The position numbers were made by a program, and so were the translations under genes. Below are positions 1-64,000 of a stretch of DNA of 64,000 nt, piece after piece. Below the pieces are notes generated by a model that ran no database searches, was not told where the DNA came from, and saw only the letters and a program-made list of their open reading frames with translations. The stretch's first letter is position 1. Every line of letters starts with the position of its first letter. Source of the stretch: Mugil cephalus (lineage: Eukaryota; Chordata; Actinopteri; Mugiliformes; Mugilidae); the NCBI RefSeq assembly GCF_022458985.1, contig NC_061777.1:14039668-14103667 (forward strand), in the 5' to 3' direction.

Positions 1-1850
1 TACCCAGACAGGACAGAAAGTGTTCTTCTTATTGCTCGCTAAGCCAAGTCCCCTCAGCGGACTATAAACCTGTCAGGCTTTCTGATAACGATGGCAGAGC
101 CACCACTCAAAAGTTCTGGTAATTATTTTAACCAGACAGCGGTAGACATAGCAGGGTCCTCCGCTCCAGCAGCTGACAATGGCTTTTATTTTAATTAAGG
201 TAACGTTGTGTTAACCCGAGAACATCATCAACAACACGGTTTCTCTTGCATGTGCAGTTTTTGGCTTGGGCTGGTGTGAGATTCAAGCGTTTCACTTGTT
301 TGAAATTAAAAATTAAAAAGATCCTGAATGTAAGATCTAAATCTAACATACTGGACCCTCAAACTGATTAGAGATAATATATTTGTTCTATATTAAACTT
401 TAGCCTGGTGCTATTCATAAACATACATATTATCATTTTCCATTCAATATTAAACTATTCAAATAATACACAAGCTCAAATATTCTTTTTTTTTTTATTT
501 CAAACATGTACAACAGTAACATAAACATACATTTCATGCACTTTTAGCTTCTCTTCTGCTGATATTTCTATCTGAGATTTCACCTGGGGACTGAAAGAGT
601 CGGTCTAATATGTGGTGTTGTGATTGGTACAGCAGTGACAGGGGGTGGGGCCTACTGCGTACAGGAGATTGACGGGTCTCAGCTAGTGTGGAACAGTTGA
701 GACAGCTCCCGTATCGCTGAATGAGTGAAGTGCTGACTGAAAGTTGACGTCTTCTGCCTCCGTTTATCCCTTTACCAAAATATGCTGGAATCATGTTAAT
801 GTGTATTTAAAGAAATTGAAATTTGTGTGGAAAAATAAAACAAACAAAAAATATATAGGAAAATATCTAATCAACCAAAGATTTGCAACGTCCCTGCAGT
901 TCCTCTGCAGACCCCTGTGTTGAAGACCTATGCTTTATTTCTAGGAGCCTGTATTGGCAGGAGTTATTTGAAACACTGTTGAAGTATCTAACTTTATGGA
1001 AACTAAAGATCATTTCAAATATGTCCTCCTGAGATGCAAAATACCTGATTCTTCCTATAACTTTAAGATAATGAATGCAGACTGCAAACTTTGTAACTGA
1101 TTTGATGTGGCGGCCGTCAGTGTCATTCACAGTTCCGTTTTTAATTCATTGATAAAATCTGTCCTCTGACAAAACTGCAAAAGCACTAAAACAAACTACC
1201 ACAAAAGCGGCCACTTCCGCTAGAGTATGTGTCTCGAAGACCGCAATTTGCAATGATGACACACACACACACACACACACACACTGGCTGCCTGACCTTA
1301 AGAGTGTTATAGTCACTGCAGGTGTCTCGATGGAGTCTATCTGGCCCCGCTCTGCCATTAACAGAATTCTCCACCTGCTGTCTCAGTGCGGCCTCGGCTT
1401 GCTTTATTTTTGACAGAAATCAATCGGGCTATCACAAGCCATCATCCTCTGTATTACAGTATGTGTTTGTGTGCACCCACTGTGCACATAAAGCACGCAC
1501 ACACTCACACACAAAATCCCGTATACAAACAAACAGATGTTTTTTGATGGCAAACAAAGTGCAAAGACAGGAATAATTTGACAGAAAGAAAGAATATGAC
1601 AGTATGTATTCAGAGGCCTTGTACTTCTGACACCTGCGTGTGAGGCAGTGTTATTGAAGCATACTTTGAAGGCAATAATCAAGGCCTGTTTCTGAAAAAC
1701 CCAGAAGAATCTGTGCACAAGATGTTCTTTATGATTGAAAACAAATTGGTTTTATTAGCAATGCCATCTCACACAGGCGCGCATACCAAAAGGCATAGGT
1801 GGCCTTTGATTTTTTTTTGGGAATGCACAAACACAAGATGCTTTTATCTC
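1..1850. other. Non-coding, AT-rich; no gene seen
   Basis: Contains an (AC)13 microsatellite at 1259-1284 and a poly-T tract at 485-497. The longest open frames are short and resemble no family. Confidence 0.6.
1259..1284. repeat. (AC)13 microsatellite
   Basis: Uninterrupted dinucleotide run. Confidence 0.95.
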
Positions 1851-1859
1851 AAAGAAGTT

Positions 1860-2100
1860 TGCTGCACCCTTCGACTGTGATTCAGGTGATTTCAAGCTGG
1901 GAAGTCTTCATCTGATCAAGGCTTCTTTTGTTTTTATCTCCACATCAGGCAAGGTGTGGGGTCATCATTAAGCTGGTTGCACAACAGGGCCTGTAATCTA
2001 CTGGGCTTCTGCAGATGAAGCTCAATTATCTTAATCAATTATCAGCAGCCTCAGAATAATCAGAGACGATCTCCACTCATTGTTCCATGCAAAGTCCAAC
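1860..2100. promoter_or_regulatory. Candidate conserved non-coding element
   Basis: Repeat-free block with two identical caattatc octamers 13 bases apart (2023-2030 and 2036-2043) and TTAATCAATTA between and across them: homeodomain-type core sites. Conservation cannot be seen in one genome, so this is only a candidate. Confidence 0.25.
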
Positions 2101-2856
2101 GCGCCCCAAACAAAAGATAGAAATCTACCGAGCTCTTGCTTTTTAACAAAACAAATCGCTGAAGTTCTCAGGAACATGTGAGGGGAAGTACCATAAAAGG
2201 ACACGAGGAGAAAGTCAAACCCCTACTTGTGTGGTGTAGACAACAGTGCGTTATTTACAGTCAACGTCTGGGACAAGGACTTTCGTTTCACCTGGAGACC
2301 CATGAGCTCACAGAATCATCAAAGCAGCAACTGTCACAACCTGGCGTGTGTGGGCCCGTGTGTCACACCTCATTTCCCCCGAGTCTTCATGTCTGTTGGC
2401 AAGCAAATGACTCGGGGCAAACATTCACATTTACACACCAGAGGTTACGCGCATTGCCTTTATTTCATATCGGGAGCGCTCCATATGGAAATCTGAATCT
2501 GATGTACAGGTAGTTAAAGCGCTGTCAGACCTGATTCACACAATGTGGGTCATTTCTGTTCTTCAGATTTAACATTGATAAACAGCATCTAACATTTTGT
2601 CGCTATGCAGTAAAATAGCATTATGAGAAGGAGCAAATTAGCTACTCAAGGCAGAGCTAATAATTAGCTTAGCGTATAGAGGGTATGCAAGTGACGTCAC
2701 AGCAAGCAAAGTGGTTTCGGCCACTCAGTGGAAAAAATTACCGTTGAGCATGGAGACTGGCCACATTAGTTTGAATCATAGGCTTTAATAGTGTCCAAAT
2801 TGTTAAATAATGAGCTATTGTGTGATATGTGACAAAATATAAGATATAAAATAATA

Positions 2857-2955
2857 TCTCAGACTCCCAAAGAAAAGAGAAGTAAATGGATTGCTGCATT
2901 AAGAAGAAACAACTATATTCCAGACCCAGAAACCTGGTGTTTGTTGTTGTTTTAG
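2857..2955 (+). pseudogene. Decayed THAP-domain fragment, probably of a P-element/THAP9-like or other THAP transposon
   Basis: The frame reads TPKEKRSKWIAALRRNNYIP and runs to a TAG at 2953-2955. The pattern of basic residues, K/RWIAALRR and then an aromatic with Pro fits the middle of a THAP zinc finger. The upstream half (Cys pair) is out of frame or absent and the downstream Cys-x2-His is missing, so it is not functional. No flanking inverted repeats found. Confidence 0.35.
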
Positions 2956-5700
2956 CGTAGTTACAGTCGACTATTTCAGTTCAAAGAATAAACAACAATA
3001 AAACTATAAACAGAATATTTTCGATGCCTCCTTGTCATCCTTTTAACGTCCGGTCGGATGCTACAGTATAGTATGGCTAACATTACTTCTCAGCAAAGCT
3101 CTTAGCATTAGCATATTTTATTTAGCTATTTATCATAATGAAATGAACTAAAACTAACTTAAACTAACTAAAACTGAGGCTAATTCACATTTACAAATCC
3201 ATACTAGTTCGAATGAATCGTTGTCGAGTCCAATTGTCTTTAGTTTTATCTGATAATCCATATTTTTCGCGGCCTGGCTGTATTCACTGATACATTTCAC
3301 CATGTTTTTGCCACTTGGGGGGGGGGGGGGGGTGGCCCTGGGCGGCAGTGACATCAATGCATATTCTCTGTTATATTGGTCAAACATTGGTACCCAACTC
3401 AACATCACTTGAATGTGACAGTTATAACAGTTAAGAGGTGAAATCACAGCAATCTTTGAAGCTAACAAAATATGACCTGCCATGTTTTCTTATTATGTGC
3501 AAAGACAAGTGTTTCTCGCCTCAGTTCTAGAGGAGTTTCTTGACTTGACATTTTACAGTTTTTCTAAGGTTTATTGAGATATAAGTAGGTATTTACTCGC
3601 AAGTTTGGATGGAGCCAGGATAAAGGCGTTTGCACATCATGTGTACATTTATTGTGTTTGTCAATGGTTTCCAGGTCTGTTTCAACATTTGCATTCTAAA
3701 AACTGCAACAATTTTAATTCACACAAGTCTATAAATAAGTCAAAAGTTAAAAATTAACATATTAATTATGTAACGCTTCTTCATTAGGATGAATGTGCTG
3801 TGGCTCGTGTATGACCAATGGTATAGAGTCAAAAACTGATGATATTGTCTATAGTATAGACAATATATATATATAGACAATATTGTTCTCCGCTACATTT
3901 TTCTTCTGTTACTGTTTCTGTGTCTGTTCCTATATTTTAACTGGATGCAGTAACCTCTTGCAATGTTACTGGCTTACTAAATTCAAGATCGTAAAGCAAG
4001 TTGAAGAGGTTACTCTGCCAAGATGTCTCATAATAGTCAGACACTATGCTATCTTAGTTTGCATACAGGCTTCTTCTAGGGGTAGTGTACTTAGATGCGC
4101 ATGCAAATTGTTCACGTCTTTTATCAGCGGGCTGTAAACACCACAGAAACCTGTAGCAGGAGTCACCGGGTCACGGCTGCTTACGGGGATGCTTCGGTGC
4201 AAGTTTCACTTCCGGACCTTTATCCTGACAGCGAGAGAGAGTTTCTAATCTTCCCTTTGAGAAAAAAAGCTCTCCTCTCACGCCCAGGTTCCCACCCGGC
4301 CTGCCCTGACACCCCCCGCATGCTGCAGCTGTGACCTCAGCGCTCTCTGTGCACCACATAGTGGGAGGAGGTTACACCAAGTGGAGAGTGTGTTGTGCTG
4401 GGTTGGTCTCTGTAATGTAGCCTATTTTTATTTGTACACTTGTACTTCAAGCCCCCAAACTGTTCAGAAATACCACAAATATAACTCTCTAATGTAACAG
4501 AAATGTGTGGGGACTTTTTCATACCAAAGACATCATATATATGTAGCATATCGTTGCTAAAAATAGTTTTTTCTTGTTTGCTGAAAACATTTAAATATGA
4601 CTTTGGCAATTATGCCACTGGGCTAAAGATATACACTTTCGTTAACTATTTGGCAAGAGAAACATTTCCCTTGTGGGATTATCTGACACGTACAGAGAGC
4701 TGTGTGACAGATAGCAATCTACCACAGCTGAAAGATACATCAAAATGATTAAAGTGTATAACTCCCCGATAGTTAATAGAAAAGTTTCTATAAGCTTTTG
4801 AAAGCAGCAAAGTTTGTCAGCACTACTTCTTCTGAAAGACACACACAAAATAGAAACAGTGGCAACCTGGCTGCTTGCCTTTTCGTGAGAGTGTTGATGA
4901 CCTCTGCTACTAGATTTACTGCGGTGAGGTGAAAGAAGGTCCTCCGATTCCCACTGATCACCAGAGGGCACAACATGCAACTCTCCAGTGGGTGGGGGTC
5001 ATAAACCGTGACTTTTCAAGGCTTTTTACATGAAAGAGCACAGGGAGAAAATCTGATAATTCATCAAAGGGATTGTTTTAAGGTTTTTCATGGAGAACAA
5101 AGGGCTCTGTAAATCATTACTAATCAGACACCAGAAAGCAAATTAAATCAGCGGGGAAATCAATGATCTCGGATCGATTGGGGGTAAAGGACGGCTGATT
5201 TGGCCCCAGAGAACTGTGGAATTCCAGAGGCCGTACAGAGAGCTACGGATCTGTTTCCACTTTATAGCCACAGCTGTCAGAGTTCATTCCCGTCAAGGTG
5301 GACCACCATTTCTGAAGGTAGCTCAGCTGGGTTTAACTAAAACAAAACCTTAGAGGGCAGAGAAATATGGGACAGAAACCAATCTGATGGAATCTGACTC
5401 GATAGACAGAAGATTAAGGCAAAATTCCCTTTAGTCTTTTCTCTGCCTCGTGGTTTCCCTCCCTCTTCAGCTCTTCTCAAGGAACTGGATGGATCTGTAA
5501 TCTGCAGTTGCGCAGCAGATGGCTTCAAGTTCACTGATGGCTCATTTCCACATCTTTAAGGTCATAAACAACCACTTTATCAACAGCAAGTGCAAATGTT
5601 TATCGTCATGAATGGACCCATAACAGTAGAAAACAGATTGATTTGCCCCTTTGGCCACATGGAAGATAAGGTTTAGCCTAGGAGCCGGTTCAAATTTTTG
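2956..5700. other. Non-coding; simple repeats and a short palindrome
   Basis: Holds a poly-G run (3319-3332) and an AT-rich inverted repeat around 3843-3884. No gene found on either strand. Confidence 0.55.
3843..3884. repeat. AT-rich inverted repeat with a third unit
   Basis: tattgtctata (3843-3853) is followed one base later by its exact reverse complement tatagacaata (3855-3865), and a further tatagacaatat lies at 3873-3884. It could form a small hairpin. Confidence 0.7.
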
Positions 5701-5720
5701 TGTTTTAGTGGGAGAATTCA

Positions 5721-6269
5721 CATTCAGTGCGTTTACATGAAAAAAAAAAAAAAAAACACAAAAAAAACGAATTACTGCCTTAATCTGACTTTAACTGGAA
5801 AACTTAAGGGCATGAAAGCACGTTACTCTGGTTAAAATCGGAGTTCTCCTTGTCCGACTAAGACACCCAGATAATGCTTAATCTGCTTAAATGGACAACA
5901 TGTGTGTGCATGTGCCACAACCACTGCACTAGTGTATGACCCCGGAACAAAAATATCCAAGAAAGCTGGTCGCAGAAGAAGAAGGTACAGGAGAACCACC
6001 TGAGGGACAGCGCACATCTTATCTGCACCACAAGTAGCCCGCACATTATGTATGAGATTAAAAAAGTTGTGTTATTATCCATCTGGTTGTTGTTTAAAAT
6101 GCCGGTCTGCTGCATGATCGACCCTTGTTTATTAGATGACATACTAGGTCAATTGGAAAGGGGGCCGTATTAACCCACTGAAAAGACACATATTGCCACC
6201 TAGTGTGGAGGAGGAGGACTGTCAGTTATTAGATTTTCTCCACTGCATGTAAACAAGGACCTCATTCAG
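5721..6269. mobile_element. Possible non-autonomous DNA transposon with short imperfect terminal inverted repeats
   Basis: GTTTACATG at 5731-5739 is mirrored by CATGTAAAC at 6246-6254. The 7-mer cattcag lies just outside each end (5721-5727 and 6263-6269). The interior is non-coding with related half-sites (cttaatctg twice). The ends do not match base for base, so the call is tentative. Confidence 0.3.
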
Positions 6270-7980
6270 AAATTCGAATTTCAAGCATAGCTCGACAAAC
6301 TGATTCAGACATGGGTTGGATGACAATGAAAATGTGTACAGACCCTGTCATTGTATACTGATTGTAGCCCAAAGCACTACTGCCTGGGCTCAGCCGCATA
6401 CAACGTTTGTGTCGTGTCCATTTTTAAGAATAATTATACTGAAAGGACAAAAAAATAATTTGCAAACCGTGTGAGATACAAGAACTGAGACGTGACTTAA
6501 AATTAAAAGCTGCATTTCAATAAACGTCCGTGTCATTAATCTCCGTCCCAGATCTGCCCCCGTTTTACCACCAGGACACGTTTATTCCCCGCAAACACGC
6601 CTCGCTCGGCACCGCCCTCTCTTTGCATGTTTCATGAAAAATATAGTTGTGAATTCCACAAATGTTTCACCTTGTTAGAGGCTTACAATTATAGCGCAGA
6701 ACCCTGAGGCAAACCTAATCTCAAAGTGAAGGGAAATCTTCTATCATATCAAGTGAAATTACTGTGAGCTTTTCTCAGCCTATTCCGATAAGATACCGAT
6801 CAGCCAAATAGATTGGCTTTTCCATTATCTGCCAGGAGATCTTGGAAGGCATTGGGTAGATAATTTGCTAATGTTTCCTGTGACCTCCCCAGATTTAAAT
6901 TATGTCTTTGGGTACATGTCAACTCAATCCTTCTGTTTACCGAGGGGCAAGCACTCAAAGAGCCATTAATATTCACTGCAACATAACTGTCTTTTCACAT
7001 ATTTCTCTGCAGTATTTACAGACTCCAAGGAGAGCAGTCTCCATACTACTTGAAGGATATGGATTGAGCTGGCTAAGTGCTTTACAGACCTTGTGGGTGT
7101 TCAGAAAAAGAAATGACAGAGCCAGGGAATAAAAGGGGGGGAAAACGAGAAGAGAATGGGAGATGGGAACAGGGGAATAATAATATAATTTAAAAAGTGG
7201 AAAATCACCTTTAGCTGCCTCAGATGTTGCAGAAAAGCCTAGGCTATTCAAGCCCAGCCCACATTTCATTGAACAGAAACCTATTCTCATTTTCCTACAT
7301 TTTGAAGTAAGGGTCAATTATTCTATGTCTAATTAACAAAATGTAATGAGCTGCTTTGATGTGGGAATTTTCTGAAATGAGCGTAGTAAAATAATTTTAA
7401 TAACAGAGTAACATTGTTGGTTCTTATTAAAGCAGTTGGTTAATTCCTTGCCCTTTTTTTTCTTCTTTTTTTATCATAACTACACAGCAACACTATAAAC
7501 AAGAAAAGAGATTAGCTGCGCCGCTCACAAACAGTTCTGTTTCATTAAATTATGCGAACATGCACACGTATAAAAGCCAGGGTTGATATGTTTTGTTACA
7601 TTCAGTTGCTGTACACCCAGACCTCAAAATCAAAGCAAGCAAGTCAGTAAAAACTATGAACACGTCGTTTTGGATCAGGACCGTGTGTTATAAGATCAGA
7701 CATTGTTGTAAGCTGCAAATTGTGTTGCCGCAGTTCGGCACTTGTAGGAGCTGAAGTCGTAACCCTGGCTGAGCGTGTGCTTCTGCTCCCGTACTGATGC
7801 TATAGTATAACTCGTAACAGAACGTTTGGCCTTCACTGGTGAGACTGGTCAATAAAATCAACAACGTAGTCTGATGTTTTCAAACAGAACCTCAGTTCAC
7901 TTTTGCCCTAGCAGGAAAACAGAAAACAAGAATCGTGCAATGAACACAAAAAGTACTGCATTGTTCTCAGTTTTATTAAA
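6270..7980. other. Non-coding; nothing recognised
   Basis: No coding exon, RNA gene or repeat family recognised on either strand. Confidence 0.5.
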
Positions 7981-8400
7981 GCTGTTCTGGCAACGACGGT
8001 TCAAATTCAGCTCACTGGTGCTGCACAGCAAGTAAAAGGAAGAGAAATGAGGGCAACTGCCATTTCATCCCCCAATCATATATTTTAAAACCTTGCTCAA
8101 ATTTTCATTTAGCCCAGTGCCACCCCCTCCTCCTGGAGTTATTAAATCAGCTGGAAGCAGCGCGGCTCTGTCACACACAGTATTAGAACGCCACCCCCCT
8201 CCTATTACCAGGTGCAGCCCTGTGATTTAAAGCTTTGATTCTGTTCAAATGACAACAAAGGTGAGCCCAGAGCTGACGCTCCTAATTCATCATTCCCTGC
8301 TTGATAAGAGCGGGATTAATGCTTTTAATGCGACGGTCGCAGGCAATCATCCATTTTAAAGCTGGCTCCCTGGAGGATGCAGCTAAAAAGAGAAAACACC
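7980..8400. promoter_or_regulatory. Candidate conserved non-coding element
   Basis: Repeat-free, balanced composition, with TCF/SOX-like cores (ctttgat and acaaagg near 8232-8261) and TAAT-type sites (attaatgcttttaatg near 8312). Conservation not testable here. Confidence 0.22.
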
Positions 8401-11400
8401 TGAAACACAGGGTTTGAAGAGGGCATACACTGAGCTCTATAAGGCCTCTTTATTGATGCTGATGGAGCCAGAACCCTGCCCTGTGGCCTTGGCCTGCATC
8501 CCAGGAGCAGATGGTTGCAAGACCCGAGGTAAAGTTTGACCTAAATGCTGAAATACAAAAATTTAAAATGCAAAAGAATTGGCCTACTCAAAATCCTCTC
8601 TCCACACGTCCTCCTTCCTCCCAGGACCACCACAGAGTTTGAAGAATCGCGAGATAATGTCCTTTGACCATTTATGGATCTGTGTGCAAAATACCACAAT
8701 AGTTAAGGACATGTTTCCTTTCTTGACTAAATTGCTCATTACGTATTCACACCAGGCTTAATTTAACATCTGCTGACTCCTCCACCCTTGAGCCTGACTT
8801 GGGCAAATGCATGGGGCTGGGAATAAAGAACGATCCATTATCCATATGTGTGTGGGAAGGCCGAGCCCTGTCGCGGTTGTTTCTTTCTATAGCTGTGGTC
8901 TCTGCCCTGAAACGCAGCTCTCATGATCTTAAGACAACTGCGTATCATGACAAAAACCGTCTTTCACCTGCAGTCCTGTTTTCGACTCATGTAACATGTG
9001 ATAACCAACCTGCAAAGTCAAAACTCTACCTCCATACCAATACAAACCAGGCCAAAATAGGCAGCTTTACATGTGCAGCAAAGCACGATGCTATCTTCTG
9101 CAAATGTTTTGCAGAAACAAAGGAAACTGTGAGAAATTGCCCAAATGTATTTAACCCACAACCTTGAGCTTTAGTAACGATAAAAGAGTTAGGGGGTTGA
9201 AGCAGGGGAGGCTCAGACAAACAAACAACAAAGAATGCATAAAAGAAATGGAAAACAATGCCCTAAATTCAACATGCTAATCGGGGGCTGACCCTGTGAT
9301 TATGAATATCTACTTTCATCTTAAACCAAGTTTTTTTCTTTCCACATTTCACATGAATTTGCTCTTTTTATACATTGTAGAGATGGAGGGAATGTACTAT
9401 ATTGCTGTTCGTTTATTTGCAATTTGAAAAAAGCAAAACAACAAAGACAAAAGTACAGATATGATCCTGATGAATATGGAATATAAGGATTTCTTCTCTG
9501 AGATAAACTAAAACGCAGAACACAGCAGTAAGGCTGAATACATTTGAATAAATGTAATGAATAGATTTTATACGGATTTCAAACTTAGACTCGTGATATT
9601 GTGCTCAGCTGAAATTAAATGAAATGTTGCTGAGTTTACTTAAGTTCAGGAAAGCTTCACAGGACAAGTAGAGTTGTTTAGTTTGCCTGTTTATTAACAC
9701 CAGTGTTCTACCACTGTTTTAATTAAGATTAATTTACACTTGATTATTTGCTGCTGCAATGATAAATTATTAATTATTCACAGGAATTAGGAAAAGAAAT
9801 GCTCAATATAAATAATTCAGTGTTACTGTAGCATTTATGTTTAGCAAAAACTCAAACCCCAGCATAATCAAGGAATTGATATTTTATAAACAATAAGATA
9901 AAATTAATTGATGTCTAATGATGGACAACACATATCGGTACCTAGAGTGATTCGGTAACGTGACAACATCATTATCATCACAGTAATACAGGGTCGCTTC
10001 AGCAGGCAGGTGTTTGATGGCTGTAATCTTTCTTTGGGTTTCAGTGAAAATGTCAAAAGAGGACCTACAGCTGATGTGACCCCCTGTAACCTGCAGCCAG
10101 CAGACAGGAGAGCGCAGGTGTCGGCTGACACTGAAGCTCAGAGCCTGGACACTATGTGTAAGTCACTCAACCATTTTATTCCATGCTGTACCAAAGACAC
10201 ACTTTGCTGAGCACACTGACACGCTTCAAAATGCAAGCAGTGGCATTTAGGGTGGGCCAGATTATCTTAATGGAAGATAAGAAGAGTCGGGGCGATGAGC
10301 GTGACTCACAGACTTTACATAGTTTTGTGGGTTATTGGCCTGTGAGGAAATAGCGACGTTAGATAACGGTCTGTTTTTTACTGACATCCTCTCAGCCCAG
10401 ACAGACAGAATGTACCTTGGTGTGACATCTGATCAGAGTTTCCTATCCCTTCGGCAACTTTCTAACAGTAAATTCGTACCACGTGAGCCTGACAAACCCT
10501 AACACTCGAATGCGATACCATGAGTGCTTATTAAGAATTAAGTCTAGAAACAACCTACATAGTGACTGTGCTCCTAATCAGGGCTTGAGGCCAAAGTATG
10601 GTGCTGCAGGGCCAAGTTCTATGAGCTGTGATGTTTCATTATTATCCCCCTTTAGCTACATCGACAACACAGTAGGCTGCTTTAATTACTCTCCATCAGT
10701 AGGGGAGTCAAAGCCACTTCAGAGACACACTCTAATCCCCCCTCCCTTCTTTTTCTCTGCAGGGCACTCATTGTCTCCTAAATATCATTTCCCTGAGCTC
10801 TGTGCACACTATTGGATTAAAATGTGGAAGTTTTGCTGAAGGGGTGAGGAGGTGGGAACGGGGGGTTTGGCATTTGGGTATTTGAGCTTAGCCCGAGGAC
10901 CGGGCTGTCTCTGGTAACAGCATTTTAGTTGCATCTGCTCTACAGCCCACGGAAGAGATACTGACTCGCATCACGGCTCTACAGTTAGCCCCACAGACAC
11001 AGATAATGGCCCTTTTGTGCACAAACAATCATTATTATTAAGCCCTTCACATTTTAAAGTAAGCGTTCTTACAGTAGACCTTCACTTTTGAGCAACGGCA
11101 TTCACTGTTCTTCCACCAAACGTGGCTGTCCGTGCCACGTTCATAATACACAGATGAAACGTTCTATAGAGGCTTTGTACAGAAGAAACCTTAAAATGGT
11201 GTTTGCGCAACGCAGACAGCAGAATGAAGGTTGATGGAGTAGACATCTGTAGATAGAGACAGTAAGAAATACCAATTATAACCATTTTTCAGATCTAGTC
11301 AATTCATTCCCTTCTTCTTCTATTTGTGTTTATTGCATTATATTTTAGCTGGATGAAGAACACGACTCGTAAGCGCTGAAAAACATGTTGAAAAGAACAC

Positions 11401-14380
11401 ATAACAAAATCCTGATACGGTCATGCACGACTGAGGAGTCACTGAGTTTGAAAACAATGTGAATCATATGCTATGACCTTTGCAGCCTCCACATCTCAGC
11501 CCTCATGAGTTTAGCCTGACATGTTCGACAGATTTGAAAGGCTAATTTGATTGCACATCTCGAGTGATCTTATTATTTTATAGGAAGAGGTTACATCTCG
11601 GGCGGAAAAGCACACGAGTAAATGAAAAGTGTAACAAAGTAAAAGAACAATGATGGCTGAATTCCACTTAGCAGCGAGCACGCTGGCTCACGGTCACACG
11701 ATCAAGGTTTACTGGGACACTTGAATAAAAAAAAAAAAAAAAGAGTTATTGTTAATGCCATCAGTAACAGCTATACTTTCCCTGCTACGGGAAAAAATAA
11801 CACATGGAATCAAAGCTGACATTCAGAACCATTTATTACAAAAATCAATTTAGCTCAACGTAATTGGTACATGAGTGTAAAGAGATAATTGTCTTGTTGG
11901 GAAAAATGTGTCCGTTGTATGGTTGCTCCAGGGATACCGTTAGCACATTGCTGCATTTACGGTGACTGATTCAGACTGGAGCTATCAGTGCTGGAACACA
12001 TACTCACTCATGCCATTGTACGCCACTTTGGAGGGGGGGGGCGGGGACAAATAAATATCTTCCGTATGAAATGACTAGCAGGGAGTGTCCCTCCACAGGA
12101 GATAGGGATGTGAGCGTTCGCTAAACCAGTTCAGAAGGGACAGCTCATATTGTCTTCTTTTATTGCCCGTGATAAAGCAGTATTAGAATTCCCACTTCCT
12201 GCTCCTGTATGCATGCCAAGACTCTTTGTTAGACTGAATGCGGAGTCTATTCATCTCTGAGCGCACAACAGAACACAGTTATAACACAGTCATGAGTTTT
12301 GACTGATGTCAGTGAGGCGCAGGGCTGCTTCTGTAAGCAGGAACCGGGGCTGGAAAACAGGCCCCCTCACCTTCTCCGCATTGGTCTCCTGACCTCTACG
12401 CGGCCCCACTCAAACTCTTAACGCTCCTGGGTCTTTTCGCGGACTCAAAGGGCCAAACAATAACAGCCGGCGTGTTTAATACCAAACCTAGGTTAACCTC
12501 CTGGCCCCACTTGGCCCCCGCCTCCTGTGGCTAAAAAGAAGACTTCAGTTGATGTTCTTGGAGCTATTTTTCACTGCTAATGATCTGGAATAATATCGCT
12601 ATTACTAGCTGTGCGAAGCATCAGCAAATTCAGTTCTGCTCGGCAGTGTTTTGTGATTGTCACATACAAACAAAGAAATTACAGCTGCCCCAATTCCTCC
12701 TCATGTACCCTGCGCTGCTGTGCATTGTGTTCCAATGTGTTTTGTTGCATAAATATGATTGTATGGCAGTAAGGTAGCAGATGTTGTGAGCATCAAACAA
12801 TACAGAATGGGTTAGGAGCTGTCATTACATGGGAACTAGGTCACCGTTCAAGCCCACTCGCTTGCATTGACTGTTTCGAGTGACTATTGATTTTCTGACT
12901 AAAGCAATGACTTCATTAATATCACCATTAGTCTGCCATCTGACACAAATGGGTAGCTTGGCTGCTGGGCCAGACAATAATTCAAGTGGATATGAATCAG
13001 AGATGGTATGAATTAAACATACACAGGACGTTTCGCAGCAAACGAGCATTACACGTTGTAAAATTGGAAAAGGCCGTAGCGCTCCCTCGCTCGACCGCGC
13101 TCAAACGAAATCACCTGAAATAACAGCGCTGCCCCTGCCTCAGCGTGCAGCAACATAAACAGACATTACCAGCAAATTCTCCTTTCATCGTTCAATTTAA
13201 ACTTAATCTGTGAAAGATGAGAGAAAAATCAACAGATCGCTTTTCAGCAGGTTTCCAAAACAAAAACAACAATGAAAGAAGGATTATTTTCCCTTTAATC
13301 CGGGGGCACCAGCTTAGCTAAAACAAAAGCAAGACCATGGGAACGCATAGAGGAATGAGAAGGCTCGCTCTACCCACCAAGCCCAGCTCTCCAGCAAACC
13401 ACAAAAGAAGAACAATGAGTGTGTGTGTGTGTGTGTGTGTGTGTGCATGAGTGGCAGAGTGAAAGGGAAACGGGATTTGAGATCTATATTAAAACTGCAA
13501 ATAGCTTTTAAAGATTAGTGATGGGCAGAAGGAGGTGACAGCGTTGGGATGTGTGAAAAGTGGATTGCCCCTCCCCACTGTGACTATTTTGATAGCGGCA
13601 CGGTTGACAAGCATCGACTTGATTGTGAGACGGCAATGTGCGCTGAAAAGCCTTGACAAGTTTCTTTGAGGCATGTACATATCTTTTTGGTGACTGAAAG
13701 GAACACAAATCAGGATTATGTATTACATAGCCATATTCAAACAGCTGGCATTAGGAGCTCCGAAGTGTCTGGCAAGATACTGTTATTCAAGGATGTGCCT
13801 CCCTCTCTCTGCGTGTGTGTGCACTGTAATTACCCAGATCTGGGCTTTCAGAAAAGCGTTTCTTATAAAGGCATGCAACCATGGCCTGAATACTCACATT
13901 ACTCGCAACCTGAATGTTTCACTGACCGTTGCGTGAGCAGAAAATCCTTCTGACCGTTCCAAACGCATTAAATAAGGTATTCAAAACGTCCTTGCAGCAC
14001 ATGCTGTTTCTCTGTCGCGAAGGCGTCCGTCCTGTATGCTGAAATTATTTAAACCAATCACCGTGGTCATCTCAGCCCGTGTAGCTGCTCTGTTGTCAGA
14101 GACGTGTCTCACTCTGAAGCATTTGTCAGGATTAGACAGGAGTAATCCCTAACCAAACTCCAGAGGATGTAATTTGGAGATATGTGCTGGAACTGAAACT
14201 GTGTCGGCTTATTCCCACAAACCCCATCTCCCTCCAAATCTGAGCCATCTAACTCCTTTTTTGCCAACCCTCAGACACGTCCAATATTTTTTTTTTTTTG
14301 AAGTGGCAGGAAATGTAAAATGCGGACACGCACGAAAAAAAAGTTGATGGTTTATAGTGGCAGAAGTGCCCTTCAACTCA
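8401..14380. other. Non-coding; microsatellites, no gene seen
   Basis: Contains a poly-A run near 11726-11742 and a (GT)n run at 13419-13445. An exon-like unit at about 10,042-10,157 has an acceptor and donor but encodes nothing recognisable. Confidence 0.55.
13419..13445. repeat. (GT)n microsatellite
   Basis: Uninterrupted run of about 13 units. Confidence 0.95.
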
Positions 14381-14389
14381 CTTTCTCAT

Positions 14390-17300
14390 TCCACACCTGA
14401 ACAAACCCTCCTCCAGGCAGGTGAGGCGCTCATCATGTCAGGTCCCATCGCTGGTACCCGCTTTAACACCCCCCCAACACTTGGCTGCCACGTCACCGCC
14501 CACCATTAAGTCATCGCTCGCCTCCAACACGGGGGCCGATCTGTGCGGTCTGGCCCACTCTCAGCCCCGCGCCTTTATCATACCCCAACCCTCTCCGTGA
14601 CAGACAGGGCTGATCTCCCCTGCAGCAACCCTCCACACCGCCAGTAAAAGGACAGCAGTGGAAAAAGCCCCCCAGGGCCCGCTGAGGATAGACTCATGAA
14701 TCAAACATGCGCCCGAAGCTTCCTTCTTATCACCGAGGTCAGTCCGAGCATTAATACGCCATGGCTCAAGGGAGCTACCTACTGTGACCTCCCCCAGTTT
14801 CCCTCAACAGAAGGGCACAGTCCTCAGGAGCTGGTCTAGTGAGAGAGGGCCTCCCTCCAACACAGTCACTTCACATTAAGTCCACACACTGAGAGAGAGG
14901 GGGGCAACGGAGAAGGATAGAGATGAGAGGGAACAGAAAGGAGTGCAGACATGAAGCATTAAACATCAAACAGACAAAGACGGGGAGAAAAAGAAAAGCA
15001 ATATTCCTTGGTGCAAAGCTGGGCACGGAGTAACACGTGGGTAAAATCGACTGTGTATACAGACCCTTTCAAACACCACCAATCTTCATTGGCCAGACTG
15101 GGTGTGATATATGTGACTGTCTGCCAGCGTAAATTAGGCAGTCCAGCCCGCTGTGTGGTAAAGCATGACGGGGCCGGACAGTGCACTAACTCAGGCGGCC
15201 TGGTGCCACGCACACCAGCTTCTCCCTGCTTTGCCGTGCCATAAATCACCAGCTGGGGGAAATGAATCGCTGTCCGTCCGAGCTGGATGCACCAGCTGGC
15301 ACCGCCATCACCTGACCAGCAGGAGCCCATGCCGACACTGGAGCGGCTGAAATCAAGAAAAATGAGGCATGGAGGCAGACGGAGCCATACCCCTGCGCTC
15401 TCTCATTAGTCTCCTCTGGGCTTCCTCCACACTGAGCTCGTCTGAAGTGAAAGGGCACACAAAATATATTTCAAAGTGTCACCTGAGGGGAGAAAAAAAA
15501 AAGGGGGGGAAGAAATGATCACCCCTGGTCTCCTCACAAATCTATGTAGAACTGAACTGGCAGACAGTATTAGTGTTTCTGAACCCAGAGACTCTGAGAG
15601 ACAGCAGGAGGGACTGCAGCTCGGGAAAGTAGAGGAAGCGTGTGGGGGACAGCTTTGTGTTCACTCTTATTTAATGGAGTTATTTTTTATTTTTTTTTAC
15701 TCAAAGTAATGACTCAACCCTATTGGGGATTCCACTCTGCATTCAGATGTAGTTAACGGAAAAACATGTTGATGAATAGATTTTCACTTTTCAATATTGC
15801 TGAGTTGCTGGTGGAGGGCCCACTTATATGCTGACCGCCGCGATTATGAGAAGCTGTGTGGGCGTCAGAACTGAGGCACTCATCAGGAAAATGGGTTGAA
15901 ATTACATCAATACAGCCACACGGAGAGTTGGAGAGATCTAAAATAATATATACTTGATCCTCTACTATGGACATAAGGTTACTGTTTACCTCTGTCCTGA
16001 ATTATGGATTCAAAACATTTTTTTGGCACTATTCCTCACTTTATGTTGGAGAAAGCAGTAACGCTGCACTGAAAATCTGAGATGGATACAGTTCCGACAC
16101 GAAAATAGGTTCTGTGTAAATGAACAGATGCCGGTTAGATTGACATTAAATTTGAGGCTTGTGATACAGCACCGGGTTGCTGCGTGTGATTGGCAAGGGC
16201 AATTTCCTGTGAACCCCCACAGCAGTTTTAGGCTAAATTTCATTGGTCCTGCAGCCGTCCCGCGGAGCAGAAAGTCTATCACTGTCTCAGATATAGAGGA
16301 TTAGCTCCTCTTCCTTGCTCAGATGAATTTGCCCGTCATGGTGTGGTGATGAATGGCAGGAAAGGCTGAGGAAATGTACTGTGGGCTCAATGGAGGCGGC
16401 AAGGTGAAGTCTGGGCCTGGCAGCCTGCCCCGGGCCCAGACCTCACTGTGGCCGTGACCTCCCACAGATGTCCAGGTGTACGCTCACGTATCCGCAGCCA
16501 GCTCATCAGTCGGCTTCGTCAGTCCGTAATAGACCACGGCATCAGTTTGACATCTGTTTTGACAAGGAATCCGATTCCATCAGCGTGTCTCAAGGTCCCC
16601 GGATGCGGCAGATAGTGTCCAGCGCTTCTCCTCCATTCACATGAAAAGGGTATCTTTAAAGGTCAGCTTCTTTAAGCATTCTGCCTCCTGCTTTAAACCA
16701 ATACATCTGATTTATGCTGAAATGACATTCTACTAAAAAATAAGCTCAAGTCTTTATTAAAACTGAGAAGTTGTTACGGGGCCCTGTTTAATTTATAGAA
16801 ATGGAATTAAATCGATGTTTTACTGTGCACCGATGCCGAGGTTCAGTTTTTTAAAAAACATTCCCATCATGCCTCTGTGGATGCGTCTCAGTGGCGACGA
16901 AAACAAATGCTCTCCATTTCCTGTCCTCTTCTCTGCAGCTGTTACTGTCACCACCTTCCACCCCCAGCCCTACCCGCACCACACCTCCTCCGTTTCAGCT
17001 GTAATCATGTAGCCATGCAAATGCTGTGCACTGAGAGGTTCATGTTGCCCTCTCCGGGACATCATTCCCAGCTGCCTGAGCCCTTGAGCTGACCACCCAG
17101 GGGGAGGGAGAAGAGGAAGTCATTACTGCTATCACACTCCCTACACTGCCAGACAGCCCCTCCAACTCATAAAGTCCTTGACGACTTCACTAAAACATCC
17201 AATTTCAGTCGGACCCCATTTATAATGACAAACAGAAATCAATCACTCTAACCGCTGCACACTCCTCCTGTATCAGCCTGCTTATTTGACTGCCCAAAAT

Positions 17301-17520
17301 GGCACAAAAAAAAAAAAAAGGAATCTTCCCCCCCTCCACCCCAACGCTGGTATCCTATCCACATCTCCGGGATATTCATAATTCATCATCTTCGATTCCT
17401 GACATCTGCCACTGATTGTGCCAACGGGTTGGCTGGAATTAAGCACTCATGGGAGCAGCGTTAATGTGCTGGTGGGCCAGCACATGCACCCCGGCTGGGG
17501 AGGGGTTGCGGGTTGGATGG
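14390..17520. other. GC-richer non-coding block with several CNE-like stretches
   Basis: Complex unique sequence at about 14,390-14,830, 15,000-15,470 and 16,300-16,660. Frames of up to about 120 codons occur but lack splice context or family similarity. Confidence 0.4.
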
Positions 17521-17539
17521 AGGATTGAGGCCGAAGCGG

Positions 17540-17700
17540 CAGGAGCCTTTCACACTCCTAATGTGTAATTAGGAGCCATTTTGGAGCGTTGCCTTCCTGC
17601 ACTGAAATTAGCTGCCTTTTATTAATCAGGCAGACCAGTTCAATGGCACGATGGGTCTCCCTATAATCTAACACAAATGTTGTTCTTAATTACAGTGGGA
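17540..17700. promoter_or_regulatory. Candidate conserved non-coding element with TAATTA sites
   Basis: Contains gtgtaattagg (TAATTA at 17566-17571), attaatcagg near 17621 and ttaattacag at 17686-17695, three homeodomain-type cores within 130 bases of otherwise unique sequence. Confidence 0.28.
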
Positions 17701-20700
17701 GGGGGGGCAGGGCAGAGAAGGACTGCAGCTCCGGTATGATCCCAGTTTCTCGACTGAACATCGACTGCGTCGTAACCTGTCCACACGATTCACTAAAAAA
17801 TAATATTTCATCAAGAATTCCTCCAGCTTCGGCGTAACAGTCTCCATTTGGCATAAAAGAATGATACTGTACATCATAACAAGGCACAGAAAGCAGAACT
17901 CTCAGAGCCATAAGTCCCTGAAATCATTTGCATTTGCCGGATGTCAGCTCCACTTGAACGAGAGATCATACATATTATGTGATTACAAGCACTGGTCCCC
18001 CTTCGGAGAGTTAAGTGTTGTGACCCTGACCACGCTCATCAGCGCTGATGCCCTCATGACTACAGATGAGCACTAAATACTTCAGCGCTCATTTTCAGTT
18101 TTCTCTTTTCTTCTTTTGTGACACATTCAGTTCAAGTGCACGAAAACGCAGGCCAGGCAAAATAAAAGCCATCCAGCTCGAACCGAACACCTTAAAAGGG
18201 AAATCTGCAAGTGTTAAGTCATTCCCCGCTTAAAACGGAAATGAGTGGTAATTTGTCGAAATACTAAAGCCATTTTAATTCATTAGCACATCTTTAAAAA
18301 TGAATGTTTAGCAGCAAGAGAGAAAAGTACTGAAAAAAAAAAAAACTCCTCCACATTAATAAACAGTCCTTGTGAGTTACACGCCTCTGTAGTCTAGATC
18401 AAAAGTGTCCTGTTTGCTTCCTGTTCTAGTGAAATCCTTTCTTTGATCACGGTCCCAGACTTGTTTGTTAATCTAACAGTTGTTTTTTTTATTTATTTTT
18501 TTAAAAATGCCCCCTGCAATATAATCCTTCTGTAAGTGAATGCAATCATGCAAAATGACCACTTTGGTGTTTGTAGTGTTTCACAAAGCCAAATGCATAT
18601 TTATGACTATTGTTGCAGTGCCCGCTATCTCTGTCATCTTCTGCGGAAACGCATAAAACTAAATAAAATATGGCCACATCCTTCAAAAGGATACTCGACT
18701 AAAGTTTCTTTTACTGCCAAGGACCCTAACCGCTGATTAACAAACAATCACCGCACAGAGAGGGTACGACGCTAACATGCAGCTGATGATAAAGACCTCC
18801 TCTTGTCCTCTGATGGCAATGCAGCAGGACAATCACAACTCTGAGGTCATCCCCGGCTGCGAGGCCGAGGCCCGACTGAGCGTTCGTGGCTGTGTGAGAG
18901 GACAGCCTGCCACTCAAGCCGTATTGATAGAATCCAGAGCAAAAATAATCTGATACACGGTCAATGAGCAAAGGTCCTGTCTTATCTCTGCTCGGTTTTC
19001 GTCCAGCGGAACAGCCACTGTCACAAAGTATTCACACGGGCACAGACAGCATTTCTGAGAAATGGAAAAATGTCAACACAATTTATGGATATGCGGGAAC
19101 TGAAGGGCAAACTGTGACTGAATTATACAACACCATTAAACATTTGACACCCACACAGGGAGCCAGAGTCATTTAGCCTTTTTCTCTTTTTTCAAATTAA
19201 ATGTATAGAATTATATGCTGCGCTATTTTTCCCTCACAGATAACAGGCCTGGTGGGAAATGGTTAAAATTTGACTGATTAGTTCTTAACGTGTGAAATGT
19301 CACATGCAAAAATGTTCAGAATAATTCAAAGCAGAGAATCAGTGTCAATGATAAAACATTTTCACATTTTAATTAAAGTATTGACACCAAATTGAAAAAA
19401 AAAAAAAAAAATCCACTGAAAAAAGAAAAACAAAACAGAGTATAATACAATACTAGAGTATTAATACTGACAAGGAGCACATTAAGGAAGAACCAGTTTT
19501 CATCATGAAATTAAGCATTTTAAGTTGATTTCAGGTTTTCGTAAATGTTTAGCTGCCGATCAAGCGTAGCTGAATTCTTTGTGGTCCAAAGAAGCAGAAA
19601 ATATTAAGTTAAAAAAATGCCAGAACTACAGCAAATATACTTACACAACGTGTGTGAATGACAAAAACTTCCAATAATTATTTTTGTTGTTTTAAATGAA
19701 AGAAACCTCCAACACGATAAGATCACAGTAAGACGGTCAATAAGTGTAGGAGTGTCACCCACTTGATCACAGCATACCTAAAGGCAGAACGGATACAAGC
19801 TCAAATCTGGGAGTTTTGCTCGTCTCTTTTCAGAAAGCTCGACAAAAGGTTTTTGACCATTTGACGGCCGATGATGCAGAAACAAGCTGTGAACACAGCA
19901 GCGGCATTTTCGTCACAATTCAAGTTGATATAGTGAACTTGTTAGCATTGCACATATCCACTAGATCTGCGACATGAGCGTTCGTTTCGAGGTCCTCTTG
20001 TGTCCCCTGAGTATTGTAAGTCCAATATTTACATTCTCTGCAGCCGTTTCGGGTATTTTTCTAAAGGCAGCTGCACGCTGCAGTCAAAAAAAGGGCGCTG
20101 GGTGAACCACAACAATGAGGCTGGAGGGCGTAAAACCATAACAGGAAAGCTCAAAGACACTACAAAGCATTGCACAGTCCAGGCATCCACCTCATTTAGT
20201 CCTTTTTATTGTAAACATTAATCACCTGTCATTTTAAAATGTGATGATACAGAGCCTTGTCCTCATCACTATGAACAATCAATTAATTAAGGGACAAAGA
20301 CTTTTGTTTTGTTTTGTTTTTTTTGAGGAAGAAGCTTTAGAAATGGTTGTTATAATAGCAGAGCCGTAGCAGTTGGTGTGTTATAATTAGCATTCAGAGT
20401 GAAAGCAGGATCATGTGACTATTGGCAGAGTTCTTAAGTTCTGGCCCAATGGACAGAGAGTAAACTCCACAGGGGACTCCCCAGGGAGCGAGACATGCTG
20501 GGTTTGAGAGGGGTTATTGGACTGTGCTGTCTCTCTGACTGTGAGCCACTAGGGACCCGAGGCAGAGGTGCCTGATGGTGCACTGAAGCCTGAGTGTGAC
20601 ACCTGGGCTGTCTGTCACGGCCACAAACACTGACAATGTGACACTTGACAGGATAGGAGTTGAGGCTGCAACACCAGAAGTCAAGACCCAGCTGACAGTT

Positions 20701-23700
20701 AGGATGAGAGGCGTGCAGTTCAACTCAATAATTTCCCCGACACACTTAAATCCAGGCCTGCTCGTCTCCTTCCTCCTTTCTTCTTCTTCGTCTTCTCCTC
20801 TTTCCCTCAGTGTGCATGGCCCTTTAAATAAATCAGGGTGCCGAGGAGGCTGAACCCATCAATTAGAGTCGTCTGATGAGACTGTGTGTGTGTATTAATC
20901 AACAGTGTGAGGCGTGTGACAGGCTGAGAAGAGACAGGATGAAGGGCTGCAGTGCCAGAGCGCTTTAAGAGGAGAAATGACGAACAGGCTCTTAAGATGA
21001 ATTTCTGAGTCTGCATCACTAAACTAAACTGATATCCAATTATGTTCCCCGCATCGACAAGCTAACGGAGCAGCTGCGAGCGGCGAAAGCTCGCGGTGTC
21101 AGAATTGGCCAGGCGCAAGGCAGAGAAACCCGGGACCTTGAAGGAGATGTCACAAGGAGGCCGGAGTCAGCCGCTTGAGTGAGCGATGGTCCACACGCTT
21201 GCCTGAAAGCATGACATTGCCGAAGGGGGAAAAACACCATTTTATCATTCAGTGCGATTCGCACCCTCTCTCCCTGTCAAACATGCCATATGTCCCCGTC
21301 ACAGGTCGTCTTGCTGGCTTATCGAGTGTGACAGGGCTATTCACACACTGCTCCCAATCAGACGCCATCTCCTGCAGAAAAAAAAATCACCACTATAGCA
21401 CAGTGACGGGCTGTCAGGCAGAGGGCACCAACCTCCACAGGGCCTTGGCTGAGAGTCTGCCCATCTGGGGGAAAGGGGGCAAAGGCCAGGGGTTACGACG
21501 GGATGGGAGACATGGCGCAGGCATCCACACACGCACGCACCTCGCGCACATACTGTCGACGGTTTACTTTTCAGTCAGAAACAACGCAGAGCTAAACTTT
21601 GAACGCGTGTGGCTTTATTTTTAAAATGCTACTTGGGTTCTTATATGTGAAAAAAACAACCATGTCGAGTAGACGTGGAAACCAGAGTGGGGCCACTCGC
21701 GCCATTTATAAAACTAAAGCTGAAGTGTTCTGCGGACAACGTGACATTTCACTGGATGATGCAGTAGATCATCGTGACTGTGAAACACATTATTTGCCTG
21801 ACAGGAAACAGGCGCGAGCGCGAACCTCAACTGGAACTGAGCGCTCGGGGCCTGGTCACCAGCCTATTTCCCTAACCACTAAACCATACAAGTCCCTTAT
21901 TCATTATGCCGATCGGCGCGACCAGAGGTCACTGAAATCCATATGTATGGCACACAATCACAGGGCTTTGACGGGGAAGATTTGCGTCCCTCAGTGCACT
22001 TCTGGAGTCTGCAAATGTTTACTTTGACGCCAAAGAATCTCAGCGGTACTTAGCCACTTGGCTCCAAACACAATAACACTGCAGATGCTGAATATATTCA
22101 CTAAGTGAGCAATCAGTTGCAAAGTGGGCTGAAAATTACACTTATCCCCCCCATGATGATATGCATAGAGAAATAAATCAGAGAGCAAGAGAAGGAGCAG
22201 AGGGGCAAGGGGGAGAAGTGGTATCACCTGATCGGTCTTATCTTAAAAAGCAGCAGGATGTAGCAACTCAACTCTTCAGAAAAAGAGATAGAACCCTCCT
22301 GGCATATTTTTATAAGAAAGATTTCTGTGAAATGATTGCTAATCTATGCAAAAAAGCAATCAGTGGCTCATTCATAATGCATGAGCAACGAGATACCAAT
22401 TTTGCAACGCTTTTGGATTATTAGATGTTATCGTGAATGCAGCAGATGAAATATGAACACTCCTACCTGTCCCGTTGTAATTACATGACTGCAGCGCGGT
22501 CCAGAGATCCACAGAGAGAGAGAGAGGGAGGGAGGAGAGCAACGGGAAGAAAGAAACGCACTGAGAGGCAGACAGACCTTTAGATAGAACATCCATTACT
22601 ATCCGACTGCAGATAGCACTAGATGGGAATATTTGTTTCTAACAGCTTTATGTATCCATTTGTGCCATGATTTATCAACCTAAAAGCTGTGGTTTTAAGT
22701 ACATCTGGCTGACATTTTAATGGTCCATCAATCACACAATGTCATGTGATAACATTTTGAGATCATCCTCCCCTCCTGCCTCTGAGAAAGAAAAAAAAAA
22801 GAAAAAGAAAAAGGAAAAAAAAAGGAATCCAATAAATTGGCTGCAATCCCGAGGAAACGATGGGACCTTATTTCGAATTCAAAGCAAGTTCAGAGTATGA
22901 ATGTTAGATAAGCTGGTTCTCAAATTAATGCAAATCAAATTTCATTTATGGGATGTTTTTGTTCTATATAGACCCTCATGTGCTGAATGTATTTCTGTTC
23001 CAGTGTTTAAACTGCAGTTTAAACATCCCTGCTTGGATTATTCGATTCTTCTTATTATTTTTTTATAATTTACTGCAAAGATTTCTTAAAGTAGAAAGAG
23101 TTTCTTGTGCAAGAGACGTACATATCATGAACCAAAAGGTTTAAAATGGCTCCTCTTTGATACAGAAATTAGAAAAATTCTGCAAAAATACTGGAAATAT
23201 CCTTTTTTTTTTCTCGTTCATCCACTAAAGCAATACAGATCAGAAGAGTTTAACAACACTCTTTCACATTCAACTGGTCCCATGTGAGACGCAGACGGGC
23301 AGAATGCAGCACAGCCTCCCCTCTTACTTCTTCTGTTTAAACATAGAAGAAGAAAAAAAAAAACGACTCCCTTCTTTTAACCGAGTGTTAACGTGTCTGG
23401 ATAGCACCTGGAAGCCTTGTGAAAAGCGCTGACAGATTTCATACTTCTACATTCTAGGCAACTTCGACACAAGGGATTTGCTCTTAAAACGGAGCACAGC
23501 AAGGATGAAGGGTGGTATAAAAATCAATGAGGCTTTTCAAAGGCAACATGAAAAACCAGCGCCTTAGCCTGCAATTAAACAAGAGCGCTCCTGGCACTGA
23601 GGGATGACAGAGTATGTTGCAGGTGCCCTCAACTTCACAGGATCAATTACGGGATCAATACTGTGACATGATACAAAGCGTGATGGAGCTGGGACGTGGG

Positions 23701-24480
23701 CCGCCGGTTGCTCCGTGTCATGTGTTTCAGATGTTTATTATAATACAGCTCAAGCAAGTCTATCCACTGTGGGCCCATTTATAAACATGAAAGAAGCCCC
23801 GTGCTAGACCAAACAGATGGGCCAGGTGGAAACCTCATTCGAAATATTTTGTCTAAGTTGAGGAAAGGTTCGGGGAGGAGATGGGGGGTGGCCCCAGGAA
23901 GAGTCACAAAATGAATGTGAGATGATGAGCAGGCCATGAAAGCAAAAAATAAAATGTATAAGCAGGTAAAGGAGAATCATAAAGTCAGATGTGAGCGATG
24001 TGTATTAGGAATTAGCTACAGGTGATCGCAGACAAATGAATTCTGCAGCAAGAACACGTCATTTCTACAAATGTCGGAAACGTAAAAAGTCTTCCCCCCG
24101 TTCTCTGACAGCACCCTCACACCCTGCCGTCTTAATCGGACCCCTGCTACCAACACTGTCCGACAACCCCCACTTACCGAAAGGGCAAACACCCCCAGGA
24201 GGATTATACAGCTCATCGTGACAGAGAGGAGCTCATGATGTTGATGTTGCCTCTGTCACCGCGTCTGTATAAAAAGCTGGGGAGAGAGGACGGGCGCGGA
24301 AGCAGTCCCCGCTGTGGCCGATTCCAACGCGACATAAAATGTAACGAACACAAGCAATTTTCCCCACACGTCGACAAACTGTGATGTAGAGACAAACTGC
24401 GATCTGCGTACGTGAATGCAAATGCTCTCTGTAGGAAGTCATACACCAAATCCCCTTTAGCGAAACCAGTGGACATCGGC
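17701..24480. other. Non-coding; CNE-like stretches and purine-rich simple sequence
   Basis: The stretch 18,720-18,970 and part of 21,170-21,500 are repeat-free and CNE-like. A/G-rich simple sequence lies at 22,787-22,824. No gene recognised. Confidence 0.45.
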
Positions 24481-24894
24481 AACATGATATCTTGTCAGTC
24501 AGGGCTAATTCTGTATTCAAACTTAATGGCTCCTGACAAGCATTTCACCCGTCGACAGGGGACCAGAGGGAATGTGCCACATTGAGCATGACCACTCAGC
24601 AAATTCACATTTAGCATTTTATTCCTCCTGCTTGGACAAAATGAATAATTCATCCTTGATCCTCTCACATTGATCCATCCAGACAAAACTCCCTAAAACC
24701 CCGAGACGTCAAATGATTTGTACGTCTCCCGCCTCACTGCTGGGAGACGGCGCACCGGTTTCACCGTATCTCTCAAATTCTGACACATTCCCTCAAACCT
24801 TGACCCCCTTTCCCCACTCGCTCCGTTATCTGGAATAATCTCGGGCCCTCCTTAGATTTTATTCATCAGAGCAGAAAGAAGCAGGCGCTGACAT

Positions 24895-24934
<40 letters not shown>

Positions 24935-25160
24935 AATACCATATGTGCCTCACAGGGGTAAAAGGACTGACGGAGAGAACGAGACGGAAAAGAAAAAGAG
25001 GGGCTTCGGATAAAACCGGCTCGGTTTTCTCCCTCTTGTCCCCCCTCATCAATGCCATTTCAATTGAAAAGCGCAGTGGTAATTAAATTCCAGCAGGGGT
25101 TAGGGGCAACTGTGCGGCATGCTGACGGGGGGGCCGCCCTGACATAAAGATGACACAATT
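24481..25160. promoter_or_regulatory. Two candidate conserved non-coding stretches around an (AT)n run
   Basis: 24,480-24,720 and 25,050-25,160 are unique and carry TAAT cores (atttcaattgaaaag and ggtaattaaattcc near 25,057-25,090). An (AT)16 run lies between them at 24897-24928. Confidence 0.25.
24897..24928. repeat. (AT)16 microsatellite
   Basis: Uninterrupted run, followed by poly-A. Confidence 0.95.
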
Positions 25161-26282
25161 CAAGAGGACAGAGGGGGCGCCAGGCAGAAAGGGAGGGAGG
25201 GGTGACAAATGTCGTTTATTCGCGTACACTGCCAGATTTGTACTACTCAATCTTCCTGACATTTAAAAAATAGAAAATGAAATGGATATTCAAACTCAGC
25301 TGAATCCCACAATGACCTTTTCTCCAAATCAGGGATATTCTGAACAGATCCGTCTTCTGTATCTGCGGCATTTGCAGAATATTTTTTTTTTGTAATGCTT
25401 AGGAGGATGAGCGATTAGGTGGAGAAGAATTTAGGGGAAAGCTGGTGTGTTAGTGTGTGTTAGAGTGTGCACGTGTGCGCCTCCCTCTCCGCAAACGTGT
25501 GACTCAGAAGGACACCGCTCGCTGTTGATTCATATTATTGTGGCGCTAATCCAGTGCTCCAGAGAGGCCACACACTGCTGCTCCCCCTCTTTCCCCATTC
25601 TCTGTGAGCAAAACAACACAGCCGGTTAGTCTTTAAAAGCAGAAATAAATACAGCGCAAAGCTATTAGAATTTTAAGACGTCTCTTTGTTTTCAGAATCA
25701 TTTTAGATTCCTTCCTTCGTGCTTCATGTGCAGCGACATGCATCAGTCTTGACAATTATAATTCACCACAGTCAAGGGTTGACATTACATGTGAATCGTT
25801 CTCTGAATACATTTAAGGCGTTATGATTTTCTGACTGCCTTTAAAAACACTCCTGGAGAACGGTCGCTCGCATTCTTGCTGTTATCTAACGTTGCATGTT
25901 ACCACACCAGGAGTACTGACCGTCCACTGGATTAAAAAAGGTAGAACCTGCTGCTGTAAACATTTAGAGGAAGACACAACTTAATTAAGCCAGAGCTTCT
26001 TTTCCACATTAATCAACTTTATCAGAGCCTCTTACCTTAAACCGTTTTATGAGTGCCATTTGTGCAATTATGATGCCACCTAGTGGCCAAAGATCTCAGC
26101 GCACAGGCAATTTCTCCCATAGTTCATTTAAACTCAGATGTTAAGAAGATAAATTAAACCAAAAACACACAAAAGAGCTGCTATGGTTAATTTCAAGCAT
26201 TTTTCAGTCTGGAATATCTTGATTAGCAACCAAGGATGTTCTGTCCTTCTCCACTCAGTCTGAAATATTCCATTTAGGACAC
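25161..26282. other. Non-coding sequence beyond the mvk 3' end
   Basis: Nothing recognised before the mvk polyadenylation signal. Confidence 0.5.
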
Positions 26283-26288
26283 TTTATT
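26283..26288 (-). terminator. mvk polyadenylation signal
   Basis: AATAAA on the minus strand (tttatt on plus), about 50 bases past the mvk stop codon at 26338-26340. This implies a very short 3' UTR. The cleavage site itself is not visible. Confidence 0.55.
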
Positions 26289-26337
26289 AGTTCAGAATGA
26301 TCAGGTCTTGAGGTGTTCTCTCGTTCATCCACGGGTC

Positions 26338-29300
26338 TCAGTATCGATTTAAAATCTCCAGAATTTCCTCTTTAACAGAGACGGTAGAGTGCTGCTGGAC
26401 ACCTGGTCCACCAATACTCGTTTCCCAGCAGTCAAAGCCGCAGTCTCTCAAGTCCTGCGCTGTACTCTGGACAACCGAGGAGTCTGTTTCTATAAAGTAA
26501 GCAAGTCATAATAAAGTCATGTCAGAAAAGGTCAAAAAACAAAGAGGTTTTGCAGTCGAACAGAACAGCTGTTTGTTAATTCATACGTAATTTTGTGTGT
26601 GTAAATAAAGAGGTTGCTACAAAAACCACTATTCCTTTCAGTCTGTGAATTGTGTGAATGTACCAAATATTGGGTCCTTCCCTGCTATTTGCTGCCACAC
26701 CCAGGAAACGCACAAGATGAAGGACACAGCCTCACAATAATACTGACTCCAACCACACTTGAAAATGTAAAGCTACAGATGTAATCTTTTAAATGGAAAG
26801 ATAAAATAACTCAGTGCTCCCTCCCTTAACACAAAGGGCTTTCCAGTAAAGGCTCTGAGAGCTGTGGCACTTGGAAATAACTCCACGCAGACAGAACCGC
26901 TTGCTAAGAGAACAAATAAAGAACATTTAGAAATATTTGTAAGATTTAAAACTTATTATAAGGAAAAGACTTAACTTTGCTTGTTTGCCAAAGAGAGACA
27001 ACATTTTCTTAAAACCAGCCACACACTTCACGTGCAGCCTTCTCATCATTTGCTGCCTCTCAAATCAGAGTAAGAGTAAGGGAGCGTTTGAGGAAATAGG
27101 AACATTTGCTAACAGCAGGAGTTTGACAGTTTGGCTCATCTAACCGAGTTCATTAAACACAAATCATAGGTGGTGCCAGAGAGAGGTTTGGGGGTGCTGT
27201 AGCAACCCCTGGACTAGCCCCACCCAGCACTCCCAAAGAAATGAATGTTGTCTATTTTAAAATGTTAACGTGGACCTACTCTAATGTATAAAATTAATTA
27301 TTAAACAGATCACTTTAGACTAAAAAAACCTGACCTGATTTTGCCAATGGACGCAAAACAAAATGAACTTTATGTTACCCAGATGACATTTTTTTAGTGT
27401 ATAATTAGCAATGGGTTGTATAACAACAGATTATGTCTTGCTCCACGGACGTCCAAATGCGGTGACTGAAATTAGTTTCATTAGAATCACAAATTACAGT
27501 GGGAATCTAATGAGGTTAATGCAGGTAAGCAGAGTTTTTCTTGTGGGTCAGCACTGTGGACTCTTGAAGGGAGAGACGCCTTGGGCAGCAACATAATCAC
27601 TGATGCCTTTGTGCACAGCCACAACAACACACGTATAAGTCTATTTTTTATAAGGACTTAGACATTTACTAGTTAATATGTATCATTTTTTTTCCATCTG
27701 TGGCCTGTTATTATGTGTGCATTCATTGATTGGAGCACAAATGTCTGACTCCTTAGAGTATGCTCCTTCATGTAAAATTAGGTGCACTCATTGTGTTTAA
27801 GCCCAGTCTGTGGCATTGTGTGAATTTTTTTTAAAAATTTGTTTTAGGCTTGTGTACCTTACACCTATTTTCCTTGAGCTGAAGGTCTCACTTTGTGTTT
27901 AACACAGAATCACGTTGGCTAACATTGAACGAAACACTGATAAGGCAAACACGAAATAAAAACTAGTCTACAGCACCTGGTCTCAGAAGTGTGATGCCGC
28001 AGCCTCCTCCTCCTGCGCCTGTTAGCTTGCTGTGGAGCCCTCTGGCCAATGTGACGCGGCACAGCGTGTCCAGGGCAGGGTGCCCCACACCCATCACATT
28101 CAGGTGGTGCTGGTTGATGTCAATGAGCTCCTATAAATGATGTGACACAGCCGCAGTTAATACCCGTTGAAGCTGGCAAAGAACTGGTGGATACGAATAT
28201 TTTACTTTAAAAAAAGAAACTTGGTATCGTACATTAAGCACCGATTTACACAATCTACTAATATTTTGCACCTCTAGGATATTGTAGTGCTCTCCAGTGA
28301 TGGGTTCACAGGTCATGTCTGAGAGGACTTTCTCACAAGTGCAGGAAATGGCATCGACCGAGTCAAGCACAGGGGTCACGATGGAGGGAAACTATAAGAG
28401 GGAAAACAGATAGGAAACTTCCAGCACCACTTGTTCACAGAAATGCAAAACAACACATATCGTTGTGTTTTGAAAATCTTATCAGTTTTATCAATCAAAT
28501 GGATAAACTGTCAAAAAAAAAATTAAAAAATGGCAGGCGCGACTTTGGTTGCGCTCCAGCTCCATCACAAAAACCGCCACAGCACCATCCAGACCCATCC
28601 ACACACGTCTGAGACGGAAATCTGCACACCTGCTGGTGTCACCAAGGCAACAGGACACAGGGGTGCTGGCTAAGAGTTTAATTTTAATATTTTATGAAGG
28701 CACTCAACGGTATGCTCTGGAGTATCTGCCATGCAAAAGCGTCGTCCATTATATTAATTACAGTGGCGGCAAGTAACACATGAGGGAGGAAGAAACCATT
28801 TAGTACCTTGTTAATTTTGTCCTTCACCCCGGCAACAAGTACCTTGGTGCTACGTGGTACTTTGGTGTTAGTGAGGAGGATTCTTAATAACGGCACCCTG
28901 GAAATAAAGCAGACAGATTACAGAGTTCAGACAGACACTGGTCCACTAATGTTAATGCGCTGTTATTATTGTCATTATTTGTTCTCTGTGTACAAAAACT
29001 ACCCCACTGATTTTATAAATGGATTTAAATGAAATGAATTTTGAAAGTGTTAATCAGCACCTGCTTAGCGGTATTATCTTTCCGGCCAAGAATCTCAGCA
29101 TGCCCCCTGCATAAAGAAAAAGCAAAATCATTAAAGAGATAATCATCGCATGATAATGAACTGTGGTGGTTCAGTCCTGCGACGTTTCTATTAATGGGTG
29201 TTGTGTGTAAACAGAAGGCGCTATAGCGCCATATGCACTGTGCCGTATGCTGGATCATTTCAAGCCTCACCCCATGTTCCTACAGCGTTGTCTACTCCTG

Positions 29301-32300
29301 AAGGATTGCCATGGATGATCGTCTCCCCCTGGAAAGCCCAACTGTTGATCAGCTCCAAGTCCTCCTGACACCATCTGCAGTCATTTTAAATGAAGAACTT
29401 TGAAGCACAGCAAATCCTCTCAGGTCTTCTACCCGCCTCACTTAACTACTTCCCATAACACTGTTAAAAGGCTGTTTGTTCACTTAATGTTAATTGAGAT
29501 GCTCATTGTGATAATGCAATCTGATTTTGAAGCACTATATCCCACAGCAGCAGCATACTGACAATACATCCAAACATTTGTGTAAATGTTTGCGAAAAAA
29601 AAAAGATTTCAGCTAAAAAGATTCTACATCTCACATTTGCATATTTGCATATCTATAAAGACAGAAACAGATTTAAAAAATAGATTATAGACTGTATTAT
29701 GTTGCGGTTTCGTTTTTGTGAAACGATTTATACTGTATCAAGTACTATCTATACATGCTTCTTAGTTTGTAGACCTGCAATATTAAAATATTATTATCAA
29801 GCCTAAAGTTCTGTTTGTGCAAAACAGTGTCTCACAGCACCACCTGCACTTAAAACGAGGTCATTACCTGGCGGTGTGATCCCACTCTTTGAGAGGACAT
29901 GGGATTGCTCCGCTTGCACAGAGCAGAGCTGCAGCTACAGACACCGAGAAGGCCGCACTCGAGCCCAGTCCGGCGCCAGTCGGCAGCTCCGACCACACAG
30001 ACAGCGTCAGGCTGGGCAGCTCACTGAGAAAATAATCACAGAGACTGAGCTTCTATTTGTGTATGACTTAAATAGGGCATTATTACAGTTGTTTAACAGA
30101 TTACTAGAGGTAATTGCAATAACTGATATGATAATTGTGTCAGGATAAAAGTATTTAATGTGCAGGCTACAGGCGTTTGCAACTGCATCCTCAAAATGAG
30201 AAACAACACACAACCTTTTAGCATTGCTATTCATTTACTAATATTAATAGATGGTTCTCATTTACTCAGTGGCTGTCTATTGTGGTGAAAGCATGAAACT
30301 ATCAAGTAAGTAACATGTCATCACAATTCATTATTTAGAATTATGTTAACTGGTGTAATTACGGTATAGAGGTTGTGTAATCCACACCCTAACGTATGCA
30401 ACAGAAACTTACTTGACACTTCTGTCAGCGTCTGTCAGGGAAGCTGCTTTCGGGCAGAAAGGAGAATACTCTAAACTAATTGTCCGGCTCTTCTCTCGGG
30501 GGGAAAACACATCCAGACTTGTTAAAGGGTGCAGAGGGGCTCAGTGCCAGACTCTCATTAGTGGCCATCCTGTCAGAACCCATCACCTCTCTGAGACACG
30601 CCAGCACTGTGTCAGTGCCGATTAAGCTTCCCAACAACCTGAAGCTAACGTTCCCCGCTTCCCATCCATCCTGTTCACAGCTGCTGGAGCTGCTAAGACT
30701 AACACCCAACCTTTCTGACTCTCCCTCTCTTTGCCATCTTCATTTAGAAGAGGAGGGTTTTCTTTTTATTTTTTTTTTAACAGAACGTGATAGACATAAG
30801 CTGAACTATAGAGAATATCATATATTATCAATGAAGGTGTCTCAGTGCAGACAGGAGCAGAAGTCATTGTGTGGAAAAAAATGTAATGTAAAGCAAGTAA
30901 CCCCACTATGATATAATTTAGTACATATACTATGCTACACAAGATAAACAGCACAGATTTTCCTGATTTAATATTAACTATGTTGTTGTAGCACACAAAT
31001 GTTAAATGTGGGTCAAACATGCGGTGACTTTTCCACGAGGTAGAGAAATTTTGTCATTCTACAGCTGCACACTTTGCCTGCAACACCTACAGGTAGAGAA
31101 AGTAATAGCTCTTGCCATTTTAAGTTGCACCACCTCCAGGTAACAAGTGTTGCTTTTCGGCTTTCAATTAATTTCATTTTTGTTTAAGTTTGTGTCTTTT
31201 ATTTAATGATTAATTGTTAATAGAAATGACTCATTACACTATTTCACATAACCAGTGCATTTTTAAAAAAAAACTTTTGATGGGATTTAACTGTGAGACA
31301 CTCTCAGATCTGATGTGGTCCCCCTTGTAGCTACTGATCTGAAACAGGTGGCACAGCAGTTTTGGAGTCGAGTAATATTTAATGGCCCTGGTTTCTGGAT
31401 TGCTTTACATATATATATCTGTAATTTGGGTTTTGTGCTCATCTGAAAACTGTCTCACCTTGACCCGAACAGCGAGACGTAGATGTAAAAGAAGGCTATG
31501 AGGGCCATTTTGGAAGGATCCAAGTTTCCATTGGTTGCACCAACAAATTCACGCAGTTTCCTCACAAGTTCAGCATCCAGACGTTGCACCTCGTCCCTCT
31601 TACCTATTGACATATCACAGCAATACACACTTTAGTATGTAGGCAGGTGTATAAAATAAGGAGTAGTGTTTATTAAGAATTGCCCAGTGAGGTAGTAATT
31701 CATTCATATGACAAAAAGATCAAAGTTTGACACCAACATAACATCCTGGCGTGTTTAAGACAGTACAAGGGGATTCGTGGCTGCAGCAAAACTCCAGAAA
31801 CTCATAACTTGAATAGTGTTGCAGTCAAGTCTTCTCATTGTAGTGGCAATGTCTGCGTTGACAAAGCCTATATAGTACGTTCGTCACCCACCTATGTCAC
31901 ATCCCCACACTCACTCAACCATCCTAACCTTATTTTCCTAGCATACATTTGACTGTAACTAGTGACTGCACGTGCAATTGCTGCAGTTGATAAATGAATT
32001 AATAACAAGTCAAAATATTTGCATGCCGAAGAAAAAAGGGGGTGAAACCAGAGCCCAGTGCAACCAGTGCTGAATTGTCACTTACCACAGGAAGAAGGGA
32101 CAAGCTGTTTGAGATCAGACAGCTCGCAGCTGAAGAATGTGTCAATATTGGGGAGGTTGATGCAAACTTTGCCAGAAGTGGTGGCCTTCAGCCGCAAATA
32201 TGTCCTCAGGTTCAAACTCACAGCGAGAGCCACCTGCAAGGAAAAGCCACAACAGAACAAGCAAAGGATCAATAAAAGATCCCTTTTTGACATATAAAAC

Positions 32301-32613
32301 TTAACTGGTGTACGTTTATCGATGCTACTACAAATTTGAACGTGCTTTCCTTATAATGTAATATGCATCAACTATCTGTAGAGCAGTGTGAGGAAATGAG
32401 GAGAAAATACAGATTCTTGGAGGGAAGTATGAGGAGTCTCGTTAGTCCACAAACCAGTATCATATTCACGCTTTTGCTGACATAATAGTTGATGCACCAA
32501 TTTCATAGATTATAATAGTCATCCTCATAGATTACCTTTCCGTGAACAACTGCGTGCTCTCCGTGGAGAATCGCCTTCCCAGGAGCAGACACGAACAAGT
32601 CCTTAACGTACAT
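26338..32613 (-). CDS. mvk: Mevalonate kinase (MVK), 10 coding exons, 397 aa
   Basis: Phosphorylates mevalonate with ATP to 5-phosphomevalonate, an early step of sterol and isoprenoid synthesis (cytosol/peroxisome). Coding exons in transcript order: 32613-32536, 32233-32086, 31603-31459, 30023-29868, 29374-29271, 29106-29061, 28897-28807, 28391-28272, 28130-27977, 26489-26338. All junctions are GT-AG with compatible phases, and the sum is 1194 nt. The GHMP kinase signatures are complete: N-terminal [17 protein letters not shown] with Lys13, the ATP loop GAGLGSSAA at 140-148 with Ser146, Glu193, Asp204 in GVDNAV, and C-terminal [15 protein letters not shown]. Active-site numbering equals the human enzyme (396 aa), so an active kinase is expected. 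The ATG opens exon 1 in [13 protein letters not shown]. The gene is divergent from mmab; the last intron (26490-27976) is the longest. Confidence 0.97.
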
Positions 32614-33127
32614 TTCTGTAAGTTTCCAAAGTATAAACTGTGTGCAGCGCTGGACACCTGGACACCTGGACACCTTCGACTTTAACTTTTCACTGACAGT
32701 ATTACTGTTAGCTAGCTTATCTAATGTTAATCCGCTGAACCTGCAACGAGCAGTCGACAGTCCGCGCCCGCAACTCTGTGCTTTTTCACAAACGAACGAT
32801 AAATATCAGGAGTTTAAAAAAACATTTTTATAATCAAACAAGAAAGAGATGCCTTCAGAACAAACTCTCCTCAATGTAGCGCGTTAAAAACACAGCTGAC
32901 ACACAGGACGAGTGACGAACCCAGTTGTGACTTCCGCTGTCCAATCAGCGTCGCAGCTGGTTGAATATATTTTCTTCTGACCAATCAGCGTCCTGCATTC
33001 GCTCATCGCCTGGTGAGTTGACCAATCATGCCATGAAAACGAAACGCCCCTTAAGTACGGGCGCCACAGAGGGACAAACTAAAACTCAGCGCGTTGCTCA
33101 CCTTTAGCTGCCATCCTGTAGCTAAAC
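32614..33127. promoter_or_regulatory. Shared bidirectional promoter of mvk and mmab with three CCAAT boxes
   Basis: The two ATG codons are 514 bases apart, head to head. CCAAT boxes lie at 32941-32945, 32981-32985 and 33022-33026, all on the plus strand and 40-41 bases apart. The first two share the 12-mer CCAATCAGCGTC. Between boxes 2 and 3, CTGGTGAG (33010-33017, reverse CTCACCAG) is a weak match to a sterol response element. In mammals MVK and MMAB share a promoter controlled by SREBP-2, and NF-Y sites next to SREs are typical of that class. The arrangement is seen; the sterol control is inferred. Three tandem copies of ctggacac lie at 32650-32673, close to the mvk start. Confidence 0.75.
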
Positions 33128-34596
33128 ATGACATCGTTTATCATCAAGCCTGCGCCCCTACGTTGTTTTGTGCGTTCATGCAGGTTTATAAGTGAGCATC
33201 GGACAAAGACGCCAGTGTGTTCAGTCAGAAGGTATTCGTATATCTCCGTTGTCTGTGAAAGTACATGTGGGAAGTGTTTATGTAGCTGTCCGTGTGATGT
33301 TACACAACTGCTGTCTTTGCTAGTCTGGAAGCTGGATACCTTAAAAATAAAGAATGTTTTAGCACCGGAGACAGTTTGCTATTGTTGGCAAAACAAAACT
33401 TTAATAAAGACTCCTTTAGTTTTATCAAAATCTTTTCATTTTTTTTCTTTTACCTCCAACAGTTATGTCACTGAAAGAGGAAACATGCCCAAAATCTACA
33501 CCAAAACTGGAGATAAAGGTTAGTTATCAAGCTCATAAGTAATATGTGAGTATAAATTGCATCCTAAAAAGCTGTTTTAATTCTTGCTGTACAGGTTTCT
33601 CAAGCACATTTACAGGAGAAAGGAGGCCGAAGGAGGATCACATTTTTGAAGCCTTAGGAAACACAGACGAACTGTCATCCTCTATAGGGTAAAACGTCTA
33701 GTATTTTAAAATAATCTGGCTCACTTAAAGGTTAAATCTTGATTTGCTTTACAGATTGGCCAGAGAATTCTGCCTCGACAAAGGCCACACGTTCACACAT
33801 CAGCTGGACAAGGTTTGATTTTCATGTCGCACTTATTAGCGTACCTCAGTCCTGACACTTTACAGTCACTCAAGATTGTTTTTTATTTTTTATTGCAGAT
33901 ACAGTGCATTTTACAAGATGTGGGCTCCAATATTGCTACTCCCAGATCATCTGCAAGAGAAAGCCATAGAAGTATGCACATGCTAGCAAATAAAGTGTTT
34001 GTTTTTCCCCGGTGATCAAAGACAAAACTGTCCTTTCCCATCTGTCTTTTCAAGCAAGAACTAAATTTACTGCAAAGCCAATTGAAGAACTGGAAACCTG
34101 GATTGATAACTTTACTGAAGAACTCCCTCCTCTGACCAACTTCATTTTACCAGTAAGCTCATTTGTACTTCTGTGCCCCTTATTCTTTCGAGATTTCAGG
34201 TTTTCACAGTTACACTTTGTTTTCGCAGTCGGGTGGGAAGAGTAGCGCAGCTTTACACTTAGCTCGGACAATCTGTCGGAGAGCAGAACGCAGGTAAGTT
34301 TCAGCCCGTGTCCAGAATCATTGCTTTGTTCCACTGGTACATCTGGACAACTCTTCATTCTTGTTACAGTGTTGCTCCCATTGTGCGCTCAGGGGAGGCG
34401 GATCCAGATGTTGCCAAGTTCTTGAACAGGTCAGTGTTGCACTTTAAAGCGAATACGAGAAGATAGTTTTTTCCACCACACACCTGAAAGTGTCCTTATA
34501 TTTTCACTCAGACTGAGCGACTACCTGTTCACCGTAGCGAGATATGCAGCAATGAAAGAAGGCAACGAGGAGACAATCTACAAGAGACCTGAATGA
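33128..34596 (+). CDS. mmab: Cob(I)yrinic acid a,c-diamide adenosyltransferase, mitochondrial (MMAB), 9 exons, 230 aa
   Basis: Transfers the 5'-deoxyadenosyl group of ATP to cob(I)alamin, making adenosylcobalamin for methylmalonyl-CoA mutase in the mitochondrion. Coding exons: 33128-33231, 33463-33518, 33595-33688, 33755-33812, 33899-33971, 34055-34152, 34229-34293, 34370-34429, 34512-34596. Phases agree and the total is 693 nt. The first 40 or so residues are rich in Arg, Ser and aromatics with few acids, fitting a mitochondrial presequence. The PduO-type fold follows: [10 protein letters not shown] at the ATP site, TGERRPK, then ICRRAERS, and C-terminal [20 protein letters not shown]. It is slightly shorter than human MMAB (250 aa), the difference lying mostly in the divergent N-terminus. 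It runs divergently from mvk and tail to tail with the ALDH3-like gene. Confidence 0.97.
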
Positions 34597-34711
34597 CGAT
34601 GCAGCACAAGCTTAATTCTTGGATGAGATATTTAAGTCATATTGTAAATGCATTAAAACAAGTGAATGAGGTTCACATGATCACATTTTTTCCACATGAT
34701 CATAGGGTTAT

Positions 34712-34717
34712 AATAAA
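34712..34717 (+). terminator. mmab polyadenylation signal
   Basis: AATAAA, 116 bases past the mmab stop at 34594-34596. About 270 bases separate it from the opposing signal of the ALDH3-like gene; nothing else is recognisable in that gap. Confidence 0.5.
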
Positions 34718-34989
34718 TCAAGTGTACTTCTCCAAACTACTGTTATCCTGCGATTTCTGTTATTTCCAAGGGTTACATTTGATCAAACATGTTGCACCTT
34801 CAGCTAAACTGATGCAAAAATTAAGATTGTATAGATTTTATAAAGAGCCTGTAAATAATTCTGTCTGTTCTTGTTGACTTCACAATTGTCCATTATTATG
34901 GATATATTAAATGTGACTTTACTCTTGTTTTAATTATGCAATAATACACTTGCATGTCGGGACTGTTCATGACCTAGCGGGTACTTCGT

Positions 34990-34995
34990 TTTATT
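34990..34995 (-). terminator. Polyadenylation signal of the ALDH3-like gene
   Basis: AATAAA on the minus strand, only about 35 bases beyond the stop codon at 35030-35032, so the 3' UTR would be very short. Confidence 0.5.
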
Positions 34996-35029
34996 CCAGC
35001 TCAGCTCTTTCATTTCCCCTCCCACACAG

Positions 35030-38000
35030 TCACAGGATCTGGCACCAGCCCTGGCTCTTCTGGGACAGGGTACTGGCCCATGTCATTAGAGACAGATTGC
35101 GGTCCTCATAAGGCGGATAGCGCAGATAGGTGACGCACTCAAACCGCGTACCTCGAAGCAAGCATGATTTCCTGTGGGAGAAGGTGTCGAAACTGCAGCG
35201 GCCATGGAAGGAACCCATTCCACTGGCACCTGGGAAAAGGGAAGAGGGGATCAATCGCAGGCAATACTGTTGGGACACTCTTTAACTCTGAAGCCATAGA
35301 CGTACCTACTCCACCAAAAGGCAGCGCCACCATCAGACTCTGCAGGATGCAGTCGTTGGAGCAAAAGCTTCCACTAGAGGTCTCGCTCATTAACCTCGAA
35401 ATGACCTGCATCGTCAGAGAGGCCAACATATGATCAGGATACACGCTGCCTAACCCACACATGTAAATGAATACACTTGAAATTTATATGATGTACCTTA
35501 GTGTTGCTGGAATATGCATACACACAGAGGGGTTTCTCTTGCTTATTAATAAAGGTAATTGCTTCATCAACACTGTTTACAGTCAAAACAGGAAGGACTG
35601 GGCCAAAAACCTCATGTTGCATGATGGGGTCCGATTCTGACACCTCTGTCAAAATTGTTGGGGCTTCCGACAGAACAAAAATGAATGAGTACCACAAAGA
35701 TTAGATATGATTCACATATCGGTTGGTGTCTTCAGAATTCACTATCAAATGTTTTTACCTATATACTTCTCTGCTTCTATCACTTGCCCACCCACGGATA
35801 CTTTTCCACATCGCCACAGTATGTCTTTCATGCGGTTGAAGATCTCCAGATTGACCATGCGCCCAAAGCTGCGGGACTCTCTGGGATCGGATCCATAGAA
35901 CTGCATCAGACAGCACTTCAGGGCCTGCACCAGCCGTGCTTTGACATCCGCGTGGCATAAAATGTAATCGGGAGCCACCAAGCTCTGTCCGGCATTGTGG
36001 AAACGTGCCCAAGCAATGCGCTGCACGGCGGTGGCAATGTCACAGTCTTGGTCCACGTAACACGGGTTCTTTCCTCCTATAATCAGGGTGACGGGGGTGA
36101 CGCTGCGGGCTGCGGCCTGAGCAATTCTAATTCCATCTTCTCGGTTTCCTATGGGGCGACAGCCATGTTTAATGCATTTCTGGATCATTTATTTTATAGT
36201 CAAATGATGTCAAAGGTCGCGTTAGGTTTACCTGTAAAGAAAACGTGATCAAATTTGAGTTCCACCAGCTCAGGCAAATCATTCATGCCTGCAAGAATCA
36301 CATGGAAGCATTCCTTGAGGAAAATAAGAATTTTTCTTATCAGATAATTACTTTTCACTTCATCATCTTTTTGTTTCCCCCTCATTTGCCATCTGATTCC
36401 ATCTTTGCAGACTGGATGGTCCCACAATCTCAGATCCGAGTGTTTTAGCAAAGTCTAATCTCACTGAACAATGGCTCATTTGAGTTTTTGCTCATTTGAG
36501 TGCACTCTTTAAAAAAAAAAAAAGCCTACAACAAAGGTACCTGTTTAAGAATCTTTATACAGATGAGTCATTAAACTACTCTGCTTAGACTGCAGACATT
36601 TTTGCTTTGACAGCAGTGAACAAAACCATATTCTTCTCCTATATTACCTCAGATGATCCAGCGCACCTATGGCAACAAATTATGTCAATTTTGTCATGAA
36701 AGCCACACTTGAGATATCAACACACTGTAAATTGTTTAAACTAAAGAGAGATTAGCTAATCAGCCCTCTATGCCAACGTACTCACATTATCCAAGTAGTA
36801 GGGAACAAGACGATGGAGGAGCTCCGCTGTGTGGACAGTGAACTCAGAGGGGCTGATAATTGCACAATTTCCTGCACAGATAAATAAAAGCTCATCAGTG
36901 GCTCTAAAATAATCTATAAACCTGTGTTTCTGAGAACTAAATGATTGCTTTACCTGCTGCAATGGCTCCAACCAGTGGCACCAGACACATTTGGATAGGA
37001 CTACACCAGGTCCCCATGATAAACACCACCCCCAGCGGCTCACTGATCACCAGACACTCATCCAACGTGGTGGACTACACCAACCATGGTGACATGTGAA
37101 ACAAAATACAAGCAAAGGCTGGTAGAGTTCTAACCAGGACACGGTATTGCATAGAGAAAAAGACATCAGCCCGCTGTATTCTCGCGAAAACCACAAGGCC
37201 ACTTAACTTTTAATCTGCTTTGTTGCTCTCAGCACAATACATTTCTTTGTAGCAGCGAGATGGAATGCGCTTTCCGAAAGGTTAAATAAGTCATCAGTAA
37301 TCCTAATAATATTATTAAGAAAATGGTTTTTATGAAAAAGGGCATTACACACACACACACACACACACACCAGTCTCACCAGGTTTCTTTCCACGGGCTG
37401 CGGTTGCATCCACTTCTTTAGGTTGGTGATGGCGTAAAGAGCCTCATTCTTGACCACAATCAGCTCAGACATAACTGTTTCAAACCGTGGCTGATTGAAA
37501 GCATGGGGTGCAGACAAATAAACCAAGAAAAAAAAAATTAACATTTGCACCATCATGTTAAAGAAAGGCAACTGGACTTGTAGAATATCTTGAGGATGTT
37601 TTGCCACTCGTCCGAGTAGCCACAATTGCAGAAGCTACTCGGATGAAGAAATTCGACAAGCCCAGTTAGCTTTCTTTAAACACCTTTTAGATTACCACGA
37701 CCTGGATGACTGAGAACCTTCACAGACATTATGTTAGTTCTCACAGTTAAAAACATGGCTCTACTGCAGCAAACATAAACACAGGAGGAGACAGCATCCA
37801 GTGTCACCTTGTGGAGGTCCCTCCCAAGAGCATCCACAAAGTCGCACTCATGTTCCTCCAGCATCCGCACCACAGCCTCCAGCTGAGCTAGTCTGATGTT
37901 CTCCTTGAGGGTGCGTCCAGCTTGAAAGGCAACTCTGGACCTCCTCAGAAGGTCCTCGCACTCCACAGGGTATGTCTTCAAACAAGGCTCGCCCAGCCTG

Positions 38001-38543
38001 GTCCTAGAACAGTTGACTACTTTTAACCCCGCACTGCTTTCAAACACATGTTCAGTCCATTTCTCATCACTTTACCTTCTGCATGTTAACCGGCCATTCC
38101 TCTGACAAACAGAGCATGCCCTTATTTTTCCACTCATGTTTCTTCAAGTCAACAAATCTCCAGTGTTGGCCTTTCTGAATGGAGCAGTGTGGAGTTAAGC
38201 CTATGCACCATGCACCTGCTAGGTTAAAACCCGACTGGCTGGGAGGATAGTGGAAAATCCTAGTGACTCCAGTCAGCTGATTCACATAAAACTAAGAAAG
38301 CTGGAGTCTAATGTAGCACTACAAGGCTAGAGGCCAGCAGAGGTGAGCGAAGGACAGCAGACGTAGCTCATTTATTTGCAGAAAGCAACTTCTAAAACCG
38401 TTACATAAAATTCCTGATGATGCAAGTTCAGCTCTATTCAGTGCCAAAAAGAAGAAAAAAAACAATACATAAACATGTTGAACCACTTACCTCCGCAGCG
38501 CTTTGAACCATCGGGTGGGCGAAGGACTCGGTGGATTGCTCAT
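35030..38543 (-). CDS. ALDH3-family protein (ALDH3B/3D-like) lacking all three catalytic residues; probable pseudoenzyme, 10 exons, 501 aa
   Basis: Coding exons in transcript order: 38543-38491, 38003-37808, 37490-37380, 37074-36954, 36871-36786, 36313-36232, 36148-35759, 35663-35497, 35405-35306, 35229-35030 (1506 nt, phases consistent, no stops). It aligns end to end with class 3 aldehyde dehydrogenases: [48 protein letters not shown] and LPFGGVGASGMG are recognisable. Key residues are changed. The WNYP oxyanion Asn is Cys144 (TWCSP), the LELGG general-base Glu is Ile239 (TLIIGG), and the GQTC nucleophile is Leu273 (GQSL). The cofactor Lys of KPSE is Ser167. Spacing of the three positions (95 and 34 residues) equals ALDH3A1, so alignment error is unlikely. 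The protein ends in CQIL, a CAAX box favouring geranylgeranylation. Oxidation of aldehydes is therefore doubtful. The family is certain; the exact orthologue (3B1 or the fish 3D1 type) is not. Confidence 0.93.
37347..37370. repeat. (AC)12 microsatellite beside a splice donor
   Basis: On the gene strand it reads as a GT repeat starting 10 bases after the donor of the third ALDH3-like coding exon (boundary 37379/37380). Confidence 0.9.
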
Positions 38544-41235
38544 AGTTGTGGAGGTTCGGGCTTTTTGGAAATGCTCACACCGTCCACCTCTCGCGAATTG
38601 CCACGCAGCGCAGGCAGGGAGCACAATGGAGAATTTGACACAGACGTGCGCAATTACGCATAATCCGCAATGCACGGTGCTCAGTAAACACCAGAGTACG
38701 TGGACTACGAGACGAAGCTCAGTCCCACCGCCTGTTGTTAATGTCTCAAACGTGTTTAAGGTCAATTACCAGCCTGTCACAGAGCCGCAGCATGTGTCGT
38801 TTTCACGCGTGGCTTCCTCCGCCGTGTTGCGTCTTTCCAGATTCAGCAGGTGTTTGTACTTAATTAATAATTTATGAGTTTGGGAGAAGAAAAAAAAAAC
38901 AGCCATTGTGTATAAACGATTTAAAGTAAATGATTTACTTGTGTACACGATTTAACATTACAGGGGGGAAAGTATCTTACACATAGACAAATCTCACATG
39001 GGAATCTCTTTAGTGTTGTTTTTCTCACCAACGTTTCTAAAATGTAGTGCAGCCAGGTTCAACAGTTTCAAAGACACTTTAAAAAGAGGGCAAAATCTTT
39101 ACTTGGACGGATGGAAACTCTTCCATTTTTGTCTTTTTTTTTTTTTTCCTTTTGTACTAAAACAGTTAAGAGTTCAAAGTCCGCACCAGGAGTCCTCTGA
39201 TGCATGGAAAGTCTAGCCTACCCTTGACATCATTTAAAACGGATGAGAGGCCTCATCAGACCAGACAGACAATCGCATGAGGTATCTTTCATCTCTCGTA
39301 GCTGACACACACACACACTCCTCATAGTATTTTGTGTAAATCCATTTGCAGTGTTTCAGGTTCTGGTAGCTGAAGTGAAATCCTCCCTACTCGTTTGTCA
39401 GAATAATCTAATGTCGTGGCTAGACTGGAGGTAATTTCAATACAACCAAATTATTTATATATTTATATATATATGTATGTACGTGTGTGTGTAATGGTTG
39501 CATTTTAAATTATAAATTGCTTTTTTTTAATTATTTTTTTTACACAAGTTAGTGGCCATGATATAACTAGTTAGAAACATGGCAATATTGATCAGTATGT
39601 TCTATAGACTGATTACTTATTAACAAAAAGTATCTCATCTCAACACCCTTTTTTTTTTTTGCATAATACAGAACATGGTAAAGATTTGATGCTTCCTTTG
39701 AAAGTAGCAGTCCACTTTCTGGTAAATGGGCAAAATGTCTTAACCGTCTGATGTAAATGAACCCTGTGTAAGGTATTATTTAGGCCTATAAGGTAACATT
39801 CACCCTCATGTCCCTTTTCTGAACAGCCACAAAGAAAGAAGAAGAAAAGAAAAAAAGCCGTGCGCAACATTTCCAAGTGAGCATCGCGCCGAACAGTCAC
39901 GCTTCGTTGACGAACCAGTTCAGTCCATGACATCATGTTGAAAGGTTTTATAACCTCAAATTCTTATCTGCATGGCTTGAAAAGTCCACAGAGATCAGAG
40001 AGCATGAGTATGACCCTCCTCGGTTGCTGCTGTAGTTGTTGTAGTACAGTGGTAGGGTTTTCCAGGAACCATAGTCCCCATTTCTATGGCTTGCTTCCGA
40101 TATATGTGGTTATTGGTTACCGCTGGAACACAGTCAGGCATGAGATAGAAAGGGATGGTGGCAATACATGAGGCACTGAGCATTATTCAAAGGTATGGTG
40201 ATGATGTTTTTTTTTTTTCTTGTATTAAGTAGAAAGACTAACGTGATTAATTGTCCGCGGCATGTTTTTAAAATGGAGGTCGAGCACAAATGTGTGACAT
40301 GGAGCTGCTGCGTCTGCTCAGCAGAGACAAATAATGGCAAAACGCTTCAAGTTCTTTTTCTCGAAAGTAACTGATGCTACAGCAGGACATCTTTCTTAAA
40401 ATCAAACAGCATAATCAGATTTTTTTTTTTTTTTGGTGTGTGTGTCAAGAACTCATTCGCTGCTGAACTGGAGCGGAGGCAGGCGATAGGCCAGCGTCTC
40501 TCTGGGGTGACTCCGCTTTCTTTTTGTGGGGAGAAATGGACAGAGGTCAACGGGATTTTCCTCAAAATGGGGCATAATGTAATAAACTCGGGATCGCAGT
40601 TATGATCCGCCTCTCAGCCGTGGACGCTGCACACAAGACATTGATTTGTCTTCCACTTATAAAAGATGCATTATGTTCGGCAAAACATTTTAAGACTCAT
40701 CCAGTATCAGCTAAAAGATGCCCGGATAATGGAATCCAAGCTGGTAAGCATATTATCAATGCATCACTTGCTTTCACCCAAGAGAGTCGACCATGTGTCT
40801 AATGGCTTGCATTGCATCTGTATTGCTTTCCAGTTCATTTAAATGGGAGTGTTAGATCCAAAAAATGATTCTGTTAAGCCTGAGTAACACTGCTCTAGCC
40901 ACTGTGTGTCTGTGTCTCATAAAAGTTAAATACATGGTATTTTCAATTTTTGGAGTGGTAGAGGGAGAGGTTAAAAATTGGATTGTGCTGCAGGAACAGC
41001 ATCCCCCTTTGATGGGAGAGAGTGAGTTACAGTAGAGATCGCTCCCTCTGAGCTCATCCAGTTTTCATAAGAGACAAAAGGAAAGAGAAGAGACTAGATC
41101 CTTCATGAATCCCCCTTTTGTTCATGTGATGCCCCTTTGATACGACAGGCTCCAGTCCAGGAAAGCTGACCCTCTCGCTTGGTTTCGGGCTGATTAACGC
41201 AACACTCCTGTGCGGATTGTCCAGATGCAGCTAAG
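38544..41235. other. Intergenic stretch between ALDH3-like 5' end and ube3b 3' end
   Basis: No coding exon recognised on either strand. It holds the presumed ALDH3-like promoter (no clear TATA box seen), a short AC repeat near 39307, AT-rich and poly-T tracts (39455-39540, 39648-39661, 40209-40220, 40421-40434) and the undefined ube3b 3' UTR. Open frames here are short and unlike any family I know. Confidence 0.6.
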
Positions 41236-48651
<7,416 letters not shown>

Positions 48652-48858
48652 TGTGCACCCTGGAAATAAAGGAGGCAAACCACTTGGCTGCTGTACTATA
48701 AAGTTACACGCCTATAATCCGCATGCTGGTTTGCCAACATTGAGGGCAGTGGCGTCAGTAGGAACATGAAGACTCTCCGAAGACTGTAAACCGTGAACAT
48801 GCATCATCCTAATAGTACAACAACACAGTGTTTTGGGTGAACACAACATTGAACTTAC

Positions 48859-49110
48859 CTGCGACGTTGAAGATTTAGGTTTTGTCTGGCCTTGAGGCTC
48901 ACCCGCCGCTATACCTCCTCGGGCATTTTGCTATCTTTGATTTCTAAGCAGTAGAGAAGCCAAATAAAACGAGAACACTAACTTGCCATCCCGAAGCAAA
49001 GAGCGATTCAGTAAAGATGGAGCTGGAGTAGTTAGCACACACGGCTAGTTCGCTACTTGACGGCTCGATACTGACTCGAGTAGACTTTTGCTTCCATCTA
49101 TATAACGACT
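48859..49110 (-). other. ube3b: Non-coding first exon and 5' end of ube3b (3' edge defined, start approximate)
   Basis: The coding exon begins after an acceptor 8 bases before the ATG, so at least one upstream non-coding exon is needed. A strong donor (CGCAG then GTAAGTTC) at 48858/48859 supplies it. Its transcription start is not determined; 49,110 is only a guide. It contains a short upstream frame at 48926-48909. Confidence 0.5.
48909..48926 (-). other. Five-codon upstream ORF (MPEEV) in the ube3b leader
   Basis: ATGCCCGAGGAGGTATAG lies 51 bases before the proposed leader-exon donor. Such uORFs often lower translation of the main frame. Whether it is transcribed depends on the unproven first exon. 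Confidence 0.35.
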
Positions 49111-49735
49111 TTCAGCATCGTTGTGGGGCTAGGTTTGATCCTAGGTCAATGCCAGTCCCGTAAACCCAGGGAACATGACGTTTGTAAATGTAAACAATGA
49201 GAGGAGATCCGTACATTGACTGCAGCCATTAATCCCCTGTGTCGCATTAAATTATTCCGGGTAGTGTTTGTCTTCATGTACACACCGCGATACGAGAATG
49301 GGAAATCTAGAATCTAGAATCTACAAAATCTCAATTTTATCACACAACCATCGCTGTTCGTGTTGTAAAAACAGCAATTTCGTATTTCTGATGTTGAATA
49401 AAAGTGTCGGCCAATGTGTTGGGTGGGTGTTGGGGGACTGTTATCACTGTTACCCCTTCAAGCAGCGGATATGTACGAGTCAGTGTTATTAAGCTATTAA
49501 CCTTTATATGTGAATTATAATTTGCAGGGTATAAAGTGAGCTGAGGTGAGACGCTGCATTATCACCTGTGTACTATTCACGGTTTGTTGAACAATCTTAA
49601 AAAAGCCAACAATAAAAACGTATCGTGTCCCTTTAAATGGTTGACGTCACTTCGCACCGCCGGACCGGAAGGAAGTGGGTGTTAGCTGACTGAAGTTAGC
49701 GAGAGACAACTACGAAGTCTGCTGTGGGTTCTATG
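49111..49735. promoter_or_regulatory. Bidirectional promoter region of ube3b and kctd10
   Basis: The genes are head to head here. A perfect palindromic CRE (TGACGTCA) is at 49642-49649, followed by ETS-like sites (CCGGAAGG and GGAAGTG) at about 49665-49677, just before the kctd10 first exon. A short local repeat (tctagaa twice) sits near 49308. No TATA box is evident. CRE plus ETS is typical of broadly expressed genes; factor use is inferred. Confidence 0.6.
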
Positions 49736-52573
49736 GTAAGTATATCATTGTCTTGCCATTTAATAATTAAACGCGATGCTACCGCTATGATGAGAAAGGT
49801 ACAGTCATGGCCAGCTCCAAGTCATATTATAGTTGTTGTTAACTTTGGTCAGAACTCAGCAAGCTAGCTCATTAGCCGAGGTAGCTAAAAATCAAATTAG
49901 TGTTCACTAGATTAAAGGGGCACGCCTCACTATAATACGGGTTAAATGCCTCGAAAAGGCCTACAACCATAATTTAACATGTATGTGCTCATTACAAAAC
50001 GTATTTTGTCGTAGTTACTCAAAACTAATGTCGTGCGTGAAAAGTAAAGAAGGCCGTTTTTTAATCTATTGAAATAATATAAAATGGAGGAAAGAGTCCA
50101 GAAAAACTTTCGTGTGTTTCACTGTTGTGCCATGAAGAAGATCACACCCTTTATTATGGTCGTTTTACGAGTTTGTTTACTCTAGTTACGCTAGTAGATA
50201 TAAAATATTCAGAAGTTGGCTGCTTCATTTTATGATGCTTCTGATTGTATGAGAAGCATCTCGGTAATGTCAGATCCAAGTGATTTGGATCTTAATGTCC
50301 TCAAGTCATGTAACTTAATACACAAACAATCAACTGATTTTACAAGATCTCGAGAAGAAGCCTGATCTCCAACCTGATCTGATTAAAATCTCCATCGTTG
50401 TCCAAAAACTCCAAAAACTCTTAAACTCGCCCAAAAGTTCTTACCCTGGTTAACACAACCTTAACTTTAAAAAAAAAACAACAACAAAAAAACCAACAAT
50501 GTTGATGATGAAGATCGATCCTAAATACCAAAAGTTGACCAGTGTGATCGAAATGTGACTTTGTGTGTTTTATTGTGTTTTTCCAGGAAGAGATGTCAGG
50601 AGAGAGTGTGGTGAGCTCGGCAGTGCCGGCAGCTACTACCCGGACTACGTCCTTCAAAGGCTCTAGCCCCAGCTCTAAATATGTTAAGTTAAATGTGGGT
50701 GGAGCCCTGTACTACACTACGATGCAGACACTAACCAAGCAGGACACCATGCTTAAAGCCATGTTCAGTGGTAGGATGGAGGTCCTCACAGATAGTGAAG
50801 GTGAGCTGCGTCTGAAAATTTAGAAATTGTTAGCTTACCTTGATCTCTTGCTCAACAGTGTTTCACCGTTTCTTATCTGTAGGATGGATCCTGATTGATC
50901 GCTGTGGGAAACATTTTGGAACAATCCTCAACTACCTTCGAGATGGCGCAGTCCCACTCCCAGACAGCCGTCGGGAAACCGAGGAGCTTCTCGCTGAAGC
51001 AAAGTATTACCTTGTCCAAGGCCTAGCTGATGAATGTACAGCGGCCTTGCAGGTACAGTTCTCTGATAGTAAAATTAGAAAAGGAAACATACAACATACA
51101 AAACTACAAGTGAACAATCTAATACTTATTGTTCTTTTGAGAGAGATAATCTCTATACACAAATCAATATAGATCACAGTTTAAAAAATGTTTTTAACAC
51201 GTGATAACTACAATAGTAGTAATAGTTTGTGAACAGTATTTCTTAAACCTGACTGAAATCATTCTGACTACAGATTCCAACTTAATTGTTAACATCCCTC
51301 AAAACGCTGTGCAGCCGCGCAATGAGGTTGGCCCAAGTGTAAGCTAAATCCAAAACATGACGGAAACCAGAGCCTGGGAGAGTATCATCAGGCCTGAACA
51401 CAGATAGGATTTAAAAAGTATAACGACAGAGAAGAACTGCACATAAGCAAAGACATGTGAAAAATGTGAAACTAGAAGTAAAATATTGTGTAAATACCAC
51501 AATGACCAATGACCACATTAGTTTCAGGAAAAACTCTGTATAACCAAGCAAACTACTTTCAAAACCAAAACATCTCTAAATTAATTGATATTGAACCCAG
51601 CAGAAAAGGAACTTGTGGATCTGAATCTAACTGATTCAGGAAATTGTCAGTGATAATTTTTCATGTCATTATTTTTAAGTACTGAGTGTGGACGCTTTCT
51701 AATATATATAAAAAATAAATTTGTTCCAGAACAAAGAAACGTATGAACCCCTTTGTAAAGTGCCTCTGATGACATCATCAAAGGAAGAACAGAGGCTTAT
51801 CGCTACCTCGAATAAGGTATGTTATGTTTTTAATATAATGTGCTGAATTACTTTAAAGGATATTGCTCATTTGGACAACTTCTCTTGTTTCCACAGCCTA
51901 CTGTCAAACTGCTGTATAACAGAAGCAACAACAAATATTCATATACCAGGTGAGTCTTCTTCACCTGATGACAGGATCTGTCTATATTAAAGTCTGTTTG
52001 AAGAAGGCACTCATGAAATTGTGCAAGCTGACCTGATACATGTAACTTCTTATCTCCTCCTCAGCAATTCTGATGACAACATGCTAAAAAATATTGAGCT
52101 ATTCGACAAGCTGTCCCTGCGGTTCAATGGTCGAGTCCTCTTCATCAAAGATGTGATTGGGGATGAGATCTGTTGTTGGTCATTTTATGGCCAGGGGCGT
52201 AAGATTGCGGAAGTGTGTTGCACTTCCATTGTTTACGCCACAGAAAAGAAGCAGACAAAGGTAAATGTTCACTGTGTACATGTCCACTCTTTCAACGTAA
52301 GCATATTATAGTGTGTTTTTAAATATCTCTCCGTCTCTTGTGGTTTTCTCCTAGGTTGAGTTCCCCGAGGCTCGAATCTATGAAGAGACCCTCAACATAC
52401 TTCTGTATGAGTCCCATGATGGTCGGGGTCCTGACAATGCTCTTCTGGAGGCCACAGGGGGCGCTGCTGGGCGGTCTAATCATCTGGACGAAGACGAGGA
52501 GCGAGAACGGATCGAGAGAGTTCGAAGGATTCATGTCAAACGTCCTGACGACCGCACACACCACCACCAGTGA
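49733..52573 (+). CDS. kctd10: BTB/POZ protein KCTD10, CUL3 adaptor, 7 coding exons, 313 aa
   Basis: Substrate adaptor for CUL3-RING ubiquitin ligases. The family (KCTD10, KCTD13, TNFAIP1) targets RhoA/RhoB-type substrates. Coding exons: 49733-49735, 50587-50800, 50883-51052, 51730-51816, 51897-51949, 52065-52260, 52355-52573, giving 942 nt and 313 residues, equal to human. The N-terminus [16 protein letters not shown] is followed by the BTB/T1 domain (about residues 30-135: [31 protein letters not shown]) and a conserved C-terminal domain ([20 protein letters not shown], about 190-290). The initiator ATG is the last three bases of exon 1; if exon 1 were changed, the Met at codon 4 could serve instead. 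Convergent with myo1h. Confidence 0.97.
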
Positions 52574-53665
52574 CTTTGCTCCCGTGACCCGTCGACCTGT
52601 GTCTCTCACCCGGATAGTCTTTGCACCACGTTTGTGCCTTACAACACCCAGCGCCCTCTTACTTCCCTACTTCCCCTCTTATTTTTACCAGCTTTCTCCA
52701 GGAGATTATCGTGAGATGAGTGTTATTCAACAGCGTGTAGTGGTGGAGTTTTGTTTGTGTTTGTGTGTTTTTTTGTGTTGTCTTCATTGTTGTGTGGTGA
52801 GACTGTAGTGTGTTAACTGTTTGTTATCCATGATGACTCCTTTCACTGTTTTCTGCTACTGTGCAGAAACTTTTAGACATGGGTGTTTGCATTCAGAACT
52901 GGCGGTGACCACACGTTCACCGAAGTGCGTAGGAAAGAAAAGAACAGTGTGTTGACAGTGTAAATCTGTTATTGGAGGTCCTAACTATATTACATCCAGG
53001 AACTATATTGATGCAAGCAGCTAAAATTATTGTACATAACTTTGCTTATCTTTTCCATGGCTCCGACGGGTCCACTGTAACGTCACCAGTGGATGAACCA
53101 GGTGTTGTACACAATGGGGCCACGTGGTGGCACTGTTTTACTCTTAGAAGATCTTACCAGGGCTATTTTGTAGCCTGCTGATATTAGTAGTTAAACCTTT
53201 TTTGAGAATTTAATAAGATTTTTATACAGTTAAACTATCACAGATGGATGTGGCATTTCACTGTAGTGTGTCAGCCATGTTTAGTTTTAACACTGATGCA
53301 GTTTTCCCTCATTCCACGGAACAAATCATTATTTTCAGTGAAGGGAACTTGAGCTGCGACCCGAGGTGTTAAATGTACTGGGCTGATTGAATGGTGGATG
53401 CCGAGGTTGAAGTGAATGACTGTAACCAGAGATCTCGCTGGCAGGAAGGGAACCCTGTCTACAAGGTTTTAATAGGGAGACAAATTAGACCTGTCCCTCC
53501 TCACTGCATTCATTTGAGAATGTACTGTTTGCACACTATAGGGTTTGAGTTGAAATATGTCTAACAATCACAAGTACTTGTAGGGCTGTTGTACAGAAGT
53601 GAACACAAACGTATGTTTTATATTTATACATACTTTATCACAAATAAATTTCTACAGACATTTCA
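52574..53665 (+). other. kctd10: kctd10 3' UTR
   Basis: About 1.1 kb from the stop codon to just past the first AATAAA (53643-53648). No coding similarity and no repeat family recognised. Confidence 0.65.
53643..53648 (+). terminator. kctd10 polyadenylation signal
   Basis: AATAAA about 1070 bases after the kctd10 stop. The gap from here to the myo1h stop (54080) is about 430 bases and shows no other feature except an ATTAAA on the opposite strand at 53677-53682, which could serve myo1h. Confidence 0.55.
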
Positions 53666-54079
53666 TTCGTTCGGTTTTTAATTCGCACCTTCCCACAATC
53701 GGTGAGCGTACAAAATTATGATACATATGGCTTCATTGGTCATGAATAAGAGTTGCGTATTCTCTGAAGCAGTTTGTATAATGTGGAGTGTTTGTGGATT
53801 TCAGTGATAAATTTTCAGATTTGCAAAAGCCTTGGTTTTGAATTGGAAGTGCTCAAATCGGCCAAGGCAAGCCCTGGATTCAGCCCGGTAAGATTAAAGA
53901 CGAGCCTTAGTTGGAGTCCTATGAATTGTGCATAGATGAAAAATGTGTTTCCTTCCAACAGGGTTCAGTAAGTGCAGTTGCCCCTGGTCAGGTGTGGATC
54001 CTGTAGACATGTTGAGCCTCTCCTGAGGGGTCTCCTGATGAAATATGCAGGGGCTTCTTGTGTGTCTCAGCCTGAGCTC

Positions 54080-57000
54080 TTACCGGACTCTGGCACGAGT
54101 GGCAACCTGCAGCGGCAAAAAAAAATAAGATTCCCATCCTATTTCTTTGTATGCAGATACATTTTAGACTGGAGCGATCGGGTTATTCATCACAGCATAA
54201 TTATTAATCATCAACTCACCACCATGAGGTGTCCATTCTTGGCCTTGTACACCATGGGCTCCTGCCCTGTGCTCAAATCCACTGCACTCTCTTTCCCTGA
54301 CTGGATTTCAATCTTGATGCTAAGATTTAATGCAAACACACAACACGTTAGATGAGTGTGTGCGTCAAACAGATCCCCTTAAAATGTTAAACTCACCTGC
54401 CCTGAACCACTTTGATTGCACTTTGTTTGTTAGCAATGACGCTGAGTTTGGTCAAAAACTCAAACAAGTGGTCACACTGCATTACCAGATCCCCCTGAAA
54501 CAACAAAGGTACAATACAACAAAACGAGAGGGACTTACATCTTAGAATTCACCTAAGACTCTCTTAAGACATTTCTGCATAAATCAGCCGTATGACTCAA
54601 CCTCCCTCCTTATCTCATTACATTTGCACGAATATAACGTCAAACAGTTTAATGTGGGTTTAATTTGTTGCGCCAGAACGTAATTTTATCTACACCACAA
54701 GCTGAAATAAGATATTGCTGTGCCACAAGCTCAAACATTTGCTACATTTTATTATTGCTATGTCTAAATACCTTTTGTTTGGGGTCTTCGCATGTAATGT
54801 GGAATACAATGATGCTGTCAGTCAAATTGCTCACCGAAATCCCTGCAAAGAGTTAAACAACAGCACACATAGTCCAATATGAAAACGTCCCAAATGGCCT
54901 TTAATATATATTAATACATATATATATTATCCTATCAGTCCGACCTTTAAGAGAAGTGTACAGCACTCTCTGTTTGATCTTGGTTTCTTCTATCAAATAG
55001 GCTGCTGTCTGGGTGAGGATGAGCTGTCTCGGCCTCGGTTTGAATCCATTCCTGTCGTATTTGATCACGGGGACGCTGTACTGCAGAAACAAAGAATGCA
55101 ACACGGTGAGCTGTGCTTGTTGTGAGCTATACATGTGGGCCCCATAATGACACTTTACTACCTTGATGTGCTCATTGCGGATCATCTGAAGCACCCTCAT
55201 GTTTATGTCTTGTTCACCTAGAAATATTGAGTTGAAGTTATTGTTGTGTTATAAATGAGAATGACACTTAATGAATGTATCTGATACCTACTGATTCTAG
55301 TGTCCACAAAAGGCTGAGCGACACTCTGCGGATAACTTTCCTTTTTGCCCTTGAAGATGGCGCTGGTGACGGCTTTCAGTTGAATCTGAGGGGACAATAT
55401 TTGATGAAAATTGTAACAAACAGCACGACGGCTCAGTCTGGAATAACGAGTATATAATGAGTCCTACCTGCGCTTTCTTCTGCGGTGTGATCCCTCTGAC
55501 ATATTTCCTCACCATAAGACGGTAGTGAATCTTACGCAGTAACTCTGACGTCTAAAAAAGAACAAAATCATGCGCATAGTTGAAATCAAACATGCATTCA
55601 ATCATTTTGTTGCAGTGTCGTTAATAACTGATTGTACCTCTTTCACCACCGCTGGTGGAGTTAGCCAGGTGGTTTTATCCAGAACGGTCTTTGGCAGGTT
55701 GTTCTTGAGCCTGTTCAAGTAGCTTTGTCTCACGAAGGCCAGGTACTCTGAGTTATCGGTGCTTTTTGCTTCTCCTCTGGTCATGTAACCTTTGATAAAT
55801 CTGGTTGTGAAATATTAAATCAGTAAAGTGTAACCGTGAGAGTAACGGTGCAGCTAAAGACTTCCGTCTTCTTTCTTACTTCTTGATGACTTTTACAGCC
55901 CAGGCTCTCTTCTCTCGCTCCTTCCTAGCCTGCACCCCTCTCCAACAAGTTTCAATCTTAGTGGCTGTGGATATAAAAAAAAAAGTATACGACATGCAGC
56001 GTCATTTTTCATTACTCTAATAAAAAGCACTGTATTAATGGTCCTGGGTTGTATCATTTGTTTACCCGCTTCTTTCTGTTTTTTGAACTCTCCCTTTGCC
56101 TTGTATCCTTTGTATTTGGCCTGGAGTCGAGTTGCTGCATAATCAAAGCATAATATTAAATCACTGCACAGCGTGTGGTGACTGAAGTGTTTTATTATCT
56201 GACTCCCACTCACCCAGTTCATGTTTGCACTTCTCAAACGCATCCTCCGTGGCGTACAGCGTCCTGGGGTGACGGATGAATATTTTGGTTCTGTAAATCA
56301 CAAAGTACTATTATTTTTTTATTGTCACTGGCACAAAAGGCATTAGCTGAGCTCGTTCAGAGAGCTGTCCTCACCGTCCCATTTTGTACTCATCTGGCAG
56401 GTAGCCCAGATGTTGAACCAGCACTTCCACTCCATCAGCAGGCAGACCTCTCCAGTGTGGCCAGGTGGCCGGGCACAGAGGTTTATATCTGAAAGAGGAC
56501 AAGCAACCCAGGCGGTATGATTTGAATGAACAGTTCAACGAGAGTAGAAAATAAAATTTAGAAATCATAAAAAAAAACGATCAACCACATCATTACAACC
56601 TCCGACAGGTGAAGTAACTTATATTCACCATCTTGTGACAAAACAATGTTCTCTTGGGAAACATTTGGGTCTGGCATTAATGTGGATGTTACTTAGACAT
56701 GTACGACCCTCTTAGAGGAGACCAGACTCCCCCCACCCCATAGCAATGACACTCCTTGATGGCAGCAGCCACTCCCAGCAGGATGCAGCCTGACACACAC
56801 ACAAAACAGTCCAGAAACAACTCAAAAAACATTTTAAAACAGCACAAGGTGTTGACCTGGCCACCAAATTCACTATATCACAAACTGATCAAGTATCTGC
56901 GGGATGCACTGGAACAAGTCTGATCCATAGAGACATGTCCCCTCCCCTCAACCAAATAGTCCCCCTCTAATGACATTACGTTGCCAGACACCACAGGACA

Positions 57001-60000
57001 CCCCAGACCTACACAATATTAGGAATGTGGTCATAATGTTATGCTTGATCGATGTATACTATCATAGAAATACCTCTTCAGGAAAACATCATATTTGCGT
57101 CTGTAAGCGAAACCAGCTCGTCTGACTCTGAGGTGCTCCATCAGGCCCAGGTACTTCACCTGGTGCCTGATCAGTGCTTCATCAAACTGACCTGCGATTG
57201 TGCGACAGACGCAGGCGTCGTTTAGTCACATTCAAACATCTCCATCTCGTTAACCTTCTGTCCATTAGCGTGCGTACCTGGCTGCTTGGACTCATTCGAT
57301 TTTAGGCAGCGTATATACCAGGCCTCCTTAGCCATGAGGATCTCTGTCAGCTTCAGGAGGCTGCTCTTAAACTGAGTCGCCACCTACAGACACAGCATGA
57401 GGGTCATAATCCCCAACAGGTCACCTGTCGGATACATATGGCTTGATGGTGACACAGTCACACGCACAGATAAAACTCTGGAAGAACTTACTGTTGCTGG
57501 TCTTCTCTTACTGTCTTGAACCATGGTGGAGAAGCACTCTCTGACTATGGCATTTTTAGACTGACACATGAGCTATGAGAAGGTGGGCATCTATACATTA
57601 ACACACAATAACTCTCCTCAAATAGTTAGAATTTGTCTCAAGTGATATTGACACTTACATCTTTTAGGTTTCTGTACAACAGGTCATTATTTTTGTCCAG
57701 GAAACCTAAAGTGTCACAAAAAAATAAATAAATGAATAAAATCAACTCAGTGTCACAGATTTGTCAGTTTCAAATAAAAACTTATTTGAGTAACAGGGCC
57801 TGAGACTGTGGTTCCTTTTACCCACGACACAGTAGGTGACCTCCCCGGCATAATGCAAGAGACGGAAATCTCCCCTCTCCAGAGTCTTACGTGTCATTTT
57901 GTCAGCCAGTTTGTGCCTGCAGTCAAAGAGGTGGAGAGAGACAGGGGGATGAAGAGTGAGAGGCTTTATGGATGAGCTCTAATCCTCCGTCTCTGTCGAC
58001 TCGCTCACAGGACACTGGTAGCAGGAGCAGTGGTGAAAGCAGGCGGTGTCGTAAAGCTTTTAGCTGCACAGTATCATTTAGTCGGACGGCATATTTAATT
58101 GGATCAACGTCTTAATTACAAAATGTGGGAATAATAATGATCTTGAAAGGCACATGTGATTAATTGACAAATTACTACTAAAATTTTTAAACATGTTACT
58201 TTAAAAAAAATAAATAATAATCTTTCTGTGTGATTTAAGGATTTAACTCACGTGACAAAATGGGGGTGATTCCCCATCTTTTCCTCCAGTCTCTCCAGGA
58301 AAGTGAGATCTGTGGCCTCTCCTGGCCTGAGGCATTCCTCGTCCTGCAGTATCGTATCGTAAGCATGTGATAAATCATAAGCACTATTAATGGGTTTTTG
58401 TTCTTAATAAATGGATGTCCCTATGCATACACACCAGTATCGATATGATTCCTCTGTGTTTCTCCTCAACCAAGTCACAGATGATCTTGTTGTTGAAGAA
58501 CTGAACCGGCTCCCACTGGAGAAAAAGGTTACGTGAGTTAAACAGCCAGCGATTTGTCATTTCCACCCAGGTTTATTTGGGGTTACCTCAATATCCTCTG
58601 CTTCGTATTCCTCCTGCTCAGCTTTGAGTGTGAGCTGGATAAAAAGCTGCTGCAGCTTCTCGTTGCAGTAGTTTATACAGAACTGCTCAAAACTGAAGGA
58701 AAGAGTCAAGACAAATGCACTCATTTTAATATAGTAGCCAATAAGGGGATTCAGACACCCTTAATAAAAGCAGTGTGAGGGTATAAGAATTTTATATTGC
58801 CACCCACCTGTTTACATAGAAAACCTCAAATCCATATATATCCAAAAGCCCTATAACTGTCTTAGGTGAAGGGTCCTAAAAGCAAACAAACAAACAAAAA
58901 CAGTAGTTACACATCTTCACAGCCTGGAAGCAGTCATATGTCACTTCTGTACTCACCATGTTCTCCATGGACTCGTTGATCCTGTTGACGAGCCAGGTGA
59001 AAGTCAGTCCGTAGATGGCTTTGGCCAGGGCGTCTCTCGCATAGATGGCGTGATCAACTGTGAATGGGCTGAGGACCTTTAACAACAGAACGCAAATTTT
59101 AAACAGAAATAGAAAGAAATGGAAAATAATTGTTATTTCAGCTATGGTTTGACATGCGTGAACCTGTTCTTTTTTGGCTTCAATCTTCCTGAATGTGAGT
59201 CCCTCATGGAGCCTGTGAGCATCCACACCTAGTAGCTGCAAAGAAAGAGAACATGAGGTGACATGTGATAACATGATAGCTAAAGAAAGAAAATACAATA
59301 ATAATAGTAATAGATTTCTTACATTGGAGACCCAGTCCAGCTCTCCGTTGTTATTCAGATGGGCATGGCCTTTACTGTCAGAGTCAAACTGAAAGTTCCC
59401 CAGGTGGAGAACACTTGCAACAACCTCAAGCAAGTGCTGCAGAGAATTATCATTTGAGTATTACTGCAAACCTTGCAAGCAAGAATTATTGGTGTAAATC
59501 AGGGCATCTGCAATGGCGTGCAACTCACATTTGTGTTAATCTCATCAAAGTTGATGACTTGCAGTGCATTTTTGACTGTTTTCCAGTCATTTCTGTCATT
59601 AATGGAAGACACAATGGCACACTCCCCCTGCAAGAAACAATACACACACACAAAAAGCAAATCACCTCTGCTACTTCCTTTTGATTTTTTTTTTCTTTTT
59701 ATTTTTTTTTTACTTGAAATAATATGACCAAGCAGCTCGTGCCTTTCTGGGTGGAGTTTGCATGTTCTCCCTGTGTTCGCGTGGGTTCTCTCCGGGTACT
59801 CAGGCTTCCTCCCACCTCCAAAGACGTGCTCGTTAGGCTAATTGGTGACTCTAAATTGACCCTAGGTGTGAGTGTGACAGTGAATGGTTGTTTGTCTCTG
59901 TGTTAGCCCTGTGATAGGCTGGCGACCTGTCCAGGGTGTACCCTGCCTATCGCCCGATGCCAGCTGGGATAGGCTCCAGCAACCCCCCGCGACCCTGAGG

Positions 60001-61298
60001 ACCCCGCGGAAGATGAGATGAGATGAGATGAATATGACCAAGTTCTACATACTTGCGTTAGATAGTTGTAATGCTGGCAGTCTCTCTCCAACCCCAGCCG
60101 GCGCAGCAAGTCATCTGTTCCTCCCTCCACCAGCTGATAGAAGATGTGGAAGTTTCTCTCCCCGTGATTCTGATGCACAACCCTCGACTTCTCCAGCAGG
60201 TAGTTCAGGATGTGTCCTCCGACTGCATCCCCCTATGGGCATCATGATCCTAAAGACAGCAGCTCTACAACTTGCAGAAAAAACATGGTCCTATGGTCCA
60301 GTGACCAGATTTAAAACTTGTAGGATCTCCTTTTTAGATGCTATCGTTTCAGTCCTAAGGAGAAGATTTTCCTTTATTCCCCATATATTTTATTCTTGCT
60401 TCCTCTATGCTGACACCTTCCGTTTCTTCCATGAAGTACCTGGACTCTTTCTAAAGGCCTGCCTTTAAAGTATATCTGCGTATCTGCTCTCTGATCCTTA
60501 CCTGGCTGTCAAACTGAATGTCCATGTACTTCCCAAACCGACTTGAGTTGTCATTTTTCAGCGTTTTGGCGTTGCCGAAAGCCTGAAGGAAAAGCAAAAT
60601 AATAATTGTTAGCGAGGCCAGCTTTTTGGTACGTGATCATGCTGACATAATGTTACGTAGCCAGCAGACCTCCAGGACAGGGTTGGACATGAGCATTTTG
60701 TCTCTGACGTTGTTCAGCAGAGTGGTGCTCGGACAGCTGACGGCGTAGTACTGCAGGATCTTCTTGGAGGCCTCCGTTTTCCCCGCTCCACTCTCACCAG
60801 AGATGAGGATGAAGTGATTGTTGAACTCCGTCAGCATGGTGTGGTAGGCGTTATCTGCCAGGGCGTAGCTGTGGGGATGCAGAGCGGTCGTAATGTCTCA
60901 CTGGAAAACTGCGATGAGGTGGAGTTACATCGGATTTGAGTCGCAGACGCATACATAGCAATATTCAAAGAGATAAACTCACATGTGTGGTGGGAGTTCG
61001 AAAAAGTTGACACCCATGTAGGTTTCCATTTGTTTCGCGTTGTATATGTCAAGCTCTTTATAGGGGTTGACGGACACTAATAATGTGCCAATGTAAGTCT
61101 AAAAGAAGGAGTAAAGGTGATTATGTCTATTTTAAAAATGCACAGCGTGGTTTGAAAATCTTTTCCCAGACTCACATAGATGAGATCCTTGCTGAAGCGC
61201 TTTTTCAGGTTGTTGAGAAAGGCAGCTTCCGTGGTTTCATCCAGAAGGACAAAGTCCTGGATTCCCACCCGATCCCTGGCAGTCAGGGCGCCCTCCAT
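54080..61298 (-). CDS. myo1h: Unconventional class I myosin MYO1H, 31 coding exons, 1023 aa
   Basis: Single-headed, membrane-binding actin motor. Coding exons: 61298-61176, 61098-60983, 60868-60670, 60582-60502, 60232-60053, 59627-59529, 59436-59323, 59235-59164, 59076-58957, 58875-58808, 58692-58587, 58515-58435, 58343-58252, 57916-57822, 57705-57659, 57572-57492, 57383-57278, 57191-57074, 56488-56375, 56290-56214, 56134-56066, 55964-55880, 55800-55638, 55551-55468, 55385-55292, 55217-55162, 55080-54945, 54842-54772, 54494-54397, 54319-54220, 54106-54080 (3072 nt, phases consistent). Motor: P-loop GESGAGKT 104-111, switch [10 protein letters not shown] near 156-164, switch [10 protein letters not shown] near 378-385. 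Two or three IQ-type repeats lie at about 693-760, then the TH1 tail, ending [14 protein letters not shown]. The start [12 protein letters not shown] matches human MYO1H (1032 aa). MYO1C is the close alternative; synteny and [17 protein letters not shown] favour MYO1H. Confidence 0.95.
59721..60042 (+). mobile_element. L2/Maui-type LINE 3' end (or tail-sharing SINE) in a myo1h intron, with 12-bp target-site duplication
   Basis: Sequence at 59733-60030 matches the fish L2-type tail pattern (gtggagtttgcatgttctcc, then ggctggcgacctgtccaggg and gctgggataggctccagc) and ends in tandem GATGA units. The 12-mer aatatgaccaag occurs on both sides (59721-59732 and 60031-60042), a perfect target-site duplication, so this is a complete, fairly recent 5'-truncated insertion. 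It is antisense to myo1h, between the exons 60232-60053 and 59627-59529; the right duplicate ends only 11 bases from the exon edge. Confidence 0.88.
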
Positions 61299-64000
61299 GT
61301 CTAGCTGACCCTGTGCAGCAAGTGGTATCAACAACATGGGAGCAAAATGCACACCCTCATTTGTTATTTAGATAAATCCTGCAGATTAGAGGAAGCAAAC
61401 TCTATCCGAGTAACAATAAAAAAGTGCAAAATTTTTGCATGCATGACAATAATATTCGAAATTTCCACTCATGTATTTTGACAACTGCAGCTAGATGAAT
61501 GAATGTGTGATTAAATGGCTCCGTGGGGGATGACGGCATTGGAAACAGCACCAGAAAAAGCACAAACATGGTGTCTGTTAGTTGTATTGAAGCGAGAGGT
61601 CTAGAGGTGCTGTGTGTCTTTGAAGCAAAGGTCTGTGATTGTGCAGATGAACAGACAGAAGATAATGATCGCTACACAGCACACAAGGACCTTGGCTGTC
61701 AGCCCATAGTTCACTTGGGCCGGCGCACCAACCAAACACAACACACTGTGCAAATGGACTTGGGGAGGCCAAAACAGCGGCACATTTAAGAAGCATAGTG
61801 GGAAAAATTCCACCAGTCTGTTTTGCATTCGCAGCACCAACACTTAGACCAAAGGTTTTCACAGCTTTTGTTGGTTTTGTATTTTCTCCTCTCTCCTTTG
61901 GAAGTAGAAGTCCTTTGATTCTCAATTCTCTCTGTAAAAACATTAAAAAAGATAATCCATTGGATCTAATTGACACAAAGCCCTCCTTCCCCCCTCCTCC
62001 CCTGCCTCTATCCTCCGCCTATGGCCCTCATTTCTTCTGAGAAAGGCCAAGTGTTTTTGTCCTGTAAATACCACGGAGCAGAGACAAAAAAGACGTCTTT
62101 AAAATGCAGTCTACAATCCATTACACATATTCCCCCTGCATATCCATTCAGTAATTATTCATTAGAAAACATTTAACGTCACAGTGAATTTCACACTAGG
62201 CAGTCGAAACACAATGGAGGAGATTTGGCCTATTTTGGGGTGAGGAGTTGGGGAGGGGTTTAGCTGTACAGAGGAAGGGTGAAGGCGAAGGAGGGGGAGC
62301 AGTATTTGTCTGATCTGAGAACCTCTGAAACGGGGCCGTCTTGAGACAACGGGACAGACTAAATAGTGCAGTAACGGTCTATGCCCCGCTGCTTGCTGTG
62401 ACACTCATTTAGTGTGCTTTAGTGTGCCCCGAGGGCAAACAATAGAGGCTTGTTCTTAGCAATCCTGTGCTGTAATTTGGACTTCATTACTTTGCTCATA
62501 CAGGGCCCCATGGAAGGATAGAGGAGGCTAGTCAGATGAGAGTGTTTTTTTTTTTTTCCACCTGTCAGCCCCGCACCCCCAGTGCTCTCACCCTTCTCCT
62601 CAACAATACCCCTCACCCCGTGTCCCCACCAATAACCCTCACCCGACCCCCTTCCCATAGCGCCCTCCTCCCACCCACCCACTTTAAGCCAATGAGACAG
62701 GTGAACAATATCATTGAAGAAACCCCTTTTTGGACGTCAGAATCAATCTGGCGATGTGATGGTAGCGGTGCTGTTGTGGGGTATCTGTGACACCCCCTTC
62801 CTTCATGGGAACAAACTTCTCTCGGGGCAGCACAAGCAGACAATGTGCTGGGACAGCGTGACTTAGGGATCTGCCATACAGTATTACAAGTAATAACATG
62901 AACAGATAAGCTCCTGTCAAGAGAAGGATGAATGAATTCAGCAGGGATAATAATGCTAATGTTCTAGGTTTTCTGACTAAATCTAAAGGCTGGCTGTGTC
63001 CATCCAGGTTTTCCTTTGGTGTCCCGCGGGTATTTCTTTTTAAGAAAGCTGTCTGCAGCAAGCAGAAGTGTTTCTAATGACACTGTGCTAAAAAAAAAAA
63101 AGGCCGAACACTGAATGGGCGTTCTCAGCTCAGGAGGACAAGAGAGCCTAAGCTGAAGGATGCACCTTCCTATTGAAAGAGCTCTCCTCATGCATGGGTT
63201 ATTTGTAGTCTTATATATCCAACAAGCCAAATGAACTAGATTGTAAGTCCAGTAATAATTAAACAAAAGGCGGCCCAATCTGGTGCGCGGCGGAAAGACT
63301 GATTATGTAATGAATCCTCAAAGCCGCTGTGAGATCAGGTAAATTGCCCCGCTACCTCAGCGCACAACCAATTGTATTTTAATTAAGAGATGGTCGCTCA
63401 TCCTGGTCTAGAGTGTCAGTGTTGCTGGAGACAGAGTGACCTCATCTTTGCGAGAAGTGCAGGTACTTTCAGACCAAGGAGGGAGGGGAAGCAGCCGCTG
63501 AGACGTTTCACGTAGCAGTATTTAACTGTCTCACACATGAGCCCCCATAAAACGTGAAGTGAAGTTTTTGTGTGGATTGAACTAATTAGATAACAAATGT
63601 TAATTGCTAGAGTTGTTACTTGGCTTGATTTGTTTCCCTTCTCTGGAAGGCTCCCAAGTGATTCAAAATGCTACAGTGGGTTTTGGAGGCTGACACCCTC
63701 TGTACATTTAAGAGTAGGCTTCAAACTTTTTTTTTTTTCTTCGATAAAGCTCATTGTTTGGGAATCTGAATCTTCCCTTAGATGTGCTGCTATAGGCCTA
63801 GGCTGCTGGGGGACTTCTCACGATGCACTGAGCACCTGTTCTCTACTTTCTTCTCTCACTCTATCCATGAGCTGCTACCGTGCAACATCTCCACGTCCTA
63901 ACTCTCTTTTAACCTGCTTATCATACCTCTTACATGCACATATTTTACCAGCTCACTCACCTGTAATAGAACTAGTACTGTCACAGACTTGTTTATTCCT
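61299..64000. other. Non-coding upstream sequence of myo1h; presumed 5' exon(s), promoter and possible regulatory elements
   Basis: An acceptor (CACAG before GGTCAGCTAGAC) lies 12 bases upstream of the myo1h ATG, so a non-coding exon must lie further right, but I cannot place it. Stretches at 62,400-62,520 and 63,280-63,470 are complex, repeat-free and AT-motif-bearing (for example TTTTAATTAAG near 63,377), like conserved non-coding elements. FOXN4 is the expected next gene beyond the window. No coding exon recognised. Confidence 0.5.

Follow-up and report, generated by a model that had tools for sequence, protein, structure and literature searches.

ALDH pseudoenzymes are few, and the precedents, ALDH16A1 and cephalopod omega-crystallin, both belong to other ALDH families than the gene described here. 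ALDH16A1, named as the human ALDH pseudoenzyme in a 2023 review, resembles this gene's product in having an ALDH-fold without the whole triad, and it is thought to act via protein partners (PMC10650815, excerpt). Since ALDH16A1 lies in another ALDH family, we infer a separate loss. Cephalopod omega-crystallin, compared here by description, is a mollusc lens and skin protein and an ALDH homologue termed enzymatically inactive (PMC6397165, excerpt); a further paper lists it as identical to an ALDH, with class 1/2 cited for scallop (PMC10650815, excerpt). Regarding the ALDH3 family itself, ALDH3B1 and ALDH3B2 are reported to be prenylated (PMC8262314, excerpt), and no word beginning with 'prenyl' occurs in the ALDH review PMC10650815. 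Zebrafish Aldh3b1 is reported to have a conserved active site and to be active, and knocking it out reduces total ALDH activity (PMC13079744, excerpt). ALDH3A1 and ALDH3A2 represent the nearest solved structures, with 46–47% identity to the protein studied here; ALDH3A2 (FALDH) is tail-anchored (PMC8919083, excerpt), whereas our protein is CaaX-ended.

The gene in question is an ALDH3 gene adjoining mmab and lies in the window, i.e., the whole 64-kb stretch of DNA that was analyzed, on contig C8 (14039668–14103667); we refer to it as the window gene. It shares with ALDH3B1/ALDH3B2 a common clade and a CaaX-type end, together with the exon pattern of a paralogue on contig C20. However, its protein is devoid of the catalytic Asn, Glu, and Cys and of the cofactor Lys, and its N-terminus is 29 residues longer. 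Based on sequence comparisons, we consider it likely that this is a second ALDH3B-type gene of a fish, one that gave up aldehyde dehydrogenase function in the distant past and that selection has maintained as a pseudoenzyme ever since. The gene was rebuilt from the DNA as follows:

35030..38543, minus strand: whole window gene (manual model, spliced aligner, and Pfam Aldedh)
38491..38543, minus strand: exon 1, residues 1–17 and part of 18, with the start codon; the least certain exon
37808..38003, minus strand: exon 2 (manual model; the spliced aligner supports the 3' boundary)
37380..37490, minus strand: exon 3, 111 nt (manual model and spliced aligner)
36954..37074, minus strand: exon 4, 121 nt, with Asn114 to Cys144 (GTWCSP) at the oxyanion-Asn position and Tyr115 to Ser145
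36786..36871, minus strand: exon 5, 86 nt, with cofactor Lys137 to Ser167 (ISPSE)
36232..36313, minus strand: exon 6, 82 nt (manual model and spliced aligner)
35759..36148, minus strand: exon 7, 390 nt, with the cofactor loop GNREDG, general base Glu209 to Ile239, and nucleophile Cys243 to Leu273
35497..35663, minus strand: exon 8, 167 nt, with EVFGP kept (Glu333 equals Glu364) and Glu332 to His363
35306..35405, minus strand: exon 9, 100 nt (manual model and spliced aligner)
35030..35229, minus strand: exon 10, with the Cys-Gln-Ile-Leu-stop end, a CaaX-type prenylation signal (the spliced aligner supports the 5' boundary)
34990..34995, minus strand: AATAAA hexamer of the polyadenylation type, about 35 nt downstream of the stop, a consensus match only

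In this manual model, the ten coding exons (38543..35030) form a single open frame of 1506 nt including the stop, encoding 501 amino acids, and all nine introns are GT-AG with consistent phases. Stops, frameshifts, or broken splice sites amounted to zero across the 501 codons and nine introns. A sequence-only reading of the same DNA had described an uninterrupted 501-residue frame with an intact splice structure, and both points hold. The extent it gave, 35759..37074, does contain exons 7 to 4 but falls short of the coding gene, which spans 35030–38543. The boundaries of exons 2 to 10 were reproduced by a spliced protein-to-DNA aligner, except at the 5' and 3' termini, which a local alignment leaves free, using three references (human ALDH3A1, a provisional human ALDH3B1 sequence, and the C20 paralogue). 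Neither ALDH3B1 nor the C20 gene has an equivalent of exon 1, which provides the in-frame ATG; the open frame of exon 2 contains no ATG upstream of its homologous part. The 29 additional residues relative to ALDH3B1 and the C20 protein (38491–38543 and 37955–38003) arise via an extra first exon, and this N-terminal extension has no homology support, the start of the C20 gene falling within the equivalent of exon 2.

The neighborhood agrees with the mmab-ube3b position proposed earlier: mmab, recognized by a cobalamin adenosyltransferase domain, lies downstream in convergent orientation, and upstream lies a gene with a HECT domain, as would fit ube3b. In addition, exons at 31426–33530 on the minus strand read as mevalonate kinase, head to head with the plus-strand mmab and possibly sharing a promoter with it; the name comes from reading the exons by eye, and a Pfam search with the partial mvk sequence had no hit. 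Beyond the HECT gene, a myosin head-domain match (58879–59460, minus strand; Pfam 50.7 bits) is part of a further gene. A tblastn search for further ALDH3 copies elsewhere in the 64-kb window with three ALDH3 queries returned chance-level matches only (E 0.26 or worse), and no second near-identical locus was present among the scored genome hits.

To describe the active site, we use ALDH3A1 numbering; the roles of the oxyanion Asn, the cofactor Lys, and the GSTxVG loop are ones we take to apply to these positions from general ALDH knowledge. Asn114, Lys137, Glu209, and Cys243 of ALDH3A1 correspond to Cys144, Ser167, Ile239, and Leu273 in the window protein, the latter two in the contexts TLIIGG and GQSL. 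The losses of the triad and the cofactor Lys are as the sequence-only reading had stated them, as is the identity of the 95- and 34-residue spacings with those of ALDH3A1 (114/209/243). In the comparison set, the four key columns are invariant as N, K, E, and C in 88/88 ALDH3-type proteins (84/84 in a first set). This set comprises 80 bacterial loci, four references (PDB 3sza, PDB 10pq, human ALDH3A2, and human ALDH3B1, the last as a provisional sequence), and the remaining four ALDH3 genes of the genome under study, all of them termed catalytic in the sense that the key residues are present in the sequence. The bacterial rows, all 80 with bacterial titles, were taken from at least 580 relatives in bacterial and archaeal contigs and were baited with the peptide patterns GK[NS]PCY[VI]D and [PK][VI]MQ[EH]E[IV]F; columns inside these patterns (e.g., Lys213 and Glu332/333) may appear over-conserved, and the four key columns lie outside both.

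Further changes surround the lost residues. The GSTxVG-type cofactor loop reads GNREDG, with Val191 changed to Asp221 at a position that is V, I, or L in 88/88 comparison proteins. Tyr115, which is Y or F in 88/88, is Ser145, and Glu332, which is E or D in 88/88, is His363. In addition, Leu210 is replaced by Ile, and Thr242 is replaced by Ser, a change also present in C20. The residues equivalent to Trp113, Pro116, Glu140, Gly187, Gly240, Gln241, Glu333, Phe335, Phe401, and His413 are unchanged, and a 15-residue C-terminal signature and, in line with the earlier reading, FGGVGASGMG and EVFGP are kept as well. The window protein lacks what defines a catalytic ALDH, the Asn/Glu/Cys triad plus cofactor Lys (C144, I239, L273, and S167 instead), and has the sequence profile of a pseudoenzyme, with catalytic residues lost and fold positions kept. 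By established ALDH chemistry, a protein without the nucleophile, the oxyanion Asn, the general base, and the cofactor Lys would not be expected to carry out NAD(P)-dependent oxidation. The roles of the catalytic Cys and Glu in ALDHs are described in PMC10650815 (excerpt).

Assignment to the ALDH3 family, as proposed from the sequence alone, was borne out by the tree and the PDB hits and could be refined to ALDH3B-type. The protein matches Pfam Aldedh (PF00171) with 224.5 bits (E 2.6e-66; residues 33–457 on profile positions 31–460 of 461), and its top PDB hits are class 3 and fatty aldehyde dehydrogenases, which places it in ALDH3. In a maximum-likelihood tree limited to the first 22 bacterial rows out of 80, the vertebrate ALDH3 group was supported at 100/99 with the bacterial outgroup, and the window gene, C20, and human ALDH3B1 formed a clade at 99/94, although the program warned that the position of the long window row is uncertain and its residue composition deviant. 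An earlier tree, built with the first 30 bacterial rows out of 80 and without the fish paralogues, paired the window gene with ALDH3B1 at 99/94. The branching order within the trio was not settled by the AU test (p-AU 0.25 for window gene plus C20 and 0.13 for C20 plus human, neither rejected). The end branch of the window gene was the longest in the tree (1.23 vs 0.74 for C20 and 0.44 for ALDH3B1). At columns where the ALDH3A rows agree and ALDH3B1 differs, the window gene equals ALDH3A at 24, ALDH3B1 at 18, and neither at 39. Residues rare in bacteria (<10%) at columns separating ALDH3B1 from the three ALDH3A rows are shared with ALDH3B1 in nine cases and with ALDH3A in three.

Exon sizes point the same way. 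The pattern of the window gene (121/86/82/390/167/100) was compared within the same genome and corresponds to that of C20 (121/86/82/393/167/100), whereas three ALDH3A-type genes, which keep the four residues, show 86/209/118/142/167/100. Moreover, both ALDH3B-type proteins end in a CaaX-type motif, CQIL in the window protein and CSIM in C20. Judged by clade, exon pattern, and CaaX-type end, the window gene is ALDH3B-type. ALDH subfamily names require more than 60% identity; the window protein shows 48% to human ALDH3B1 (provisional sequence) and 47% to C20, and we therefore speak of an 'ALDH3B-type' protein and avoid the name ALDH3B. At the roughly 47% protein identity between the paralogues, saturation of their synonymous sites would be expected. 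Among NCBIfam models, no match above the curated cut-off was found in the best 25 of 40 families. We also considered the window gene as the orthologue of ALDH3D1, presumably the name of a zebrafish ALDH3 gene; 'ALDH3D1' did not occur in the open-licence literature searched.

Searching the genome (635 Mb, 24 contigs) with the window protein and ALDH3B1 revealed five ALDH3 loci, a count that is a lower bound: the window gene, the C20 paralogue, a tandem pair on C9, and a single gene on C15. The C20 paralogue retains all four key residues. The tandem C9 genes (16940000–16957000) are ALDH3A-type with the four residues intact, and the frame of the second continues beyond the aligned part into hydrophobic sequence. 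Weaker hits were obtained on C6 and C21; at C6 2342599–2343966, a near full-length ALDH-family match (profile 7–458 of 461) lies in a 549-codon stop-free frame that is apparently intronless. A weak hit on C3 was rejected as ALDH3, as it reads as an ALDH1-like gene. At the exon 3/4 junction of the C20 gene (10733298–10733933), no in-frame join with standard splice sites is available; a GT donor lies one nucleotide off, and the spliced aligner placed a 1-nt exon there, so that an assembly slip, an unusual splice site, or a real defect are all possible. ORFs read in the C20 flanks disclosed no telling gene for synteny. A scan of viral contigs with the C-terminal half of the window protein found no relatives.

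Loss of the active site could reflect selection for another role or decay. Seven of the 44 columns invariant in the 88 comparison rows are changed in the window gene, compared to a median of zero and a maximum of two losses when each of the 88 rows was left out in turn. The seven losses consist of the four key residues and three one-step conservative changes (Gly to Ala, Leu to Val, and Tyr to Phe); without the four key sites, the strictest-site losses are three in the window gene versus one in C20. The chance that all four key sites fall among seven losses in 44 is about 3e-4, a descriptive value worked by hand for sites chosen beforehand. At the nucleotide level, the four key codons require a minimum of 2, 2, 3, and 2 changes, i.e., at least nine in total.

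These losses have to be weighed against neutrality, for which the window CDS was simulated with substitutions only and no indels (400 runs per distance). At distances of 0.01, 0.1, and 0.7 per site, the neutral sequences accumulated 0.46, 4.5, and 17 stops, respectively, and at d = 0.1 they remained free of stops with a probability of 0.01. The probability that the four codons would change to this extent was 2e-17, 1e-8, and 0.008 at these three distances and reached 0.16 only at d = 2, values that are illustrative because the four codons were picked for being lost. With the same caveat on the choice of codons, no single neutral distance accounts for both the codon changes and the absent stops.

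Outside the key sites, 21 of 125 columns invariant in the eight vertebrate rows are changed in the window gene. The matching test gave 19 of 123 for the C20 paralogue and 2 to 6 of 106–110 for the other seven vertebrate rows, some of which have a close relative in the set. The 21 changes have a mean BLOSUM62 score of +0.52 vs −0.57 for random one-step nonsynonymous changes, and only 5 of 2000 draws scored as high. GC content at third codon positions is 0.596 vs 0.395 in the introns; it is 0.674–0.746 in the four other ALDH3 genes, making the window gene the lowest of the five. Because the changes elsewhere are conservative and similarly dense, the active site appears to have been released while the rest of the protein is constrained about as in C20, a yardstick that is itself unusually divergent and may be under relaxed constraint.

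The alternative that survives best is a unitary pseudogene in early decay, in which function was lost, substitutions fall anywhere, and the frame is still open for want of time. The long branch, the 7 of 44 family-invariant losses, and the low third-position GC would all suit it, and at d about 0.01, the age of a very young pseudogene, the frame would remain open with a probability of 0.6. At that age, however, the nine or more changes in the four codons, singled out beforehand, would almost never be reached, and the conservative changes at about the density of C20 as well as the nine intact introns and the CaaX end speak against it; we regard this explanation as unlikely. Tests within one genome thus support the preference for a selected pseudoenzyme over a decaying pseudogene already voiced in the sequence-only reading: neutral decay fits poorly in the simulation, and the conservative changes and the kept CaaX end are consistent with selection. 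Transcription may nevertheless have been lost recently, after a long life as a pseudoenzyme.

The protein might also be active otherwise, with the Cys144 thiol (codon TGT) at the oxyanion position and a pocket that traps or processes electrophiles without a cofactor. Trp143, Pro146, Gly270, Gln271, Glu364, and Phe366 still frame this pocket; however, the general base is Ile, the neighboring Tyr115 and Thr242 have changed as well, and other cysteines unshared with the references (C150 and C393) indicate that Cys144 may be incidental, so that we consider such chemistry quite unlikely. A structural, crystallin-like bulk protein has parallels in omega-crystallin, described as enzymatically inactive (PMC6397165, excerpt), and in ALDH3A1, a corneal crystallin (PMC10650815, excerpt), but a kept lipid-anchor motif would be odd for a soluble bulk protein, and this role seems improbable. 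An artefact of the assembly or of the gene model, or a restoration of the residues by an alternative exon, is a general possibility to which exon 1 without homology support and the odd C20 junction in the same assembly could add, but it is highly improbable given at least nine specific changes in four codons within well aligned exons, chance-level matches in the rest of the window, and the lack of a near-identical second locus among the scored hits.

Returning to a pseudoenzyme kept by selection, both the C-terminal signature and the CaaX-type end are retained, which points to a membrane-tethered dimer resembling that of ALDH3. The window protein would fold as an ALDH3-type dimer, is probably prenylated, judging from its C-terminal motif, and would be lipid-anchored through Cys498. 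Presumably unable to oxidize aldehydes with NAD(P), it would act by binding, as a membrane-tethered dimer partner or scaffold that pairs with itself or with a catalytic ALDH3B-type subunit. Such pairing would set the amount, the place, or the access to lipid aldehydes of the catalytic subunit, as pseudoenzymes regulate active homologues. By analogy, we tentatively put this forward as the most likely mechanism, though with less than even confidence. A more specific version, in which the prenylated dead subunit joins the living ALDH3B-type enzyme in a dimer at membranes to control lipid-aldehyde signalling, the Cys144 thiol serving as an electrophile sensor, is speculative and would be unlikely to hold in full.

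In the open-licence literature, with listings judged by title and the start of the abstract, we found neither a report of an ALDH3 pseudoenzyme nor one of a regulatory pseudo-dehydrogenase of the ALDH3 family. In zebrafish, loss of Aldh3b1 and its substrate 2-hexadecenal are tied to ocular neovascularization (PMC13079744, excerpt). The main interest of the present case is that a dead form and a form with catalytic residues coexist in one genome. If our interpretation is true, an ALDH3B-derived pseudoenzyme would offer a natural separation between what ALDH3B does through binding and at membranes and what it does as a catalyst.
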